From an uncultured Clostridia bacterium (lineage in GTDB: Bacteria; Bacillota; Clostridia; UBA1381): a stretch of DNA of 64,000 bases. Where the stretch lies: assembly GCA_944393255.1 (NCBI GenBank), contig CALXZP010000040.1, positions 1 through 64,000 on the forward strand, read 5' to 3'. A program made the position numbers and the translations under genes. Below are positions 1 to 64,000 of this stretch, piece by piece. Each line of letters begins with the position of its first letter. Within the stretch, counting starts at the first letter, position 1. The notes under the pieces were generated by a model. That model made no database searches and was not told the DNA's origin. It saw nothing but the letters and a program-made list of their open reading frames with translations.

Positions 1-169
1 GATACTTAGTAGTTTTGATCTTTGCTGGCAAGTGCAGATTAAAAACATATAAAGTACCTCTCTTATACATAAGTATATACCGATCCTTTGGATTTGTCAA
101 GTGCTGTGTATAAGTTTTATTAAAAAATGGCTTTAATCGGTATTGTGATAAAAGAAAGGAAGATTTTAT

Positions 170-742
170 ATGAAAAAATTAAAGAGACTATTGGCGATGA
201 GCTTGGCGGCAATGACAGCCGTATCAGCTATGAGCATAACTGCTTTTGCCGCAGCTGACCATGAAGCAAAGACGGTAGATCCTGACGTTCAGGTAGTCGC
301 TGTTGATGAAAACGGCAATGAACGTATAATCCCGATGTTTTATGATGAGAAAGCAGCGGCGCTTTCTGAGCAGAAGAGCAAACTGCGTGCATCAATACCC
401 ACATGGAGTTGGAGCAGAGGAAATTACACTGTTGCAGTAAATGGAAATTCGTTTTATGAGCCTGAGTATGTGTTTTCACCTACAAGCGGGCGTATAGGCG
501 TTGACTCTATCTTATACGGCTTAAACTATACGATATCAACGCCTTGTATCGCCGTAAACGATTATACTATTGAACAAGGCGGCAATAACGGGTATGTAGG
601 ATCTTTCTTATATGATAGCTTGGGAAGCGGCACATATGATATTTCTTATACGGTCAGAGGATTGACAAATACACATACATTCCGTTTTGCCATTATCGGC
701 AACGGTAACTGGAGCAGCGGCAATATAAGTATTCATCAGTAA
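170..742 (+). CDS. secreted protein of unknown function
   Basis: A 190-residue protein that I do not recognise. It opens with a clear signal peptide (MKKLKR, then a hydrophobic stretch ending TAFA-A near residue 28), so it is probably exported. The mature part is rich in Gly, Tyr, Asn and Ser, has no cysteine pairs beyond one Cys, and reads like an extracellular beta-sandwich; there is no visible SLH domain or LPXTG anchor. The ATG follows a GAAAGGAAG ribosome site. An SLH protein starts 24 bp downstream and is likely cotranscribed, so this may be a partner at the cell surface. The family is unknown; only export is well supported. Confidence 0.75.
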   Translation: MKKLKRLLAMSLAAMTAVSAMSITAFAAADHEAKTVDPDVQVVAVDENGNERIIPMFYDEKAAALSEQKSKLRASIPTWSWSRGNYTVAVNGNSFYEPEYVFSPTSGRIGVDSILYGLNYTISTPCIAVNDYTIEQGGNNGYVGSFLYDSLGSGTYDISYTVRGLTNTHTFRFAIIGNGNWSSGNISIHQ

Positions 743-766
743 AAATGAGAAAACGGAGGTTAGACT

Positions 767-1558
767 ATGCGAGTGAAAAATAAGCTAACAGCGATAATTG
801 CTTTGAGTTTTACATTGCTCAATATATCTTTTTCCGCCGCACAGGCGTCGTCCTTTCCGGATGTTGCCGTGGACGGTAAATATTCCGCCGCTGTATCTGA
901 AATGAGCGAACTGGGTGTTGTTACCGGCTATGCCGACGGAACCTTTAAGCCCGATAACAATATTACAAAGGCCGAATTGGCGGTGATGACAGCTCGTCTG
1001 ACTCCGTATGAATTTTTTGACAGTTCGGCATATCCTCAGCTGTTTAAAGACGTGCCGCCGGGGCATTGGGCTTACGCGTATATAAGCAAAGCGGCATACT
1101 GCGGCGCGTTTTCCACATTTGTCAACACGCCGTACAGCGACGAATATCTCGGTACAACTGCCGTAACTATCCCTAATATAGAAAACGATGTGTTTTCTCC
1201 CGACAGCTATGCGACATACGCCGAAGCTGTCAGGGCTGTAACGGCCCTTTTGGGCTATAACGGCATAGCGGAGAAAAACGGCGGGTATCCCGGCGGATAT
1301 TTGTTTACCGCAAGAGTGTTCGGGTTTACGGACGGATCGGAACAGCACGGGGCGGACGATCCCATAAGCCGTGCCGAGTTCGCACTGCTCGCAAGCAACG
1401 CGCTCGATATACACCAGTGCGTTGAGGGCTCGCAGGAGCAGGAAAACAGCCTGATCGGATATAACAACGCTTATATCAAATATGACGGCTACATCATTTA
1501 TGCGGACGTCAATAAAAACACCTTGCGTGATATAATGGATACTGAGCCGGAAAAGTAA
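767..1558 (+). CDS. secreted S-layer homology (SLH) domain protein
   Basis: A 263-residue exported protein with a signal peptide (about residues 1-27, ending QASS) followed by SLH modules. The first is clear at roughly residues 30-78 (FPDV, then VTGYADGTFKPDNNITKAE), the second at about 92-165 (FKDVPPGHWA), and a third, weaker one lies at about 170-215 (PISRAEFALL). SLH modules bind pyruvylated secondary cell-wall polymer and hold proteins on the Gram-positive surface. No enzymatic domain is visible; the last 45 residues are polar. The ATG has an ACGGAGG site and the gene follows the preceding secreted protein by 24 bp. Strong hairpins close the unit downstream. Confidence 0.85.
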   Translation: MRVKNKLTAIIALSFTLLNISFSAAQASSFPDVAVDGKYSAAVSEMSELGVVTGYADGTFKPDNNITKAELAVMTARLTPYEFFDSSAYPQLFKDVPPGHWAYAYISKAAYCGAFSTFVNTPYSDEYLGTTAVTIPNIENDVFSPDSYATYAEAVRAVTALLGYNGIAEKNGGYPGGYLFTARVFGFTDGSEQHGADDPISRAEFALLASNALDIHQCVEGSQEQENSLIGYNNAYIKYDGYIIYADVNKNTLRDIMDTEPEK

Positions 1559-1644
1559 GCAAGACAGCGGCTTCTTTCCGTATATTTGTATATGAGTATG
1601 GTATATACAGTATAACCGATCATGTATGGGAGATAAATTTAAAG

Positions 1645-1677
1645 CATACGGGAGGCGTTTGCCAAGCCTCCCGTATG
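1645..1677 (+). terminator. hairpin after SLH gene
   Basis: A perfect 12-bp stem (1645-1656 with 1666-1677, CATACGGGAGGC/GCCTCCCGTATG) and a 9-nt loop, followed by only a weak T-rich stretch. It may act with the stronger terminator just downstream. Confidence 0.55.
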
Positions 1678-1713
1678 ATCTCAATTTCCACGTTTACCGC
1701 AAAGCGGGGCAGG

Positions 1714-1770
1714 GGATCCGGCAAACTGCGCAGCAGGCGCATTTGCCGGATCCTTTGTTTTTTTGTTTTG
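1714..1770 (+). terminator. rho-independent terminator
   Basis: The stem 1714-1731/1737-1753 starts GGATCCGGCAAA and ends TTTGCCGGATCC, with a short loop. It is followed by a T-rich run (1754-1770). It ends the two-gene secreted-protein unit. Confidence 0.8.
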
Positions 1771-1883
1771 CCGCCGGGTCACGGGATGCCGCACGGAGCC
1801 GTTTTGCGGAGCTGTTTGAAAAAATATCTGATTTTTCTGTAAGTAATTTATACATATTTGGTGAGGTTTGCGCCGTGTTTTGC

Positions 1884-1912
1884 TTGACGGCGCACTCATG
1901 AAGTGATATAAT
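1884..1912 (+). promoter_or_regulatory. sigma-A promoter of flavodiiron gene
   Basis: TTGACG (1884-1889), 17-bp spacer, TATAAT (1907-1912). It lies about 80 bp upstream of the chosen ATG at 1995, which argues against the longer in-frame TTG start at 1917. Confidence 0.75.
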
Positions 1913-1994
1913 ATGTTTGAGAATATCCCGGCGGCGTATATCGGCGCCGCGTATATATATGAATAATATAAAAGGCATGAAAGGACGAGCAGCT

Positions 1995-3158
1995 ATGAAC
2001 AACACATTTGTTACAGACAGTATAAAGTATATCGGCGTTGACGATCCCGATATAGATCTCTTTGAAAGCCAGTACAGAGTTCCGAACGGCGTATCCTATA
2101 ATTCGTATTTGATAATGGATGAAAAGATAACCGTTATGGACACTGCCGATAAGAGAAAGGGCGATGAATGGATGGCAAACCTCGAGGCGGCGCTCGGAGG
2201 CAGCGCGCCGCATTATCTCGTCGTGTCACATATGGAGCCGGATCACGCCGCAAATATAGCAAGGCTGGCGGAAAAATATCCGTCGATGCAGATAGTGGGA
2301 AACGTTAAGACGTTTATGATGATAGACCAGTTCTTTGATATAGATATCGAGGGAAGAAAGGTGACCGTCAAGGACGGGGATACGCTTGAGCTTGGCTCGC
2401 ATACGCTCAAATTCGTTTTCGCGCCCATGGTGCACTGGCCCGAGGTCATGATGAGCTATGAGACGTCCGAAAAGATACTGTTTGCGGCCGACGGCTTCGG
2501 CAAGTTCGGAACTATCGCTTCTGACGAGCCGTGGGAGGACGAGGCGAGAAGGTACTATTTCAACATAGTGGGAAAATATGGCGTTCAGGTACAGGCAGTG
2601 CTCAAAAAGCTTGCCGGTGCGGAGGTCAGCGCCATATGCCCGCTCCACGGGCCTGTATTGAATGAAGATCTCGGGCATTATCTCGGACTTTACGATACGT
2701 GGTCAAGCTATAAGCCGGAAACGGACGGGGTATTTATAGCATATGCGTCCATACACGGAAACACGGCAAAGGCTGCGGAGCGGTTCGCGGAAATACTGAG
2801 GGAAAAGGGAGCAGCAAACGTAAAGGTCTCCGACGCCGCGCGTACGGATATATCGCAGTGCGTTTCGGACGCTTTCAGATACAGCAGGATAGTGTTCGCG
2901 GCGGCTTCATACGACGCGGGGGTGTTCGCGCCCATGCACGACCTTTTGAGCCACCTCAAGAGCAAGGGCTGGAAGAACAGAAAGGCCGCGCTTATCGAGA
3001 ACGGTTCATGGGGGCCGACTGCGGCAAAAACCATGAAGGGGATGCTCGGGGAAATGAAAAATATAGATATATGTGAAAATACAGTAACCATACGCTCGGC
3101 AATGAAGGCGGCGGATGAGGAAAAGCTTGCGGCGCTTGCCGACGAGCTGATAAAATAA
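1995..3158 (+). CDS. fprA: flavodiiron protein (FprA-type oxygen/NO reductase)
   Basis: A 387-residue A-type flavoprotein. The N-terminal metallo-beta-lactamase-like domain carries the full diiron ligand set: H79-x-E81-x-D83-H84, H147, D166 and H218. The C-terminal flavodoxin domain starts at about residue 245 with the FMN-binding loop ASIHGNTAKA. Such proteins reduce O2 to water or NO to N2O in the cytoplasm, fed by rubredoxin or flavoredoxin, and protect anaerobes during oxygen or nitrosative exposure. No rubredoxin or flavin-reductase extension is present, so an external electron donor is needed. I chose ATG 1995 because AAGGACGAG precedes it and the promoter at 1884-1912 would put the upstream TTG almost at the transcript start. 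O2 versus NO preference cannot be read from the sequence. Confidence 0.92.
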   Translation: MNNTFVTDSIKYIGVDDPDIDLFESQYRVPNGVSYNSYLIMDEKITVMDTADKRKGDEWMANLEAALGGSAPHYLVVSHMEPDHAANIARLAEKYPSMQIVGNVKTFMMIDQFFDIDIEGRKVTVKDGDTLELGSHTLKFVFAPMVHWPEVMMSYETSEKILFAADGFGKFGTIASDEPWEDEARRYYFNIVGKYGVQVQAVLKKLAGAEVSAICPLHGPVLNEDLGHYLGLYDTWSSYKPETDGVFIAYASIHGNTAKAAERFAEILREKGAANVKVSDAARTDISQCVSDAFRYSRIVFAAASYDAGVFAPMHDLLSHLKSKGWKNRKAALIENGSWGPTAAKTMKGMLGEMKNIDICENTVTIRSAMKAADEEKLAALADELIK

Positions 3159-3173
3159 CCGGTCAATAATTCT

Positions 3174-3217
3174 GCGGAGCCGTTCACTGTTTCAGAGGAG
3201 CGGCTTCGTTTTTTTCA
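3174..3217 (+). terminator. probable terminator after fprA
   Basis: An imperfect hairpin (GGAGCCGTTC paired with GAGCGGCTTC) followed by GTTTTTTT. Confidence 0.6.
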
Positions 3218-3259
3218 TAACTGAGACCGTATTTTGAGCAAAAAAAGGAGATCCTGACC

Positions 3260-3997
3260 ATGGCTGAACAGCTGCGATTTATGAAAAAGGCGTATTCCCG
3301 CGCGCAGAGAAAGCGCTATCCCGCTCATGAGCAGTTCAGGATATGTATGGCGCTGGCGTTCATCGGCGGTTTTCTTGAGGCCTATACATATCTTTTAAAG
3401 GGGAATATATTTGCAAATGCCCAGACCGGCAACTTTGCGCTCATGGCGATACATTTTGCCTATTATAAGGAGCCGGCAAGGGCGCTTTACTATATCATCC
3501 CAATGTGCGCATACGTTCTCGGCATACTTCTGACCGTACAGATGCCAAAGAGGTTCACCGGCAGAATAAGCTGGTACACTCTGTTTATAATAATACAGTT
3601 CACGGTATTTGCGGCGGTCGGCTTTTTGCCGGAAAGCGTTCCGCACGGCTTTACTACCGTTTTGGTGTCGTTTCTGTGCGCTATGCAGTATAACACCTTC
3701 AAGACCTGCCGCGGTGTGACCATGTCCACTGTTTTCTGCACGAATAATCTCAGGCAGTTCGCGATAGCGGCGGCGCGCAGCAGGCGCGAGGAGAAAAACG
3801 CGCTCATGAGCCGCGGCATACTGTATCTTGCGAATATAATATTCTTTGTTGCGGGAGCGGCGGTAAGCTCGCTTATCATACGGCTGCTAAGCGAGAGAGG
3901 CGTTTACGGCGGATATTCGATATGGCTTTGCTGCATAATATTGGTGCCGGTGGGGCTGCACATGCATTTTTACGGTCCCGGGCATGAGGAGGACTAA
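3260..3997 (+). CDS. YoaK/DUF1275 family membrane protein
   Basis: A 245-residue integral membrane protein with about six hydrophobic segments. The N-terminal part has the hallmark of the DUF1275 (YoaK) family: a first helix with FIGGFLEAYTY, then NAQTGNFALMA. Family members are small polytopic proteins of unknown transport or signalling role. The ATG follows AAAAAGGAGAT. The gene lies 11 bp before nrdG, so it may be carried on the same transcript, although no functional link is known. The Arg/Lys-rich first 25 residues are cytoplasmic. The family call is firm; the function is unknown. Confidence 0.8.
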   Translation: MAEQLRFMKKAYSRAQRKRYPAHEQFRICMALAFIGGFLEAYTYLLKGNIFANAQTGNFALMAIHFAYYKEPARALYYIIPMCAYVLGILLTVQMPKRFTGRISWYTLFIIIQFTVFAAVGFLPESVPHGFTTVLVSFLCAMQYNTFKTCRGVTMSTVFCTNNLRQFAIAAARSRREEKNALMSRGILYLANIIFFVAGAAVSSLIIRLLSERGVYGGYSIWLCCIILVPVGLHMHFYGPGHEED

Positions 3998-4008
3998 CGG
4001 AGGGAACA

Positions 4009-4692
4009 ATGAAGATAGGCGGATTTCAGAAGCTGACGCTGCTTGATTATCCCGGCGAGGTGGCGTGCATAATATTTGCCGCCGGATGCAGTCTGCGCTG
4101 CCCGTACTGCCATAATTCCGGGCTGATAAGCCCGGACGCGGCGGGGACTGAGGAGAAGGAGATAACGGAGTATCTGAAAAAAAGGCGCGGCGTGCTTGAC
4201 GGCGTTGTGCTGACGGGCGGCGAGCCTCTGATGCAGAAGGACGCAGCGGAATTTATGGAACGTATACGCGGACTGGGCTATAAAATAAAGCTCGACACGA
4301 ACGGGATGTTTCCGAAGCGTCTGGGAGAGGTGACAGAAAAAGGTCTTGCCGACTATATCGCCATGGACGTAAAGCATGTTCCGGAGCGGTATCATGCCGC
4401 GGCGGGGGTCGCCGTTCCGCCTTCGGTGATAGCTGAAAGCGCCGCGCTGCTGAAAAGCTCCGGCGTGAAGGCTGAGTTTCGTACAACAGTGGTAAAGGGC
4501 ATCCATACGGCGGACGATATCACAGCTATAGCGGAGTATCTCAGCACTGATATACCGTATTATTTACAGACGTATAAAGCGTCGGCGCAGGTGACGGCGC
4601 CTGAGGGGCTCAGCAGCTTTTCGGAGAGCGAGATGCGCGCCATGGCGGAAGCGGCAAAAAAATACTGCCCGAATACGGACGTGCGCTCCTGA
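4009..4692 (+). CDS. nrdG: anaerobic ribonucleotide reductase activating protein (radical SAM)
   Basis: A 227-residue radical-SAM enzyme with the CxxxCxxC cluster motif at C27-SLR-C31-PY-C34, followed by the GGEP loop (LTGGEPLMQKD). It belongs to the longer NrdG group whose N-terminus reads GGFQKLTLLDYPG. It should use a 4Fe-4S cluster and S-adenosylmethionine to place the glycyl radical on NrdD, which is encoded 308 bp downstream on the same strand. The GGAGGGAACA site precedes the ATG. A hairpin (4723-4750) and a separate promoter follow, so nrdG and nrdD may be transcribed independently here. A different glycyl-radical target cannot be excluded, but the neighbour makes NrdD the natural one. 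Confidence 0.9.
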   Translation: MKIGGFQKLTLLDYPGEVACIIFAAGCSLRCPYCHNSGLISPDAAGTEEKEITEYLKKRRGVLDGVVLTGGEPLMQKDAAEFMERIRGLGYKIKLDTNGMFPKRLGEVTEKGLADYIAMDVKHVPERYHAAAGVAVPPSVIAESAALLKSSGVKAEFRTTVVKGIHTADDITAIAEYLSTDIPYYLQTYKASAQVTAPEGLSSFSESEMRAMAEAAKKYCPNTDVRS

Positions 4693-4722
4693 CCCCGGAA
4701 GAACTCGGAGATACTGCTAAGG

Positions 4723-4755
4723 ATAGGATATTGCGGAAGCGGTATCCTATTTTTA
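4723..4755 (+). terminator. terminator between nrdG and nrdD
   Basis: The stem ATAGGATA (4723-4730)/TATCCTAT (4743-4750) is followed by TTTTA. Confidence 0.6.
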
Positions 4756-4780
4756 TGCCCATATGTTGTGTTTTGACCTG

Positions 4781-4809
4781 TTGACAAACTGCATATATTG
4801 TGCTATAAT
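4781..4809 (+). promoter_or_regulatory. consensus sigma-A promoter of nrdD
   Basis: TTGACA (4781-4786), exactly 17 bp, TATAAT (4804-4809): a full-consensus promoter. It leaves a leader of roughly 185 nt before the nrdD ATG at 5001. Confidence 0.85.
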
Positions 4810-4815
4810 GAGTAG

Positions 4816-5000
4816 CATAGGCAAAACAGGAACGAATATCCGATCCGCAGCGCAGCGGATAGGCATTTCCCGGAAAGCATGGGAAATATTCTTGGCTGAC
4901 CGCAGCATGTTTTTACAGCTGCTTATTTATTTGCGGAATAACTGCGAAACGCGTATTTGCGGACGCTTGTATTTATTATTTTTTTGAAAGGGTGTATATT
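4816..5000 (+). promoter_or_regulatory. structured 5' leader of nrdD
   Basis: An untranslated leader between the promoter and nrdD. Two short hairpins are visible by eye: ATCCGC/GCGGAT near 4840-4861 and ATTTCCC/GGGAAAT near 4864-4890, then an AT-rich segment. There is no T-run that would make an attenuator and no riboswitch class that I recognise. Confidence 0.4.
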
Positions 5001-7439
5001 ATGTATCAGGTCACTAAGAGGGACGGAAAAACTGCCGAGTTCAGTCTCGCAAAGATATCGGACGCTATAAGAAAGGCGTTCGACTCCAGGGAAAAGCAGT
5101 ATAACGCGTCGGTCATAGATTTTCTTGCGCTCAAGGTAACGGCGGATTTTGAGCCGAAGATAAAGGACGGGCTCATATCGGTCGAGGATATACAGGACAG
5201 CGTTGAAGCGGTGCTTATAAAGGCCGGATATGCCGATGTTGCAAAGGCGTATATACTCTACCGCCGCCAGAGGGAGAAGCTGCGCAGCGTTGAGCATACC
5301 ATGCTCGACTATAAAAAGGTCGTGGATAATTATCTGCGCGTGAACGATTGGCGCGTTAAGGAAAATTCAACGGTGACATATTCGGTCGGAGGACTTATAC
5401 TTTCAAATTCCGGCGCGATAACCGCGAACTACTGGCTTTCGGAGATATATGACGACGAGATATCAAACGCGCACAGGAACGCGGATATACACATACACGA
5501 CCTTTCGATGCTAACAGGCTACTGCGCGGGCTGGTCGCTCAAGCAGCTCATAGAGGAGGGGCTGGGCGGTATCCCCGGCAAGATAACCTCGGCTCCGGCA
5601 AAGCATCTGAGCACACTCTGCAACCAGATGGTAAATTTCCTCGGCATAATGCAGAACGAGTGGGCGGGCGCGCAGGCGTTCTCGTCGTTCGACACGTATC
5701 TTGCGCCGTTCGTAAAGACCGACGGTCTCACCTATGAGCAGGTCAAGAAATGCGTGGAATCGTTTGTATACGGCGTTAACACGCCGTCGCGCTGGGGAAC
5801 TCAGGCTCCGTTTTCAAACATAACTCTCGACTGGACCGTACCGGACGACCTTGCGGAGCTGAACGCTATAGTGGGCGGAAAGGAGCAGCCGTTCAAGTAT
5901 AAGGACTGCAAACAAGAGATGGATATGATAAACAAGGCGTTTATCGAGATCATGATAGAGGGCGATGCGAACGGGCGCGGGTTCCAGTACCCAATACCCA
6001 CGTATTCCATAACCAAGGATTTCGACTGGTCGGAGTCTGAGAACAACAAGCTGCTGTTTGAGATGACGGCAAAATACGGCACGCCGTATTTTTCAAATTA
6101 TATAAACAGCGACATGCAGCCGAGCGATGTGCGCAGCATGTGCTGCCGTCTGCGTCTTGACCTCAGGGAGCTGAGGAAGAAGACCGGCGGTTTCTTCGGA
6201 AGCGGCGAGAGCACGGGCTCTGTCGGCGTAGTGACGATAAATATGCCCAGGATCGCTTATCTTGCCAAGGACGAGGCGGATTTTTACCGCAGGCTGGACA
6301 GGCTTATGGATATAGCCGCGCGTTCGCTGAAGGTGAAGAGAACTGTGATAACAAAGCTGCTCGACGAGGGGCTTTATCCGTATACCAAGCGGTATCTCGG
6401 CGCTTTTGACAACCATTTCTCGACCATAGGTCTTGTCGGGATGAACGAGGCGGGGCTGAACGCGCGCTGGATAAGAGAGGATATGACCGGAGAAAAGACG
6501 CAGAGGTTCTCGCGCGAGGTGCTTATGCATATGCGCAGCCGCCTTTCGGATTATCAGGAGGAATACGGCGATCTCTACAATCTTGAGGCAACGCCCGCGG
6601 AATCCACCGCATACCGTCTTGCGAAGCATGACGTGGAGCAGTATCCGGATATAATAACGGCGGCTGAGGACGGCGGAACTCCTTATTATACAAACAGCTC
6701 GCATCTGCCGGTGGGCTATACGGATGATATTTTCTCGGCTCTCGACGTTCAGGACGGACTGCAGACGCTCTATACCTCCGGAACGGTGTTCCATGCGTTT
6801 TTGGGCGAGAGGCTGTCGGACTGGCAGTCCGCCGCAAAGCTTGTCAGGAAGATCGCCGAAAACTATGAGCTTCCGTATTACACCCTTTCGCCGACATATT
6901 CCGTATGCCGCGATCACGGCTATCTCAGCGGCGAACAGTATACCTGTCCCGTATGCGGCGGCAGTACGGAGGTGTACAGCCGCATAACGGGCTATTACCG
7001 TCCTGTTAAGAACTGGAATGACGGAAAGGCGCAGGAGTTCAGACAGAGAAAGACCTACCGTATGGGCGGAGAGGTAACGTACAGCGACTCGGAAACGAAG
7101 GCTGTGATGTATTCGGAGCCGGAAGCCGGACAGCCGCAGCTGACCGGCTGCGACAGCATACTCCTGTTCACGACCGCCGTATGTCCCAAATGCAGGGCGG
7201 CAAAGCGTATGCTCGACGAGGCCGGCATACCGTACAGGGCAGTAGCGGCCGAGGAAGAGCCGGAGCTTGCCAGGGAATACGGTATAATGCAGGCGCCGGC
7301 GCTGGTGGTGGAAAACGGAGAGACCGGCAGGGTCATACCGGGGCTTGCCAAGATACAGCAGCTCATAGAGCAGGCGGAGGAAAACGGCGTATGCTTCCCG
7401 GGAGAGACGGGACGTTATCCGGCGGCCGCAGTGCACTGA
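5001..7439 (+). CDS. nrdD: class III anaerobic ribonucleoside-triphosphate reductase with fused glutaredoxin-like domain
   Basis: An 812-residue enzyme that reduces ribonucleotides to deoxyribonucleotides by a glycyl-radical mechanism. The order is: ATP-cone allosteric domain (about 1-90), catalytic barrel, a C-terminal zinc site (C636, H639, C649-PV-C652), the glycyl-radical loop RITGYYRP with G664, then a thioredoxin/glutaredoxin-like domain (about 722-795) with the redox motif C728-PK-C731. The extra redoxin domain suggests that the reducing equivalents come from a built-in redoxin rather than from formate, as described for redoxin-dependent NrdD subtypes; this part is inference. I chose ATG 5001 (GAAAGGG site 9 nt upstream) over the GTG at 4992. 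NrdG is encoded just upstream. Confidence 0.95.
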   Translation: MYQVTKRDGKTAEFSLAKISDAIRKAFDSREKQYNASVIDFLALKVTADFEPKIKDGLISVEDIQDSVEAVLIKAGYADVAKAYILYRRQREKLRSVEHTMLDYKKVVDNYLRVNDWRVKENSTVTYSVGGLILSNSGAITANYWLSEIYDDEISNAHRNADIHIHDLSMLTGYCAGWSLKQLIEEGLGGIPGKITSAPAKHLSTLCNQMVNFLGIMQNEWAGAQAFSSFDTYLAPFVKTDGLTYEQVKKCVESFVYGVNTPSRWGTQAPFSNITLDWTVPDDLAELNAIVGGKEQPFKYKDCKQEMDMINKAFIEIMIEGDANGRGFQYPIPTYSITKDFDWSESENNKLLFEMTAKYGTPYFSNYINSDMQPSDVRSMCCRLRLDLRELRKKTGGFFGSGESTGSVGVVTINMPRIAYLAKDEADFYRRLDRLMDIAARSLKVKRTVITKLLDEGLYPYTKRYLGAFDNHFSTIGLVGMNEAGLNARWIREDMTGEKTQRFSREVLMHMRSRLSDYQEEYGDLYNLEATPAESTAYRLAKHDVEQYPDIITAAEDGGTPYYTNSSHLPVGYTDDIFSALDVQDGLQTLYTSGTVFHAFLGERLSDWQSAAKLVRKIAENYELPYYTLSPTYSVCRDHGYLSGEQYTCPVCGGSTEVYSRITGYYRPVKNWNDGKAQEFRQRKTYRMGGEVTYSDSETKAVMYSEPEAGQPQLTGCDSILLFTTAVCPKCRAAKRMLDEAGIPYRAVAAEEEPELAREYGIMQAPALVVENGETGRVIPGLAKIQQLIEQAEENGVCFPGETGRYPAAAVH

Positions 7440-7536
7440 ACGAAACAGCGGAGAGCGGCGGAAACAAAAATCGAACAAAAAGAAAAAAGATTTGACATGC
7501 TGAGGTATAAAAACCGAACAATTATTATAAAACCCG

Positions 7537-7565
7537 TTGACAATTCGGCATGAAACTGATAAAAT
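7537..7565 (+). promoter_or_regulatory. sigma-A promoter of the ilv operon
   Basis: TTGACA (7537-7542), 17 bp, TAAAAT (7560-7565). It is the only good promoter in the 311-bp gap before ilvB. Confidence 0.8.
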
Positions 7566-7573
7566 AAAATAGT

Positions 7574-7636
7574 ATGAAAATAGATATACGACAGAGTATT
7601 GTGATCCTCCAAAAGAGTTTTGCAATTTCTGCTTAA
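7574..7636 (+). CDS. possible 20-aa ilv leader peptide
   Basis: A very short ORF that starts within a few bases of the expected transcription start and would therefore be translated leaderless. It reads MKIDIRQSIVILQKSFAISA: five Ile, one Val and one Leu, with four of them consecutive (IVIL). This is the kind of composition seen in branched-chain amino acid attenuation peptides. It has no ribosome site, and the downstream GC-rich hairpin lacks a U-run, so classical attenuation is not proven. Confidence 0.3.
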   Translation: MKIDIRQSIVILQKSFAISA

Positions 7637-7645
7637 ATAATACGC

Positions 7646-7719
7646 TGCACAATACAGCTTTTGCAGCAGAATGAGAAACTGTAAAAAGCGGCCGCGCTGC
7701 GCGGGATCCCGCCGGCCGG
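7646..7719 (+). promoter_or_regulatory. ilv leader hairpins
   Basis: Two possible structures stand in the leader before ilvB: GCTGCA...TGCAGC, and a GC-rich palindromic region (about 7688-7719) with the self-complementary core GCGGGATCCCGC flanked by CGGCCG and GCCGGCC. The latter is followed by A-runs, not by a T-run, so it is not a standard terminator. No T-box signature is present. Confidence 0.35.
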
Positions 7720-7750
7720 TCAAAAAAATGAAAAAAGGAGGAAAAACCTG

Positions 7751-9421
7751 ATGACAGGTGCAGATTTGGCGATAAAGGCGCTTGAGGATAACGGGGTAGA
7801 GGTAATATTCGGCTACCCGGGCGCCGCGAACGCTCCTATTATTGAAAGCATTTCATGTTCATCAACGATAAACTACGTTCTGTCTAGGAACGAGCAGGGC
7901 GCTGCGCATATGGCTTCGGGCTATGCCCGCGTAAAAAAATGCGCCGGAGTATGTCTTGCAACGTCGGGGCCGGGCGCTACAAATCTCATAACCGGGCTTG
8001 CAACGGCGTATATGGATTCTATCCCCATGGTCGCGCTCACGGGACAGGTCGCTGTTCCGCTGATAGGCAAGGATGCGTTCCAGGAGGTGGATATAATCGG
8101 TTCCACGCTGCCGTTCACGAAGCACAGCTATCTTGTAAAGGACTGCGCGGACATACCGAGAATAGTGAATGAAGCGTTTCATATAGCCACAACGGGCCGT
8201 CCCGGGCCGGTATTGATAGATTTCCCGGTAGACGTTTTAAAAACAGAGGACGAGGCTGCGGAAAAGGACGACAGCATCCGGCTGCGCGGCTACAAGCTGC
8301 CCGGCAGGGCGAACGAGTCCCAGATCAAAAAGGTAGCGGAAGCGCTCAGAAAAGCGCGGAAGCCGGTTTTGCTTGCCGGAGGCGGCGTGACCAGCTCCGA
8401 TGCGGTAAAGGAATTTAACGAGTTCACGAGCAGGACAAGGATCCCGGTCGTTTCCACCATGATGGGAATAGGCGTTATCCCGTCCGACGACAGCCGTTAT
8501 TACGGCATGATAGGTTCACACGGAACAAAACGGGCGAATATAATCCTCAACCGTTCCGATCTTGTAATAGCCATGGGCTCAAGGCTCGGCGACAGGAGCG
8601 TTGCGAACGCAAAGGGAATGGAAAAAGCGAACAAGCTTATCCATATAGATATAGACCCTGCCGAGATAGGCAAAAACATGCTGCCGTCAATACCGGTGGT
8701 AGGCGATATAAAGGACGTTATAGAGCAGCTCATGCCTATGCTTGAGGATTACCGGGCTCCGGAGGCGTGGATAGACGAGGTCAACGAGGTCAGGAGCATG
8801 CTTGAATACAGGCGGCCCGACGAGGACAGAGGCTATGTAGATCCGAAGTACTTCCTTGAACAGCTTTCGGCAAAGACGGGCTCAAATGTGTATCTCACGA
8901 CTGAGGTCGGTCAGAACCAGATATGGTGCGCAAACCATTTTGCGGTGAAGGATCCGAGGCATTTCCTTACCTCCGGAGGCTTCGGCACCATGGGCTACGG
9001 TCTGCCGGCGGCAATAGGCGCGAGCAGGGCGCAGAGCGAGCTTCCCGTTATCGCGGTAATGGGCGACGGAAGCTTCCAGATGGATATGCCGGAGCTGGGT
9101 ACGATGAAGCAGTACGATATACCGGTAAAAATGGTATTGTTCCGTAATAACCGTCTCGGAATGGTGCATGAGCACCAGTATCTGTTCTACAACGCCAATT
9201 ATCAGATGGTCGAGCTTGGAACAGACCCGGATTTCCGGAAGATCGCGGAGGCTTACGGCATAAAGAGCGCGGAGATAAACGAGAATTCACAGGTCGCAGG
9301 AGCGATCGACGCCATGATGGCGGACAGGGAGAGCTATATGCTCATTATAGACGTCGATCCCTGCGAGCCTACGGGCGATGCGCTCAATGAAAACAAGATC
9401 ACCGCAGGGGAGGGCGAATGA
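7751..9421 (+). CDS. ilvB: acetolactate synthase large subunit
   Basis: A 556-residue thiamine-diphosphate enzyme that condenses two pyruvates to acetolactate, or pyruvate with 2-oxobutyrate, at the first common step of Val/Leu/Ile synthesis. The N-terminal pyrimidine-binding domain holds the catalytic Glu in SRNEQGAAHMA. The middle FAD-binding-like domain and the C-terminal diphosphate site MGDGSFQMD...RNN are intact. The length is typical. A strong AAAAGGAGG site precedes the ATG. Its stop overlaps the start of ilvN, implying translational coupling. The anabolic role is supported by the linked regulatory subunit and ilvC. Confidence 0.95.
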   Translation: MTGADLAIKALEDNGVEVIFGYPGAANAPIIESISCSSTINYVLSRNEQGAAHMASGYARVKKCAGVCLATSGPGATNLITGLATAYMDSIPMVALTGQVAVPLIGKDAFQEVDIIGSTLPFTKHSYLVKDCADIPRIVNEAFHIATTGRPGPVLIDFPVDVLKTEDEAAEKDDSIRLRGYKLPGRANESQIKKVAEALRKARKPVLLAGGGVTSSDAVKEFNEFTSRTRIPVVSTMMGIGVIPSDDSRYYGMIGSHGTKRANIILNRSDLVIAMGSRLGDRSVANAKGMEKANKLIHIDIDPAEIGKNMLPSIPVVGDIKDVIEQLMPMLEDYRAPEAWIDEVNEVRSMLEYRRPDEDRGYVDPKYFLEQLSAKTGSNVYLTTEVGQNQIWCANHFAVKDPRHFLTSGGFGTMGYGLPAAIGASRAQSELPVIAVMGDGSFQMDMPELGTMKQYDIPVKMVLFRNNRLGMVHEHQYLFYNANYQMVELGTDPDFRKIAEAYGIKSAEINENSQVAGAIDAMMADRESYMLIIDVDPCEPTGDALNENKITAGEGE

Positions 9422-9924
9422 GTATGGAAAAGTACACATTATCGGTGCTTGTGGACAATAATGCCGGAGTGCTTTCAAGAGTAGTCGGTCTGTTTACAAG
9501 GCGCGGCTTCAACATCCATTCGCTTTCTGTAGGGCCTACGGTCGATGAGCATATCTCACGTATCACCATAGAGGTGAAGGGCGATGTTTATATGGTCGAG
9601 CAGGTATCGAAACAGCTTTCAAAGATACTTGAGGTCATAAAGATAAAGACCCTGAAGGAATCGGAGATGGTAAAGCGCGGTCTCGTTCTCGTAAAGATAA
9701 AAACGAACACGAAGAACAGAGGCGAGATAATCGAGGTAGCGAACGTGTTCAGAGCCAATATCATAGATATTTCGGCGTCTACGATAACAGCCGAGATAAC
9801 CGGCTCGGACAACAAGATAGAGGCGTTTATCAAAATGGTCGAGTGCTACGGTATAGAGGAGATAGCGCGGACCGGTATGACGGCTATGGAGCGCGGCGCA
9901 AACACGCTCAAGCTCGATAAATAA
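9418..9924 (+). CDS. ilvN: acetolactate synthase small (regulatory) subunit
   Basis: A 168-residue subunit with an N-terminal ACT domain (YTLSVLVDNNAGVLSRVVGL, about residues 5-75) and the C-terminal ALS small-subunit domain. It stabilises the large subunit and gives feedback inhibition by valine. The ATG overlaps the ilvB stop (ATGA); a second in-frame ATG two codons later is equally usable and the GGGGAGGGC site serves both. Full length for the family, with no anomalies. ilvC follows after a gap of about 106 bp that contains CCGGG/CCCGG-type inverted segments. Confidence 0.94.
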   Translation: MSMEKYTLSVLVDNNAGVLSRVVGLFTRRGFNIHSLSVGPTVDEHISRITIEVKGDVYMVEQVSKQLSKILEVIKIKTLKESEMVKRGLVLVKIKTNTKNRGEIIEVANVFRANIIDISASTITAEITGSDNKIEAFIKMVECYGIEEIARTGMTAMERGANTLKLDK

Positions 9925-10024
9925 TTAATGTAAAAATACCGGGGCAAGTATATCTGCCGGGTGTTTATATATTGACCGGGACTTGAAAAAGCCCGGCCGT
10001 ACATGTATTAAAGGAAAGAGGTAA

Positions 10025-11053
<1,029 letters not shown>

Positions 11054-11091
11054 TCGTGTTCTTACGGCGTAAGGATATAAAGACAAAAAAC

Positions 11092-11140
11092 AAAGAAACG
11101 GCTCAGTCCCGCAGACCGGGATCGAGCCGTTTCTTTTGTT
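11092..11140 (+). terminator. bidirectional terminator between ilvC and the XRE gene
   Basis: The stem GAAACGGCTC/GAGCCGTTTC has an inner TCCCG/CGGGA pairing. It is flanked by A-rich DNA on the left and TTCTTTTGTT on the right, so it can end both converging transcripts. Confidence 0.8.
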
Positions 11141-11166
11141 ATACCGTTAAATGATATACGCTGTTT

Positions 11167-11496
11167 TTATGCGCCGTCCGGATCCGGGCCGGCTTTGTTC
11201 GCCGCATTAGCTTTATTGAATTCAGCTATCAGCTTGCGTACCGTGTCGGCCTGCGAGTCTGTCAGAGCGGACACGTCTACTGTTTTTCCGTTTTCGACGC
11301 CGAGAAGATAATCGGTAGTCACTCCGAAATCTTTGGCCATGAATATCAGCGTCTCATATGACGGATAGCTGATACCGGTCTCATATTTGCTGATCACTGC
11401 TTTCGATACGCCCATACGGCGCCCGAGCTCTTTTTGTGTCAGACCGTTGCTTGTGCGGAGATGCTTTAAAATAGCTCCGAAATCATAAATACTCAT
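11167..11496 (-). CDS. XRE-family transcriptional regulator
   Basis: A 109-residue DNA-binding protein with a standard Cro/C1-type helix-turn-helix over residues 8-64 (LRTSNGLTQKELGRRMGVSK, then ISKYETGISYPS), followed by a short linker region and a polar, Pro/Asp-ending tail. Regulators of this size usually repress nearby genes as dimers. It is divergent from a SLOG-domain gene, and a perfect 10-bp inverted repeat lies between the two starts, which makes that repeat the likely operator. No membrane or sensor domain is visible, so the inducing signal is unknown. Confidence 0.88.
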   Translation of the reverse strand: MSIYDFGAILKHLRTSNGLTQKELGRRMGVSKAVISKYETGISYPSYETLIFMAKDFGVTTDYLLGVENGKTVDVSALTDSQADTVRKLIAEFNKANAANKAGPDPDGA

Positions 11497-11562
11497 CTTA
11501 AGACCGCCTCTTATAATATTACGCTAATATTATATCCCAAATCGAGTATACATTTCATAGAT

Positions 11563-11587
11563 TTAAGTCAACTATACGTTGACTTAA
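11563..11587. promoter_or_regulatory. probable operator of the XRE/SLOG pair
   Basis: A perfect inverted repeat TTAAGTCAAC-TATAC-GTTGACTTAA. Each arm contains a TTGACT -35 hexamer, one for each divergent gene, so a dimer bound here would block both promoters. Confidence 0.65.
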
Positions 11588-11607
11588 GGGTCAATATATG
11601 ATATAAT
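11579..11607 (+). promoter_or_regulatory. promoter of SLOG gene
   Basis: TTGACT (11579-11584), 17 bp, TATAAT (11602-11607). The -35 lies inside the inverted repeat. On the opposite strand the mirrored TTGACT has only a 15-bp spacing to TATACT, so the regulator promoter is weaker. Confidence 0.7.
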
Positions 11608-11660
11608 GCTAAAAGATGTCATATGGCGTCAAATATTCAACAAAAAGGGTGTGATATTTT

Positions 11661-11990
11661 ATGAAGCTTTTGATAGCAGGCTCAAGGAGTATCAAGGAAT
11701 TTGATCTTGGACCGTATATACCCGACGGTACCGACCATATCATCAGCGGCGGCGCGGACGGGATAGATTCAATAGCCGAGGAATATGCGGACAGGCACAG
11801 GATATCAAAAACGGTACTGAGGCCGAGGTACGGGATGTATAAAAAAGCCGCGCCGCTGAAAAGAAACGATGAGATGCTGGAAATGGCGGACAGCGTGCTG
11901 ATAATCTGGGACGGAAGCTCAAAGGGCACAAAACACACTATCGAGCACGCCAAAGCGATGGGGAAGGACATAAGGGTAATAAGGATATGA
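11661..11990 (+). CDS. small SLOG-domain (DUF2493-like) protein
   Basis: A 109-residue single-domain Rossmann-like protein of the SLOG (SMF/DprA-LOG) superfamily. Typical marks are the N-terminal strand with IAGSRS, the glycine-rich loop SGGADGIDSIAEEYA, the conserved KRNDEML, and DSVLIIWDG-SSKGTKHTIEHA. SLOG proteins bind nucleotides or nucleotide derivatives; DUF2493-like members are often found in phage and accessory loci. Here it is alone, with its own promoter under a probable XRE operator. I cannot assign a substrate. The RBS AAAAAGGGTGTG precedes the ATG. Confidence 0.75.
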   Translation: MKLLIAGSRSIKEFDLGPYIPDGTDHIISGGADGIDSIAEEYADRHRISKTVLRPRYGMYKKAAPLKRNDEMLEMADSVLIIWDGSSKGTKHTIEHAKAMGKDIRVIRI

Positions 11991-12169
11991 CATATCGCAT
12001 TAAAAGACGCATTGCGCGGTCTGCGGCGTCTTTTGATGAATAATATGTAAAATTTTGCGGCTGAGATCAAAAACCGCTTGAATATCCGCTGCGGGCGTGG
12101 TATAATAAAATATATCGGTGAACGGCGGGGCTCATGCGGAGCATGGCGGGAGCGGATATTTATGCCTGC

Positions 12170-12198
12170 TTGACATATTGCCGCAAGTGTGATAAAAT
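12170..12198 (+). promoter_or_regulatory. sigma-A promoter
   Basis: TTGACA (12170-12175), 17 bp, TAAAAT (12193-12198), about 70 bp upstream of the membrane-protein gene at 12271. The remaining bases between 11991 and 12170 show nothing that I can name. Confidence 0.75.
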
Positions 12199-12270
12199 TT
12201 CATTGATATCCGACGCGGACGGCTGTCCCGCATCGGCTCGCAGTTTGCTTTTGAAAAGGAGAAATGATAT

Positions 12271-12936
12271 ATGTCCGAAAAATACGGAGAAATACCGCCT
12301 AAGTTTACAAAGGACTGGTGGAGTTATTTCTGGATGTATTATAAATGGCATACGATAGGGATATCAGCCGCGGTGATAGCGGTTGCCGGAACGGCGGTGC
12401 AGTGCGCACACCGTGAAAAGTACGATCTTGCGGTGACCTACTGCGCGCAGTCGTATATGGATCCGGAAACTGAGGAAGCTCTTGAGCTTGAGCTTGAAAA
12501 GTATACGGACGACGCGGACGGCAACGGCGAGGTCAACGTTATGATACAGCAGATAAATATTTCAAATGCGGCCGGTTCGGAAGAAATGGATTACGCTTTG
12601 CAGGTCAAGCACGATATGGAGCTTTCAAATGATTATGCATATCTGTTCATATACGATAAGACCGAAGCGGAGGATCTGATACCGCGCGAGAGCTCGGACT
12701 CGGTTTATGCTGATGTGCGGGACTGGCTCCCGGATGCAGGGGACAGAGCGGTTGTAAATTCATCGGCGGAGGTACCAAGCGCCGTGAGCCTGTCTGGAAG
12801 CGCCATCCTCGATTCGCTCGGTATAGATTCGGAGGAGCTTTATGCGGCCGTGCGCCTCAATTACAGCGAGGAGGATTATAACGCGGCGTCGCAGAGAAGC
12901 GCGATAGAAGCTGCGCGCGCACTTGCGGCGGATTAA
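12271..12936 (+). CDS. single-pass membrane protein of unknown function
   Basis: A 221-residue protein with a Trp/Tyr-rich cytoplasmic N-terminus (WWSYFWMYYKWH, residues 15-26), one transmembrane segment at about 28-45, and a 175-residue acidic outer domain. I do not recognise the family. The acidic part contains alternating strand/helix patterns but no catalytic motif. It has an AAAAGGAG ribosome site and its own promoter, and ends 24 bp before a sigma-factor gene, so the two are probably cotranscribed. An anti-sigma role is conceivable from that context, but nothing in the sequence shows it. Confidence 0.75.
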   Translation: MSEKYGEIPPKFTKDWWSYFWMYYKWHTIGISAAVIAVAGTAVQCAHREKYDLAVTYCAQSYMDPETEEALELELEKYTDDADGNGEVNVMIQQINISNAAGSEEMDYALQVKHDMELSNDYAYLFIYDKTEAEDLIPRESSDSVYADVRDWLPDAGDRAVVNSSAEVPSAVSLSGSAILDSLGIDSEELYAAVRLNYSEEDYNAASQRSAIEAARALAAD

Positions 12937-12960
12937 ACAAATGACGGGAGATGCGATATA

Positions 12961-13713
12961 TTGAATACAGCGCTGAAACAAACTGACGAATATGAGCTGT
13001 TTGCGGAATATAAAAGAAGCGGAGATACTGACATACGCGGAGAAATAATCGAAAAGTACGTCTATATAGCCGAAATAATAGCAAAAAAGTTTACAAAGAA
13101 CAACCGTACATATAATAACGGTATAGATTATGACGATATATATCAGATCGCGTGTCTCGGTCTTATATATGCGGCGGATCGTTTCGATCCGGATAAGGGA
13201 GTGAAGTTTGCGACTTTTGCCACGCCGACTATCATCGGGGAGATAAGACGGTATTTCCGCGATAAAGGCTTTTTTATCCGTGTGCCGAACCGTCTCTATG
13301 AGATATTCCGCAAGGCTGAGAGGATAAAGCGGCAGGGAGAAGCGTCTACTGTAGAGGAAATGGCGCGCATCCTCGGCGTGAGTGAGAACACTGTCAAGGA
13401 GGCGTACAAAACGGGCGACGCGGCGTTTGTGAAGTCTATCGAGAGCGAGATAATAGGCGAGGAGGATACTATTGCGCTTGTTGACACTCTCGGAACGGAG
13501 GATGCAAGCTTTCTGGTCATAGAGAACAGTGATTTCATAGATTATTGCAACAGTCAGCTCGATCCGGAGGAACGCAGATTTGTCCGGCTCAGATACTATG
13601 ATGAGCTTAATCAGAAAACTATCGGAGAGAAAATGGGTATGAGCCAAATGCAGGTATCAAGGTTTGAAAAGAGAGTCCTGAAAAAGCTCAGAACAGTATA
13701 TTTCGGAGATTAA
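12961..13713 (+). CDS. RNA polymerase sigma factor, SigB/SigF/SigG-like
   Basis: A 250-residue alternative sigma factor. Region 2 reads DDIYQIACLGLIYAADRFDP...KFATFATPTIIGEIRRYFRDK (about residues 55-100), region 3 about 115-150, and region 4 is a terminal helix-turn-helix (GEKMGMSQMQVSRFEKRVLKKL). This is the architecture of the stress/forespore SigB-SigF-SigG group. The predicted start is TTG with GGGAG 10 nt upstream. No spoIIAA/AB- or rsbV/W-like partners are adjacent, unlike in sigB or spoIIA operons, so which regulon it serves is open. It follows the membrane protein by 24 bp and ends at a bidirectional terminator. Confidence 0.9.
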   Translation: MNTALKQTDEYELFAEYKRSGDTDIRGEIIEKYVYIAEIIAKKFTKNNRTYNNGIDYDDIYQIACLGLIYAADRFDPDKGVKFATFATPTIIGEIRRYFRDKGFFIRVPNRLYEIFRKAERIKRQGEASTVEEMARILGVSENTVKEAYKTGDAAFVKSIESEIIGEEDTIALVDTLGTEDASFLVIENSDFIDYCNSQLDPEERRFVRLRYYDELNQKTIGEKMGMSQMQVSRFEKRVLKKLRTVYFGD

Positions 13714-13761
13714 GACAATAAAAAAGCAGTATCGCTTATGGGTACCGCTTTTTTTATTGTC
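13714..13761. terminator. bidirectional terminator
   Basis: GACAATAAAAAAGC pairs with GCTTTTTTTATTGTC around a short inner loop. The A- and T-runs on both arms serve the sigma-factor gene (+) and the SLH gene (-). Confidence 0.8.
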
Positions 13762-13819
13762 CGCTAATATATGAAAAAAATCAAAATTTTAACAAAAAGC
13801 TGTAATCAAATGTCCGAGA

Positions 13820-14842
13820 TCATTCAGCCTCAGCTGTAGCTGTAGCTGTTGCAGCAGGCGAAGCCGAAGCCTTCGGTGAAGCCGAAGCGTCCGGAGTTGC
13901 CGAAGCTTCCGGTGAAGCCGAAGCGTCCGGAGTTGCCGAAGCCTTCGGTGAAGCCGAAGCGTCGGGAGTTGCCGAAGCCTTCGGTGAAGCCGAAGCGTCC
14001 GGAGCAGCCGAAGCATCCGGAGTTGCCGAAGCAGTCGGTGCAGCTGTAGCCTCCGCCGCCTCAAGAGCCTTAACTGCTGTCGCTACTGCGTAGCAAGCGT
14101 CCGCTCTTGTAAGCTCGTCCTGAGGATTGATGTTTCCGTCCTCATCTGCAAGAAGATATCCCGCAGCCATGTTGTACGCGATAGCCTCTGCGGCCCAATC
14201 GCTTACCGAAGCAACGTCTGTATAGTCGGCAGCTTCGTCGGATACAAGCTCTTCATCCGCAACATTTGACATGTAAGCGTAGATCATCTTTGCAGCCTGT
14301 TCTCTTGTTATAGCGTCGTTGGGACCGAATTCCTCAGCGCTGTAGCCTTCCATGATGCCCTGCTCTGTTGCCCATGCTATGTACGGAGCGTAGAATTCGT
14401 CTGTTACATCCTTGAACGTAAGGGTGTAGTCGCCTGAAAGATCAGCTTTTTCAAGCCTTGCGAATACTGTAGCAAACATAGCTCTTGTCATGGTAAGCTC
14501 AGGTGAAAATTCAGTCTCCGAGGTTCCGTTGAAAAGGCCTCTTTCTGCGCAGAATGCAACTGATTCAGCGTAGTAAGCGTCCTCGTCAACATCGGTGAAA
14601 GACGGAGCTTCTGTAGCTTCTGCCGTTGCCGTAGCCGCAGCGGTCGCTGTAGCCGAAGCGGAAGCCGTAGCCTCAGCGTCTTCATCAGCTTCTGCCGTAG
14701 CCGTAGCCGAAGCGGAAGCCGAAGCTGTTGCCGTAGCTGTGGCTGACGCTTTAGTATCGGTATCGTCCGAATCGGCAGCGAAAACAGCCGACGCACTTAC
14801 CGCAACTGTTGCAGCGCACAGCAATGCAATAAATTTTGACAT
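13820..14842 (-). CDS. secreted SLH-domain protein with Ala/Ser/Thr/Pro-rich repeats
   Basis: A 340-residue exported protein: signal peptide (1-22, ends VFAA), an Ala/Thr/Ser low-complexity segment (about 30-78), three SLH-like modules (about 80-255, with GLFNGTSETEFSPE, GIMEGYSAEEFGPND and GYLLADEDGNINPQD), then a C-terminal tail of 12-residue repeats of the type ASPKASATPDAS. The order is unusual because SLH modules sit between two disordered tracts. It probably spans and decorates the cell wall. The ATG has ATGGAGG upstream, and a good minus-strand promoter stands about 110 bp before it. The tail repeats are nearly identical in DNA and may vary in number between strains. Confidence 0.85.
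   Translation of the reverse strand: MSKFIALLCAATVAVSASAVFAADSDDTDTKASATATATASASASATATAEADEDAEATASASATATAAATATAEATEAPSFTDVDEDAYYAESVAFCAERGLFNGTSETEFSPELTMTRAMFATVFARLEKADLSGDYTLTFKDVTDEFYAPYIAWATEQGIMEGYSAEEFGPNDAITREQAAKMIYAYMSNVADEELVSDEAADYTDVASVSDWAAEAIAYNMAAGYLLADEDGNINPQDELTRADACYAVATAVKALEAAEATAAPTASATPDASAAPDASASPKASATPDASASPKASATPDASASPEASATPDASASPKASASPAATATATAEAE
13855..14050 (-). repeat. 36-bp tandem repeats coding the Pro/Ala/Ser tail
   Basis: Repeated units around GGTGAAGCCGAAGCGTCCGG coding for S-A-T-P-D-A-S-A-S-P-K/E-A. About four to five imperfect copies lie inside the SLH gene. Confidence 0.8.
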
Positions 14843-14947
14843 AGTATTACCTCCATGCTTTTTTTGTTTGAGATCCGCCGTAAACAGATTTTTTATACAA
14901 AAATATCCGTTTTATGCCGATCCCGATTTTTGCTGAATAGCAATAAA

Positions 14948-14976
14948 ATTATATCATAAACGCATAAATTTTGCAA
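14948..14976 (-). promoter_or_regulatory. promoter of the 13820-14842 SLH gene
   Basis: Read on the minus strand: TTGCAA (14976-14971), 17 bp, TATAAT (14953-14948). Confidence 0.65.
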
Positions 14977-15037
14977 CAAATATGTCATAAAATCGTTATT
15001 TTGTTGTAATGAAGAACTGAAAGACCTTTTAATGTAG

Positions 15038-15736
15038 TCAAATATGACAAGAACACGATGAATAATATTCATAAAGCTCCGGATAGTCGTTTATCCCGGC
15101 TCTGCCTTTTTCATTGACGGCGTAGACACCGCCGCCTATCCGGTCGAACCAGCCGTAGCTGTTGCGGTAGAGGATGCCCGCGCAGTTTTCATCCGCGCCG
15201 AGCGCGCGCAGCTCCTTCGGAGACATCGGGCCGTGTTTTATAAGCAGACATGCCAGATGGACGCATTTTTCGGTAAAAGCCGTGGCTATCCTGCGGCCCG
15301 TAACTCCGCCGACGTTTGAGTCGGCGGCGCGGCGGCCGTCTATCTCGCGGATGATCTCGCGCCGCTTTTTGCAGTTTTTGCGGACGGGGGTGAAGTCCTG
15401 CGGTTCGAGCACGGTCTCGGCGTAGGAGTGCTCGCCGAGGAGATTTACAAATATAAGACCGAGCTCCAGCTTCTTTATAACATAGAGAGTGTCACGGAAG
15501 GATCTCGGAGAGTATTTTTTCGGCTTTGGAACGGCTATATACACGTCTGCTCCTGTTTTCTGCCTTTTCAGCGCCTGCGACAGAAGGGCGACCGAAAGAG
15601 AACGTTTCAGCTCTATGATTATCAGTTCTCCGTCCCTGACCGCCGTTATGTCGCAGTCCTTCACTTCCGCGTTGACCTTATAGCCCGCCTTTTCAAACAT
15701 AGCGCGGACGGGCTCAAAAAGCTCGTATTCCTTCAT
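15038..15736 (-). CDS. DUF2161-like PD-(D/E)XK nuclease-fold protein
   Basis: A 232-residue protein. The N-terminal half has the PD-(D/E)XK pattern: an early Glu helix (EPVRAMFEKAGY), then CDITAVRDGELIIIELKRS around residues 28-46, giving the D...ELK catalytic triad. This matches the DUF2161 group of predicted phosphodiesterases/nucleases. The C-terminal third (about 155-225) looks like a winged-helix segment (LKHGPMSPKELRALGADE-like). The target DNA or RNA is unknown. Its start overlaps the stop of the upstream metallophosphoesterase gene by 4 bp, so the two are cotranscribed on the minus strand. Confidence 0.7.
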   Translation of the reverse strand: MKEYELFEPVRAMFEKAGYKVNAEVKDCDITAVRDGELIIIELKRSLSVALLSQALKRQKTGADVYIAVPKPKKYSPRSFRDTLYVIKKLELGLIFVNLLGEHSYAETVLEPQDFTPVRKNCKKRREIIREIDGRRAADSNVGGVTGRRIATAFTEKCVHLACLLIKHGPMSPKELRALGADENCAGILYRNSYGWFDRIGGGVYAVNEKGRAGINDYPELYEYYSSCSCHI

Positions 15737-16644
15737 GCCTCCGCAGCCTCGTCGTATGCGGCCGCTCCGCGGTTTTTCCGGCGGTCTGCGCCGCCGCTTT
15801 CGGGCGTATCGGTCCTTTGCAGTATCACGACCGTAAGCTCGGGACGGTTGAAGATGCGCGGTACTATCATCGGGTTTCCTATGCCTCTGTTTACGATCAT
15901 ATCCGTGCCGCGGTGCTTGTAGTGTCCCGCGAAATATTTCGGGAAAAGCATCGGCGCGCCGCTGCCCCAGCTGGACTTCGGCGAGCAGACCCCGCGTCCG
16001 TTCGGCAGACGGATCTGACCGCCGTGCATATGCCCCGAGAGTACGAGATCGAAGCCGCAGTTTTTGAGAAGATCCATATGATTGGCCCTGTGGAACAGTA
16101 CGATGTGGTAGCCGTCGAAATCGCAGAGCTTTCCGAGCGAAGCGCGGACCGTCTGCTCAACCTTTTTTCCGTCCTCCGAGAAAGGATCCTCTATCCCGCT
16201 GAGCGCTATTTCCGCGCCGCCGTGCGTGAGGAGGATGGTCTCATCATGGAGCGTAACGGCGCCGGAGTCGTCAAGCTCGCGCTGAAATTTTTTGTAGTCG
16301 GCGCGGCGGAGGTCGTGGTTGCCCGTAACGGTATAGACGGGGGCTATAGCCATCAGCCTGTTTATCAGTCTTATCCCCGGCTCGTAGGAGCCGCGGTCAT
16401 GGACGAGGTCGCCTGTCGAAACGATTATGTCCGGATCCTCGTTGCGAACCTCCTCAACAAGTCCGGGAACGCTCGAGGCATGGAAATCCGATACCTGAAC
16501 GATCCTGAAACCGTCGAATTCCTTGGGTATTTTCGGCGACTCTATAATGTAGTGCGTAGTCTCGAGACGGTCGTCAAGACCTTTCACGGCGCAGAGTATC
16601 CCGCCCGTGAAAGCCATATATTTTAATGCTTTAGAAACTTTCAT
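15733..16644 (-). CDS. metallophosphoesterase (YkuE-like)
   Basis: A 303-residue calcineurin-like phosphoesterase. Metal-binding motifs are in order: VSDFHAS, VSTGDLVHDRG, TGNHDLR, and LSGHMHGGQIRLP near the C-terminus. An N-terminal hydrophobic stretch (ALKYMAFTGGILCAVKGL, 6-23) may anchor or export it, as in YkuE-like enzymes that act near the envelope. The substrate is unknown. The ATG has AGGAGATGTGAT upstream. It overlaps the downstream DUF2161-like gene by 4 bp. The last 25 residues are charged and low-complexity. Confidence 0.85.
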   Translation of the reverse strand: MKVSKALKYMAFTGGILCAVKGLDDRLETTHYIIESPKIPKEFDGFRIVQVSDFHASSVPGLVEEVRNEDPDIIVSTGDLVHDRGSYEPGIRLINRLMAIAPVYTVTGNHDLRRADYKKFQRELDDSGAVTLHDETILLTHGGAEIALSGIEDPFSEDGKKVEQTVRASLGKLCDFDGYHIVLFHRANHMDLLKNCGFDLVLSGHMHGGQIRLPNGRGVCSPKSSWGSGAPMLFPKYFAGHYKHRGTDMIVNRGIGNPMIVPRIFNRPELTVVILQRTDTPESGGADRRKNRGAAAYDEAAEA

Positions 16645-16771
16645 ATCACATCTCCTCGTCAGCAGCTGCTGTTTGCTTTCTTTTAATGTGTTTATTATGG
16701 CATAAGTATAATGCGTATAGCATTATTATAACACTAAATGCAAATAAAAACAATTAAAATAACAAAAAAGA

Positions 16772-16800
16772 TTGAAAATTTTTTTGATTAGTGATATAAT
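16772..16800 (+). promoter_or_regulatory. sigma-A promoter of Dabb gene
   Basis: TTGAAA (16772-16777), 17 bp, TATAAT (16795-16800). It is in the AT-rich gap after the divergent phosphoesterase gene. Confidence 0.7.
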
Positions 16801-16886
16801 AATCAGGAGCCGTTTTGCGGCTTTACCGAAAACGCGCTGCCCGTGCGGCAGCGGAAAACGACAACGGAAAGGAATTATTTTTATTT

Positions 16887-17183
16887 ATGATAAAGCATAT
16901 CGTTATCTGGAGGATAGCCGACGGTGAAAACACTGCGGAGCGCGCGGCGGCTATAAAAGAGCATCTTGAAGCGCTTAAGGGAAGCATAGAAGAAATAGCG
17001 GACATAGAGGTAGGCGTCAATTTTAACGAGACAGACTCCGCATCGGACGTCGCTCTTGTCAGCACGTTTAGGACGCGCGAGGATCTGGAGATATATCAGG
17101 ATCATCCCGAGCATAAGGCGGTCGGCGCAAACTATGTGCGTCCTTACGTAAAGGAAAGACGGGTAGTGGATTACGAATTCTGA
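16887..17183 (+). CDS. Dabb (stress-responsive A/B barrel) domain protein
   Basis: A 98-residue single-domain protein. It begins MIKHIVIWRI and contains the pattern EIADIEVGVNF...DVALVSTF...EDLEIYQDHPEHKAV, typical of dimeric Dabb ferredoxin-like barrels. Its role is unknown; relatives range from plant stress proteins to polyketide cyclases. I prefer the ATG at 16887 to the in-frame start at 16815 because family members start at this Met and GGAAAGGA stands upstream, though the spacing is rather long (about 14 nt). It precedes miaB by 87 bp and may be cotranscribed. Confidence 0.8.
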   Translation: MIKHIVIWRIADGENTAERAAAIKEHLEALKGSIEEIADIEVGVNFNETDSASDVALVSTFRTREDLEIYQDHPEHKAVGANYVRPYVKERRVVDYEF

Positions 17184-17270
17184 TAAAAGATGACATAATA
17201 CGGGGCGGGAGCGCGGCTTGCGCCTTATATTCATCTGTAAAAAAGGCTGAAGGGAGTTATTGGCGGATAT

Positions 17271-18695
17271 ATGGCGGCTACCAATATAACGGAAGAACAG
17301 TGGGCGGAGTCTGCGGGATATCTTGCAAGGATAAGGGAAGATAACGCGAACTTTGCCGTGAAAAACGGGAGGACGAGACTTGCCCATACGGAAACCTACG
17401 GATGTCAGCAGAACGTTAACGACACCGAGAGGATACGCGGCATGCTGAGCGAGGCGGGCTTCGGATTTACGGAGAACGCGGAGGAGGCGGATCTTGTGAT
17501 ATACAATACCTGCGCTGTGAGAGAAAATGCGGAGCAGAAGGTGTTCGGTCGTCTCGGTATATTAAAGCATATGAAGGAGACTCGGCCGGAAATGATGGTC
17601 GCGGTCTGCGGGTGTATGGTCCAGCAGGAGCATATCTGCGAGAAAATAAAACGAGTCCACAGTCATGTGGATCTGATATTCGGAACTCACGCTCTGTGGC
17701 GTATGCCGGAGCTGCTGTACAGGACTATGACTGAAAAGGGCGTGGTCGTGGATATCGCCGACAGCGACGGAACTATAGCCGAGGAGATACCCATTCTGCG
17801 CGATAAGACGGAAAAGGCGTGGGTATCAGTCATGTACGGCTGCAACAATTTCTGTACCTATTGTATAGTTCCTTACGTGCGAGGCAGAGAACGCAGCCGC
17901 CGGCCGGAGGATATAATTGCGGAGATAAATTCTCTCGTTGCAGGCGGCACAACGGAAATATCGCTGCTCGGTCAGAATGTTAATTCATACGGTAAGGATC
18001 TGGATACCGATATAGACTTTGCCGACCTGCTCAGAATGGTAAACGATATAGACGGGGTAAAGAGGATACGGTTCATGACGTCTCATCCCAAGGATCTCAG
18101 CGATAAGCTGATATATACGATACGCGGCTGCGATAAAGTATGCAGGCAGCTGCATCTGCCGTTCCAGGCCGGCTCGGACAGAGTGCTCAGGGAGATGAAC
18201 CGTCATTATGACAAGAAAAGGTATCTTGAGATCATCGATAAGGTGAAACGCGAGATCCCCGGTATTGCGCTCACGACCGACGTTATAGTCGGTTTTCCTA
18301 CGGAAACGAACGAGGATTTCCGCGAAACGCTCGATGTGCTCAGGTATGTGCGGTTTGACAGTATTTTTTCGTTCATATATTCGCGGCGCGAGGGTACCCC
18401 GGCGGCAAAGCTTGAGCCCGTTCTTTCCGAGGAGGAGATACACAGGAATTTCAACGAGCTTCTGGAGCTTCAGAACGGTATCTGCAAGGAAAAGAACCTC
18501 GAATATGTCGGACGTGTCGAGGAGGTGCTCGTTGACGGGGACAGCCGCACGGATAAGAGCATGATGACCGGACGGACGGACAGCGGAAAGATAGTGAATT
18601 TCAGGGCTCCGGGGCTGCTCAGGGGACAGTATGTCAATGTGAGGATAACGGGAGCAAGGCAGTGGAGCTTAGAGGGCGAATTGACGGACAGATAA
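17271..18695 (+). CDS. miaB: tRNA-2-methylthio-N6-dimethylallyladenosine synthase
   Basis: A 474-residue methylthiotransferase that adds the 2-methylthio group to i6A37 of tRNAs reading UNN codons. Its parts are: an N-terminal MTTase domain with auxiliary cluster cysteines (ETYGCQQN, NTCAVRENA, CGCMVQ), the radical-SAM domain with GCNNFCTYCIVP, and a C-terminal TRAM RNA-binding domain (about 400-470, ending INGARQWSLEGEL-like). It acts after MiaA, whose gene is at 24755 in the same cluster. Full length; 31 bp upstream of ylbF. Confidence 0.96.
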   Translation: MAATNITEEQWAESAGYLARIREDNANFAVKNGRTRLAHTETYGCQQNVNDTERIRGMLSEAGFGFTENAEEADLVIYNTCAVRENAEQKVFGRLGILKHMKETRPEMMVAVCGCMVQQEHICEKIKRVHSHVDLIFGTHALWRMPELLYRTMTEKGVVVDIADSDGTIAEEIPILRDKTEKAWVSVMYGCNNFCTYCIVPYVRGRERSRRPEDIIAEINSLVAGGTTEISLLGQNVNSYGKDLDTDIDFADLLRMVNDIDGVKRIRFMTSHPKDLSDKLIYTIRGCDKVCRQLHLPFQAGSDRVLREMNRHYDKKRYLEIIDKVKREIPGIALTTDVIVGFPTETNEDFRETLDVLRYVRFDSIFSFIYSRREGTPAAKLEPVLSEEEIHRNFNELLELQNGICKEKNLEYVGRVEEVLVDGDSRTDKSMMTGRTDSGKIVNFRAPGLLRGQYVNVRITGARQWSLEGELTDR

Positions 18696-18726
18696 TATCG
18701 GGAGAACGTAAAAACAGGAGGATATC

Positions 18727-19104
18727 ATGACTATATTTGAAAAAACAAGAGAGCTCGGAGAGATGATAAGGGACTCTGAGGAAATGAAGGCGTATAAGGC
18801 GGCGGAGGCTGCGCAGCAGCAGGACGAGCAGTCGCAGGAGGCCATGAAGCAGTTCAATCTCAACAGGATAAACCTGGCGAGGGATATGCAGAACGGCAAG
18901 CTTTCAAGGGAAGAGGCCGTAGAAAAAAACAATAAGGCGTTCGACGAGCTTTGCGAAAAAGCGCCGCTCATAAAGGAGTATGCGGACGCAAAGGCAAAGT
19001 TTGATTCGATGGTAAATCAGGTCAATACGATAATAAACTTCTATATAACCGGTTCGACCGGCGGCTGTACGCACGACTGCGGAAGCTGCGGCGGCTGCGG
19101 CTGA
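18727..19104 (+). CDS. ylbF: YlbF/YmcA-family protein with Cys-rich C-terminus
   Basis: A 125-residue helical protein of the YlbF/YmcA group (IFEKTRELGEMIRDSEEMKAYK, then coiled-coil-like helices). In Bacillus such proteins form the Y-complex with YmcA and YaaT, which helps RNase Y mature operon mRNAs and affects sporulation and competence. The tail CTHDCGSCGGCG (114-125) holds four cysteines and a histidine, consistent with metal or Fe-S binding, as reported for the Y-complex. The gene sits between miaB and mutS, a placement common in Clostridia. It has an ACAGGAGG site. Confidence 0.85.
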   Translation: MTIFEKTRELGEMIRDSEEMKAYKAAEAAQQQDEQSQEAMKQFNLNRINLARDMQNGKLSREEAVEKNNKAFDELCEKAPLIKEYADAKAKFDSMVNQVNTIINFYITGSTGGCTHDCGSCGGCG

Positions 19105-19184
19105 CAGAGGAGACATGAAAAAGACCGTCGGACATGCGTCCGGCGATCGCCTATTTTAAGTATCAGAAGGAGAGAACAGAGCTG

Positions 19185-21779
19185 ATGGCAGGAAAATTAT
19201 CGCCTATGATGGAGCATTATCTCAAAACAAAAAAAGAATATCCCGACTGTATCGTCTTTTATCGTCTGGGTGATTTTTATGAGATGTTTTTTGACGATGC
19301 GATACTTGTCTCGCGCGAGCTCGAGCTGACCCTGACCGGACGCGACTGCGGTATGGAGGAGCGGGCTCCGATGTGCGGAGTGCCGTTCCACAGCGCCGAC
19401 GTATATATATCACGGCTCATATCCAACGGGCATAAGGTGGCGATATGCGAGCAGGTCGAGGATCCGAAGCAGGCGAAGGGCATGGTGGACCGCAAGGTCA
19501 TACGCGTCATAACCCCGGGCACGGCGGTAGACGAGGCGATACTTGACGAGGGAGTAAACAGCTATCTCGTAGTCCTGTATTCATCGGGTGACATAACGGG
19601 TCTGGCGGCGTCGGATGTGTCTACCGGCGAGATGTACGCGGCGGAGCTTACAGAGGATAAGCAGATAATAGACGAGCTTGCGAGCTACGGTCCCAAGGAG
19701 ATACTTATAAACGAGGAATTTTCCGTGCCGCTCGCAAAGCAGCTTGAAGAGAGCTTCGGAGTGAGATGCGAGCGCAGGGGAGAGCTTTTTGGCAGCGGTA
19801 CTGAGGCGCTGGTGGAAGAGCAGTTCGGAAAAAGCGCAGCCGAGCTGGGTCTTTCGGGAAAGAGAGAAGTGACTGCGGCCGTGGGAGGCGCTGTGGGGTA
19901 TATACGGTATGCTCAGAAGGACAGCGTAAAATATATAAATAAGCTCTCAGTGTATTCGATAAACGAATATATGGAGCTTGACTATGCCACAAGAAGAAAT
20001 CTTGAGCTGACGGAGACGATGCGCGATAAGGCAAAGCGCGGATCGCTGTTCTGGGTGCTGGACAGGACGAAAACGTCTATGGGCAGGCGTAAGCTGAGGC
20101 AGTGGATGGAAAAGCCGCTGCTGAACCCGATAGATATAAATAAGCGGCTGATGTCTGTAAAAGAGCTGACCGACGACGCTATGGGCCGGGACGACCTGAG
20201 CGAGGTGCTTTCGAGAACGTATGATATATCGCGTATAATAAGCCGTATCTCGGTGATGACGGTCACGCCTAAGGATCTTGTCTCGCTGAAGCAGACGCTG
20301 ATGCAGCTGCCGGAGCTGGAGCTGCGGCTTTCCGGATACCGCTCGCCGATATTTACGGGTATGATGAAGGGCTTTGACCTGCTCGAGGACGTACGCGGGC
20401 TTATCGACAGCGCGATAGACGAGGAGCGCGCCACGGCTATAGTACGGGACGGCGGGATGATACGCCGCGGCTATAACAGCGAAGCGGACAGGCTCCGCGA
20501 CGCAAAGGAAAACGGCGCTCAGTGGCTGGCGCAGATCGAAGCGGAGGAGCGGGAACGCACCGGGATACCGAAGCTGCGTACGGGTTATAACAAGGTGTTC
20601 GGTTACTATATAGAGGTGACCAATTCTTACCGCGACAAGGTGCCTGATGATTACATAAGGAAACAGACGCTTACCAATGTGGAGAGGTACATAACGCCCG
20701 CGCTGAAGGAAGTGGAAAGCACGATACTCGGCGCGTCCGAAAGGCTTGTTGCGCTTGAGATAAAGCTTTATAACGAGCTTTGCGCAGAGCTTTCAAAGGA
20801 GCTTGACCGGCTCAAGCATGTAGCCGATATCATCGCGGTGACCGACGTTTTATGCTCGTTCGCGGAAACGGCTTATAAAAACAAGTACGTCATGCCGGAG
20901 GTAGACGCGGGCGGAGTTATAGATATAAAGGACGGACGGCACCCCGTGGTGGAAAGGCTTTCGCGCGACATCATCTTTGTGCCGAACGACAGCTATCTGA
21001 ACTGCGATGATGACAGGATGCTGATAATAACAGGCCCGAATATGGCCGGCAAATCGACATATATGCGCCAGACCGCCGTCATAACGCTTATGGCGCAGCT
21101 GGGCAGCTTTGTCCCGGCGTCGTCGGCGCATATAGGCGCGGTAGACAGGATATTCACAAGGGTGGGCGCAAGCGACGATATCGCATCGGGTCAGAGCACG
21201 TTCATGCTCGAAATGACCGAGGTGAGCAATATACTTGACAATGCAACGAAAAATTCGCTCATAATCTTAGATGAGATCGGGCGCGGAACGAGCACCTTCG
21301 ACGGGCTGGCCATAGCATGGGCGGTAGCGGAATACATACATTCAAAGCGCAGGATAGGCGCCAAAACCATGTTCGCTACGCATTATCACGAGCTTACCGA
21401 GCTTGAGGATAAGCTCAGCGGCGTAAAGAATTACCGCATAGCCGTGAATAAGCGCGGAGACGAGATAACGTTTTTGCGGCGCATAGTACGCGGCGGAGCG
21501 GACGAGAGCTACGGTATCGAGGTTGCGGCTCTTGCGGGAGTGCCGCAGGAGGTAATAAAGCGGGCAAAGGCTATCCTTAAAAGGATACTTGAGGGCGATA
21601 CGGACAAGCTGTACAAAAGGCCGAAGCAGCCTGAGCAGGCCGACCCGCAGCTCGGCATGGAGGATATGGCGGGACGGCAGATAATCGAGGAGCTTAAAAA
21701 TATGGATGTGACGACCCTCACCGCGATAGACGCGATGAATAAGCTGTACAAGCTGTCGCTGCAGGCCAAAGAGCTGTAG
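19185..21779 (+). CDS. mutS: DNA mismatch repair protein MutS
   Basis: An 864-residue mismatch-recognition ATPase. The N-terminal mismatch-binding domain has the stacking Phe and Glu in YRLGDFYEMFFDDA. Connector, lever and clamp domains follow. The ATPase has Walker A GPNMAGKST and the Walker B region LIILDEIGRGTSTFDGLA. A C-terminal dimerisation tail is present. I chose ATG 19185 (AGAAGGAGAG upstream) over the 17-codon-longer reading from 19134. It recognises mispairs and recruits MutL, encoded downstream after an inserted toxin-antitoxin module. Confidence 0.96.
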   Translation: MAGKLSPMMEHYLKTKKEYPDCIVFYRLGDFYEMFFDDAILVSRELELTLTGRDCGMEERAPMCGVPFHSADVYISRLISNGHKVAICEQVEDPKQAKGMVDRKVIRVITPGTAVDEAILDEGVNSYLVVLYSSGDITGLAASDVSTGEMYAAELTEDKQIIDELASYGPKEILINEEFSVPLAKQLEESFGVRCERRGELFGSGTEALVEEQFGKSAAELGLSGKREVTAAVGGAVGYIRYAQKDSVKYINKLSVYSINEYMELDYATRRNLELTETMRDKAKRGSLFWVLDRTKTSMGRRKLRQWMEKPLLNPIDINKRLMSVKELTDDAMGRDDLSEVLSRTYDISRIISRISVMTVTPKDLVSLKQTLMQLPELELRLSGYRSPIFTGMMKGFDLLEDVRGLIDSAIDEERATAIVRDGGMIRRGYNSEADRLRDAKENGAQWLAQIEAEERERTGIPKLRTGYNKVFGYYIEVTNSYRDKVPDDYIRKQTLTNVERYITPALKEVESTILGASERLVALEIKLYNELCAELSKELDRLKHVADIIAVTDVLCSFAETAYKNKYVMPEVDAGGVIDIKDGRHPVVERLSRDIIFVPNDSYLNCDDDRMLIITGPNMAGKSTYMRQTAVITLMAQLGSFVPASSAHIGAVDRIFTRVGASDDIASGQSTFMLEMTEVSNILDNATKNSLIILDEIGRGTSTFDGLAIAWAVAEYIHSKRRIGAKTMFATHYHELTELEDKLSGVKNYRIAVNKRGDEITFLRRIVRGGADESYGIEVAALAGVPQEVIKRAKAILKRILEGDTDKLYKRPKQPEQADPQLGMEDMAGRQIIEELKNMDVTTLTAIDAMNKLYKLSLQAKEL

Positions 21780-21873
21780 ACCGCCCGAAACAACACATCC
21801 TGCAAAAAGATTGGCGGTTCGTTCAAATCATATGTTCTATCAAAAATAAAATCATAAATTTTTGCAAATGATA

Positions 21874-21902
21874 TTGACAAAACAGAAGAAATGTAATACA
21901 AT
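21874..21902 (+). promoter_or_regulatory. sigma-A promoter of the toxin-antitoxin pair
   Basis: TTGACA (21874-21879), 17 bp, TACAAT (21897-21902), 24 bp before the antitoxin ATG. Confidence 0.75.
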
Positions 21903-21925
21903 GTAGCACGAAAGGGGATGTTGAT

Positions 21926-22144
21926 ATGACTATTTCTTTAAGATTATCAGATGAAGATACAATGCTTATAAAAAAATATGCAGAGCTCAATAGAATGTCC
22001 GTGTCCGACCTTATTCGTCAAACCGTAATGGAACGCATTGAAGATGAATATGATTTAAAGGCATATGAGGAAGCTTTGGCTGAATACAGGAAAGATCCTG
22101 TCAGTTATTCTCATGGGGAAGTTATGAGGATGCTTGCAGAATGA
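21926..22144 (+). CDS. RelB-like ribbon-helix-helix antitoxin
   Basis: A 72-residue protein. The N-terminal ribbon-helix-helix (MTISLRLSDEDTMLIKKYAE, then MSVSDLIRQTVMERI) should bind the operator DNA as a dimer. The charged C-terminal half (EYDLKAYEEALAEYRKDP) is the usual toxin-wrapping region of RelB/DUF6290-type antitoxins. It has its own promoter and a GAAAGGGGATG site. The stop overlaps the toxin start (ATGA), the classic TA arrangement. Base composition is clearly more AT-rich than in the flanking mutS and mutL, suggesting acquisition. Confidence 0.85.
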   Translation: MTISLRLSDEDTMLIKKYAELNRMSVSDLIRQTVMERIEDEYDLKAYEEALAEYRKDPVSYSHGEVMRMLAE

Positions 22145-22407
22145 AATACAGTGTTCGCTATACGGAAAAAGCTATAAAAAGCCTGCGCAAGCTCGATCCA
22201 TACACACGAAAGCTGATATTGAGCTGGATCGAAAAAAACTTAGTTGATTGTGAAGACCCGCGATCGCATGGTAAAGGACTTACGGCAAACAGGAGCGGCG
22301 GGTGGAGATACCGAATAGGCGATTATCGTTTGCTTGCAGAGATAAACGATAATACTATAACGATCTTAGTGTTGAATATAGGACATAGACGGGAAATATA
22401 TGATTGA
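22141..22407 (+). CDS. RelE/ParE-family toxin
   Basis: An 88-residue basic protein with the compact RelE fold pattern: YTEKAIKSLRKLDPYTRKLI, then GKGLTANRSGGWRYRIGDYRLLAEI and a final strand ILVLNIGHRREIYD. Relatives cleave ribosome-bound mRNA. The conserved Arg/Tyr/His residues near the C-terminus (WRYRIGDYR; GHRREIY) are present, so it appears intact. It overlaps the antitoxin by 4 bp. Whether it acts as a RelE mRNase or another superfamily member is not decidable here. Confidence 0.85.
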   Translation: MKYSVRYTEKAIKSLRKLDPYTRKLILSWIEKNLVDCEDPRSHGKGLTANRSGGWRYRIGDYRLLAEINDNTITILVLNIGHRREIYD

Positions 22408-22457
22408 GCAAATATGCGTGATGCTGTTTTAATACCGAAAAATATGGATAAGAAGCT

Positions 22458-22577
22458 GTGAATATTGCAGAAGAAAAATATAGAAAGGGTCAATTTGTAC
22501 TTGAACCCGGAAAATTGATTGTGAAACAAATGTTTGCAGAAAACGAAGTCAGAACAGAAGCAACGGATCGGAGGTGA
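22458..22577 (+). CDS. possible 39-aa ORF between toxin and mutL
   Basis: A GTG-initiated ORF of 39 codons with protein-like composition (starts VNIAEEKYRKGQFVLEPGK), running up to the mutL ribosome site. It could be a short protein or the remnant of a longer gene brought in with the toxin-antitoxin module. There is no convincing ribosome site. Unrecognised and of low certainty. Confidence 0.2.
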   Translation: MNIAEEKYRKGQFVLEPGKLIVKQMFAENEVRTEATDRR

Positions 22578-22581
22578 ACGG

Positions 22582-24747
22582 ATGGGAGTCATTCATGTGC
22601 TTGATACAGAGGTATCAAATAAGATCGCGGCAGGAGAGGTGGTCGAAAGACCGCTCAGCATCGTAAAGGAGCTTGTGGAAAACAGTATAGACGCCGGAGC
22701 GTCCGTTATCACGGCGGAGATACGCGGCGGAGGGATAGAGTATATACGCGTGAGCGATAACGGTTCCGGTATGAGTGCGGAGGACGCGTCCATATGCTTT
22801 CTCCGTCATGCAACGAGCAAGATATCGACAGGCAGAGATCTTGAGGCTATATATACGCTCGGTTTCAGGGGCGAGGCGCTCTCAAGCATAGGCGCGGTCT
22901 CAAAGGTGCGGCTTTATACAAAGCGCCGTGAGGACGGCGACGGGATATGCGTTGAATGCGAGGGCGGAGACATACTCTCGTCAGAGTATGCCGGAGCGCC
23001 GGACGGCACCGTTATAGAGGTGACCGATCTGTTTTACAACACTCCGGCAAGACTGAAATTTTTGAAAAAGCCCTCCACGGAGGCGGGATATATTTCCGAT
23101 ATGATGGCAAGGTTTGTTTTTGCTCATCCGGAAATATCGTTCAAGCTCATCCGGGACGGCAAGGAAGTGATATTTTCTTCGGGCGACAATAAGCTTATAA
23201 ATGCTGTATATGCCGTTTACGGCAAGGATTATGCGCGGAATATGCTGGAGGTCGATCATGAGTTTGACGGCGTACGCGTACGGGGCGCGGTCGGAAAGGG
23301 CACGCTCACGAGGGCGAACAGGAATTATGAATCGTTTTTCGTAAATAAGAGGTATATAAAAAGCCCTATACTTATACGTGCGCTTGAGGAAGCGTATAAA
23401 AACCAGATAATGATCTCAAAATTCCCGACCGCGATACTGAATATTGAGCTGGACGCTTCGGCGGTCGATATAAACGTGCACCCAACGAAGCTTGAATGTA
23501 AGTTTTCGGATGAGAGCGGCATTTACAGGGCGGTATACAATGCGGTGAAGCAAACGCTGTACGCTCTCCCGAATGTGCCGGAGATAGAGCGCGGACGCGG
23601 CGCTGCGGAGCAAAAGCCGCCGGAGGAAACGCCGCTGCGGGGAGAGCAGAAAACGCTTGAGGAGCTGTATAAGGGCGTGCTCGGCAGAACGGAGAAGCCG
23701 CGGGAAAGCTTTAAGTTCAGGACGGAGCACAGAGAAACGCCGCGCAGCTTTGCTCCGGAAACATATTCCGGCGGGCGCAGAGCCGTAAGGGCTGAGGGAG
23801 AGCGTGTTCCGGCTATTGGCGGAGACGGGAGCCCGGAGCTGAGGAATGGTGCGCCCTGCGGTACCGAAAACAAGAAAACGGAAGCGGAAAGACGTGAGGA
23901 AAAACCGGAGGAGACGCGCCGCCAAAAGCTGCTTGAGCTTATGGAAAACGGCGTTGGAGCTGATTTCGACGCACCCGAGGGCATATCGGAGGTCGTGAGC
24001 GCACCGATAGACGGAAGCGGCGAACGCCCTCAGGATATGGAGCAGGACGCATTCGCGATGCTCGACTATGCGCTTGAGAGGTCTAAGCGCGGGAAAAATA
24101 AGAGTATGAAGGTGAACGATCCGGGAGGTTCCGTGAAGGAGCGCGAAGCTGTACCCGATAACCTGTTCAGCGGCGGATATACTGTCATAGGGCAGCTGTT
24201 CGGCACGTATATACTTGCGGAAAAGGATGACCGGCTGCTTATGATCGATCAGCATGCCGCGCATGAGCGTCTGAACTATGAGCGCCTGAAACGGGAGCTT
24301 GAGGAAAGCGGTATAAATTCGCAGATGCTCATAGAGCCCGTGACGATACGCCTCACCGGGGAGGAATACGCCGCTTTCTCCGATAATTCGGAGCTGTTCT
24401 ACAGGCTTGGCTTTGACGCCGAGCCGTACGGCGAAAATACTGTGATAATACGCAGCGCGCCGGGCGAGGTGAGCTGGAGCGAGATCGAGCCGCTTTTTAC
24501 CGAGCTGGTAACTCAGGCGGCGGACATGAAGCTGGAGCTTATCTCGGAAGAGAAGCAGCGCTTGATATATACTATCGCATGCAAGGCGTCAGTCAAGGCC
24601 AATATGAGGATGGACATGATAGAAATGCAGGATCTTGCAGGGCGGGTATTCGCCCTGGAGAATATCAATACGTGTCCTCACGGCAGACCGATAGTTATAT
24701 CGATGAGCAAAAAAGAGATAGAAAAAGAATTCAAGAGGATAGTTTGA
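22582..24747 (+). CDS. mutL: DNA mismatch repair protein MutL
   Basis: A 721-residue GHKL-type ATPase and endonuclease. The N-terminal domain shows ELVENSIDAGA, DNGSGM and the FRGEALSSI loop. A long charged, low-complexity linker covers about 335-525. The C-terminal domain carries the metal-dependent endonuclease motif DQHAAHERLNYE, plus ACKASVKA and CPHGRP, so this is the nicking type typical of organisms without MutH. It couples MutS recognition to strand removal. I chose ATG 22582 (GGAGGTGAACGG upstream) over the 16-codon-longer reading. miaA follows directly. Confidence 0.95.
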   Translation: MGVIHVLDTEVSNKIAAGEVVERPLSIVKELVENSIDAGASVITAEIRGGGIEYIRVSDNGSGMSAEDASICFLRHATSKISTGRDLEAIYTLGFRGEALSSIGAVSKVRLYTKRREDGDGICVECEGGDILSSEYAGAPDGTVIEVTDLFYNTPARLKFLKKPSTEAGYISDMMARFVFAHPEISFKLIRDGKEVIFSSGDNKLINAVYAVYGKDYARNMLEVDHEFDGVRVRGAVGKGTLTRANRNYESFFVNKRYIKSPILIRALEEAYKNQIMISKFPTAILNIELDASAVDINVHPTKLECKFSDESGIYRAVYNAVKQTLYALPNVPEIERGRGAAEQKPPEETPLRGEQKTLEELYKGVLGRTEKPRESFKFRTEHRETPRSFAPETYSGGRRAVRAEGERVPAIGGDGSPELRNGAPCGTENKKTEAERREEKPEETRRQKLLELMENGVGADFDAPEGISEVVSAPIDGSGERPQDMEQDAFAMLDYALERSKRGKNKSMKVNDPGGSVKEREAVPDNLFSGGYTVIGQLFGTYILAEKDDRLLMIDQHAAHERLNYERLKRELEESGINSQMLIEPVTIRLTGEEYAAFSDNSELFYRLGFDAEPYGENTVIIRSAPGEVSWSEIEPLFTELVTQAADMKLELISEEKQRLIYTIACKASVKANMRMDMIEMQDLAGRVFALENINTCPHGRPIVISMSKKEIEKEFKRIV

Positions 24748-24754
24748 TAAAGAT

Positions 24755-25696
24755 ATGTGCATGGACAAAAAAATACCGCTGGCGGTCGTTGCGGGGCCTA
24801 CCGCGTCGGGGAAAACGGCGCTGTCTATAGAGATCGCAAAAAGGTTCGGCGGCGAGATCGTATCGGCGGACAGTATGCAGATATATAAATATATGGATAT
24901 AGGCACCGCCAAGCCTACAGCGGAGGAGCGCGCCCAATGCGTCCATCATCTGATAGATTTTGCCGAGCCGGACGAAATTTTTTCGGTAGCGCAGTATGCG
25001 GAGCTGGCGCATGCGGTGATAAAGGATATATACAGCCGCGGACGGCTGCCTGTCATGTGCGGCGGAACGGGTCTGTATATAAACAGCGTTGTTGACGATA
25101 TCACATTCGGCGAGACGGAAACGGACATCGGGCTGAGAGACGAGCTGAACGCCTTGGCGGAGCGCGAGGGAAACGAACGCCTCATTGAGATACTTGCCGG
25201 ATTTGATCCGGTCAGTGCAAAAAGGCTCCATCCGAACAACCGCCGCCGCGTTATACGCGCGATAGAGTTCTACCGTCTGACCGGAGTTCCCATCTCGGAG
25301 CATCAGGAGCAGACAAAACGGAAGGAGAGCCGTTACAGACCTGTCATGTTCTGTATAGACTATGACCGCCGGACTCTTTATGAACGTATAGACAAGCGTG
25401 TGGATATAATGCTCGGACAGGGGCTGACAGATGAGATACGGCGGCTTCGGGACATGGGCTGTACAGCTGATATGAACTCGATGCAAGGCATCGGATACAA
25501 GGAGTTTTTCGAGTATCTCGACGGCAAATGCTCGTTTGAGGAGGCTGTGGAAAACGTAAAACGCGGCTCACGGCGGTATGCGAAGCGGCAGCTCACGTGG
25601 TTCCGGCGCGACGGGCGCATAATAATGCTGGATCCGAAAACGGCCGCCGATGATGCGGCGTCGGTTATAGAGCGGGAATTTCCGGAGTTTGCATAA
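24755..25696 (+). CDS. miaA: tRNA dimethylallyltransferase
   Basis: A 313-residue enzyme that transfers a dimethylallyl group to N6 of A37 in tRNAs reading UNN codons. The P-loop is GPTASGKTALS (about residues 13-23), followed by SADSMQIYKYMDIGTAKP and the tRNA-binding region with MQGIGYKEF. It provides the substrate for MiaB, encoded 6 kb upstream. It starts 7 bp after mutL; ATG 24755 and 24761 are both possible. Full length. Hfq, often next to miaA, is not encoded here. Confidence 0.95.
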   Translation: MCMDKKIPLAVVAGPTASGKTALSIEIAKRFGGEIVSADSMQIYKYMDIGTAKPTAEERAQCVHHLIDFAEPDEIFSVAQYAELAHAVIKDIYSRGRLPVMCGGTGLYINSVVDDITFGETETDIGLRDELNALAEREGNERLIEILAGFDPVSAKRLHPNNRRRVIRAIEFYRLTGVPISEHQEQTKRKESRYRPVMFCIDYDRRTLYERIDKRVDIMLGQGLTDEIRRLRDMGCTADMNSMQGIGYKEFFEYLDGKCSFEEAVENVKRGSRRYAKRQLTWFRRDGRIIMLDPKTAADDAASVIEREFPEFA

Positions 25697-25755
25697 CGCC
25701 CTTTACCATAGGTCTGCTGTTTTTGCGGCGGCGCCGTACGATCTTAAAAAGACAC

Positions 25756-25794
25756 AAAAAAAGCGTTCGATAACCCATAACGAACGCTTTTTTT
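25756..25794. terminator. bidirectional terminator
   Basis: AAAAAAAGCGTTCG pairs with CGAACGCTTTTTTT. It serves miaA (+) and the small-protein operon on the minus strand. The rest of the gap to 25932 is AT-rich and shows nothing else. Confidence 0.85.
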
Positions 25795-25932
25795 AAACCC
25801 TTTTATCCCGAAGGACTTTACCTTGTTGCTTACATTATACAGCAATATCCCGCATAAATCAACAAAATCATCATAAAGTAAATGAAATGTTAGTTTTGTA
25901 AAATAATATATATCCCTGTAATACAGCTGTAA

Positions 25933-26310
25933 TTATTTGTGTGAGCCGTGCTCATGTCCGCCGTTCTCGAAATGATCCGAGAAGAATATATAAGCCAGGG
26001 CGAGCAGCAGGAGCATGTCGTCGCAGTCGTCCATAAGCAGTATTGCTATTATCACGAGCAGTATGATATCGTCGCTTTGCAGTCTGCCGAGAAACGGCAG
26101 CCGGTCATTGCGCACGGAAGGCAGCTCATGAGCTTTTCCGTGTCCGCGCTGCGGCGGCTGCTCATGCTGACGGCATTGCGGCTGCTTTTGCTGCTGCGGC
26201 GGATACTGCCGTGACGGGGGACGGCTTTGCTGCTGCGGCCCGGAGCCGGATTGTGGCTTAAAGGTGTTTATCGGCTTCGGCATATTGCTGTAGCTGTACG
26301 ACTGATACAT
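25933..26310 (-). CDS. small Gln/Pro-rich protein with hydrophobic segments, unknown
   Basis: A 125-residue protein that I do not recognise. The first 70 residues are rich in Gln, Pro, Ser and Tyr and probably disordered. Residues 80-112 form two short hydrophobic segments split by an Asp/Cys pair (ILLVIIAILLMDDCDDMLLLLALAYIFF). The tail is His-rich (GGHEHGSHK). It directly abuts the next upstream gene (26311), so it is the last gene of a three-gene minus-strand unit. A spore- or membrane-associated role is only a guess. Confidence 0.6.
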   Translation of the reverse strand: MYQSYSYSNMPKPINTFKPQSGSGPQQQSRPPSRQYPPQQQKQPQCRQHEQPPQRGHGKAHELPSVRNDRLPFLGRLQSDDIILLVIIAILLMDDCDDMLLLLALAYIFFSDHFENGGHEHGSHK

Positions 26311-26694
26311 TTAAAGCACCCCTTTGAACATATGTGATAGCTGGGCGAGGCGCAGAAGCTTGACTGCGCTGTCTATGGACTGCCGTCTGCTCTCGCGCAT
26401 AAACGGCTTGAGCGACATCAGCAGCCGCGACCTGTCGTCGCCTCCGAGAGTGGAAAGCTGTTTCATGAGACCCTGTGCCTGCGAGAAAAGCTCCGGAGTA
26501 ATGCCGCCGGAGTCCTGCGGCCGTCCGGTGCCGAGAAGCGCGGATATTGCGTTTTCCGCACCTTTCGTGTCTATTCCGGATGCGGGACTGCTGTCCGCCT
26601 TATTATCGCCGCCGAGCATCCCGAGAACGGTATTTATTTTTTCGTCGGCATTGTCGCCGAGGATCTCCTTAAGCGTTTCCATCATATCTGCCAT
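26311..26694 (-). CDS. small protein of unknown function
   Basis: A 127-residue helical, Gly/Met-rich protein without signal peptide. It has two predicted helical blocks (MADMMETLKEILGDN, then FSQAQGLMKQLSTLG and RSRLLMSLKPFMRESRR) around a low-complexity middle. The style matches small proteins found in Clostridia operons that I cannot name. It is the middle gene of a tightly spaced trio; the neighbours have similar helical, Ser/Gly-rich make-up. No motif points to an enzyme. Confidence 0.6.
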   Translation of the reverse strand: MADMMETLKEILGDNADEKINTVLGMLGGDNKADSSPASGIDTKGAENAISALLGTGRPQDSGGITPELFSQAQGLMKQLSTLGGDDRSRLLMSLKPFMRESRRQSIDSAVKLLRLAQLSHMFKGVL

Positions 26695-26713
26695 ATGCCA
26701 TCATCTCCCGGAT

Positions 26714-26932
26714 CTATCTGCCAAGTCGTTTAAGGAGCTCTGAGGCCGAAATACCGCCGAGCTGATTTTTGACCTTGTCTGCGTCAAGCTTTGAAAGCTC
26801 TGAGAGCAGCTTTTCTTTATCCGTGTTTTTAAGGCTGTCGCCGAGCTTTTTACCCTGCGCCGAATTTAAAAAGCTGTTTATCTGCTTGAGCTGGTTCTCG
26901 CTGAAGCTTCCCAATATATCATTTATATTCAT
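26714..26932 (-). CDS. small helical protein of unknown function
   Basis: A 72-residue protein (INDILGSFSENQLKQINSFL near the start; KQLGGISASELLKRLGR-like C-terminus). Entirely helical in appearance, charged, cytoplasmic. It is the first gene of the 26932-to-25933 unit, with AAAGGATGTG upstream of the ATG. The repeated use of short helices with a Leu-Lys pattern recalls the neighbouring 127-residue protein. Function unknown. Confidence 0.6.
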   Translation of the reverse strand: MNINDILGSFSENQLKQINSFLNSAQGKKLGDSLKNTDKEKLLSELSKLDADKVKNQLGGISASELLKRLGR

Positions 26933-27033
26933 AGTTACAGATCACATCCTTTCGCTGCCTGATTGAAAGTTTATTCTATTATATGCAGCTGCGGCGGGAA
27001 AGTTTACAACCTTGAAACAGCCTTTATTGGGTA

Positions 27034-27062
27034 TTGCATTTTTAACTTTCTTGTGATATTAT
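27034..27062 (+). promoter_or_regulatory. probable promoter of the ROK kinase gene
   Basis: TTGCAT (27034-27039), 17 bp, TATTAT (27057-27062). Confidence 0.5.
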
Positions 27063-27152
27063 AAATATGCATTAATATATCGGACGATCGCGGAATGCGG
27101 CGGTGTTCTGCAATTACTGCATCGTTTTAAAAAATGCTAAGGAGGAAAAAGA

Positions 27153-28088
27153 ATGTATATAGGTATAGATCTCGGAGGGACCAATATTGCCGCCGGTCTT
27201 GTATCGGACGCGGGCGAGCTTCTTGTGAAAAACTCCGTGCCGACGCTCAGAGAGCGCTGTGCGGAGGAAATAGTCAGGGATATGGCGGAGCTTTCCGGCA
27301 GGCTCATAGCGGAATACGGCGCAAAGCCTGAGGATATCAAAGGGGTGGGAGTAGGCTGCCCGGGAATGGTTGACTACGCGACCGGAAAGGTCGTTCATCT
27401 CACAAATATAAAGATGGATGATTTTGATCTTGCCGGAGAATTCAGGAAAACTCTCGATATCCCGGTATATGTTGAAAACGACGCCAACTGTGCCGCCCTC
27501 GGCGAATATGTTGCGGCAGGAGAGGGAGCGGACAGCTTTATGCTCGTAACGCTCGGAACGGGCGTGGGCTGCGGCATAGTCCTCGGCGGAAAGCTGTTCC
27601 GCGGCTTTAACGGCGCGGCTTCCGAGGCCGGGCATATGACGCTCGTTTACGGAGGCGAGCAGTGCAATTGCGGAAAGAAAGGCTGCTGGGAGGCGTATGC
27701 GTCCGTTACGGCGCTTATACGTCAGACAAAGGAGGCAATGGAGGCTCATCCCGAGAGCAGCATGAACGCCGACGCCGCAGAAAGAGGCAAAGTGTCGGGA
27801 AGGACAGCCTTTGAATGTGCGAGAGCGGGCGACAGAGCCGCGGCGGAGGTGGTAGAGCGCTATGCCGAGTATGTGGCTGACGGCATAGTAAGCCTCGAAA
27901 ATATATTCCAGCCGGAGATAATATCGGTAGGAGGCGGGATAAGCCGTGAGGGAGAGTATCTGCTCAACCCTGTAATGGAATATATAAACAAAAACAGGTT
28001 CAATAAATATATGGACAAAACGAAGATAGTCACGGCAAAGCTCCACAACGACGCCGGTATAATAGGCGCGGCGATGGCTGCGCGCTGA
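27153..28088 (+). CDS. glk: ROK-family glucokinase
   Basis: A 311-residue sugar kinase. The N-terminal phosphate loop is GIDLGGTNIAAGLV, the active-site region ENDANCAALGE holds the catalytic Asp, and the ROK zinc site is CNCGKKGCWE. It most likely phosphorylates glucose with ATP for glycolysis in organisms that import sugars by ABC systems; an MsmX-type ATPase is encoded in the window. The substrate could also be another hexose. AAGGAGGAAAAAG precedes the ATG. It ends at an unusually elaborate terminator. Confidence 0.88.
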   Translation: MYIGIDLGGTNIAAGLVSDAGELLVKNSVPTLRERCAEEIVRDMAELSGRLIAEYGAKPEDIKGVGVGCPGMVDYATGKVVHLTNIKMDDFDLAGEFRKTLDIPVYVENDANCAALGEYVAAGEGADSFMLVTLGTGVGCGIVLGGKLFRGFNGAASEAGHMTLVYGGEQCNCGKKGCWEAYASVTALIRQTKEAMEAHPESSMNADAAERGKVSGRTAFECARAGDRAAAEVVERYAEYVADGIVSLENIFQPEIISVGGGISREGEYLLNPVMEYINKNRFNKYMDKTKIVTAKLHNDAGIIGAAMAAR

Positions 28089-28105
28089 AATTTTATAAAA
28101 AGAAT

Positions 28106-28188
28106 GTTCCCGGAACGATCTTTAAATCGGAGCAGCGCTCCGCCTTGACTGCAAAGAGCGCAGTCATGCTGCCGGGAACTGTTTTTTT
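28106..28188 (+). terminator. multibranched terminator-like structure
   Basis: The outer stem GTTCCCGG (28106-28113)/CCGGGAAC (28172-28179) is followed by a run of seven Ts. Inside are two small hairpins, GGAGC-AGC-GCTCC and GACTGC-AAAGAGC-GCAGTC. An alternative rod (GCGCTC with GAGCGC) excludes both. It lies between glk and the chromate transporter genes. Confidence 0.7.
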
Positions 28189-28224
28189 GCTGTTATATGA
28201 CATTTCAAAGGCAGGGATCAAAGG

Positions 28225-28788
28225 TTGAAGAAAAAAGAGCTTTTATTCAGGATATTTATTTCCACACTGTATCTGAGCGCATTTACGTTCGGCGGCGGTT
28301 ATGTTATAGTAACGCTGATGAAAAAGAAGTTTGTGGATGAGTATCACTGGATAGAAAAGGACGAAATGCTCGATCTTGCCGCGATAGCCCAGTCGGCGCC
28401 CGGGGCTATTGCCGTGAACGGGGCGATAGTTATAGGGTATAAGCTTGCAGGCATCGCCGGGGCGGTAACGGCGGTGACGGCGACTGTGATACCTCCGTTC
28501 GTTATAATATCTCTCATATCCGTCTTTTACGGCATTTTCAGGACAAACCGCATAGTCAGCGAAGTGCTTGAAGGGATGCAGGCGGGTGTGGGCGCGGTCA
28601 TAGCGTCAGTGGTGTACGATATGGCGGCCGGAGTGGTGAAGGAAAAGAGAACGGTTCCGGTGACGATAATGATATGCGCGTTTGCGGCTTCATGCATTTT
28701 CGGAGTTAATGTCATATATATTATCGTAGTATGCGTTCTGATCGGTATAGCGCGTGCGCTTGCAAATAAAAGGCGGGGTGCGGAATGA
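28225..28788 (+). CDS. chrA: chromate transporter-like protein, first half
   Basis: A 187-residue membrane protein of the short-chain CHR family. The family signature is visible as AFTFGGGYVIVTLMKKKFVDE...IAQSAPGAIAVNGA. Short CHR proteins work as a pair of antiparallel halves, and the second half is encoded immediately downstream with a 4-bp overlap. Known members expel chromate; the physiological ion in an anaerobe may be a different oxyanion. The start is a TTG with CAGGGA 8 nt upstream. Confidence 0.85.
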   Translation: MKKKELLFRIFISTLYLSAFTFGGGYVIVTLMKKKFVDEYHWIEKDEMLDLAAIAQSAPGAIAVNGAIVIGYKLAGIAGAVTAVTATVIPPFVIISLISVFYGIFRTNRIVSEVLEGMQAGVGAVIASVVYDMAAGVVKEKRTVPVTIMICAFAASCIFGVNVIYIIVVCVLIGIARALANKRRGAE

Positions 28789-29345
28789 TATATCTTCAGC
28801 TGTTTTACAGCTTTCTGAAAATAGGGATGTTCAGCTTCGGAGGCGGCTACGCCGCAATGCCGCTGATACAGGATCAGATAGTTACGGCGCACGGCTGGCT
28901 CAGTATGAGCGAATTTACGGATCTGATCACAATATCGCAGATGACTCCCGGGCCTATTGCTGTTAATTCAGCCACGTTCGTGGGGATAAAGACAGCAGGG
29001 CTTGCCGGGGCTGCGGCTGCGACAGCGGGCTGCGTGCTTCCGTCGTGCGTTATAGTTACTCTGATAGCAAAGCTTTATCTTAAGTACAGGAGCATGGACA
29101 TGTTTCAGGGTATCCTGGATACTCTCAGACCTGCGGTCGTTTCGATGATAGCGTCCGCCGGAGTGTCGATACTGATAACGGCTTTCTGGGGCGGCGCGGC
29201 TGTAACGCTTTCCGGGACAGATATTCCGCTCGTGATGATCTTTGCCGTATGTGTTGTACTGCTTCGGGCGGTAAAGCTTGATCCGGTGATAGTCATGCTG
29301 ATCGCGGGAGGGCTTAAGCTATTGTTCTCACTGTTCGGTATGTGA
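28785..29345 (+). CDS. chromate transporter-like protein, second half
   Basis: A 186-residue partner of the preceding gene, with the same CHR signature (GMFSFGGGYAAMPLIQDQIV...ISQMTPGPIAVNSATF) and about five hydrophobic segments. The two halves differ enough to be old duplicates. Translation is probably coupled through the ATGA overlap. It ends 60 bp before a strong bidirectional terminator. Confidence 0.85.
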   Translation: MIYLQLFYSFLKIGMFSFGGGYAAMPLIQDQIVTAHGWLSMSEFTDLITISQMTPGPIAVNSATFVGIKTAGLAGAAAATAGCVLPSCVIVTLIAKLYLKYRSMDMFQGILDTLRPAVVSMIASAGVSILITAFWGGAAVTLSGTDIPLVMIFAVCVVLLRAVKLDPVIVMLIAGGLKLLFSLFGM

Positions 29346-29405
29346 GACAGTGTATCTGTTGAAGCGGCAAAAGACGCTCAGGACGTTTCGGGGACAGTTG
29401 AATAT

Positions 29406-29450
29406 GCAAAAGAGTTCGGCATAGGATGAGTCTATGCCGAACTCTTTTGC
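29406..29450. terminator. bidirectional terminator
   Basis: A 19-bp perfect stem (29406-29424/29432-29450, GCAAAAGAGTTCGG.../...CCGAACTCTTTTGC). It can end the CHR pair (+) and the long minus-strand gene that follows. Confidence 0.85.
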
Positions 29451-29515
29451 TTCTGCCGCACAAAAATCTGTGCGCTGATTTTACTTTGCTGTGTTATCGA
29501 TATCCGAAGGACCCG

Positions 29516-31228
29516 TTATTTTTGTCCCGAACCTCCGCAGCCGGCGCAAAGCCGTCTGCCGCTGCTGCCGCAGTATGTACAGCCTTGCTCCGTAGGCATT
29601 CCGAGTATGGATATCGTCTGCCCGCGGCCCGTACCGCGGCAGTAGCTGCATGTGACTGTTCCGCTGCCGCCGCAGACTGCGCAGGTCTCAGGCGCGAGAT
29701 CCTCCGTGCTGATCTCACCTGTGGGTGAAGACGTTTGAGAGGAGCCGTTGTAGGAATTGATGGTCTTTAAATTATTTCCGTCTGCGTCCATAACGAGTAT
29801 TTCCGCCGATTTGTAGCCCTTGGTCGAGGTCGGCGTTCCGCCGGTCGTTTCAGCTTTCAAAACGACTGTCCAGCTGTTATCATTTGTGATATAGTAAAGA
29901 TCGTCACCTGAGAGAAGCGTTTCGGTAATGCCGGTGCTCCTGTTCGTTCGGTACACCCTGGACTTGTCGCTGCCGTATGTCCATTCGCCCGTTATATTGG
30001 ACGCAAGGTCTGCAGCGCCTTCATACTCCGTTTCTGAGCTTTCTGTCATAGCTCCGTTTTGAAGATCGATTTTCAGATATTCACTGAAATTTTCTATGTT
30101 GTTCCGGACGCTTGAATCTTCATTGCGTGAAAACTGAATTTCGAAATATGCGTTATCGTTATCAAACTTCGCTGCTGCGCCGTTATATCTGTGGGTGTAG
30201 CTGACGTCTTTAAAGCCGATCTGCGTTGCTGTGCCTTTGATATTGCAGACTTCTTCAGATGTGCCGGTCTCGGTATCGATCATCAGCAGTTTGCAGCTGG
30301 ATTCTCCCTCCAGCACAGGCGAAAAGCTTTCTACAACAAAAAGGTTTTGCTTCCAGAGCGCGAAATTGCTTTCCTTTTCTACAAAAAGACCATCTCTGTT
30401 TGGACGGGTATAGATCATTTCCGCGCTGCCCGATGTCAGATCCACTCTGTAAGCGTGCTGGGTGTCTCCGTCAAAGCCCATGACAACCATTTTGTCTCCG
30501 CAGACAGAGAAATCGCGAATCTCGCTCAAACGGGCAAATACCGTTTCTCTTTTACCGTCCGATATATTTACCGCGCATACAGTCTGGTTGTCCTTGTTGA
30601 TATAATAGATCTTATTTCCGTTTACCACTATCCCCAGCGGCGAGCCTCCCGCAGCGTAGGTTTTTGTGGATGAGCCGTCATAGGTGTAGATATACGGCTG
30701 GTATATAAATGAATAATAGACAACGCCGTTATGTATATATGCGTTTGTGGGGGCGTTTGAGCCGTCTATCCATTTCTCGGAGGATATAGTTACGGTCTGC
30801 GTGCCGCCGTCCCAGTCCACGCTGCAGTCGAGTGCTTCCGCAACGGCTCTTGCCGGTACGAGAGTCCTGCCGTTTATGATCTCCGGCGGCACGTCCAGAT
30901 CGTATACGACTCCGCCGTCGCCGTCGGCTTCCTTGATAAATTGGTTTTGACCTACGACCATCACTATGGTCGTGTCTCCGCATTGCGCGGCGACAGCCTG
31001 TTCATCGCCGAGCCAGAGCACCTCCGCGCCCAGAGCTTCAAATATCGCGCGCAGCGGTACTAAAGTACGCCCGTCCTTGATCACCGGCGGCTGGTCGAAT
31101 GCGAGCCGGTTTCCGTTTACCGTTACGGTAATGCCGTCGTCCGCAAAAGCGGCGTTATTGCCGGGGACTATGAAAGCGGACATCATTGCAGCCGCAAAAA
31201 ATGCGGACATGGTTTTTATGAGCTTCAT
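29516..31228 (-). CDS. secreted protein: copper-amine-oxidase N-like repeats, propeller-like middle, DnaJ-type zinc finger
   Basis: A 570-residue exported protein. A signal peptide (about 1-29) is followed by two stalk modules of the Cu_amine_oxidase_N type (IKDGRTLVPLRAIFEALGAEV near 50; INGRTLVPARAVAEALDCSVDW near 113), which often anchor Clostridial surface proteins. Residues about 155-500 look like a DUF5050-type beta-propeller (YYINKDNQTVCAV and similar repeats). The C-terminal 65 residues hold three to four CxxCxGxG-like motifs (CAVCGGSG, CSYCRGTG, CTYCGSSG, CAGCGGSG), as in the zinc finger of DnaJ. That combination outside the cytoplasm is unusual. It has its own minus-strand promoter. 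Confidence 0.75.
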   Translation of the reverse strand: MKLIKTMSAFFAAAMMSAFIVPGNNAAFADDGITVTVNGNRLAFDQPPVIKDGRTLVPLRAIFEALGAEVLWLGDEQAVAAQCGDTTIVMVVGQNQFIKEADGDGGVVYDLDVPPEIINGRTLVPARAVAEALDCSVDWDGGTQTVTISSEKWIDGSNAPTNAYIHNGVVYYSFIYQPYIYTYDGSSTKTYAAGGSPLGIVVNGNKIYYINKDNQTVCAVNISDGKRETVFARLSEIRDFSVCGDKMVVMGFDGDTQHAYRVDLTSGSAEMIYTRPNRDGLFVEKESNFALWKQNLFVVESFSPVLEGESSCKLLMIDTETGTSEEVCNIKGTATQIGFKDVSYTHRYNGAAAKFDNDNAYFEIQFSRNEDSSVRNNIENFSEYLKIDLQNGAMTESSETEYEGAADLASNITGEWTYGSDKSRVYRTNRSTGITETLLSGDDLYYITNDNSWTVVLKAETTGGTPTSTKGYKSAEILVMDADGNNLKTINSYNGSSQTSSPTGEISTEDLAPETCAVCGGSGTVTCSYCRGTGRGQTISILGMPTEQGCTYCGSSGRRLCAGCGGSGQK

Positions 31229-31306
31229 GTAGACACCTCTCCTTTATATGAAATTCAGGCGGAAGCTAAAGAATGGTTTCGCTGCCCGCCCGTATTATAT
31301 ATATTG

Positions 31307-31335
31307 ATCATATCATAAAAATACCATTTTGTCCA
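31307..31335 (-). promoter_or_regulatory. promoter of the 29516-31228 gene
   Basis: Minus strand: TGGACA (31335-31330), 17 bp, TATGAT (31312-31307). Confidence 0.6.
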
Positions 31336-31441
31336 TTAGCTTATTAGCTAAATTTTTCGGGCCTGATTGTACATTGTGACTGCTGTTCTCAATACTGTGC
31401 GGTCTATGTGATACGGCTTTGGCAGCGTGTTTTTTATTCGC

Positions 31442-31476
31442 GAAAAAAACAGCGCACCGGTAGTGGGGCGCTGTTT
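31442..31476 (-). terminator. terminator of the flavoprotein gene
   Basis: Minus strand: AAACAGCGC...GCGCTGTTT followed by a run of Ts. Confidence 0.7.
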
Positions 31477-31515
31477 GAGACGCGACTGCGCATGCGCCGG
31501 ACTGTCTGCGGTCTG

Positions 31516-32049
31516 TCAGACCGATCTGCCGAGCTTATACGCTTCTTTCATATGCATTGTGCCCGAGGTCATAGCCGGAGTGCCGCAGCCGGTCCCGGAT
31601 ATGATACCGCAGTTTTCAAAGTGCATATAATCGCATATGCCCTTGTAATGATATTCAAGATAGTCCATTGTCTGATCATCCGAATTCCATGCCGCGGAAA
31701 TAAGTACGGTTTTTAAATGCTTTGCGGACAGCTTTATGGTATAGCTGTAAAAACGGTCTATCACCGCTTTGAGCTGCGCCGACATTCCAAAATAGTATAC
31801 CGGCGTTACAAAAACGGCCATGTCTGCGCTGAGCAGAGCGCCGCGCACCTTCGGCATATCGTCGTTTAAGGCACAGTCGCCGTCCATGCCGCAATATTCG
31901 CAGCCAATGCACGGCTTTATGTCCATATGAGCTATATCAAGCTCCGTTATATGGTGCCCGGCGTCTTTCGCTCCCTTTATAAATTCGCCTGCCAGCATAT
32001 TTGATGACCCGTTTTTATGCGGGCTTCCTTTAAGTACAACTATTTTCAT
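31516..32049 (-). CDS. flavodoxin-like NAD(P)H-dependent oxidoreductase
   Basis: A 177-residue flavodoxin-fold enzyme. The FMN phosphate loop is KGSPHKNGSSNMLA near the N-terminus; the segment C-IG-C-EY-C-GMDGDC near residues 48-59 is typical of iron-sulfur flavoproteins and related NADPH-dependent FMN reductases; the flavin-contact motif is PVYYFGMSAQLKAVIDR. It probably reduces quinones, nitro-compounds or metals in the cytoplasm; the physiological acceptor is unknown. It stands alone, with a GGGAGGAATG site before the ATG and a terminator after it. Confidence 0.85.
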   Translation of the reverse strand: MKIVVLKGSPHKNGSSNMLAGEFIKGAKDAGHHITELDIAHMDIKPCIGCEYCGMDGDCALNDDMPKVRGALLSADMAVFVTPVYYFGMSAQLKAVIDRFYSYTIKLSAKHLKTVLISAAWNSDDQTMDYLEYHYKGICDYMHFENCGIISGTGCGTPAMTSGTMHMKEAYKLGRSV

Positions 32050-32493
32050 TGCAGCATTCCTCCCAAGTGTTTTTACAGATCAGCCGATACAGCTGTGATT
32101 TAAATAAGGTTTTGGTGATACGGTCTCCTTTGCGTTTGTACAGAGCCGGAATATATTTTGCTCTTTGTTATTTGCTTTATATTTCGTATGCCCGCTCCGC
32201 GGCGGTCTTTCCCTGATAATATTATAATCCAAAAGAGCCTAAATGTAAAATGCTTATATTTTATGATACACAATGCTTAAAAGCTATGATGCGGACAGTT
32301 GCAGATATCTGCTCACAGCCGGCGGTGAAATATGCGCAGCGCAGCTTTATCCCGTGCCTCCTATGCGAGAATATTTGTTAAATTCCTATGAATTTTTGTA
32401 AAACCTCTTTTAAAACAAGAAAAAATATGCTATAATAAAGCGATAACAGGTTATTAACAGACGGTAAAAGCATTTTACGGAGGTAAATTTTTA
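32050..32493. other. intergenic region, flavoprotein / clpE
   Basis: A 444-bp gap between divergent genes. It contains TATAAT at 32431-32436, with poor -35 DNA, about 60 bp before the Clp gene. I see no CtsR-like direct heptamer repeat, CIRCE element or RNA gene. Confidence 0.4.
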
Positions 32494-34845
32494 ATGGAGA
32501 TTTGTTCAAAATGCGGTGTAAGACCCGCAGTTTTGTTCGTTACAAAAATGGAGGGCAGCAAGACCTCAATGGAGGGATACTGTCTTTCGTGTGCGAAGGA
32601 GCTGGGACTGGCTCCTGTTGAACAGATGCTTGATAAGTTCGGGATCGGCGATGAAGATATAGAGAATATAAATGAGCAGATGAATGAGTTCATGGAAAGC
32701 ATGGGGGGTATAGACGGGCTGCGCGAGGCGGAGAAGAGCTTCATTGAAAGCGGCGGCTCCGAGGATATAGAGGGCGGCGCTATGACCGCGCCTATCTCGG
32801 ATATGCTCCGGAACATGTTCGGAACGGGCGGAGGCTCGGCGGAGGCGGACGAAAAGAGCAGGAGATCGGATAAGAAAAACGAGAAGAGAGGTATGAAAAA
32901 AGGAAAGAAAAGTCTGCTGGATACGTACGGAACAGACCTTACCGCGCGGGCGGCGCTCGGAGAGGTAGATAGGGTAGTGAGCAGAGACGCGGAGATAGAG
33001 CGCGTTATACAGATACTTAACAGAAGGACTAAGAACAATCCTATACTTTTAGGCGAGCCCGGCGTCGGCAAAACTGCCGTGGCTGAGGGGCTGGCTATGC
33101 GTATATTTGAGAAAAAAGTCCCGCCGAAGCTTTTTGATGTGAGACTTTACCTGATCGACTTTGCCGCGATCGTTGCCGGGACTCAGTTCAGAGGACAGTT
33201 TGAAGCAAGGCTCAAATCGCTCCTGAGCGAAGCGGAGGAACGCAAAAACGTCGTTTTGGTCATAGACGAGATCCATAATATAGTCGCTGCGGGCGACGCC
33301 GAAGGCGCGATGAGCGCGGCCAATATTTTAAAGCCCGCGCTTGCACGCGGCGAGATACAGATAATCGGCGCGACAACTCTTTCGGAGTACCGAAAGCATA
33401 TCGAAAAGGACACCGCGCTTGAGCGGCGTTTCCAGCCGGTGCTTGTGGACGAGCCGTCGATAGAGGAAAGCATAGAGATACTTAACGGGATAAAGGACTA
33501 TTATGAGAACTTCCATTCGGTAAAGATAAGTCCGGAAATAGTCGAGCAGGCGGTCAGGATGTCGGAGCGGTATATAACCGACAGGTTTCTGCCGGACAAG
33601 GCCATAGATGTGATAGATGAAGCCGGTTCGAGAGTAAACCTCAGGAACAAGGCGCTCTATGAGCTGGTCAGCACAAACGAAAGGCTTGCTGTTCTGGAGG
33701 AGCAGATAAACGAGCTGAACGAAAAGGCTGACGAGAACGTGGACTACGAGAAGCTTGCTGAGCTGCGTTCCGAGGAGCTGCGCCTAGAGCAGAAAAAGGC
33801 AGAGTATGAGGCGGCGTCTAAGGATCTTGAGATCACCTTTGACGATATCGCCGCGGTCATAGAGGGATGGACAAAGATACCCGTGCACCGTCTCACCGAG
33901 GACGAATCCGAAAAGCTGCTGGATCTTGAGGAGCGCATACACCGCCGCGTTATAGGGCAGGACGAGGCCGTGAACGCTGTATCGCGCGCCATACGCCGCG
34001 GCAGGGCGGATATAACCACGAAAAAGCGGCCTGTGTCATTTATATTTGCAGGGCCTACAGGAGTTGGAAAGACGGAGCTTGTAAAGACGCTTGCCGAGGT
34101 GATGTTCAATAACGAGGAAGCGCTCATAAGAATAGACATGTCGGAATATATGGAAAAGCATGCCGTTTCAAAGCTCATAGGCTCGCCCCCGGGCTACGTC
34201 GGCTATGACGATGCGGGACAGCTCACCGAAAAGGTGAGAAGAAAGCCGTATTCCGTCATTCTGCTCGATGAGATAGAAAAGGCGCACCCGGACGTTTTCA
34301 ATGTGTTTTTACAGATACTTGACGACGGACGTATTTCCGACAGCCACGGCAAGGTCGTGAATTTTGAGAATACGATAATCGTAATGACCACGAACGCGGG
34401 TTCCGAGTTCAGAGCAAACATGTCCGGCTTCGCGAGAAATGAAGAGCTCACATTAAAGGACAATGTTGAAAAGAGCCTTAAGGAGTTTTTCAGACCCGAG
34501 TTCCTTAACAGGATAGATGACATAGTAACGTTCAAGCCTCTTTCAAAGGACGAGCTGAGACAGATAATAGACCTCATGCTGAGGGATATAACAGAAAAGC
34601 TTGCCGAGAAGAAGGCGCGCATGACGATAACGGACGGGGCGAAGGATCTGATACTTGAGACCGGCTACGATGCGCAGTACGGCGCGCGTCCGCTCAAGCG
34701 TGCGATACAGACGCTCATAGAGGATAAGCTTGCAAAGCTTGCCCTTACAGGAAAAATAACAGAAAACAGCAATATAACCGCCGACCGCTCGGGAGACGAG
34801 ATCAGCATAACGGTGACCTCGTTCGGAGCGGAGAATGCAGGCTGA
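32494..34845 (+). CDS. clpE: ClpE-like AAA+ unfoldase with N-terminal zinc finger
   Basis: A 783-residue Hsp100 ATPase. Instead of the usual Clp_N repeat domain, it starts with a McsA/ClpE-like treble of cysteines (C4-SK-C7 ... C30-LS-C33). It then has a Gly/acidic linker, AAA1 (Walker A GEPGVGKT, Walker B VLVIDEIHNI), a coiled-coil middle segment (about 395-445), and AAA2 (Walker A GPTGVGKT, ILLDEIEKAHPDV). Such proteins unfold substrates for ClpP and act in heat/disulfide stress. Zinc-finger variants are known in ClpE. CtsR, McsA and McsB are not adjacent. An ACGGAGG site precedes the ATG; a strong terminator follows. Confidence 0.85.
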   Translation: MEICSKCGVRPAVLFVTKMEGSKTSMEGYCLSCAKELGLAPVEQMLDKFGIGDEDIENINEQMNEFMESMGGIDGLREAEKSFIESGGSEDIEGGAMTAPISDMLRNMFGTGGGSAEADEKSRRSDKKNEKRGMKKGKKSLLDTYGTDLTARAALGEVDRVVSRDAEIERVIQILNRRTKNNPILLGEPGVGKTAVAEGLAMRIFEKKVPPKLFDVRLYLIDFAAIVAGTQFRGQFEARLKSLLSEAEERKNVVLVIDEIHNIVAAGDAEGAMSAANILKPALARGEIQIIGATTLSEYRKHIEKDTALERRFQPVLVDEPSIEESIEILNGIKDYYENFHSVKISPEIVEQAVRMSERYITDRFLPDKAIDVIDEAGSRVNLRNKALYELVSTNERLAVLEEQINELNEKADENVDYEKLAELRSEELRLEQKKAEYEAASKDLEITFDDIAAVIEGWTKIPVHRLTEDESEKLLDLEERIHRRVIGQDEAVNAVSRAIRRGRADITTKKRPVSFIFAGPTGVGKTELVKTLAEVMFNNEEALIRIDMSEYMEKHAVSKLIGSPPGYVGYDDAGQLTEKVRRKPYSVILLDEIEKAHPDVFNVFLQILDDGRISDSHGKVVNFENTIIVMTTNAGSEFRANMSGFARNEELTLKDNVEKSLKEFFRPEFLNRIDDIVTFKPLSKDELRQIIDLMLRDITEKLAEKKARMTITDGAKDLILETGYDAQYGARPLKRAIQTLIEDKLAKLALTGKITENSNITADRSGDEISITVTSFGAENAG

Positions 34846-34852
34846 AAAACAA

Positions 34853-34905
34853 GGGGCTGCTGTACATGAACGGTTCATCATCGTTCATGTACAGCAGCCC
34901 TTTCC
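34853..34905 (+). terminator. terminator with a 19-bp perfect stem
   Basis: GGGCTGCTGTACATGAACG pairs perfectly with CGTTCATGTACAGCAGCCC (34882-34900); the loop is about 9 nt and is followed by TTTCCC. The stem is much longer than needed for termination. Confidence 0.7.
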
Positions 34906-34947
34906 CTATATGTGCTGCGGATAAATTTATGGCAGATTTCCCTGTAG

Positions 34948-34967
34948 GGAACGCATTTATGCGTTCC
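34948..34967. repeat. short palindrome
   Basis: GGAACGCATTTATGCGTTCC: two 9-bp arms. Palindromes of this style are often dispersed in Clostridia genomes; only one copy is in the window. Confidence 0.35.
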
Positions 34968-35079
34968 GGCTGTTCATCCTAAATGCTCGGCATTAAAACC
35001 CCGGGGCTGCAGCAAAATGCACAGACCGCATAAAGCGAAAAAGTAAAGAAGTTAAGCCGTTTGTGGCATAGAGCACTTA

Positions 35080-35574
35080 TCATTTTATCTTCCTGTATAC
35101 GGTAAATCTGTAATCAAGCCCTTTATCGGAAAAGGTCTCCGACTCTGAGCTGAGCTCCCAGTCCGGGTGCTCGTCAAGATCTACCATGAAAGCGTCGGCG
35201 TCCGGGATATCCCTGTCCACCCTTGTGACGTATGCGGCGCTGCAAAGAGGCAGCATTTCCCTGTAGACAGATTCTCCGCCTATTATGTATACATCCTCTC
35301 CGCGGCAGTCCTCAAGCAGCTCTTTGAGCATGTCAACGGAACGGCACACCGTAACGTTTTCGCGTGAAAACGCGGCGTTTTGGGTAAGGACTATATTTCT
35401 GCGGTTCGGCAGGGCGCGCCCGCCGGGCAGGGAATCAAGAGTTTTCCTTCCCATAACCACAATATTCCCGGTGGTTTTCTCCTTGAAAAACTTCATATCG
35501 TTTGAGATGTGAAAAAGAAGCCCGCCGTTCTTTCCGATAGCCCAGTTCTTAGATACGTTTACTATGATATTCAT
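35080..35574 (-). CDS. folA: dihydrofolate reductase
   Basis: A 164-residue enzyme reducing dihydrofolate to tetrahydrofolate with NADPH. It has the conserved N-terminal active-site strand (MNIIVNVSKNWAIGKNGGLLF), the acidic substrate residue in SNDMKFFKEKTTG, the NADPH loops VVMGRKTLDSLPG and IIGGESVYREML, and a typical length. It is unusual as the last gene of a unit whose first two members are an HPr-kinase-like ATPase and a PqqD-like protein; thyA is not adjacent. It starts 3 bp after the PqqD-like stop. Confidence 0.93.
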   Translation of the reverse strand: MNIIVNVSKNWAIGKNGGLLFHISNDMKFFKEKTTGNIVVMGRKTLDSLPGGRALPNRRNIVLTQNAAFSRENVTVCRSVDMLKELLEDCRGEDVYIIGGESVYREMLPLCSAAYVTRVDRDIPDADAFMVDLDEHPDWELSSESETFSDKGLDYRFTVYRKIK

Positions 35575-35577
35575 GGA

Positions 35578-35844
35578 TCATTCCTCTATCAGATCGGCGC
35601 CCCGCGCCGTTTCAAGGAACGAATCGATCCCTTCGCGCGCCGTTGCTTCGTCAACCTCATAGGTCTCAAGCATCGCTGACAAGAGCTCGTCATAGGTGCA
35701 GCCCTTTGAAAGCTTTTCCCATAGGAACGCTCCTGTGTCGTTCAGAGTTATCAGTCCGTTAAAATCGAGCGACGCTTTGCCCACTGCCACAACAACATGG
35801 CGGCCCGCAACGCTTCTTAGCATAAATCCCTGTTTCGTTTTCAT
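35578..35844 (-). CDS. PqqD-family (RiPP recognition element-like) protein
   Basis: An 88-residue protein of the PqqD family: N-terminal strands (FMLRSVAGRHVVVAVG), then the helix LNDTGAFLWEKLSKGCTYDELLSAMLETYEVDEATA. PqqD-like domains bind leader peptides of ribosomally made, modified peptides (RiPPs) and present them to enzymes. Here no radical-SAM or precursor-like ORF is next to it; the partner is the HPr-kinase-like gene 50 bp upstream. The real substrate is unknown. It is followed at 3 bp by folA. Confidence 0.82.
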   Translation of the reverse strand: MKTKQGFMLRSVAGRHVVVAVGKASLDFNGLITLNDTGAFLWEKLSKGCTYDELLSAMLETYEVDEATAREGIDSFLETARGADLIEE

Positions 35845-35894
35845 ATATCTATTTTCCTTTCATAAATTGTATACTTTATCCTGTTGTCCGGCGG

Positions 35895-36602
35895 TCATAC
35901 CCGGGCGGAGCTGTTCATACCGGTATATGCCGTTTCCGCCGCGTCAAGCTCCATATTGCAGCGCAGCCTGTAGACCGCAACGCCGCGCAGAACGGAATCG
36001 AGGGTTGCGAGGAGCTTGTCCATGACTTCCTCGGAAGCCGGGCGCACCGTCTGGTTCAGTATATTGAAAAGCGCGTCATCCGCCGCGATAGGCTCGATTT
36101 GATTGACGCTGCCGCGCTCGAGAACGCATATGCCCTTGATCGGAACTCCGGCGTTCACGTTGAGATTGGTCTTTCCCGAGAACGGTGTGCCGAACGCGTA
36201 TATCCCGTTTTCGGTAATGCGTATCGCGGGCTTGTCATCGTTAAGGATGTACGCATCCTTGAACCTCTTCAGCCATATCTGCGTATGAGTGGATTTTCCC
36301 GTTCCGCACGGCGCGGAAAAAAGATACGCTTCGCCGTTATAGACTACGCAGGAGGAATGGAGCAGCATCCCGTTAAAATGTATAAGCGCGTTATAAAATT
36401 CCGAGCCCATATATATATATTCGATCATCTCGTAATCAAGGTGCGGATTCTCGGCGAGCCTGTCTCTGAAAAACTTTTCGTCAAGACGTATAGTCACGTC
36501 GGCGTCGGCGCCGCCTGTATATATGTAATCCCGGCTCTGCTGCCTCAGTCGCGGAAACCGCGGCTCCATATCGACTATTACGCCGGCAATATTATATTTC
36601 AT
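35895..36602 (-). CDS. HPr-kinase-like P-loop protein
   Basis: A 235-residue protein related to the C-terminal domain of HPr kinase/phosphorylase. Walker A is at residues 97-105 (APCGTGKST), preceded by the family mark LLHSSCVVYNGEAYLFSA. The later GKTNLN-like and ICVLERG segments fit the same group. It lacks the N-terminal half of true HprK and is therefore probably a different kinase. Similar genes pair with PqqD-like proteins in RiPP (for example lasso-peptide) and uncharacterised loci. It is the first gene of a three-gene minus-strand unit with a good promoter. Confidence 0.75.
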   Translation of the reverse strand: MKYNIAGVIVDMEPRFPRLRQQSRDYIYTGGADADVTIRLDEKFFRDRLAENPHLDYEMIEYIYMGSEFYNALIHFNGMLLHSSCVVYNGEAYLFSAPCGTGKSTHTQIWLKRFKDAYILNDDKPAIRITENGIYAFGTPFSGKTNLNVNAGVPIKGICVLERGSVNQIEPIAADDALFNILNQTVRPASEEVMDKLLATLDSVLRGVAVYRLRCNMELDAAETAYTGMNSSARV

Positions 36603-36679
36603 ACGATAGTTCTCCTTTTTCGTGGTAAATACAGCTGATCTCAGCGGCTGAAACGGCGCATTGACCGCTGTCTGTATAT

Positions 36680-36708
36680 ATTATACACAATTTTTGTGTG
36701 GATTTCAA
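36680..36708 (-). promoter_or_regulatory. promoter of the HPr-kinase-like/PqqD/folA unit
   Basis: Minus strand: TTGAAA (36708-36703), 17 bp, TATAAT (36685-36680). Confidence 0.7.
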
Positions 36709-36737
36709 GCTCTTTGAAAATTTTATTAAAAAAAATA

Positions 36738-36766
36738 TGGACAATTGCAGAAAAATATTGTATAAT
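36738..36766 (+). promoter_or_regulatory. promoter of SLH gene at 36837
   Basis: TGGACA (36738-36743), 17 bp, TATAAT (36761-36766). Confidence 0.65.
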
Positions 36767-36836
36767 GTATATATCGCATGAAATATTTTATCTGCGCCGC
36801 AAAGCGTGACCGGCGCGGGAGAAAGGAAGAAGATAA

Positions 36837-37859
36837 ATGAAAAGAGCTTTAAAGACGATAGTGTGCGCGGCTATGGCGTCGGCTATGTGCATGGGGGCTA
36901 CGGCGCTTGCCGATTTTACGGACATGCCCGGCGGAGCGATGGGAGAAGCAATGCAGAACGCGGTAGACGCGGGGCTTATCCAGGGCGTTACCGATACGGA
37001 GATACGTCCCAACGATAATATAACGAGGGCGCAGATGGCTACTATCATCACGAGAGCGTTCAGCGCTCAGGAAAATTCCGATCAGACGTTCGGCGATGTT
37101 GCGGCGGACGCATGGTACAGCGACGCTGTTTCCAAAGCGGTTGAGATGGGAGCGTTCCAGGGCGATACAAACAATAATTTCAATCCGGAAAACAATATAA
37201 CTTTCCAGGAGACATACATAGTTATCGCAAGAGTGTTCGGCTTCGAGCCGTATGAGCTTAAATATTCATCGGGCGAGACGCTCATGCTCGGCGACTGCGA
37301 GGAGTCCGTTCTCGATAAATTCTCCGACAGCGGCTCGATAGCCTCGTGGGCGCGCGACGGTGCGAAATATGTTGTCGGAAACGGCGGCTGGAACGGCATA
37401 GACGGGCTTCTCAAGCCGGCTGACTATATAACGAGGGGTGAGTTTGCGCTTCTTATGGACAGCATAGTAACAACGTATATAAATGAGCCGGGCACATATA
37501 CGGGTCTGCCCGACGGGCTTACCATGGTACGCTGCGGCGGAGTTACGATAGACGGGCTGCAGAGCTCGCATAATCTCATAATCACATACGGCGTAGACGA
37601 GAGCGGATGCAAGGTGACAAATTCTACGGTAAACGGCGTAACGCTCGTCCTCGGCGGTGTTGACAAGACCCCGGTCGAGAGCACGGATTCAAACGGCGAA
37701 AAGGTGTATCAGCCGGATGAATCGTACGTATCCATCGAGGGCAATTACTACGATGTACGCGTGAACACTCCGTTCGTATATCTCAACGCTTCATCTGCGA
37801 GCGTTTCATACTTCAAGGGAGTTAAAAACAGTCTTGTCTCGCTTTCGTTTGCGAGCTGA
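36837..37859 (+). CDS. secreted SLH-domain protein
   Basis: A 340-residue exported protein with a signal peptide (1-25, ending TALA) and about three SLH modules over residues 25-215 (DFTDMPGGAMGEAMQNAV, GLIQGVTDTEIRPNDNITRA; GAFQGDTNNNFNPENNIT; LLKPADYITRGEFALL). The C-terminal 125 residues are a beta-rich domain (TMVRCGGVTIDGLQSSHNL) resembling one or two coils of a beta-helix, with no enzymatic motif. It is monocistronic between its own promoter and a terminator and likely coats the cell surface. GAAAGGAAGA precedes the ATG. Confidence 0.87.
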   Translation: MKRALKTIVCAAMASAMCMGATALADFTDMPGGAMGEAMQNAVDAGLIQGVTDTEIRPNDNITRAQMATIITRAFSAQENSDQTFGDVAADAWYSDAVSKAVEMGAFQGDTNNNFNPENNITFQETYIVIARVFGFEPYELKYSSGETLMLGDCEESVLDKFSDSGSIASWARDGAKYVVGNGGWNGIDGLLKPADYITRGEFALLMDSIVTTYINEPGTYTGLPDGLTMVRCGGVTIDGLQSSHNLIITYGVDESGCKVTNSTVNGVTLVLGGVDKTPVESTDSNGEKVYQPDESYVSIEGNYYDVRVNTPFVYLNASSASVSYFKGVKNSLVSLSFAS

Positions 37860-37883
37860 CTTTAAATCCTAAATACAGCGTTC

Positions 37884-37938
37884 GGGACGTCCGCGGGCCG
37901 TTTTATGATACGGCTCGGCGGCGTCTCTTTTTTTTGGC
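37884..37938 (+). terminator. terminator after SLH gene
   Basis: An imperfect GC-rich stem (GGACGTCCGCGGGCCG with CGGCTCGGCGGCGTCT) followed by CTTTTTTTT. Confidence 0.75.
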
Positions 37939-38040
37939 ATAAATGCGGCGTTACGGCGGCCGCTCCGTATCCGGCGCGGTACTGCTGCAAAAGACGTTTT
38001 TATTTTATCGTTTTTCGTACAAATTGACAGCCTCGTTATG

Positions 38041-38069
38041 TTGACAAATCAATACAAGTGTGATATAAT
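38041..38069 (+). promoter_or_regulatory. consensus promoter of the CapA/CapB unit
   Basis: TTGACA (38041-38046), 17 bp, TATAAT (38064-38069), fully consensus. It rules out the in-frame start at 38038 and leaves a leader of about 65 nt. Confidence 0.85.
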
Positions 38070-38142
38070 TACAAGCAAATGCCGGCTGAAAGCTATTGTC
38101 AAACGGACGGCATATTCGGAATTGAAGAAAGGGTGCAGGTGC

Positions 38143-38862
38143 TTGGATACACAAGAGAGAAATATTGAAACAGAGACCAAACAGAGTGCGGAAACGGAAA
38201 TAAGCGTTATAGACATCATAAATATGATGCTTACGTTCTGGTGGTTCATAGTTATGCTCGCAGTCCTGGTAGGCGGAGCGACATATACATACTTTAAGCT
38301 GACGTCGATCCCGGAATACAAGTCAACGTCAAGACTGTATATAAATACCGAGGCGCAGCAGACCTCAACGGACGTTAATACCAACGCCATAACCGGCGCG
38401 GTCAACCTTCTGCCGACATATATAGAGGTGCTGCAGAGCAAGACGTTCCTTGACACTGTGAGCGACGACCTCGATAACCGCTATACGGTTTCGGATATAA
38501 CCGATATGATAACGCTTGAGGCGATAACCGACACGAACATCATAAACATATCGGTAACGGACGAGGACGCGCATGTCGCGTATCTCGTATGCTCAAGTAT
38601 AGTGAATAACGCGCCGAACGAGATCGCGAGAGTGTTCGGAGGCGGAAGCACGAAGCTTATCGAGTATCCGGAGGAGGCGGATAAATCCGAATCGCTCCAC
38701 ACCGCAAGAAACGCGGTCATAGGCTTCGTTGCCGGCGCGGCAATAGCTATGGTCATCATCTTCCTTGTGAATATGTTCGACACGCGCGTAAAGAGCAAGG
38801 ATGAGCTTGTGAACAAGTACGGACTTCCGATCCTCGGCGAGATACCGAACTTGCAGATATAA
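38143..38862 (+). CDS. CapA/YveK-type polysaccharide chain-length and kinase-activating protein
   Basis: A 239-residue Wzz-family membrane protein. Two transmembrane segments (about 27-50 and 194-215) flank an outer domain, followed by the short cytoplasmic tail that in such proteins activates the CapB tyrosine kinase. It sets exopolysaccharide chain length together with the kinase. TTG 38143 is the best start: AAAGGG is 9 nt upstream and the promoter is just before. The CapB-like kinase gene follows 61 bp later. Confidence 0.88.
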   Translation: MDTQERNIETETKQSAETEISVIDIINMMLTFWWFIVMLAVLVGGATYTYFKLTSIPEYKSTSRLYINTEAQQTSTDVNTNAITGAVNLLPTYIEVLQSKTFLDTVSDDLDNRYTVSDITDMITLEAITDTNIINISVTDEDAHVAYLVCSSIVNNAPNEIARVFGGGSTKLIEYPEEADKSESLHTARNAVIGFVAGAAIAMVIIFLVNMFDTRVKSKDELVNKYGLPILGEIPNLQI

Positions 38863-38923
38863 AACGCCGCGCGCGGCGGCAGGGGGTAATATCATTTGAA
38901 CGGAAGGCAATTTGGAGGTTATA

Positions 38924-39898
38924 ATGGCTGAACAAAAGAACAACGGCGGGCTTTTCACAAAGAGACCCGATAAAAATAATGAGAGACAGCAGCGTTTAAA
39001 AAAGAGCCAGGAGGCTATACTTAACAGAAAGACGCCATTTGTGGTGCAGGAGGCGTACAGAACGGCAAGGACAAATCTCATGTTTTCGCTTACGGGAGCA
39101 GATGCGTCGGGAAAATGCAAAAAGCTCTGTATAACGAGCGCGAATGCCGGAGAGGGCAAGACGACTACCACGCTTAATCTTGCCATCACCTTTGCGCAGA
39201 CCGGTTCAAAGGTGCTGCTTATAGACTGCGACCTCAGAAAGCCGAGGATACATCAGTATCTCGGGGTTGTAAAGACGGACGGTCTTACGACCGTGCTTTC
39301 AAAGCAGAAGGATTTCGAGGACGTCGTATACCACAATCTGAGACCCGGGCTGGACTGTCTCACGTCCGGTTCGATACCGCCCAATCCTGCGGAGCTTCTG
39401 TCGTCGGATGCGATGAAGGAGCTTCTTGACGAGCTTGGAGCGGTATACGACTATATACTGATCGACACACCGCCTATAACGGTGGTCACCGATGCGGTGG
39501 CGCTTTCGCGGTGCGTTTCGGGCGTAATGCTCGTAGTACGCGAGGGCTATACGAACCATGAGAGTATAGAACAGGCGCTCAAGCTTCTTAAAATGGCTAA
39601 GGCGAAGGTGCTGGGCTTTTTCGTAAACGACGTTGATGTTGCCGGAATGGGCTACGGACCTTACAGAAGCGCTTACAGCAGGAGCTACAGATATAAATAC
39701 GGCTATAGGTATAAGTACGGCTACAGATACGGCTACAAGTACGGTTACGGCTATGGCTATGACACTGATGGGAGCAAGCAGAAGAAAAAAGGGTTCTTCG
39801 GCAGACTCGGAAAGAGCAGGGATACCGAAAAGGCCGGGCAGAATGCCGCCGGCGCCGGCGCTGCGGAGGGCTCCGTAACTCCCGGAGGTGAGGTATAA
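38924..39898 (+). CDS. CapB/YwqD-type bacterial tyrosine kinase
   Basis: A 324-residue BY-kinase. Walker A is [13 protein letters not shown], Walker A' [14 protein letters not shown], Walker [11 protein letters not shown]. It autophosphorylates on a C-terminal tyrosine cluster, which here is extreme: about 16 Tyr within 38 residues (247-285), mostly as K/R-Y-G-Y. It works with the CapA-like activator upstream and is reset by the CpsB-like phosphatase encoded at 42082. I chose ATG 38924 (TTTGGAGGTT upstream). The last 35 residues are Gly/Ala-rich. Confidence 0.92.
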
Positions 39899-39900
39899 CC

Positions 39901-40935
39901 TTGAGACGCTTGAAATTATATCTTGTATGTGCGGCGGCCGCTTTTGTCCTTTGCGGCTGCGGTACAAATTCGGAGCTCAAGGATGAGCTTGCCGGGATAA
40001 CGCTTGATATCGAGCTTCCGGAGCCGGGAACGGTCTCTGCAAGGCGGCTCGGCGAGGTCGATGACGACATATATGAACAGCAGATAGCGGCATGCGAGCT
40101 GTATATAGAGGCGTATGAGCTTACCGATACCTCCGATTATGCGGAAAAATACAAGGATGAAGTAAAAGAGGACAGAGTTGCATATTACTGTAACCAGCGG
40201 AGAAAGGAGCTGCAGCTGGATATAGCCACAAAGCTCCAGGACAATGTTTTCAGCATGGTAAAAAATGTTGAGGACTGTGACAATATATCCGCATACATAA
40301 AGCGCGTCAACTACGACGCAGTAAATTTTTATGATTATTATGAGGCGTATCTCAATTCCAATGATGAAACGGACGCGCTTTGCCGGATATTAAAGACATT
40401 TCACGAGAAAAACAATGTGCTGGCGTTCAGATTTATGGATGAAAACAAGGAGGAGTTCATAAATGCGGCGCTTGAGAGGATAGAATACAACGCGCGTCAG
40501 AGCGAGAGCCTGAACATGTATATATCGGAGAACAACGAGCTTATAAAGGCGCTGAATGAGGTGTACGGCGGCGTGCCCGAGGATTATGCGATACCTATAA
40601 GAGACGCCAATATCAGGCTTGCAAGGAAGCTTCTTGAGCAGGACAGCGATATAACGGAGGAGAATATAGATATCCTCATGCAGCAGCTGGGCGAACCTAC
40701 GCCGACGCCGGAGCCGACCCCAACGCCGACTCCATCGCCGACCCCAACGCCCGCGCCGACTCCGAGACCTACGCCTACTCCGAGGCCCACTCCCACGCCG
40801 ACTCCGAGACCCACGCCGAGACCTACTCCGGCGCCTACGCCCGTGCCGCAGCCGACGCAGCCGCCGAGGACGCAGGAGCCTGCTGTGCAGCCTGAGCCTG
40901 AGGGAGAGAATTCTTATTATTTTGAATTGGACTAA
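39901..40935 (+). CDS. lipoprotein with Pro/Thr-rich tail
   Basis: A 344-residue predicted lipoprotein: a basic start (MRRLKLY), hydrophobic segment and lipobox LCGC near residue 20. The middle (30-265) is helical, acidic and unrecognised. Residues about 265-330 are a Pro-Thr repeat ([10 protein letters not shown] type, with Arg and Ala variants), a typical wall-spanning linker, followed by an acidic Tyr-rich tail. It starts 2 bp after the kinase gene, with GGAGGTGAGG before a TTG start, so it belongs to the same transcript and probably to the polysaccharide machinery. Confidence 0.75.
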
Positions 40936-40940
40936 TAGGG

Positions 40941-41020
40941 AAAACGCGGTAAGATCCATGATACGGGGGAGTCTGCGCTGTATTTGCATACAGACGCGGC
41001 TCCCGCAGTATCCGCGTTTT
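40941..41020 (+). other. long imperfect hairpin between lipoprotein and VanZ genes
   Basis: AAAACGCGG pairs with CCGCGTTTT at the ends; inside, GATACGGGGGAGTCTGCG pairs with CGCGGCTCCCGCAGTATC-like DNA, and CTGTAT...ATACAG closes the loop. It lacks a T-run longer than four, so it may be an mRNA processing or attenuation element. Confidence 0.5.
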
Positions 41021-41036
41021 CGAAGAGGATGAAGCT

Positions 41037-41984
41037 ATGAAGAAGATCAAAGTCATATCATGTTTATCAACACTCGTTGTGATGGCTCTGATTTTCTTTT
41101 TTTCGTCTCAGACGGGCGAACAGTCGTCGGATGTATCAAGGAGCTTTACCGGTGAGATCATCCGCTTTGCTGTGAGGCTTCTGCATATGGACGGCGGAAG
41201 AGAGGACGCGGCTGTTGAAGCAATACATGTATTTGTACGCAAAACGGCGCATTTTTCTATCTATGCGGCGCTTGGCGTATGCGCGGTGACCGCCGTGATA
41301 GCGAACACTTCGGCAAGGGGGATGCGCGCATGGCTCATTACCGTCGGGTTTTGTATGCTCTATGCCGTCAGCGATGAGATACACCAGCTTTTTTCCGACG
41401 GCAGAACATGCCGCCTGCTTGACGTATTCATAGATACATGCGGCGCAGCCTTCGGCTCGGCGTGCCTCTTGGCGGCGGTAAAGCTTAAACGGAGGATAAA
41501 TTACGGATTTGACCGATGGATAGCCGCAACAGCGATTGTCATGTTTGTTATTTTTGCATTTTCATCCCAGACGCGTGAGAGCTCGGATGAGCTTTCGCAG
41601 GCGGCGGCGGGATGGCTGGCGCAAATTTACAACCATGTGTTCGCCGGAGGAGACACGGCGGTAACAGCTGCAGAGCTGAACCATTATGTCAGGAAAGCAG
41701 CGCATTTCACGCTGTACTGCGCGCTGGGCTGCGTTTCCTCGGCTATGATGGTAAAAAAGAGCGGCTATAAGCTGCATAACGCATGGCTTGCCGCCGTTGC
41801 GGCGGCGTCTGTATACGCTGCGGGCGACGAGCTCCACCAGGGATTTGTTGCCGGACGTGGCCCGCTCGTATCGGATGTGTGCCTTGATATGTGCGGCGCT
41901 GTAACGGGAAGCGCGGCATATGTGATATTTCACATGCTGGCGGCTGAGATAAAGGACAGAAGAAGGATATCCCGGAGACCGTGA
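41037..41984 (+). CDS. tandem VanZ-domain membrane protein
   Basis: A 315-residue membrane protein made of two VanZ-like units (about 5-150 and 163-305). Each has the same ordered marks: FFFSSQTGEQSS / FAFSSQTRESSD, VRKTAHFSIYAALG / VRKAAHFTLYCALG, and SDEIHQLFSDGR / GDELHQGFVAGRG. VanZ proteins occur singly in glycopeptide-resistance and other cell-envelope loci; their role is unknown. The doubled form looks like a fused duplication. It may share a transcript with the lipoprotein upstream and the CpsB-like phosphatase downstream. Confidence 0.82.
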   Translation: MKKIKVISCLSTLVVMALIFFFSSQTGEQSSDVSRSFTGEIIRFAVRLLHMDGGREDAAVEAIHVFVRKTAHFSIYAALGVCAVTAVIANTSARGMRAWLITVGFCMLYAVSDEIHQLFSDGRTCRLLDVFIDTCGAAFGSACLLAAVKLKRRINYGFDRWIAATAIVMFVIFAFSSQTRESSDELSQAAAGWLAQIYNHVFAGGDTAVTAAELNHYVRKAAHFTLYCALGCVSSAMMVKKSGYKLHNAWLAAVAAASVYAAGDELHQGFVAGRGPLVSDVCLDMCGAVTGSAAYVIFHMLAAEIKDRRRISRRP

Positions 41985-42081
41985 CCGAGTCGGAAGGGAT
42001 AAATATCAGACGGAGCTGTTTATGCCCGGCTGAAGCAATAAACAATAGGTAATATACAACAGATCGAAAACGGAGGGATCT

Positions 42082-42840
42082 ATGACAGCAGATTTTCATT
42101 CACATATACTGCCCGCCTTTGACGACGGGGCAAGAGATACAAAAACGGCGCTTGCTATGATAGACAAGAGCGCGGGCATGGGTGTTGATCGTATTGTTTC
42201 GACCTCTCACTGTTATCCGTATTCGGACGGGGACATAGAGGAGTTTCTGGATATGCGTTCCGCGGCTTTTGAGAGGCTGAAAACAGAAGCGGCGGCTTCC
42301 GGTACAGTTCTGCCCGAGATACGTCTCGGCAGCGAGGTGCACCTTACGTGCGATCTGACGTCGCTCAGTCTTATAAAGGAGCTTTGCATAGAGGGGACTA
42401 AATACATGCTCCTGGAAATGCCGTCGTCAAAATGGAACGACACCGTCATAGACGTTGTATATAAGCTGAGCATATCGGGCATAAAGCCGATCATAGCGCA
42501 TATGGAAAGAAATCTCGGTCAGAGCGCGGAGCTGGTAAACGCGCTGTGTGACCTGGACGTGCTGATACAGATAAATGCTTCGAGTTTTGGCATCGCCGCG
42601 CTCAAAAAAGAGATAGACGGGATGTTCCTGAGAGGGCTCATACATATTATAGGCACGGATATGCATAATCTCGATACGAGAAAACCGGATATGGACCGCG
42701 CGGAAAAGTATATCAAAAAGCGTTACGGTACGGAGTGCTGGGAATACCTGATGAATAATGCCGGAACTATCCTTTCGGGCGGGGAGCTTTCGTACAGGGA
42801 TATAAAAGTATTCAAAAAGAAGGGTATTTTCACAAGGTAA
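42082..42840 (+). CDS. CpsB/YwqE-type PHP tyrosine phosphatase
   Basis: A 252-residue metal-dependent phosphatase of the PHP fold: N-terminal ADFHSHILPAFDDGARD, later STSHCYP, GSEVHLTCD, IIAHMERN and GTDMHNLDTRKP supply His and Asp metal ligands. It dephosphorylates the tyrosine cluster of the CapB-like kinase, allowing polysaccharide synthesis to cycle. The genes are about 2 kb apart, separated by the lipoprotein and VanZ genes. ACGGAGGGATCT precedes the ATG. Confidence 0.92.
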   Translation: MTADFHSHILPAFDDGARDTKTALAMIDKSAGMGVDRIVSTSHCYPYSDGDIEEFLDMRSAAFERLKTEAAASGTVLPEIRLGSEVHLTCDLTSLSLIKELCIEGTKYMLLEMPSSKWNDTVIDVVYKLSISGIKPIIAHMERNLGQSAELVNALCDLDVLIQINASSFGIAALKKEIDGMFLRGLIHIIGTDMHNLDTRKPDMDRAEKYIKKRYGTECWEYLMNNAGTILSGGELSYRDIKVFKKKGIFTR

Positions 42841-42907
42841 AAGCGCCGCAGAAATTGTCGGAAGAGAGTTTTTTTGGAAGTATTTCTAAGATATTTTTGT
42901 ATTTTGC

Positions 42908-42936
42908 TTGACAACTCAAGGCTGTTGGTATATAAT
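42908..42936 (+). promoter_or_regulatory. consensus promoter of the large SLH gene
   Basis: TTGACA (42908-42913), 17 bp, TATAAT (42931-42936). A leader of about 110 nt follows, with a hairpin GGAAAT...ATTTCC (about 42969-43012) enclosing CAGGC/GCCTG. Confidence 0.85.
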
Positions 42937-43052
42937 ATAAACAGCTATACTTTTCAGCATTCCCTGAATGGAAATAAGGTACAGGCTTATGGAACAAGGC
43001 CTGCATTTCCTTAGTCAAAGGGGGAACTCAAATAATAAAAGGAGTAGATGAT

Positions 43053-45110
43053 ATGAAAAAGGTTATTTATTTTGCGACCGCAGCGGCAGTTGCAATGTCA
43101 TCCTTTGCCACAGTTGTATCTGCATCATCGCCTACATATTCTTATTATGAAGGCGAAGGTCATTACGCGACGGATGATCAGGGTCTGTTTGGCATACCTC
43201 ATAAGGATAAGGTAACGGTAGAGCTCGATATGCAGAGCAAGCTCGCTTCCGCTGAGGACAGCAGCTACAGCAGCCATACCACAACGTTATCGCCGCTCAG
43301 CCAGACTTATACAAGCGAAACGCCCGCAATGACGTTTGATGCAAGAGCGCTGCTTGACATGTCGAATGTTGCAAAGCAGTGGAAGGCGTACATAGACAAG
43401 GCTAAGGAGTTCGGAACAGAGAATACCCAGCTTGATGAAGACGCGATGGAAACTGTCATCATGAACAGCACGACTCTTGACGGGACTTTCACAATTGTTA
43501 TCACAGTCCCGGATGAGATAGAGAACGACGCGCTGCTCAATGAGAATAAGTTCTCATGGCCGGATAATGCAAAGGGCTACAGTGTAACGGATTTCTTTGA
43601 GCAGGATACAGCGCCGTCGTATACCGAGGCGGACGGTATGGTCACATACACGTTAAAGATGAAGGTCAGCGACGGAAAGAATGATGAATTCAATAAATAT
43701 TTCAAGAGTCTTAACGATGACCTCGCGGCGGCAGCGGATGAAGCGGCGGCCGAGCAGACAGCGGAGGACTACAGTCTTATATTCTGCGTTGAGGACAGCG
43801 TTTTGAGCACGACCGGAACATATGAGATAAACGGCGAATTCAGCGGCAGCGTTACGATCTCCGTAAAGACTGCGGCAACCGCGCTTGACGATGATTTTGT
43901 CGTTATGTTCGGAAACGATGATGACTACACAAGCTTCGAAGGCGTTGAGCCGGCGGAGGATACAGAGTATGTAAGACTGGCTACCCAGTCGCTTCCGGGC
44001 GAGCCTCCGTCAGGCGGCGGCGGTGGCGGCGGCGGTACCGGCCCGACGCGTACGCAGGCTCCGTCAGCATCGGCAACGCCCGATCCGGACGCTACGGCAA
44101 CCCCGGGAGCTACGTCAGCTCCGGGAGAGACGCAGGCTCCGTCAGCTTCGCACACTCCGGCTCCCGTTGTAACAGACGGACCGAGCAGCGGCGCTCAGCT
44201 CAACTATGAGGATCACTATGCATATATCATAGGCTATGACGTTGAGAACGGACCGAGCGAGGTAAGACCTGAGAATAATATCACCAGAGCCGAGGTAGCG
44301 ACCATATTCTTCAGAATGCTCACAGACGAGTCAAGAGCGCAGTTCTGGTCAAAGACCAACAGCTATTCGGATGTTTCCGCGGACGATTGGTTCAACAATG
44401 CTATCTCCACGGCTTCCGAGGCCGGTATAGTAAACGGTTACGATACAGGCGATTTCAGACCGAACGCTCCTATAACGAGAGCGGAGTTTGCGGCTATAGC
44501 TGCAAGATTCAGCTCAAGGGACTACACAGGCGAGGATATGTTCAGCGATATAAGCGGTCACTGGGCTGCGGAGTCGATAAACGAAGCCGCGTCAATAGGC
44601 TGGATCACAGGCTATGAGAACGGTACGTTCAGACCCGATCAGAATATAACCCGCGCCGAGGCTATGACGCTCATCAACAGAGTTTTGTACAGGCTCGTTG
44701 ACAATGACGGAGTAGGCAGTCTCAGCGATATGGTAACATGGCCGGACAACACGCCCGACAAGTGGTATTATGCGGCTGTTCAGGAGGCTACGAACTCGCA
44801 CTATTACACACGCGAGGCTATAGGTCACTACGAGAACTGGACAGAGATCAGAGAACCGCGTGACTGGGCGGCTCTTGAGACTGCTCTTTCACAGGTGACG
44901 GACGCAGGCGAGGAGGAATCGATATTCTTCGATGAGACTGACGTCCCGTCGGCAAGCCCCGCTCCGGAGCAGAGCGAGGAGCCTTCGGAGAGCCCCGAGC
45001 CGGATTCGAGCGAGGCACCTTCCGAAAGCCCCGAGCCGGATTCGAGCGAGGAGCCTTCCGCAAGTCCTGAGCCGGATGCATCGGAGTCTCCGGCGCCCGA
45101 GGAAGAATAA
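43053..45110 (+). CDS. large secreted SLH-domain surface protein
   Basis: A 685-residue exported protein with a full-consensus promoter, so probably abundant. Signal peptide 1-25; an N-terminal adhesion-like region of about 300 residues with no recognised fold; a Gly-rich then Pro/Ser/Thr linker (about 312-378); three SLH modules (about 383-560, with VRPENNITRAEV, FRPNAPITRAEF, FRPDQNITRAEA); and a C-terminal acidic Ser/Pro/Glu repeat tail (about 628-685, SEEPSESPEPD type). SLH modules near the C-terminus anchor it to the wall polymer. It may be a main S-layer-associated protein. AAAAGGAGTAG precedes the ATG. Confidence 0.88.
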   Translation: MKKVIYFATAAAVAMSSFATVVSASSPTYSYYEGEGHYATDDQGLFGIPHKDKVTVELDMQSKLASAEDSSYSSHTTTLSPLSQTYTSETPAMTFDARALLDMSNVAKQWKAYIDKAKEFGTENTQLDEDAMETVIMNSTTLDGTFTIVITVPDEIENDALLNENKFSWPDNAKGYSVTDFFEQDTAPSYTEADGMVTYTLKMKVSDGKNDEFNKYFKSLNDDLAAAADEAAAEQTAEDYSLIFCVEDSVLSTTGTYEINGEFSGSVTISVKTAATALDDDFVVMFGNDDDYTSFEGVEPAEDTEYVRLATQSLPGEPPSGGGGGGGGTGPTRTQAPSASATPDPDATATPGATSAPGETQAPSASHTPAPVVTDGPSSGAQLNYEDHYAYIIGYDVENGPSEVRPENNITRAEVATIFFRMLTDESRAQFWSKTNSYSDVSADDWFNNAISTASEAGIVNGYDTGDFRPNAPITRAEFAAIAARFSSRDYTGEDMFSDISGHWAAESINEAASIGWITGYENGTFRPDQNITRAEAMTLINRVLYRLVDNDGVGSLSDMVTWPDNTPDKWYYAAVQEATNSHYYTREAIGHYENWTEIREPRDWAALETALSQVTDAGEEESIFFDETDVPSASPAPEQSEEPSESPEPDSSEAPSESPEPDSSEEPSASPEPDASESPAPEEE

Positions 45111-45139
45111 TAATGCTGAAAGTATAAAAATATGTATTT

Positions 45140-45180
45140 GAGCGATGCGGCGCACGGCGCCGCACCGCTCTTATATTTTT
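45140..45180 (+). terminator. terminator of the large SLH gene
   Basis: GAGCGATGCGGCGC pairs with GCGCCGCACCGCTC, followed by TTATATTTTT. Confidence 0.8.
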
Positions 45181-45200
45181 ATGAAATTATACGCTATTAC

Positions 45201-45229
45201 TTGATTTTTGCGTACCGGTATGCTATAAT
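45201..45229 (+). promoter_or_regulatory. sigma-A promoter
   Basis: TTGATT (45201-45206), 17 bp, TATAAT (45224-45229), 40 bp before the gene at 45269. Confidence 0.75.
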
Positions 45230-45268
45230 ACATTTAGTATATTTTTTGAAAGGATATGTGATCAGCAA

Positions 45269-46027
45269 ATGAAAAGGTGGCATATAGTTGTTATCGTATC
45301 TGTTCTCGCTGCTGCCGCGCTTGCTGCGGGAGGCACGTTTTTTTACAGATATTATATAGTTCCCAAATATCTTGCTCCGGCAGTGGAAAAGGTGAGCAGC
45401 TATCTGAAGGATGAAGATGTGCTCGAAGAGCTTTACGATCAGGCGGAGCGCCTGCACGAGGACGGCGTTATAGAGGACGATACATACAGCAACTTTATAC
45501 GCGCATACAGAAAGCGAATGAATAACAACGAGGAGGCTGCGCGTGAGATACTCGAAAGCGCGGGCGAAAGCGCCGATGACGAGGAGATCGCCGACAGCTC
45601 CGTGACAACGAGGTATGCGTCAAACAGAGTGGGAGTTGAGATAATCCAGACTAACGAAGGCGGCGGCGGAAAGTCGAAAACGAGCTACAGCAGCGAAAGG
45701 ACCTCCGACAGGATAAAGGCTGAGGACGTCGTAGAGGCCGAGCGCGTTATCGAGGAGGCCAACGCAACTCCGGAGCCCGCCGGAGAAGACGACGACGGCA
45801 CGGTCGATACGATAGACGAAGCGTATAACACGCTGCGCGAGAATATGACGTCAGAGGAGTTTTCCGCATTCGTGTCGATAATGGGCAAGCTTGATGTTGA
45901 CACGCTCATAGCCAACGCGTCCGACAAGGAGGATCTCAAGGCTTATATGCATGAGCAGCTCACTGACGGCGAGTATAACCGGATAGTCGATCTCGGTTAT
46001 AAATATGCATATCTGTTCATGGAATAA
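45269..46027 (+). CDS. single-pass membrane protein of unknown function
   Basis: A 252-residue protein with one N-terminal transmembrane segment (about 6-26) and a long outer, highly charged helical domain. I do not recognise a family. The region 85-165 is low-complexity acidic/Ser-rich; the last 75 residues (YNTLRENMTSEEFSAFVSI...LKAYMHEQLTDGEYNRIVDL) form an apparently compact helical unit. It begins from its own promoter and is followed after 8 bp by an EamA transporter gene, so the two are likely cotranscribed. Confidence 0.72.
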   Translation: MKRWHIVVIVSVLAAAALAAGGTFFYRYYIVPKYLAPAVEKVSSYLKDEDVLEELYDQAERLHEDGVIEDDTYSNFIRAYRKRMNNNEEAAREILESAGESADDEEIADSSVTTRYASNRVGVEIIQTNEGGGGKSKTSYSSERTSDRIKAEDVVEAERVIEEANATPEPAGEDDDGTVDTIDEAYNTLRENMTSEEFSAFVSIMGKLDVDTLIANASDKEDLKAYMHEQLTDGEYNRIVDLGYKYAYLFME

Positions 46028-46035
46028 GGCTTTCT

Positions 46036-46959
46036 ATGAAGAATATTATAGATACAAGGTGGGGCGCGGTCTCGGCGGCAGTCCTCTGCAATCTGCTTTG
46101 GGGAAGCGCATATCCCGCTATAAAGCTGGGATACGAGCAGTTTGATATAACCGGGAGCGTGCCGCAGAAGCTGTTTTTTGCGGGACTGAGGTTTGTGCTC
46201 GCAGGCGTTATGGTGCTTGCCGCAGGCGCCGTCTTTAACAGGCGCATACCGCGTTTGAATAAGGGCAATATACGCCGGATAGCGCTTATAGGTCTTGTCT
46301 ATACGGCATTGCAATACGTATTTTTCTATATAGGTCTCTCGAATACGACCGGCTCCAACGGATCGATCGTAAATTCGTCAACCACGTTTATGGCGCTCAT
46401 AGCCGGGCATTTCATATGCGGCGAACGGCTGGATATGAAAAAGATTTCGGGAGCCGTCATAGGCTTTGCGGGCGTTGTAACGGTCCTTGTCGCGGACGGC
46501 GCCGGGGGAGTGTCGTTTGAGGGCGAGGGCTTTATACTGATAGCCGCGGCTTGCTTTGTTGCCGGTTCCATGCTTTCAAAGCGGGCTGTGTCGGAAACGG
46601 ACGCTATGACCGTAACTGGCTATAACCTCTTAATAGGCGGAGCAGTGCTTACGGCAGCTGGAGCGGCGGGCGGCGGCGTCCTGAAAACGGTGACAGCCTC
46701 CGGCGCGGCGATACTTTTCTATCTCGCGTTCCTGTCAGCCGCTGCGTTCACGCTGTGGACAATGCTTCTAAGGCGCTGTGAGGTAGGAAGGATAAGCGTA
46801 TTCAATTTCATCATACCCGTTTCCGGAACCGTCCTGTCGGCGGTGTTCATGCATGAAAATATTTTTAGTATACGATATATGGTATCGCTGATCCTTGTAT
46901 GCGCCGGCATAATCATAGTGAACGGCGCAGGCAAAACGGCGGATATGCGAAGGGAATAA
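46036..46959 (+). CDS. EamA/DMT-family transporter
   Basis: A 307-residue integral membrane protein with ten expected helices in two EamA repeats. Marks are NLLWGSAYPAIKLGYEQF in helix 1 and AALQYVFFYIGLSNTTGSNGSIV-like sequence in the first repeat, with IPVSGTVLSAVFMHE in the second. Drug/metabolite transporters of this type export or import amino acids or other small metabolites; the substrate is unknown. Only 8 bp separates it from the preceding membrane protein gene. Confidence 0.87.
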   Translation: MKNIIDTRWGAVSAAVLCNLLWGSAYPAIKLGYEQFDITGSVPQKLFFAGLRFVLAGVMVLAAGAVFNRRIPRLNKGNIRRIALIGLVYTALQYVFFYIGLSNTTGSNGSIVNSSTTFMALIAGHFICGERLDMKKISGAVIGFAGVVTVLVADGAGGVSFEGEGFILIAAACFVAGSMLSKRAVSETDAMTVTGYNLLIGGAVLTAAGAAGGGVLKTVTASGAAILFYLAFLSAAAFTLWTMLLRRCEVGRISVFNFIIPVSGTVLSAVFMHENIFSIRYMVSLILVCAGIIIVNGAGKTADMRRE

Positions 46960-47293
46960 AAATTCACCGATACAGTCTGTTTCACGCTGTTTTATGCATA
47001 TTTTCTGAGAAAGTGCAATTTCAACAGAATATTTAAAGGCTGAACGGGTGGTTTATGGCTAAATGTTACATGGACAATTCGCACAAAAATTGTACATAAA
47101 ATTCTATGTTGTGGAGTTTACACAAAGAATGAATATTAATTTTGTTCATTATAAGACTAACATTTTTTTTTAAAATATGTTATGATATATATAAGTTTAG
47201 AGAGCGGCGTGTCCGGCGGTTCAGTGGTCACGCGGACGCCGCAGTCTTAAACAAATATATTTTTTTAAGAAATAATAAGAGAGGTAAGGCAAT
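46960..47293. other. intergenic region and leader of the ABC ATPase gene
   Basis: A 334-bp AT-rich gap. A hairpin with stem GCGGCGT..CC/GGACGCCGC (47203-47242) is followed by a T-rich stretch (47258-47266). A possible -10 (TATGAT) stands near 47181, upstream of it, so the hairpin would lie in the leader of the ABC ATPase gene and could attenuate it. I see no cre-like site. Confidence 0.4.
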
Positions 47294-48406
47294 ATGGCAG
47301 ATTTACAGTTAAAGCATATTTATAAGAGGTACGCAGGCAATGTAACAGCGGTAAGCGATTTCACAATGGATATCGCTGACAAGGAGTTCATCATATTGGT
47401 CGGACCGTCAGGTTGTGGTAAGTCAACGACTCTTCGTATGATCGCAGGTCTTGAAGAGATCTCTGAGGGTGAGCTTTACATAGGCGGAAAACTTATGAAT
47501 GATGTTGCTCCGAAGGACAGAGATATAGCGATGGTTTTCCAGAACTACGCGCTCTATCCGCATATGACGGTTTTTGAAAATATGGCATTTGGTCTTAAGC
47601 TTCGTAAAACACCTAAAGATGAGATCAAGAAGAGAGTTACGGAGGCTGCAAAGATACTTGATATCGAGCACCTTCTTGACAGAAAGCCGAAGGCTTTGTC
47701 GGGCGGTCAGAGACAGCGTGTTGCGATGGGTCGTGCTATCGTGCGTTCGCCTAAGGTATTCCTTATGGACGAACCTCTTTCAAACCTTGACGCTAAGCTT
47801 CGTGTTGCCATGAGAACTGAGATAAAGAAGCTCCATAACAAGCTCCAGACAACGTTCATTTACGTAACACACGACCAGACAGAGGCTATGACGATGGGTA
47901 CAAGGATCGTTGTTATGAAGGACGGTATCGTTCAGCAGATAGATTCACCGTCAAATCTTTATAACTCACCGTGCAACCAGTTCGTTGCAGGCTTCATCGG
48001 TTCGCCGCAGATGAACTTTATAAATGTTAAGCTCGTTAAGAAGGGCGCTGACCTCTATGCAGAGTTCGGCAACGATTCGGTAAAGATCCCCGAGGGCAAG
48101 GCTAACAATACAGGTATTCAGAACTATATCGGCAAAGAAGTCGTAATGGGTATCAGACCGGAAGAGATACATGACGAGGCTGCGTTCCTTGCCGCATATC
48201 CCGACGCTGTCTGCAGCGCGTTCGTAGAGGTAACGGAAATGATGGGTGCGGAGACTTATCTCTACCTGCTCATCAACGGTATCCAGTTCACAGCAAGAGT
48301 TAACCAGCGTTCAAACGCTAAGATCAACGACACGATCAAGGTTGGCTTCGATATGAACAAGGCTCACTTCTTCGATAAGGATACAGAGCTTGCTATACTC
48401 AACTGA
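47294..48406 (+). CDS. msmX: MsmX/UgpC-type sugar ABC transporter ATPase
   Basis: A 370-residue ABC ATPase of the MalK/UgpC/MsmX group. Walker A is GPSGCGKST, signature LSGGQRQRVAMGRA, Walker B VFLMDEPLSNLD, followed by a C-terminal regulatory MOP/TOBE domain (about 240-370). No permease or binding-protein gene is adjacent, as with MsmX of Bacillus, which energises several different sugar importers. Its codon choice (for example many GTT/CTT codons) differs from the neighbours and suggests high expression. AGAGAGGTAAGG precedes the ATG. Confidence 0.92.
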   Translation: MADLQLKHIYKRYAGNVTAVSDFTMDIADKEFIILVGPSGCGKSTTLRMIAGLEEISEGELYIGGKLMNDVAPKDRDIAMVFQNYALYPHMTVFENMAFGLKLRKTPKDEIKKRVTEAAKILDIEHLLDRKPKALSGGQRQRVAMGRAIVRSPKVFLMDEPLSNLDAKLRVAMRTEIKKLHNKLQTTFIYVTHDQTEAMTMGTRIVVMKDGIVQQIDSPSNLYNSPCNQFVAGFIGSPQMNFINVKLVKKGADLYAEFGNDSVKIPEGKANNTGIQNYIGKEVVMGIRPEEIHDEAAFLAAYPDAVCSAFVEVTEMMGAETYLYLLINGIQFTARVNQRSNAKINDTIKVGFDMNKAHFFDKDTELAILN

Positions 48407-48434
48407 TAGCTTTGATAATGTAATGAGATTTTGG

Positions 48435-48465
48435 GAACGGCCGCAGAGCGGCCGTTCTTTTTGCA
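48435..48465 (+). terminator. terminator after msmX
   Basis: GAACGGCCG...CGGCCGTTC followed by TTTTT. Confidence 0.85.
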
Positions 48466-48553
48466 TGTTTTTTTATTTCAGCACATATTGCATGGTATTT
48501 ATATAGCTTTTCACCAATTCATTAAAAGTTCATAACAAATTTAAAAATAAATA

Positions 48554-48582
48554 TTGTAATTGCTGCTATACAGTGGTATAAT
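48554..48582 (+). promoter_or_regulatory. sigma-A promoter of SNF2 gene
   Basis: TTGTAA (48554-48559), 17 bp, TATAAT (48577-48582). A leader of about 165 nt follows. Confidence 0.65.
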
Positions 48583-48680
48583 TAAAGGATAGTAAAATAC
48601 AGAATTCGATAGGATGAAAAGCTGTATTGTCAGGCACTTGGGTCAGGGCGCTCATGCTCACCATGAAAATATCCGGCGGA

Positions 48681-48738
48681 GCATAAGCGGCTGCGCTGCG
48701 CCCGGAGACAGGCTCGTGCCGCGGCAGCCGCTTATGTG
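48681..48738 (+). promoter_or_regulatory. strong leader hairpin before the SNF2 gene
   Basis: A 13-14-bp stem (GCATAAGCGGCTGC with GCAGCCGCTTATGTGC) around a GC-rich 29-nt loop, ending about 15 nt before the start codon. There is no T-run, so a translational role is more likely than termination. Confidence 0.5.
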
Positions 48739-48752
48739 CAGGGAGAAACGAG

Positions 48753-51700
48753 GTGGATGCGGAAATGAATATATCGGATGCGATGATAAGAAAAATATGC
48801 TCTTCTATGATATACAAGCGCGGTATGGAATATTTCCGCGAGGGCCGCGTGCATATGCGCAGACGCTCTGAAAACGAGATCACGGCTGTAGTTGACGGCG
48901 ACGAACTGTATAACGTCCGCGTTACGTTTGATAACGGGGGGATAGGAGAGGTATTTTGCACTTGTCCGTATTATGAGACTATGCAGACGGCCTGCAAGCA
49001 TATAGCGGCGGCGCTTAAGCAGAGACAGGTCGAGCTCCAAAACGGCGGCAGCTATACCGACGAAAATGACAAGGTGGCGGCGGCGCTTTGCGCTGAATTC
49101 GGAGCAGTGCCGGAACCTGAGACCATAAGGGCGGCGTTCACACTGTATATAAGACCTGCCTTGAACGGCGGGGGGACATTTGCCATGTCCGTCAGTCTTC
49201 CCGACCACGGCGGAGAAGTGAGCGGGCTGGAGAATTTTCTTGACAGTTATCTGAAATACAGTGATTTCAAGCTGGATCGCAGTCATGTCTATAACCGCAG
49301 ATATATGGAGTTCCCGGAGCGTGAGGATAAGGTCATAGCGGCTCTGGCTGAGGTATATGAAACACGGGCGGCGGAACAGCCGATATATGTAAAGGCCTCG
49401 CAGAGGACGGGATTCGGAGCCGCAGCGGCGCTTCGGATAATGCCGCTGCTTGAAGGGCTTGATTTCAGACTGGTTTACGACGGGATCGCCGTAAACGGAG
49501 TTAGGGTGATAAGAGACGATCCCGACATACTGATAGATATTGAAGCATACGGACGCGAGATCGTCATGTCCGTTTCGGAGCGCGGCTTTGCCGTAACGCC
49601 GGGAGGCGAATGGTTTCTGCATAATGACACGATATACAGGACTTCGGAGGCGTGGCGCGGCTTTTATATGCCGGTCTACCGCGCGCTTTCGGAGGAGGGC
49701 AGGACGCAGATCACATTCAGAGGCGACAATGCAATGCTTTTCGCGGCACGTGTGCTCCCAGTGATGCGCGGCAGACACGGGGTAGTTCTGTCGGGAGTTG
49801 AGGAGCTGGTCGTGGATGAAGAGCCGCGGTTTGAAGTGTATCTTGATGCGGTGAACGGCGCAGTCACGGCGTCTGTGCTAGTGCGCTACGGCGGCATAAA
49901 ATTCAGGATACCGTCCGAGGCGCCCGAGAACGGCGGTAAGATCGTAGTTCGTGATACTGAGAGTGAAAAGGAGCTGCTGTCGTATTTTGACGGCTTTGAA
50001 AGCGCCGGCCACTCGTTTGTGCTGCGCGGCGACAGCGAGGTCTACCGGTTCCTGACGGAAACGCTGCCGGAGCTGTCAAAAAAAGCGGAGATAATGACGG
50101 CCGAGAGATTTGGACGTCTGAGTATCCGCAGCAGTGTGAACATATCTTCCTCCGTTTCGTACAGATCGGATATAGATCTTCTTGAGATAAGCTTTGAAAC
50201 GGATATGTCCGCGGAAGAGATGCGCGGTATACTCTCGGCTGTGCGTGACGGCAGCGGGTTTTTCCGTTTTGCGGACGGCGGATTTTTAAGGCTGCGCGGA
50301 GAGCAGCAGGATGTGCTGAAGCTGCTTGAGCGTATCGGATTTTCAAACGAGGATATAGACAGAGGCGGAAAGCTGCTGCCGAAGTCCGATATGCTGTATC
50401 TGGAATCGGCGCCGTTCATAAAAAAGGACGGCTCCGTAACGGAGTATATGGATAAGATAAGAGCCGTGGAGCCGGCTGTTCCGAAGGAGCTTGAGGGCGT
50501 GCTGCGCCCGTATCAGCGCGACGGCGTGAAATGGCTCGCACAGCTGACGGAAATGGGCATGGGCGGAATACTTGCCGACGATATGGGTCTTGGCAAGACC
50601 CTGCAGGTCATAGCGTACGTGCGCGGAGTGAGACCGGAAAAGCCTGTGCTTATAGTCGCGCCGAGCACGCTGACCTATAACTGGCAGAAGGAGATCGAAA
50701 AATTTACGCCGTCCGCCTCCTCGCTTATAATAAGCGGACCGAGGGAGGCGCGGGCGGAGCTTATAAAAAAGGCGGGAGAATACGAATTTGTAATAACGTC
50801 GTATCCTCTGCTGCGCCGCGATACCGCGCTTTACAGGAGCATAGAATTTTCGTATTGCTTTATAGACGAGGCGCAGTATATAAAAAATCCGAAAACGATG
50901 AACGCCGTCAGCGTCAAGAGGATAAACGCACGGCGGCGTTTCGCGCTTACGGGCACGCCGATAGAAAATTCGCTGATGGAGCTTTGGTCGATTTTTGATT
51001 TTATAATGCCGGGCTATCTGAAAAGCGCAAGGGAGTTCAGAGACAGATTTGAGAAGGGCGCCGATACGGCCGCGGCAAATGTGCTCAGAGCCATGATACG
51101 TCCGTTTGTGCTCAGACGGATGAAGAAGGATGTTTTAAACGAGCTGCCGGAAAAAATAGAAACGACGATGTACGCCGATCTTACAAGGGAGCAAAAGGCG
51201 ATGTACGCCGGATATCTCGAGGAGGTCAGGGGCGAGGCGCGCGGGATACTCGCTTCGCGCGGCAGCCGTTTCATGATATTGACGCTGCTGCTGCGGCTGC
51301 GCCAGATCTGCTGTCACCCGGAGCTGTTCCATAGCGGCAGCGGTTTTGGCAGCGGGAAGCTTGATCTGCTTATGGAGCTTGTGCACAACGTGCTCGCTGC
51401 CGGGCACAGGGTACTGATCTTTTCCCAGTTCCGCTCGATGCTCGATATAATCGGGAACACGCTGAGCGAAGCGGGTATAGAGTATTTTTGTATAAACGGG
51501 TCTACTCCGGCGCAGGAGCGCGTAGAGCTGGCCGAGCTGTTCAACGGCGGCGAGCGCGGCGTGTTTTTGGTCTCGCTCAAGGCGGGAGGCACGGGACTTA
51601 ATCTGACCGGCGCTGATACCGTAGTGCATTACGACCCATGGTGGAATCCCGCGGTAACGGATCAGGCCACAGACAGGGCGTACAGGATAGGTCAGACGCG

Positions 51701-51863
51701 GGCCGTAAACGTCATACGGCTTGCCGCGCGCGGTACGATAGAGGAAAAAATACTGCGTTTACAGGAGAATAAGCGTATGCTGGCGGAAGATATAATACGC
51801 GTGAATACGGATACGCTGTCAAACCTGACTGATGAAGAAATAATGTCGCTGTTTGAACTGTGA
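48753..51863 (+). CDS. SWIM zinc-finger SNF2-family helicase/ATPase
   Basis: A 1036-residue DNA translocase. The N-terminal SWIM zinc finger is CTCPYY...CKHIAAALK (about residues 70-90), followed by a long SNF2-associated region (about 100-560). The SNF2 ATPase has Walker A GILADDMGLGKTLQ, IDEAQYIKNP, LTGTPIENSLMELW, and the second RecA lobe with SLKAGGTGLNLTGAD and TDRAYRIGQTR. Bacterial relatives probably remodel protein-DNA complexes (RNA polymerase, recombination factors). Start GTG 48753 is given; ATG 48765 with GAGGTGG 8 nt upstream is equally good. The stop overlaps the next gene. Confidence 0.9.
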   Translation: MDAEMNISDAMIRKICSSMIYKRGMEYFREGRVHMRRRSENEITAVVDGDELYNVRVTFDNGGIGEVFCTCPYYETMQTACKHIAAALKQRQVELQNGGSYTDENDKVAAALCAEFGAVPEPETIRAAFTLYIRPALNGGGTFAMSVSLPDHGGEVSGLENFLDSYLKYSDFKLDRSHVYNRRYMEFPEREDKVIAALAEVYETRAAEQPIYVKASQRTGFGAAAALRIMPLLEGLDFRLVYDGIAVNGVRVIRDDPDILIDIEAYGREIVMSVSERGFAVTPGGEWFLHNDTIYRTSEAWRGFYMPVYRALSEEGRTQITFRGDNAMLFAARVLPVMRGRHGVVLSGVEELVVDEEPRFEVYLDAVNGAVTASVLVRYGGIKFRIPSEAPENGGKIVVRDTESEKELLSYFDGFESAGHSFVLRGDSEVYRFLTETLPELSKKAEIMTAERFGRLSIRSSVNISSSVSYRSDIDLLEISFETDMSAEEMRGILSAVRDGSGFFRFADGGFLRLRGEQQDVLKLLERIGFSNEDIDRGGKLLPKSDMLYLESAPFIKKDGSVTEYMDKIRAVEPAVPKELEGVLRPYQRDGVKWLAQLTEMGMGGILADDMGLGKTLQVIAYVRGVRPEKPVLIVAPSTLTYNWQKEIEKFTPSASSLIISGPREARAELIKKAGEYEFVITSYPLLRRDTALYRSIEFSYCFIDEAQYIKNPKTMNAVSVKRINARRRFALTGTPIENSLMELWSIFDFIMPGYLKSAREFRDRFEKGADTAAANVLRAMIRPFVLRRMKKDVLNELPEKIETTMYADLTREQKAMYAGYLEEVRGEARGILASRGSRFMILTLLLRLRQICCHPELFHSGSGFGSGKLDLLMELVHNVLAAGHRVLIFSQFRSMLDIIGNTLSEAGIEYFCINGSTPAQERVELAELFNGGERGVFLVSLKAGGTGLNLTGADTVVHYDPWWNPAVTDQATDRAYRIGQTRAVNVIRLAARGTIEEKILRLQENKRMLAEDIIRVNTDTLSNLTDEEIMSLFEL

Positions 51864-53584
51864 CCGGCCGGAGGAAATATAATAAAAAGATAACAGCCGC
51901 GCAGACGCTGCGGCTGAAGGAGGGGCAAAGCTTGGATCTGCTTGAAAAATTGGAGAAAATGGAGCAAACGGAGGAAAGGTTTGAAAAGGAGACGCCGGAG
52001 CGCACAGCGCGGCGCATATCCGTTCTTACGGTAGCCGCAGTCTTTCTTACGGTGCTTGCGGCGGGCATACTCTATGTATCCCGGAGCAATATAATATATT
52101 TTTGGGATGATTCCACCTACTGGGATATGAGCCGCAGCGTCGCCGAGGGCGGCATTGCGGACGGGTTCTGGAGGAATGTGTACGGATCGATAGGTACGAG
52201 CGATTATAACTATGTCGCGGCTCTGCCGTCGGCGGCGTGGGCGCTTGTGTTCGGAAAATCGCGGGAAGCGTTCGTGGCCGGACTTATAGTTATGTATCTG
52301 CTTCCTGCGATGATACTTTTGTTCAGGCTGGCAAAAAAGATATCAAAAGCGCCCCGGTTCGCTTTTGCGGCGGCGGTGTTGATAATGCCTGCGGCGGCGT
52401 TTCTGGCATTCGCCGGCTTTGCGGACGTAGGCGGACTGCTTATAGCGGTAGCGTGCTATAACCTGTATTATACCTCGGAGGGAACTGCGGAGCAATGGTA
52501 CAGGTATATAGCTATAGGCGTTCTTCTTGTGCTGATAATGGTATTCAGAAGGTATTTCGCGTTTTTTGCGGTATCGTTCCTTACCGCTATGGCAGTGGAT
52601 TGTATAGTGTTCAGAAAAAAGTGGCGGTACCTGTTCATAACAGCGGCTGTATGCGCCGTGCTGCTGCTGACGGTGTTCCGTCCGTTCCTGACGGGGATCC
52701 TGCTCAGGGATTACGGAACGCTCTATTCAAGCTATCAGTATTCCGTCGGTACAGATATGAAGCTGATAACGCGGTATTTCGGACTTCTGCTCCTGCTTGC
52801 GGCGTTTGCCGTACCGTTTGCGGCGGGGATAAGGAAGCGCGAGTTCAGACCGGTGTTCCTGTGGCTGCAAATGCTCGTGTGCGCGGCAATGTTCATGGCT
52901 ACGCAGACTCACGGACAGCAGCATCTGCTGCTGTATGTGCCGGCGCTTGCGGTGCTTATGCTGTTCATGGTGAACTGCATATCCAAGCAGTGGATGCTTA
53001 TAGCGGTGTGCGCGCTGGCTGCGGTAAACGTTGTTAATACGTATATACCGAGGGAGCAGCCGGGAAACATACAGGAGATAAAGCATATCGCAGTGATCCC
53101 GAATTTTTCGATGCTGCCGAGACACAGGGACGACACGGAAGCAATACTTACGCTCAAGCGTGATCTGGACGCCGCTGTTCCGGACGGGAGCAGCTGCGGG
53201 ATACTGTCCTCGTCATTCCTGCTGAACGACAGTATACTGCGCAATGCCGAGGTATCGCTGAATGCAGGTATCACGCGCGACGCCGGATATATACGCAGTC
53301 TGCCGGAGGTGGATTCGCGCGACGGAGACAGGCTCGGCGAGATATATACCAGCGACTATATATTGGCGGCAGTGCCCGCCCAGACGCATCTTGCCGCGGG
53401 CGAGCAGACCATAGTGGACGAAGCTGTAACGAGCTTTGTGCGCGGTACGGACATAGCCGAAGCCTTTGCGGCGGACGAGGGCTTTACGAGGACCATAGGC
53501 GATATTGAAGTTAGGCTTTATCACCGCATTGACGATGTGGGAGCTTATCAGAGAAGCGTTTTTGAAGCGCGGCTGTTTTATTGA
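51860..53584 (+). CDS. GT-C-fold membrane glycosyltransferase-like protein
   Basis: A 574-residue protein with a charged cytoplasmic N-terminus (1-55) and about ten to eleven membrane segments from residue 56 on. The first outer loop has acidic residues in FWDDSTYWDMSR, the position of the catalytic Asp in GT39/GT-C transferases that use lipid-linked sugars. The final 150 residues are a soluble outer domain. It probably adds a sugar to a surface polymer or protein. The GTG start overlaps the SNF2 stop, so the genes are coupled although no functional link is evident. Confidence 0.75.
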   Translation: MTGRRKYNKKITAAQTLRLKEGQSLDLLEKLEKMEQTEERFEKETPERTARRISVLTVAAVFLTVLAAGILYVSRSNIIYFWDDSTYWDMSRSVAEGGIADGFWRNVYGSIGTSDYNYVAALPSAAWALVFGKSREAFVAGLIVMYLLPAMILLFRLAKKISKAPRFAFAAAVLIMPAAAFLAFAGFADVGGLLIAVACYNLYYTSEGTAEQWYRYIAIGVLLVLIMVFRRYFAFFAVSFLTAMAVDCIVFRKKWRYLFITAAVCAVLLLTVFRPFLTGILLRDYGTLYSSYQYSVGTDMKLITRYFGLLLLLAAFAVPFAAGIRKREFRPVFLWLQMLVCAAMFMATQTHGQQHLLLYVPALAVLMLFMVNCISKQWMLIAVCALAAVNVVNTYIPREQPGNIQEIKHIAVIPNFSMLPRHRDDTEAILTLKRDLDAAVPDGSSCGILSSSFLLNDSILRNAEVSLNAGITRDAGYIRSLPEVDSRDGDRLGEIYTSDYILAAVPAQTHLAAGEQTIVDEAVTSFVRGTDIAEAFAADEGFTRTIGDIEVRLYHRIDDVGAYQRSVFEARLFY

Positions 53585-53619
53585 CGGATCTCCGGTTCTG
53601 ACAGAAAGGATTGATTGTT

Positions 53620-54510
53620 ATGAGAGAGTGTATTTACTGCGGAAGACAGCTTGAAAAGGGAGAGCAGTGTACTTGTGCGATGAGTGTGGCAAAGCGCCGG
53701 GAGCGGGAGCAGGCTAAGCAGACCGAACAGCCCGGATCCCGGAAGGAGGCGCGTGCGGAGGAAAAGAACCGCAGAAAGCAGGAGCGCGGGGACGCTAAGC
53801 GCAGAGAACGCGAAGCGAGGTCGCGCGAACGTGAGGCAAGGCGCAGCACGCGCCGTGCGGCGTATAATTACAGCCGCGCATACCGTTCACGTACGAAAAC
53901 GGCGTTCGGCGACGTTTGGCAGCTGTTCAGGTCGTTTTTGCGTTCGCCTATAGAAACGGTCATGAATCCCGGGATGATGTCTGTTCCTGTGATAATGATA
54001 TTTGTGGTCATAGAAGGCATTATCTCAGGACTGAGTATATTCTCGATAATCAGCGGCGCAAGCAGAGGTCCTGTGAGGCTGCTCGGAAGCCTGATGGGAT
54101 TTAGGGGCGTGCAGGGCTATGATATGCTGCTCGGCTGGCTCAGCTCGGCATTTTCCGGAGCTGTCGGAGGTATCGCGGTATTCTTTATAGGATCGGGTAT
54201 TTTTTATCTGATAAACAGATGGATATTCAAGCAGTTCACGCCGTATTGGGAGTTTTCCAAACGGTTCGCACTCGTCGGGATCCCCTATACTGTGATAGGA
54301 GCCGTCGGCGTTCTGCTCGGCTTTTTCTCACAGACCACCTTTGCGGTGCTTATGATTGTGGGGATAGTCGGCACCGTAGTGCTGCTTTATGAGATACTGC
54401 GCTCTGCATGGTATTCGCGGTCGGCAGCCAAGGTGATGTATATGATGCTGCTGGGTGTGTTCGTATTTCTGATGATAGCGCTGTATATAGTCAGGATATC
54501 CGTATTTTAA
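53620..54510 (+). CDS. zinc-ribbon and Yip1-domain membrane protein
   Basis: A 296-residue protein. It starts with a short zinc-ribbon (C4-IY-C7 ... C17-T-C19), continues through an extremely basic Arg/Glu-rich segment (about 22-88), then has five hydrophobic segments of the Yip1 type (about 110-295). In bacteria this combination is common but uncharacterised. ATG 53620 with GAAAGGA upstream is preferred over TTG 53611. It precedes the CcdA/TlpA pair by 36 bp. Confidence 0.72.
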   Translation: MRECIYCGRQLEKGEQCTCAMSVAKRREREQAKQTEQPGSRKEARAEEKNRRKQERGDAKRREREARSREREARRSTRRAAYNYSRAYRSRTKTAFGDVWQLFRSFLRSPIETVMNPGMMSVPVIMIFVVIEGIISGLSIFSIISGASRGPVRLLGSLMGFRGVQGYDMLLGWLSSAFSGAVGGIAVFFIGSGIFYLINRWIFKQFTPYWEFSKRFALVGIPYTVIGAVGVLLGFFSQTTFAVLMIVGIVGTVVLLYEILRSAWYSRSAAKVMYMMLLGVFVFLMIALYIVRISVF

Positions 54511-54546
54511 AAATCGCCGCTTAAAAAATAACAGAGGAGGGATCGA

Positions 54547-55200
54547 ATGCAGTATCTGCTGACGTTTCTTGAGGGGATGATCTCTTTTATTTCACCGTGT
54601 ATGCTTCCGATGCTGCCGGTATACGTTTCGTATTTCGGAGGGGGCGGCAGTGAAAAAAAGGACGTGCTTGCGAAGGCTGTCGGCTTTGCTGCCGGCTTTA
54701 CGCTGGTTTTTGTACTGCTCGGCTGTTTTGCCGGGACGGTGGGAAGGCTGCTTTCCGGATATAAAACGGCTGTAAATATTGTCAGCGGTATTATCGTGAT
54801 CATTTTTGGTCTGAGTTATATAGGGGTCGTGCGAATACCGTTTTTCAAGGGCGCCGCCGCTTCCGGGAAGATAGACGGAGTTTTTTCCGCCGCTGTGTTC
54901 GGAGTGATATACTCGGTGAGCCTTACGCCGTGCGTAGGGGCTTTCCTCGGCTCGGCGCTTATGACTGCGTCGGCTGCGGGAAGTACGGCGGAGGGAGCGC
55001 TGCTGCTTTTATTGTACTCGCTCGGACTGGGACTGCCGTTTATAATTTCAGCAGTGCTGATAGAAGAGCTTGGGAGCGTTTTCGGTTTTATAAAGAAGCA
55101 TTATAATATAATAGATCCTATTTGCGGCTGTATGCTTATCCTGATAGGCATTCTCATGGCATGCGGGGCGCTGAGCCGTGTGATGCAGCTGCTGGGATAG
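54547..55200 (+). CDS. ccdA: CcdA-like thiol transporter
   Basis: A 217-residue membrane protein with six hydrophobic segments, of the CcdA/DsbD-beta type. The functional cysteines are in FISPCMLPMLPVY (helix 1) and SLTPCVGAFLG (helix 4), each followed by Pro. It passes reducing equivalents from cytoplasmic thioredoxin to an outer thioredoxin-like partner, encoded 10 bp downstream. AGAGGAGGGATCG precedes the ATG. Confidence 0.9.
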   Translation: MQYLLTFLEGMISFISPCMLPMLPVYVSYFGGGGSEKKDVLAKAVGFAAGFTLVFVLLGCFAGTVGRLLSGYKTAVNIVSGIIVIIFGLSYIGVVRIPFFKGAAASGKIDGVFSAAVFGVIYSVSLTPCVGAFLGSALMTASAAGSTAEGALLLLLYSLGLGLPFIISAVLIEELGSVFGFIKKHYNIIDPICGCMLILIGILMACGALSRVMQLLG

Positions 55201-55210
55201 GGGGGAGAGT

Positions 55211-55780
55211 ATGGATCCAAAGAAAAAAATTTTTATAGGCGCGGCGGCTCTCGCAGTGCTGATCGCCGCGGCGGCTGCGGTCTACGGGATATTGTCCGAG
55301 CGGTACGAACAGCCCGAGGCGCCGGTCAGGACGCAGACGGCGGCTTCGGAACAGCCCGAGCTTGAGGCGCCGGATTTTACCGTATATGATATCAGCGGAG
55401 CGAAGATAAGCTTGTCCGATCTCAGAGGCAAGCCTGTATTGCTGAACTTTTGGGCGACATGGTGCGGCCCGTGCGAATCGGAGCTTCCGTCGTTTAATGC
55501 GGCGTATGAGGCTCATGGCGGTGAGATAGCGTTTATGATGGTCAATCTTGCCGAACCGGGCGGCGAAAGACCGGAGGCCGTTGAGGAGTATGCCGCGGAA
55601 AAAGGCTACAGCTTTCCGATATATTATGATTCCGGCGCCGAGGCTGCTTCGGCATACGGAGTGTATTCAATACCGATGAGCGTTTTTATAGATCCGGACG
55701 GCATTATACGGGCAGTATATCCGGGCGCTATGGACGGCGATACGCTTAACAGGTATATAGACGCTTTGCTCAAGATGTAG
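55211..55780 (+). CDS. TlpA/ResA-like membrane-anchored thioredoxin
   Basis: A 189-residue thioredoxin-fold protein with an N-terminal membrane anchor (about 8-26), acidic linker, and the redox site WATWCGPCESELP (CGPC, about 83-86) plus cis-Pro in YSIPMSVFID. It acts outside the membrane as a thiol reductant, fed by the CcdA-like protein encoded directly upstream. With no cytochrome c maturation genes here, the substrate may be an exported Cys-containing protein. It starts 10 bp after ccdA. Confidence 0.9.
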   Translation: MDPKKKIFIGAAALAVLIAAAAAVYGILSERYEQPEAPVRTQTAASEQPELEAPDFTVYDISGAKISLSDLRGKPVLLNFWATWCGPCESELPSFNAAYEAHGGEIAFMMVNLAEPGGERPEAVEEYAAEKGYSFPIYYDSGAEAASAYGVYSIPMSVFIDPDGIIRAVYPGAMDGDTLNRYIDALLKM

Positions 55781-55833
55781 TTTCGGGAAGCGCGGAGCGG
55801 CATGATCTAAATATCAGCAGGAGGGATATTGAT

Positions 55834-56601
55834 ATGTCTGAATGGAGTTCGGAGCAGTATCTTAAATTCAAGGAGCAGAGAACGCAGCCGGCGGCGGATC
55901 TTGCGGGCAGGATCGCCGGATACAGACCCGGAAGCGTTCTCGATATCGGCTGCGGTCCGGGAAACAGCACGGCCGTATTGAAAGGGATATTCCCGTGCGC
56001 CGATATACTCGGTATCGACAGCTCGGAGGATATGATAAAAAAGGCGGAGCATACGTATCCGGATATGAGTTTCCGCCTGTGCAATGCAGCCCGGGAGACG
56101 GATAAGCTCGGAAAATACGACGTTATTTTTTCAAATGCGTGCTTGCAGTGGATACCGGAGCATGAAAAATTCATACCATGCCTTATGGAGCATCTGAATA
56201 ACGGAGGGGTATTGGCTGTACAGATGCCTATGAACGGACAGGAGCCGGTTATGAGGATAATGGACGAGGCTGTAAAGGAGCCGAAGTGGGGATTTGCGGA
56301 AATGGGTATTGAAGCGAATGCGGTATTGGCTCCGTCGGAATACTTCGATATACTTTCAGGCTGCGCCCGAAGCTTCGATATATGGGAGACGGTGTATTAC
56401 CACAGTATGCCGGACGCCGGAGCTATGACCGAATGGGTAAAGGGGACGCGGCTCAGACCGTATCTTAACGCGCTTGACGCCGTTAAGGCGACCGAGCTGG
56501 AAAAGGAGATAACCGAACGCGCAGCGTCCGTATATGAGAAGCGGTGCAGCGGGGAGATAATATTCAGGTTCCGCAGGTTTTTCTTTACGGCGGTCAAATG
56601 A
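55834..56601 (+). CDS. tam: trans-aconitate 2-methyltransferase-like SAM methyltransferase
   Basis: A 255-residue class I methyltransferase. The glycine-rich SAM loop is VLDIGCGPGNSTAVL (about 35-49), the acidic loop GIDSSEDMIKKA, and the post-I motif VIFSNACLQWIPEH. The overall order and length match Tam, which methylates trans-aconitate, an inhibitor of aconitase. The substrate assignment is by resemblance only. GCAGGAGGGAT precedes the ATG. No close neighbour hints at a pathway. Confidence 0.78.
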   Translation: MSEWSSEQYLKFKEQRTQPAADLAGRIAGYRPGSVLDIGCGPGNSTAVLKGIFPCADILGIDSSEDMIKKAEHTYPDMSFRLCNAARETDKLGKYDVIFSNACLQWIPEHEKFIPCLMEHLNNGGVLAVQMPMNGQEPVMRIMDEAVKEPKWGFAEMGIEANAVLAPSEYFDILSGCARSFDIWETVYYHSMPDAGAMTEWVKGTRLRPYLNALDAVKATELEKEITERAASVYEKRCSGEIIFRFRRFFFTAVK

Positions 56602-56886
56602 CGCGGACACTGCGATAATGCATCATATAAAAGGAACGGACATGTCCGCGCGCGGCGGTATGAAGGCCGTTTCTTTTTTTGTACGGAATAACTGCATTAG
56701 TACGATTTAACTGAATTTTATATAATTTTCTCTGTTTTTCTTGTTGTTGAATTGTGTAAAATACTATATAATAAATATATAGTATAGATGGTTTTAGGTT
56801 ATTTTGACGAGCTGTAAAATAAAATAACATCAAATTTTTAAAAAATGTTGCTAAAATCTATATACAAATCCAATTATTTGTGTTAT
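56602..56886. other. intergenic AT-rich region
   Basis: A short hairpin-like CGGACATGTCCG palindrome near 56637-56650 and a TTTTTTTG run (56674-56681) may terminate tam. The rest is AT-rich with no gene. Confidence 0.4.
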
Positions 56887-56889
56887 AAT
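56861..56889 (+). promoter_or_regulatory. possible promoter before the 103-nt repeats
   Basis: TATACA (56861-56866), 17 bp, TATAAT (56884-56889). Its -10 overlaps the first linker of the repeat array. Confidence 0.5.
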
Positions 56890-56894
56890 AAATA

Positions 56895-57142
56895 CAGTTA
56901 ATGAAGCAAAGCCGTCAGACGGCTTTGCCTTGGAATGTATTTATTGCGACGGAGTGAAGCAATGCTAAACGCATTGCACGTATGTCATAAATAAACACAG
57001 TTAATGAAGCAAAGCCGCCTGGCAGCTTTGCCTCGGAATGTATTTATTGCGACGGAGTGAAGCAATGCTGAACGCATTGCACGTATGTCATAAATAAATA
57101 CAGTTAATGAAGCAAAGCCGTCTGACGGTTTTGCCTCGGAAT
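56895..57142 (+). repeat. tandem 103-nt repeats with paired hairpins
   Basis: Two full units (56895-56997, 56998-57100) and a partial third (57101-57142), spaced exactly 103 nt. Each full unit has hairpin A (GCAAAGCCGTC/GACGGCTTTGC; 56906-56928 in unit 1) and hairpin B (GCAATGC/GCATTGC; 56959-56977), joined by the linkers AATAAATACA and TGTATTTATT, which are mutually complementary. Across copies hairpin A shows one paired change (T-A to C-G), one G-T wobble and one mismatch. The array ends 25 nt before the acyltransferase start codon and is therefore in its leader. Confidence 0.9.
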
Positions 57143-57167
57143 TATCAGCCAATAGGAGGGATCAGCA

Positions 57168-58553
57168 ATGGCGGTGAAATATTATCCTCTTGCAGCGGCG
57201 CAGGCCACACAGCATGACCTTGCAAAGGAGTTTGGGACGTCTCAGGTCATAAATGTATGTACCTGTTCTACATTGCAGACGGAGATCGACTTCGATCTGC
57301 TCAAAAAATGTATCCAAGAGGAATTCAAGCGGTATGAATGTCTGAGGATACGGTTTACCAAGCCGGATAAAAACGGCGACGTTATGCAGTATATCGTGCC
57401 GAGGGACACCCGGGATATAGAGCTTGTGGATTTCAGCGGATCGGATGAAAGAGCTGTTGAAAGAAAGCTCAACGAATGGTCGTTCGAGCCGTTTTCCGAG
57501 CCGGACGCGCCGATGGCTGAGATAAAAATGATAAAGATGCCGGACGGATATCAAGGGCTGTATCTCAAGATAGACCACCGCCTTGCCGATTCGAGCGCGG
57601 TGATCGTTATGATCAATGATATAATGGAGCTGTACTGCCACTACCGTTTCGGTTCGCCGTATCCTAAGCCGCTGCCGTCTTATACAGAGGCGCTCGAAAA
57701 GGATCTGGAAAGGCAGAATTCGGCAAAAAAGACCGAGCGTGACAGTGAATTTTGGGACAAGGTCCTGGATATGGGAGAGCCGCTTTATTCGGATGTCACG
57801 GGAACCTGGAAGCTTGAGGAGACGAGAAAGGAGCATAACGATCCGAGCATCAGATGGGCGGACAGAGAGATAAAGGATACGCGCGTGAATTTCGCGGTGT
57901 TCGACCTTGAGCCTGAGCCGTCTATGCGCCTTTTGGAATATTGCCTTAACAACAATGTTTCCATGACCAATCTTCTGCTCATGGGACTGCGGACGTATCT
58001 GTCAAAGATGAACAACGGACAGACGGATATAAGCATAAGAAACTTCGTTTCGCGGCGTTCGACAAAGCTTGAGCGGTTCAGCGGCGGCAGCAGGACGCAG
58101 TGGTTTCCTTGCAGAACGGTGATAGAGCCGGATACGGAGTTCCTCGACGGCATATATATAATCCAGGATTTCCAGAACCAGGTCTATCGTCATTCTAACT
58201 ATGACCAGGCCGCACTTGCGAAAAAGTTTGCCGAGAAATTCGGACAGCCGCCGCATACAACGTATGAGGGGATGCTGCTGACATACCAGCCGCTTCCGGT
58301 GCGTCTGCAAAACCCGAATTTGAAGGGCATACCGTTCAAGTCGAGGTGGCTCAGCAACGGAACGGGCGTGCAGAAGCTTTACCTCACTGTAATGCACCGT
58401 CCGGATACGGGACTGCAGTTCTTTTTCAAGTATCAGGAGGCGGAGCTTTCCCGTGACGATGTCGAGAAGGTATATTATTATCTGATGAGGATAATCTTTA
58501 TGGGCGTTGAACATCCGGATCTCACGGTCGGGGATATAATAAAGATGGTCTAA
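57168..58553 (+). CDS. stand-alone condensation-domain-like acyltransferase
   Basis: A 461-residue protein with the chloramphenicol-acetyltransferase-like fold of NRPS condensation domains and WS/DGAT-type acyltransferases. The active-site motif HHxxxDG appears as D136-H137-RLA-D141-S, so the catalytic second His and the structural Asp are kept while the first His and final Gly differ. The N-terminus (YYPLAAAQ) is typical of condensation domains. It would transfer an acyl or aminoacyl group to an amine or alcohol. A carrier protein and an AMP ligase encoded downstream should supply the activated group. GGAGGGATCAGC precedes the ATG. Confidence 0.75.
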   Translation: MAVKYYPLAAAQATQHDLAKEFGTSQVINVCTCSTLQTEIDFDLLKKCIQEEFKRYECLRIRFTKPDKNGDVMQYIVPRDTRDIELVDFSGSDERAVERKLNEWSFEPFSEPDAPMAEIKMIKMPDGYQGLYLKIDHRLADSSAVIVMINDIMELYCHYRFGSPYPKPLPSYTEALEKDLERQNSAKKTERDSEFWDKVLDMGEPLYSDVTGTWKLEETRKEHNDPSIRWADREIKDTRVNFAVFDLEPEPSMRLLEYCLNNNVSMTNLLLMGLRTYLSKMNNGQTDISIRNFVSRRSTKLERFSGGSRTQWFPCRTVIEPDTEFLDGIYIIQDFQNQVYRHSNYDQAALAKKFAEKFGQPPHTTYEGMLLTYQPLPVRLQNPNLKGIPFKSRWLSNGTGVQKLYLTVMHRPDTGLQFFFKYQEAELSRDDVEKVYYYLMRIIFMGVEHPDLTVGDIIKMV

Positions 58554-58628
58554 GGGGCAAGAGATTTGCCTGAATAGCAATACCTGACGGCCGTGCCGCC
58601 GGGAAAACAAATCAAGGAGGAATAAAAA

Positions 58629-58862
58629 ATGCTGGAGGATCTTAAGGAGAAGCTTGGGGAGTATGTGGACACGCCTATCGATGAGATAACGGCTGATACA
58701 AGGTTTATTGAGGATCTTGGTTTGAACTCATTTGAGTTCATGTCGCTGCTCGGGTATCTTGAGGAGGAATACGACATAGTTGTAGATGAAAACGAGGTGC
58801 GCGGACTGAGAACGGTGGGCGAGGCTGTCGAGTATATCGAAAAGCTGACGAATGAAGCGTGA
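58629..58862 (+). CDS. acyl/peptidyl carrier protein
   Basis: A 77-residue four-helix carrier protein. The phosphopantetheine-attachment Ser is S34 in LGLNSFEFMSLL, and FEDL-type and EEEYDI helices match acyl or peptidyl carriers. It should hold a thioester-linked acyl or aminoacyl group loaded by the ligase encoded next. It lies 75 bp after the condensation-like gene and 20 bp before the ligase gene. It is not the fatty-acid AcpP context, as no fab genes are near. CAAGGAGG precedes the ATG. Confidence 0.88.
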   Translation: MLEDLKEKLGEYVDTPIDEITADTRFIEDLGLNSFEFMSLLGYLEEEYDIVVDENEVRGLRTVGEAVEYIEKLTNEA

Positions 58863-58882
58863 GCGCAGAGAAGGAGGTCAAT

Positions 58883-60394
58883 ATGGCGTTAAACACTATA
58901 AGGGATATAGTAGTGAACTGTGCGCAGTCTTACAGCGATATGACGGCGTTCAGATATATCAAGGGCAAGGAGCTTGAGGACAAGACGTATTCGGAGCTGA
59001 AAGCGGAGAGCGAGGCTGTGAGCCGTATGCTCGATAAGTTCGGGCTTGTAGGCAAGCATATCGCGCTTATAGGCGCGAGCAGCTATGAGTGGATAGTGAG
59101 CTATCTCGGCGTGGTCGACAGCGGCAGCGTTGCCGTTCCGCTCGACGCGGCGCTTCCGCCGTCGGAGCTGTACGAGCTGATAAACAGAGCTGACGTTTCC
59201 GCAGTCGTATATGATAAGACGCAGAAAGCGATGGCGGAGGGAGTTGCCGAAAACTGCCCCGAGGTCAAGTACATGATAGCCATGCAGGACAGCGCAGTCC
59301 TGGACGGCGGATATCTGCTGCCGGAGCTTATTGAGGAATGCATGGGCAGCTATGAAACGGAAATAGATCCCGATAAGATGTGTACACTGATGTATACGTC
59401 GGGAACCACGGGAAAGAGCAAGGGCGTTATGCTTTCGCACCGGAACCTTGCGCAGAATGTTGAAAACTGCGTAGTATTTATAGATCCGGGCAAGGTATCC
59501 ATGTCAGTTCTGCCTATACACCATTCATTTTGCCTGACTGCCGGTATATTAAAGAGCATGTCTCTGGGCAGCTGTATCTGTATAAACGATACCATGATGC
59601 ATTTTGCAAGAAATCTGCAGAGGTTCAAGCCTGAGATAATGCTTCTCGTTCCGCTTATAATCGAGACTATATACAGTCAGCTCAGGGATGTGGATCCTAA
59701 CATACCGAAGCGGATGGTAGCGCAGAAGGTATTCGGTGAAAATCTCAAGATAATATTCAGCGGCGGAGCTTACCTGAATCCCGACCTTGTGGACTTCTTT
59801 GAGGAATACGGCGTAAGCGTGCTGCAGGGCTACGGTATGACGGAATGCTCGCCTGTTATAAGCAACAATAATCAGGTCAATGCAAAGACAGGCTCGATAG
59901 GAAAGCCGCTTGCAAACTGCGAGGTCAAGTTTGTTGACGAGGAGATATGCGTTAAGGGCTCAAGCGTTATGCTCGGCTACTATAAGATGCCGAAGGAGAC
60001 GGCGGAGGCTCTCGACGAGGACGGCTGGCTCCACACCGGCGATCTCGGCCGCATGGATGAGGACGGCTTCCTGTACATAACGGGAAGAAAGAAGAACCTG
60101 ATAATCCTGTCAAACGGCGAGAATATATCGCCTGAGGAGCTTGAAAACGTTATAGGCAAGCATGATCTTGTAAAGGAAGTGCTTGTGCGTGAGAGCGGAC
60201 AGAATATCGAGGCGGAGATATTCCCGGATGCGGAATATGCCGAGGCTCACGGCGTTACTGACGTGAACAAGAGCTTACAGGATATTATTGATGATTTCAA
60301 CAAGGATATGCCGCTTTATAAGCGCATAACATCTTTGAAGGTCAGAGATACCGAGTTTGAAAAGAGTACGACAAAGAAGATAAAGCGATTTTAA
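58883..60394 (+). CDS. AMP-forming acyl/aminoacyl ligase (adenylation enzyme)
   Basis: A 503-residue enzyme of the ANL superfamily. Core motifs are in order: YTSGTTGKSKGVMLSHRN (phosphate loop), MTECSPVI, WLHTGDLG, RKKNLIILSNGENISPEE, and the C-terminal catalytic Lys in TTKKIKRF. It should activate a carboxylic acid (fatty, aryl or amino) as adenylate and load it on the adjacent carrier protein. Without structure, fatty-acid versus amino-acid specificity cannot be decided. ATG 58883 with AAGGAGGTC is preferred over the in-frame GTG at 58859. A terminator follows. Confidence 0.9.
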   Translation: MALNTIRDIVVNCAQSYSDMTAFRYIKGKELEDKTYSELKAESEAVSRMLDKFGLVGKHIALIGASSYEWIVSYLGVVDSGSVAVPLDAALPPSELYELINRADVSAVVYDKTQKAMAEGVAENCPEVKYMIAMQDSAVLDGGYLLPELIEECMGSYETEIDPDKMCTLMYTSGTTGKSKGVMLSHRNLAQNVENCVVFIDPGKVSMSVLPIHHSFCLTAGILKSMSLGSCICINDTMMHFARNLQRFKPEIMLLVPLIIETIYSQLRDVDPNIPKRMVAQKVFGENLKIIFSGGAYLNPDLVDFFEEYGVSVLQGYGMTECSPVISNNNQVNAKTGSIGKPLANCEVKFVDEEICVKGSSVMLGYYKMPKETAEALDEDGWLHTGDLGRMDEDGFLYITGRKKNLIILSNGENISPEELENVIGKHDLVKEVLVRESGQNIEAEIFPDAEYAEAHGVTDVNKSLQDIIDDFNKDMPLYKRITSLKVRDTEFEKSTTKKIKRF

Positions 60395-60400
60395 AAATGA

Positions 60401-60450
60401 AAAGCGGCAGTTCAAACCCTTCGGCGGGCGTTGAGTCTGCCGCTTTTTAT
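60401..60450 (+). terminator. terminator of the condensation/carrier/ligase operon
   Basis: AAAAGCGGCAG pairs with CTGCCGCTTTTT. Confidence 0.85.
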
Positions 60451-60577
60451 TTGCGGATAAAAGCATTATCGGACGGGCCTGAGCTGTATCGGACAGGACG
60501 GCATGACCGGAAGCTTTCAGGCTTTGCTTCAAAAGAGCCTGACGGAGCGCTGAGCCGATAGAAACGCAGGGAAAGGG

Positions 60578-61174
60578 ATGATAAAGATAAATATTGGATA
60601 TGCGCGGGTGTCAACGATAAATCAGAATGAGGACAGGCAGATCCTTGAGCTGCTCGCTTTCGGGGTACTGCAGAAAAATATATATACGGATAAGCAGAGC
60701 GGCAGGGATTTTAACAGACCCGAATATATGCGGATGCTGCGCCGTCTGAAAAGGAACGATCTGCTCGTCATAAAAAGCATCGACCGTCTCGGACGCAATT
60801 ACACGGAGATACTAAACGAATGGAAGCTTATAACTGAAAAGAAAGGCGCTGATATAGTTGTTCTGGATATGCCGCTTTTGAACACGGCAAAAAGCAAGGA
60901 TCTGCTCGGAACGTTCATATCGGATCTTGTGCTGCAGCTTTTATCGTTTGTGGCGGAAAATGAGAGGACGAGTATAAGACAGCGGCAGGCGGAAGGGATA
61001 GCCGCGGCAAGACTGCGCGGCGTAAAATTCGGCAGACCGCCAAAGCCTGTCCCGGAAAACTTCGAGGAAAACTACCGGTTATGGAAGAATAAAAAAATAT
61101 CGGCGCAGCAGGGCGCCGACAACTGCGGGCTGCCGCTCTGGGCATTCTATAAATTTGCGCGCAGGCATGATTGA
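60578..61174 (+). CDS. serine recombinase (resolvase/invertase family)
   Basis: A 198-residue recombinase. The catalytic Ser is S12 in GYARVSTINQNEDRQ; Arg residues of the active site are in KSIDRLGRNYTEI and ERTSIRQRQAEGI; the long E-helix and a C-terminal helix-turn-helix (KKISAQQGADNCGLPLWAFYKFARR) complete the small-invertase architecture (Hin/Gin-like length). It cuts and religates both DNA strands at short sites, giving inversion or resolution. Its stop lies 12 bp from an inverted-repeat-bounded segment with a promoter, the likely target. GGAAAGGG precedes the ATG. Confidence 0.92.
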   Translation: MIKINIGYARVSTINQNEDRQILELLAFGVLQKNIYTDKQSGRDFNRPEYMRMLRRLKRNDLLVIKSIDRLGRNYTEILNEWKLITEKKGADIVVLDMPLLNTAKSKDLLGTFISDLVLQLLSFVAENERTSIRQRQAEGIAAARLRGVKFGRPPKPVPENFEENYRLWKNKKISAQQGADNCGLPLWAFYKFARRHD

Positions 61175-61185
61175 TTTATTAAAAG

Positions 61186-61202
61186 TATAGGTTTAGTAAA
61201 AA
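61186..61202. repeat. left inverted repeat of candidate invertible segment
   Basis: TATAGGTTTAGTAAAAA, an exact 17-bp match (inverted) to the right copy at 61300-61316. Confidence 0.9.
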
Positions 61203-61299
61203 TTCATAATTTGTGTATTTCTATCATGTTTATTCTACCATAAGATTAAACTTTTGTCAATAGTTCATTAATAAATTGCATGATTTTAGGTCAAAATTT
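61203..61299. promoter_or_regulatory. candidate invertible promoter segment
   Basis: 97 bp between the inverted repeats, very AT-rich. On the minus strand it carries TTGACA (61260-61255), 17 bp, TAGAAT (61237-61232). In the present orientation this promoter fires leftward, into the 3' end of the recombinase gene. If the segment inverted, it would fire rightward through the 61554 ORF and toward the SLH gene at 61940. Confidence 0.65.
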
Positions 61300-61316
61300 T
61301 TTTTACTAAACCTATA
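61300..61316. repeat. right inverted repeat of candidate invertible segment
   Basis: TTTTTACTAAACCTATA, perfect inverted partner of 61186-61202. Confidence 0.9.
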
Positions 61317-61553
61317 ATATAAACAAAATGCTTGCAGCTGCGGTTTATACTATTTCGATAAATTATTGTAATGTAAAGCCACGGCAGTTAATGTTAAAAA
61401 TTAATTACTTTAATCGATAATATTATCTGTCTGCTGCATATAAAGCGATGTATCATTAAATCGTATAATGAAAACCTAAAGCTATATTTAAATAATGGTA
61501 TAGAGCAGCTGAGTTTTCTTATATATTATTTTAACAATAACAAGGAGGTAAAC
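61317..61553. other. AT-rich leader region
   Basis: 237 bp without a gene. A lone TATAAT at 61464-61469 has no good -35. AT-rich partial palindromes (for example near 61390-61415) are present. It would be the 5' leader of an inverted-promoter transcript. Confidence 0.4.
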
Positions 61554-61694
61554 ATGTTAAACAAAAGAATATGCACATTATGTTGTCTCGAATTTATGCT
61601 GTCTGCTGTTGGGGGTAGTACAGAAAAAAGCGGTAAACAACAGATAATCCAAACAGAAGCAGAAAATACTGTTAAGCAGATACAAAACGAGTAG
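61554..61694 (+). CDS. 46-aa lipoprotein-like ORF with degenerate lipobox
   Basis: It starts MLNKRICTLCCLEFMLSAVG and has an ideal AAGGAGGTAAAC ribosome site. It looks like a small lipoprotein signal followed by a short charged chain, but the expected lipobox Cys after LSAVG is Gly, so it is probably secreted or non-functional. It sits between the candidate promoter switch and the SLH gene, so it would be first in the transcript. Confidence 0.5.
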   Translation: MLNKRICTLCCLEFMLSAVGGSTEKSGKQQIIQTEAENTVKQIQNE

Positions 61695-61939
61695 CTGGTC
61701 TCTCCAAAGATAAGTCTACAGGGTACAAAGCCCTAATTATTTGTGCTTGAAAGAACATCCGGCACACATAAATATACAGTCCAACGGAATGTTGAGACTA
61801 CTCAGCTCAACGCGCTCTGTAGTGTGTCTATTCTCTTCAAGACAATTATATCATATTTATAAATGCTGCGCTATAGGAAAGATGTTTTTCATAACGATTT
61901 GTGCATTGAAGCGCAGCGGAAAGGAACGGTCATAAAAAT
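61695..61939. other. gap before the SLH/repeat protein gene
   Basis: 245 bp of AT-rich DNA with a small hairpin (AGGG...CCCT near 61720). I see no confident promoter, gene or riboswitch. Confidence 0.35.
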
Positions 61940-63673
61940 ATGAGAAAAATACACTTTTATAAAAAAATAGCTTGCATAGCGGCAAGTATGTCGCTTTTGT
62001 TTTCAATGATTAATTATACTGTATTATCGGCTGATAAGAATAATGCCGTAAAATATGATATCGGTACAACGTTAAATGCAGCTATTACTGAGGATTCTCC
62101 GGAGATTTATTACATTTTTGAGCTTGAAGAATCGGGAGTGGTAGAAGCTGCTTTGAACCTAGGTACATGGGAAGGCTATTCGTATGAGTTATATGATAAT
62201 TATGGTAACAGACTATATAGAGAATATGTTCAGAAGCATACGGGTGATCTTACTTGGGATTTGAGCAGCGGGACATATTATTTGCTCTTTTCTGCAAATA
62301 ACAATTACGGCACATTTTCTCTCACGACGTCTTTTGAAAGCGCAAATGTAAATCATGATGAAGATAACGCAATAAAGAACAATGCGGCAGAGATCAGTCT
62401 GAATAAGAAATACAATAGCATAATATCTAAGAATAAGTCTGAGGAATATTTTAAATTTAAACTGGATGAATCAGGTATAGTGAATGCAACTATAGATTTA
62501 GGTACATGGGAAGGCTATTCATATGAGCTATATGATAATTATGGTAACAGGCTATATAGAGAATATGTTCAGAAGCATACGGGTGATCTTACTTGGAATT
62601 TGAGCAGCGGGACATATTATTTGCTCTTTTCTGCAAATAACAATTACGGCACATTTTCTCTCACGACGTCTTTTGAAAGTGCAAATGTAAATCATGATGA
62701 AGATAACACAATAAAGAACAATGCGGCAAAAATCAATTTAAATGAGAAATACAATAGTATAATATCAGCGGATAAACCTGACGAATATTTTCAATTTGAG
62801 CTTAAAGAATCAGGAGCAGTAGAAGTAACAATAAATTTGGGAACATGGAGTGGCTATTCGTATGAGCTATATGATAATTATGGCAACAGACTATATAGAG
62901 AATATGTTCAGAAGCATATGGGTGATCTTACTTGGGATTTGAGTGGTGGAACATATTATTTGCTCTTTTCTGCAAATAACAATTACGGCACATTTTCATT
63001 TACTTTATCCGATGGAGGATACACAGCCAATACGGATAAAAACAATACATTTGAACCTGTGAAGACTCCGCAGCCTGAAAATAATAATGACGATGATGAT
63101 GACTATATACCGATAACAACACCTGCTCCCGACACAAATAATGATATATACGTAGTTGCGTACAACGATGTTAACATAAGCGATGACTTTTTTACTGCTG
63201 TAACAGAATTGTCGTATAGAGGAATAGTAAATGGGTATGAAGATGGTTTATTTAAGCCGTATAATAATCTTACAAGAGCAGAGTTTACAAAGCTGATCGT
63301 TACATTATTAGGTAAAGAAAGTGAGGCTAATGCGAAAAAGGGCTACAGCAGCTTCTCAGATGTTGGAAGAAGTCATTGGGCATTAGGATATATTAATATA
63401 GGGGTTGAAGACGGCATTATAAATGGTTATGGGCTTGGTTATTTTGGACCGGAGGATAATGTAACATATTCACAGGCAGTAAAAATGCTCGTTTCAGCTG
63501 CCGGTTATGAACCTGATGCGATGAAAAGCGGCGGATGGCCCTTAGGATATATGGCTACCGGCAGTGTGATTGGCATCACTGAAGATATGCCAATATATAT
63601 GAATAATGATGATCTGCTTTCCAGAGGAGAAGCGGCGATTCTGATGTATAATACATTGAATATAATTGAGTAA
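61940..63673 (+). CDS. SLH surface protein with three 113-aa repeats
   Basis: A 577-residue exported protein: signal peptide (1-30), three consecutive 113-residue beta-sandwich repeats resembling PPC (pre-peptidase C-terminal) domains (about 50-355; key motif LGTWEGYSYELYDNYGN), a short Asn/Asp/Pro linker (about 370-395), and three SLH modules (about 405-575, with GLFKPYNNLTRAEF, GYFGPEDNVTYSQA). The SLH part anchors it to the wall; the repeats face out and may bind carbohydrate or protein. Repeat copies 1 and 2 are almost identical in DNA. The start ATG has GAAAGGAAC upstream at a somewhat long distance. It is downstream of the candidate promoter switch. Confidence 0.87.
   Translation: MRKIHFYKKIACIAASMSLLFSMINYTVLSADKNNAVKYDIGTTLNAAITEDSPEIYYIFELEESGVVEAALNLGTWEGYSYELYDNYGNRLYREYVQKHTGDLTWDLSSGTYYLLFSANNNYGTFSLTTSFESANVNHDEDNAIKNNAAEISLNKKYNSIISKNKSEEYFKFKLDESGIVNATIDLGTWEGYSYELYDNYGNRLYREYVQKHTGDLTWNLSSGTYYLLFSANNNYGTFSLTTSFESANVNHDEDNTIKNNAAKINLNEKYNSIISADKPDEYFQFELKESGAVEVTINLGTWSGYSYELYDNYGNRLYREYVQKHMGDLTWDLSGGTYYLLFSANNNYGTFSFTLSDGGYTANTDKNNTFEPVKTPQPENNNDDDDDYIPITTPAPDTNNDIYVVAYNDVNISDDFFTAVTELSYRGIVNGYEDGLFKPYNNLTRAEFTKLIVTLLGKESEANAKKGYSSFSDVGRSHWALGYINIGVEDGIINGYGLGYFGPEDNVTYSQAVKMLVSAAGYEPDAMKSGGWPLGYMATGSVIGITEDMPIYMNNDDLLSRGEAAILMYNTLNIIE
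62162..63000 (+). repeat. 339-bp tandem coding repeats
   Basis: Blocks starting GGTACATGGGAAGGCTATTC-like at 62162 and 62501, with a diverged copy at 62840, exactly 339 bp apart. Confidence 0.9.
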
Positions 63674-63765
63674 TATGAAAATAATATACAAGAAAACAGA
63701 GGTATATTTAAATTTTGAAAAGCATAAAATCATGCTATCTGTCAAATTATTTTAAAGCTGCGGAA

Positions 63766-63807
63766 GCTGCACTGAAGAACATAAGATTCTACAGTGCAGT
63801 TTTTTTG
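63766..63807 (+). terminator. terminator after SLH/repeat gene
   Basis: CTGCACTG (63767-63774) pairs with CAGTGCAG (63792-63799), then TTTTTTTT. Confidence 0.85.
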
Positions 63808-63881
63808 TAAAAGAAAAAGTAAGTTTGTATTGTTCATATGAAATAATTATGGGATCTTATAAAAATTTTCTGAAAAAGGTC

Positions 63882-63910
63882 TTGACAAGCTATGTCTAAT
63901 GTGGTAGATT
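63882..63910 (+). promoter_or_regulatory. promoter of the last gene
   Basis: TTGACA (63882-63887), 17 bp, TAGATT (63905-63910). Confidence 0.7.
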
Positions 63911-63931
63911 ATAAATGTCTACAAGAGTAGA
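63895..63931. promoter_or_regulatory. two dyad operator-like boxes
   Basis: TCTAATGTGGTAGA (63895-63908) and TCTACAAGAGTAGA (63918-63931), both 14-bp dyads with centres 23 bp apart, covering the -10 and the transcription start. The second resembles BlaI/MecI/CopY boxes (TACA-N2-TGTA type) with one mismatch. Confidence 0.55.
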
Positions 63932-63961
63932 TATATTTTTATACCAAATGGAGGTATTTTT

Positions 63962-64000
63962 ATGCCGGCAAAAAATATTAACATTGGAGAAGGCGAGCTT
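63962..64000 (+). CDS. truncated start of a probable BlaI/MecI/CopY-type repressor
   Basis: Only 13 codons are in the window (MPAKNINIGEGEL), after an ATGGAGGTA ribosome site. The short N-terminus, the GEGEL beginning of a first winged-helix, and the dyad boxes over its promoter fit a BlaI/MecI/CopY-family autoregulated repressor. The identification rests on very little sequence. Confidence 0.35.
   Translation, partial: MPAKNINIGEGEL

Follow-up and report, generated by a model that had tools for sequence, protein, structure and literature searches.

A three-gene condensation-carrier-ligase operon from an uncultured Clostridia bacterium, very probably encoding a fatty acid amide synthase

The window analysed here, a stretch of 64,000 nucleotides from an uncultured Clostridia bacterium, carries three adjacent genes for a stand-alone condensation protein (C), an acyl carrier protein (T) and a fatty acid ligase (A), which, as judged from sequence, very probably form an operon for the synthesis of fatty acid amides (FAA), a type already described from gut Clostridia. 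This reading is based on gene content and gene order, on the motifs, the family and the clade to which the proteins belong, on the predicted fold and on the spread of the three genes as a cassette. Such a three-gene set has been named CTA operon, the T gene having invariably been found in the middle (PMC13060934). In the proposed mechanism A would activate a free fatty acid, probably derived from the gut, as acyl adenylate and would load the acyl chain onto the phosphopantetheine arm of T, from which C would hand it to a freely diffusing small amine in a transfer that also releases the product. Because the free amine would release the acyl chain, no thioesterase should be needed. The first-pass annotation of this DNA had described a discrete C-T-A set that could make an N-acyl conjugate without thioesterase or reductase, which was right in outline, the absence of these genes being normal for operons of this kind.

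The products of FAA operons are lipid signals for host receptors, GPR119 among them, and they may shield the bacterium from free fatty acids. The kind of operon and the class of product are known, whereas we regard as new the lineage of the host, the behaviour of the three genes as a cassette and a candidate residue for recognition of the acceptor. A survey of CTA operons in human-gut isolates with a 70% identity cut found them in Lachnospiraceae only (PMC13060934), and the copy in the window extends the known range beyond the isolates of that survey. In neither PMC13142362 nor PMC13060934 did we find a description of an FAA operon in the lineage of the window.

Layout of the operon

In the list of open reading frames of the window the three genes follow each other on the plus strand in the order C (57168–58553; 461 amino acids; Pfam Condensation, 1.5e-37), T (58629–58862; 77 amino acids; Pfam PP-binding, 1.3e-10) and A (58883–60394; 503 amino acids; ANL superfamily). 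Open reading frames and Pfam domains thus agree with the first-pass annotation on the place and the adjacency of the genes. Its assignment of the third gene to the ANL ligases also stands (Pfam AMP-binding, 1.3e-71), but the start of that gene had to be moved: it is most likely ATG 58883 rather than GTG 58859, eight codons inside the GTG frame, since a Shine-Dalgarno-like GAAGGAGG precedes the ATG at proper distance and since the close relatives start at the same position. Indeed, the ligases of L002, L003, L005 and L006 align from the same beginning, MAL(N/D)TI (e.g., MALNTIRDI).

The operon is closed by an intrinsic terminator (60398–60452, plus strand), as had been claimed before, consisting of a hairpin (60398–60449) and a T-rich tail. 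The hairpin has a predicted stability of −28.2 kcal/mol (z = −5.35), and 0 of 200 shuffled sequences were as stable.

Relationship to OaaC and the question of the acceptor

Among solved structures the best sequence match to the C protein is PDB 12KH ("Condensation Domain Protein"), with residues 3–460 matched (E = 1.7e-177) at 55.9% identity in a comparison by sequence only; the second best is found at 3e-6. The entry 12KH is OaaC of Coprococcus eutactus, a free-standing protein that takes a fatty acid from a carrier and couples it to aminovaleric acid or γ-aminobutyric acid (GABA) in free form; with purified OaaA, OaaACP and OaaC the formation of fatty acid amides was shown by LC-MS, and the product of the Oaa cluster is oleoyl aminovaleric acid (PMC13142362). 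Both sets consist of three stand-alone proteins, and the active-site motifs, DHRLMDS in OaaC and DHRLADS in the window C protein, are both of the form DHRLxDS. The two C proteins differ in 44% of their residues, and the host of the window set is of the genus of Candidatus Ornithomonoglobus merdipullorum (G001 is this member of the genus) rather than Coprococcus. The first-pass annotation had called the product unknown, a view that hung on there being no close similarity of the three genes to a characterised cluster with a known product. With OaaC at 56% identity, and with a three-gene cluster around it that makes oleoyl aminovaleric acid, such a similarity is largely what was found, and the phrase "unknown product" goes too far.

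In a quick tree of the C proteins, for which support is SH-aLRT support only, the FAA-type C proteins are separated from the NRPS condensation domains of the class with a support of 100, and the window protein together with its close relatives in L002, L003, L004, L006 and L015 (77–95% identity) joins OaaC and the C protein of L038 in a clade that also has a support of 100. The ligase tree returns the same close group, with the ligase of L085, the partner of L038, again adjoining. Thirty-five positions are invariant in the eight members of the OaaC clade; of the 32 remaining FAA-type C proteins, no more than 15% have the same residue at any of them. The most informative of these clade-specific residues is Arg138 (Arg140 of OaaC in the numbering of this analysis), which directly follows the catalytic His137: it is present in 8/8 clade members and in 0/32 of the others, which have Met, Ala, Leu or Cys at this position in the different subclades. 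With its positive charge it might bind the carboxylate group of aminovalerate or GABA.

Since the C protein groups with OaaC and has the clade-specific Arg138 in common with it, we lean, if only slightly, towards an ω-amino acid (5-aminovalerate or GABA) as the acceptor, the product then being, e.g., an N-acyl aminovaleric acid; it should be noted that only a single characterised protein, OaaC, stands behind this assignment, and that at 56% identity acceptor specificity can shift. Somewhat short of an even chance has to be given to the alternative that the operon is an FAA operon with dopamine, tyramine, tryptamine, phenylethylamine or ethanolamine as acceptor, which rivals only the acceptor part of our reading. 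Other FAA clusters reportedly use such neurotransmitter-like amines (the work of Chang et al. in 2021), and an identity of 56% to OaaC leaves the acceptor specificity unfixed. Amines of this type are used by other FAA/CTA clusters, and the CTA operon has been tied to acyl amine production in culture, Blautia forming acyl ethanolamines and acyl dopamines (PMC13060934). Against these acceptors speaks that the window protein and OaaC lie in one clade of maximal support with residues, Arg138 included, that only this clade has.

Where the acceptor might come from was looked at in the genome. The glutamate/aromatic decarboxylase family (PF00282) has no match in it, the control matching in eight genomes, and GABA or aromatic amines of that route would therefore come from outside. 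Searches for the D-proline reductase families gave no match in this genome, nor in any control genome.

Preferring an ω-amino acid as acceptor, we also put forward a wider proposal, tentatively and in the knowledge that it may well prove wrong: the DHR clade would be a distinct ω-amino-acid branch of the FAA synthases, Arg138 would read the carboxylate, and bird-gut Clostridia outside the reported lineages would make N-acyl aminovaleric acid or N-acyl GABA signals. Arg138 would then be a simple sequence rule, at present a candidate, for separating ω-amino-acid acceptors from other amine acceptors.

It is very unlikely that the set makes an N-acyl α-amino acid, a lipid conjugate or a modified polymer, products that the first-pass annotation had offered and that C-T-A chemistry would allow, sequence alone not fixing the acceptor. 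FAA C proteins select specific amines and exclude proteogenic and non-proteogenic amino acids (PMC13142362), no genes of polymer or lipid biosynthesis adjoin the operon in the window, and none of the eight neighbouring genes that were sought has stayed next to the operon in L002–L006; the modified polymer and the lipid conjugate are left without support.

Compared with the CTA operon known from Lachnospiraceae such as Blautia wexlerae, the operon of the window is alike in its C-T-A order and in being a short three-gene operon of gut Clostridia, but it is found in another clostridial lineage, whose named kin come from chicken. For Blautia it has been shown that free oleic acid is toxic and that its amides are not (PMC13060934). 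By analogy, the role of the window operon may be to lower the toxicity of free fatty acids, to act on host receptors, or both; both roles have been reported for relatives.

Active sites and predicted folds

The active-site stretch of the C protein, YLKIDHRLADS, contains Asp136, His137 and Asp141 (DHRLADS, residues 136–142, i.e., D136-H137-R138-L-A-D141-S142). The first-pass annotation had correctly seen that His137 and Asp141 are kept and that Asp136 stands in place of the first His, but had taken the replacement for an oddity. In the family motif of FAA-type C proteins, (D/H)HxxxDS, in which the residue after the second Asp is mostly Ser or Ala, Asp is a normal first residue (PMC13142362), and it is in this form, (D/H)HxxxDS/A, that the motif is present in the window.

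An AlphaFold2 model of the C protein (pLDDT 91.6) predicts a helix at residues 214–222, which is the site of the insertion helix Gln214–His224 of OaaC. The top structural match in a fold search is the starter domain RzmA of rhizomide synthetase (7C1L; Z = 39.7; 2.6 Å over 420 residues), which agrees with the placing of FAA C domains beside starter domains in PMC13142362. Like the donor envisaged for the window protein, the donor of RzmA is a fatty acyl group. RzmA differs in being part of a modular NRPS, in using acyl-CoA and a carrier-bound amino acid, and in sharing only 16% identity with the window protein. That the C protein is itself a modular NRPS condensation domain was rejected: it is a stand-alone frame of 461 amino acids, and the NRPS condensation domains of the class are only 20–24% identical to it in the alignment.

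The carrier protein had been described as intact, and it is: the phosphopantetheine site, Ser34, lies in the sequence DLGLNS and is invariant across 17 aligned carriers. A member of the phosphopantetheinyl transferase family is encoded in the genome. In the ligase the motifs SGTTG, GYGMTE and TGD and the C-terminal Lys are conserved among relatives. Structure prediction, on which the first-pass annotation had set hopes for the ligase pocket, yielded a standard ANL ligase fold (pLDDT 86.5) with many CoA ligases at Z scores of 44 to 49, but no substrate. The reason for this is that the nearest solved enzymes (4-coumarate, anthranilate, malonate, benzoate and fatty acid ligases) have 18–28% identity and nearly tied scores, from which it cannot be told which fatty acid is used.

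That the operon is a decayed or inactive copy, the replacement of the first His of HHxxxDG by Asp marking a loss of function, can practically be dismissed, because Asp is usual in the clade, the active OaaC included, because none of the three frames is broken and all are conserved in relatives (the C proteins at the 77–95% identity given above), and because the catalytic residues are invariant in all three proteins.

Distribution and cassette behaviour

The C protein of the window has matches in 32 of 70 genomes of its family, belonging to 9 of 17 genera, a few of the matches being NRPS domains or fragments. In 391 genomes drawn evenly from the class, stand-alone relatives were found in several other families, and matches with approximately 26% identity or less were nearly all multidomain NRPS frames. 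Among 299 genomes sampled from the phylum there was, at 1e-40, no match except the window's own. C, T and A occur together and in the same order in 17 of 17 distinct long loci (L005 begins inside C), so that a search for the same three-gene set elsewhere, as the first-pass annotation had proposed, finds it in many Clostridia.

The C protein of Candidatus Roslinia caecavium (G319), which belongs to another family of the class, is 81% identical to that of the window, whereas those of six genomes of another genus in the same family as G319 are only about 39% identical; for several species that share the genus of the window the figure is only about 36%. Eight neighbouring genes of the window were sought beside the operon in L002–L006 (of which L002 and L005 are short), and none was found; conserved neighbours as a hint to the product were therefore dropped. 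The agreement of the C and A trees and the difference in flanking genes indicate that the three genes behave as one cassette, and the distribution of identities across genera and families together with the lack of shared neighbours suggests that they move horizontally as a unit between clostridial families.

A second clade of FAA-type C proteins (L010–L013 and L018–L030) is found in the same genus and family, with about 36% identity to the window protein and a motif that is mostly HHxxMDA. Related species thus seem to use different FAA synthases and perhaps different amines.

Upstream region and flanking genes

A possible promoter, TATACA-17-TATAAT with a TG before the second hexamer (56861–56889, plus strand), matches the consensus at 10 of 12 positions; the match is weak, promoter-like sequences being no more numerous in the region than in shuffles. 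This promoter match is followed, ahead of the C gene, by 2.5 copies, head to tail, of a structured repeat 103 bp long (56887–57142, plus strand). Structured repeats had been noticed there already and counted among the peculiarities of the operon; they exist, but they are not special to it and are dispersed throughout the genome.

The 103-bp unit has 27 DNA match places in the genome. At the 20 loci that were read (L061–L080), units occur singly or as head-to-tail arrays of two or three, mostly between genes. When 19 units are aligned, three helices are supported, with 98.9% of the cells paired and with six pairs changed on both sides (25 such cells; shuffles gave 8.6 and slid controls no more than 3). 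A covariance model built for the unit gave 51 matches in this genome, approximately 36 of which are strong, most of the others being weak antisense shadows of these same units, as well as 28 matches in G010; within the family 13 of 70 genomes have matches, this genome being the richest. The model found none beside the operon in L002–L006, L094 or L085, and Rfam contains no match to the repeat even at E = 0.5. Being scattered over the genome and missing next to the operon in the six relatives for which upstream sequence exists, the repeats were rejected as a part of the operon. The repeat is a separate dispersed element that lies in the operon leader by chance. Either a structured RNA that is transcribed or a palindromic repeat that is mobile could account for it, and it is less well explained than the operon itself.

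Directly 3′ of the operon a serine recombinase is encoded (60578–61174; Pfam Resolvase, 1e-28), which does not adjoin the operon in the relatives L002–L006. Further downstream (61940–63673) follows a gene whose product is probably secreted and has three near-identical repeats, each of about 100 residues, and, after these, S-layer homology domains.
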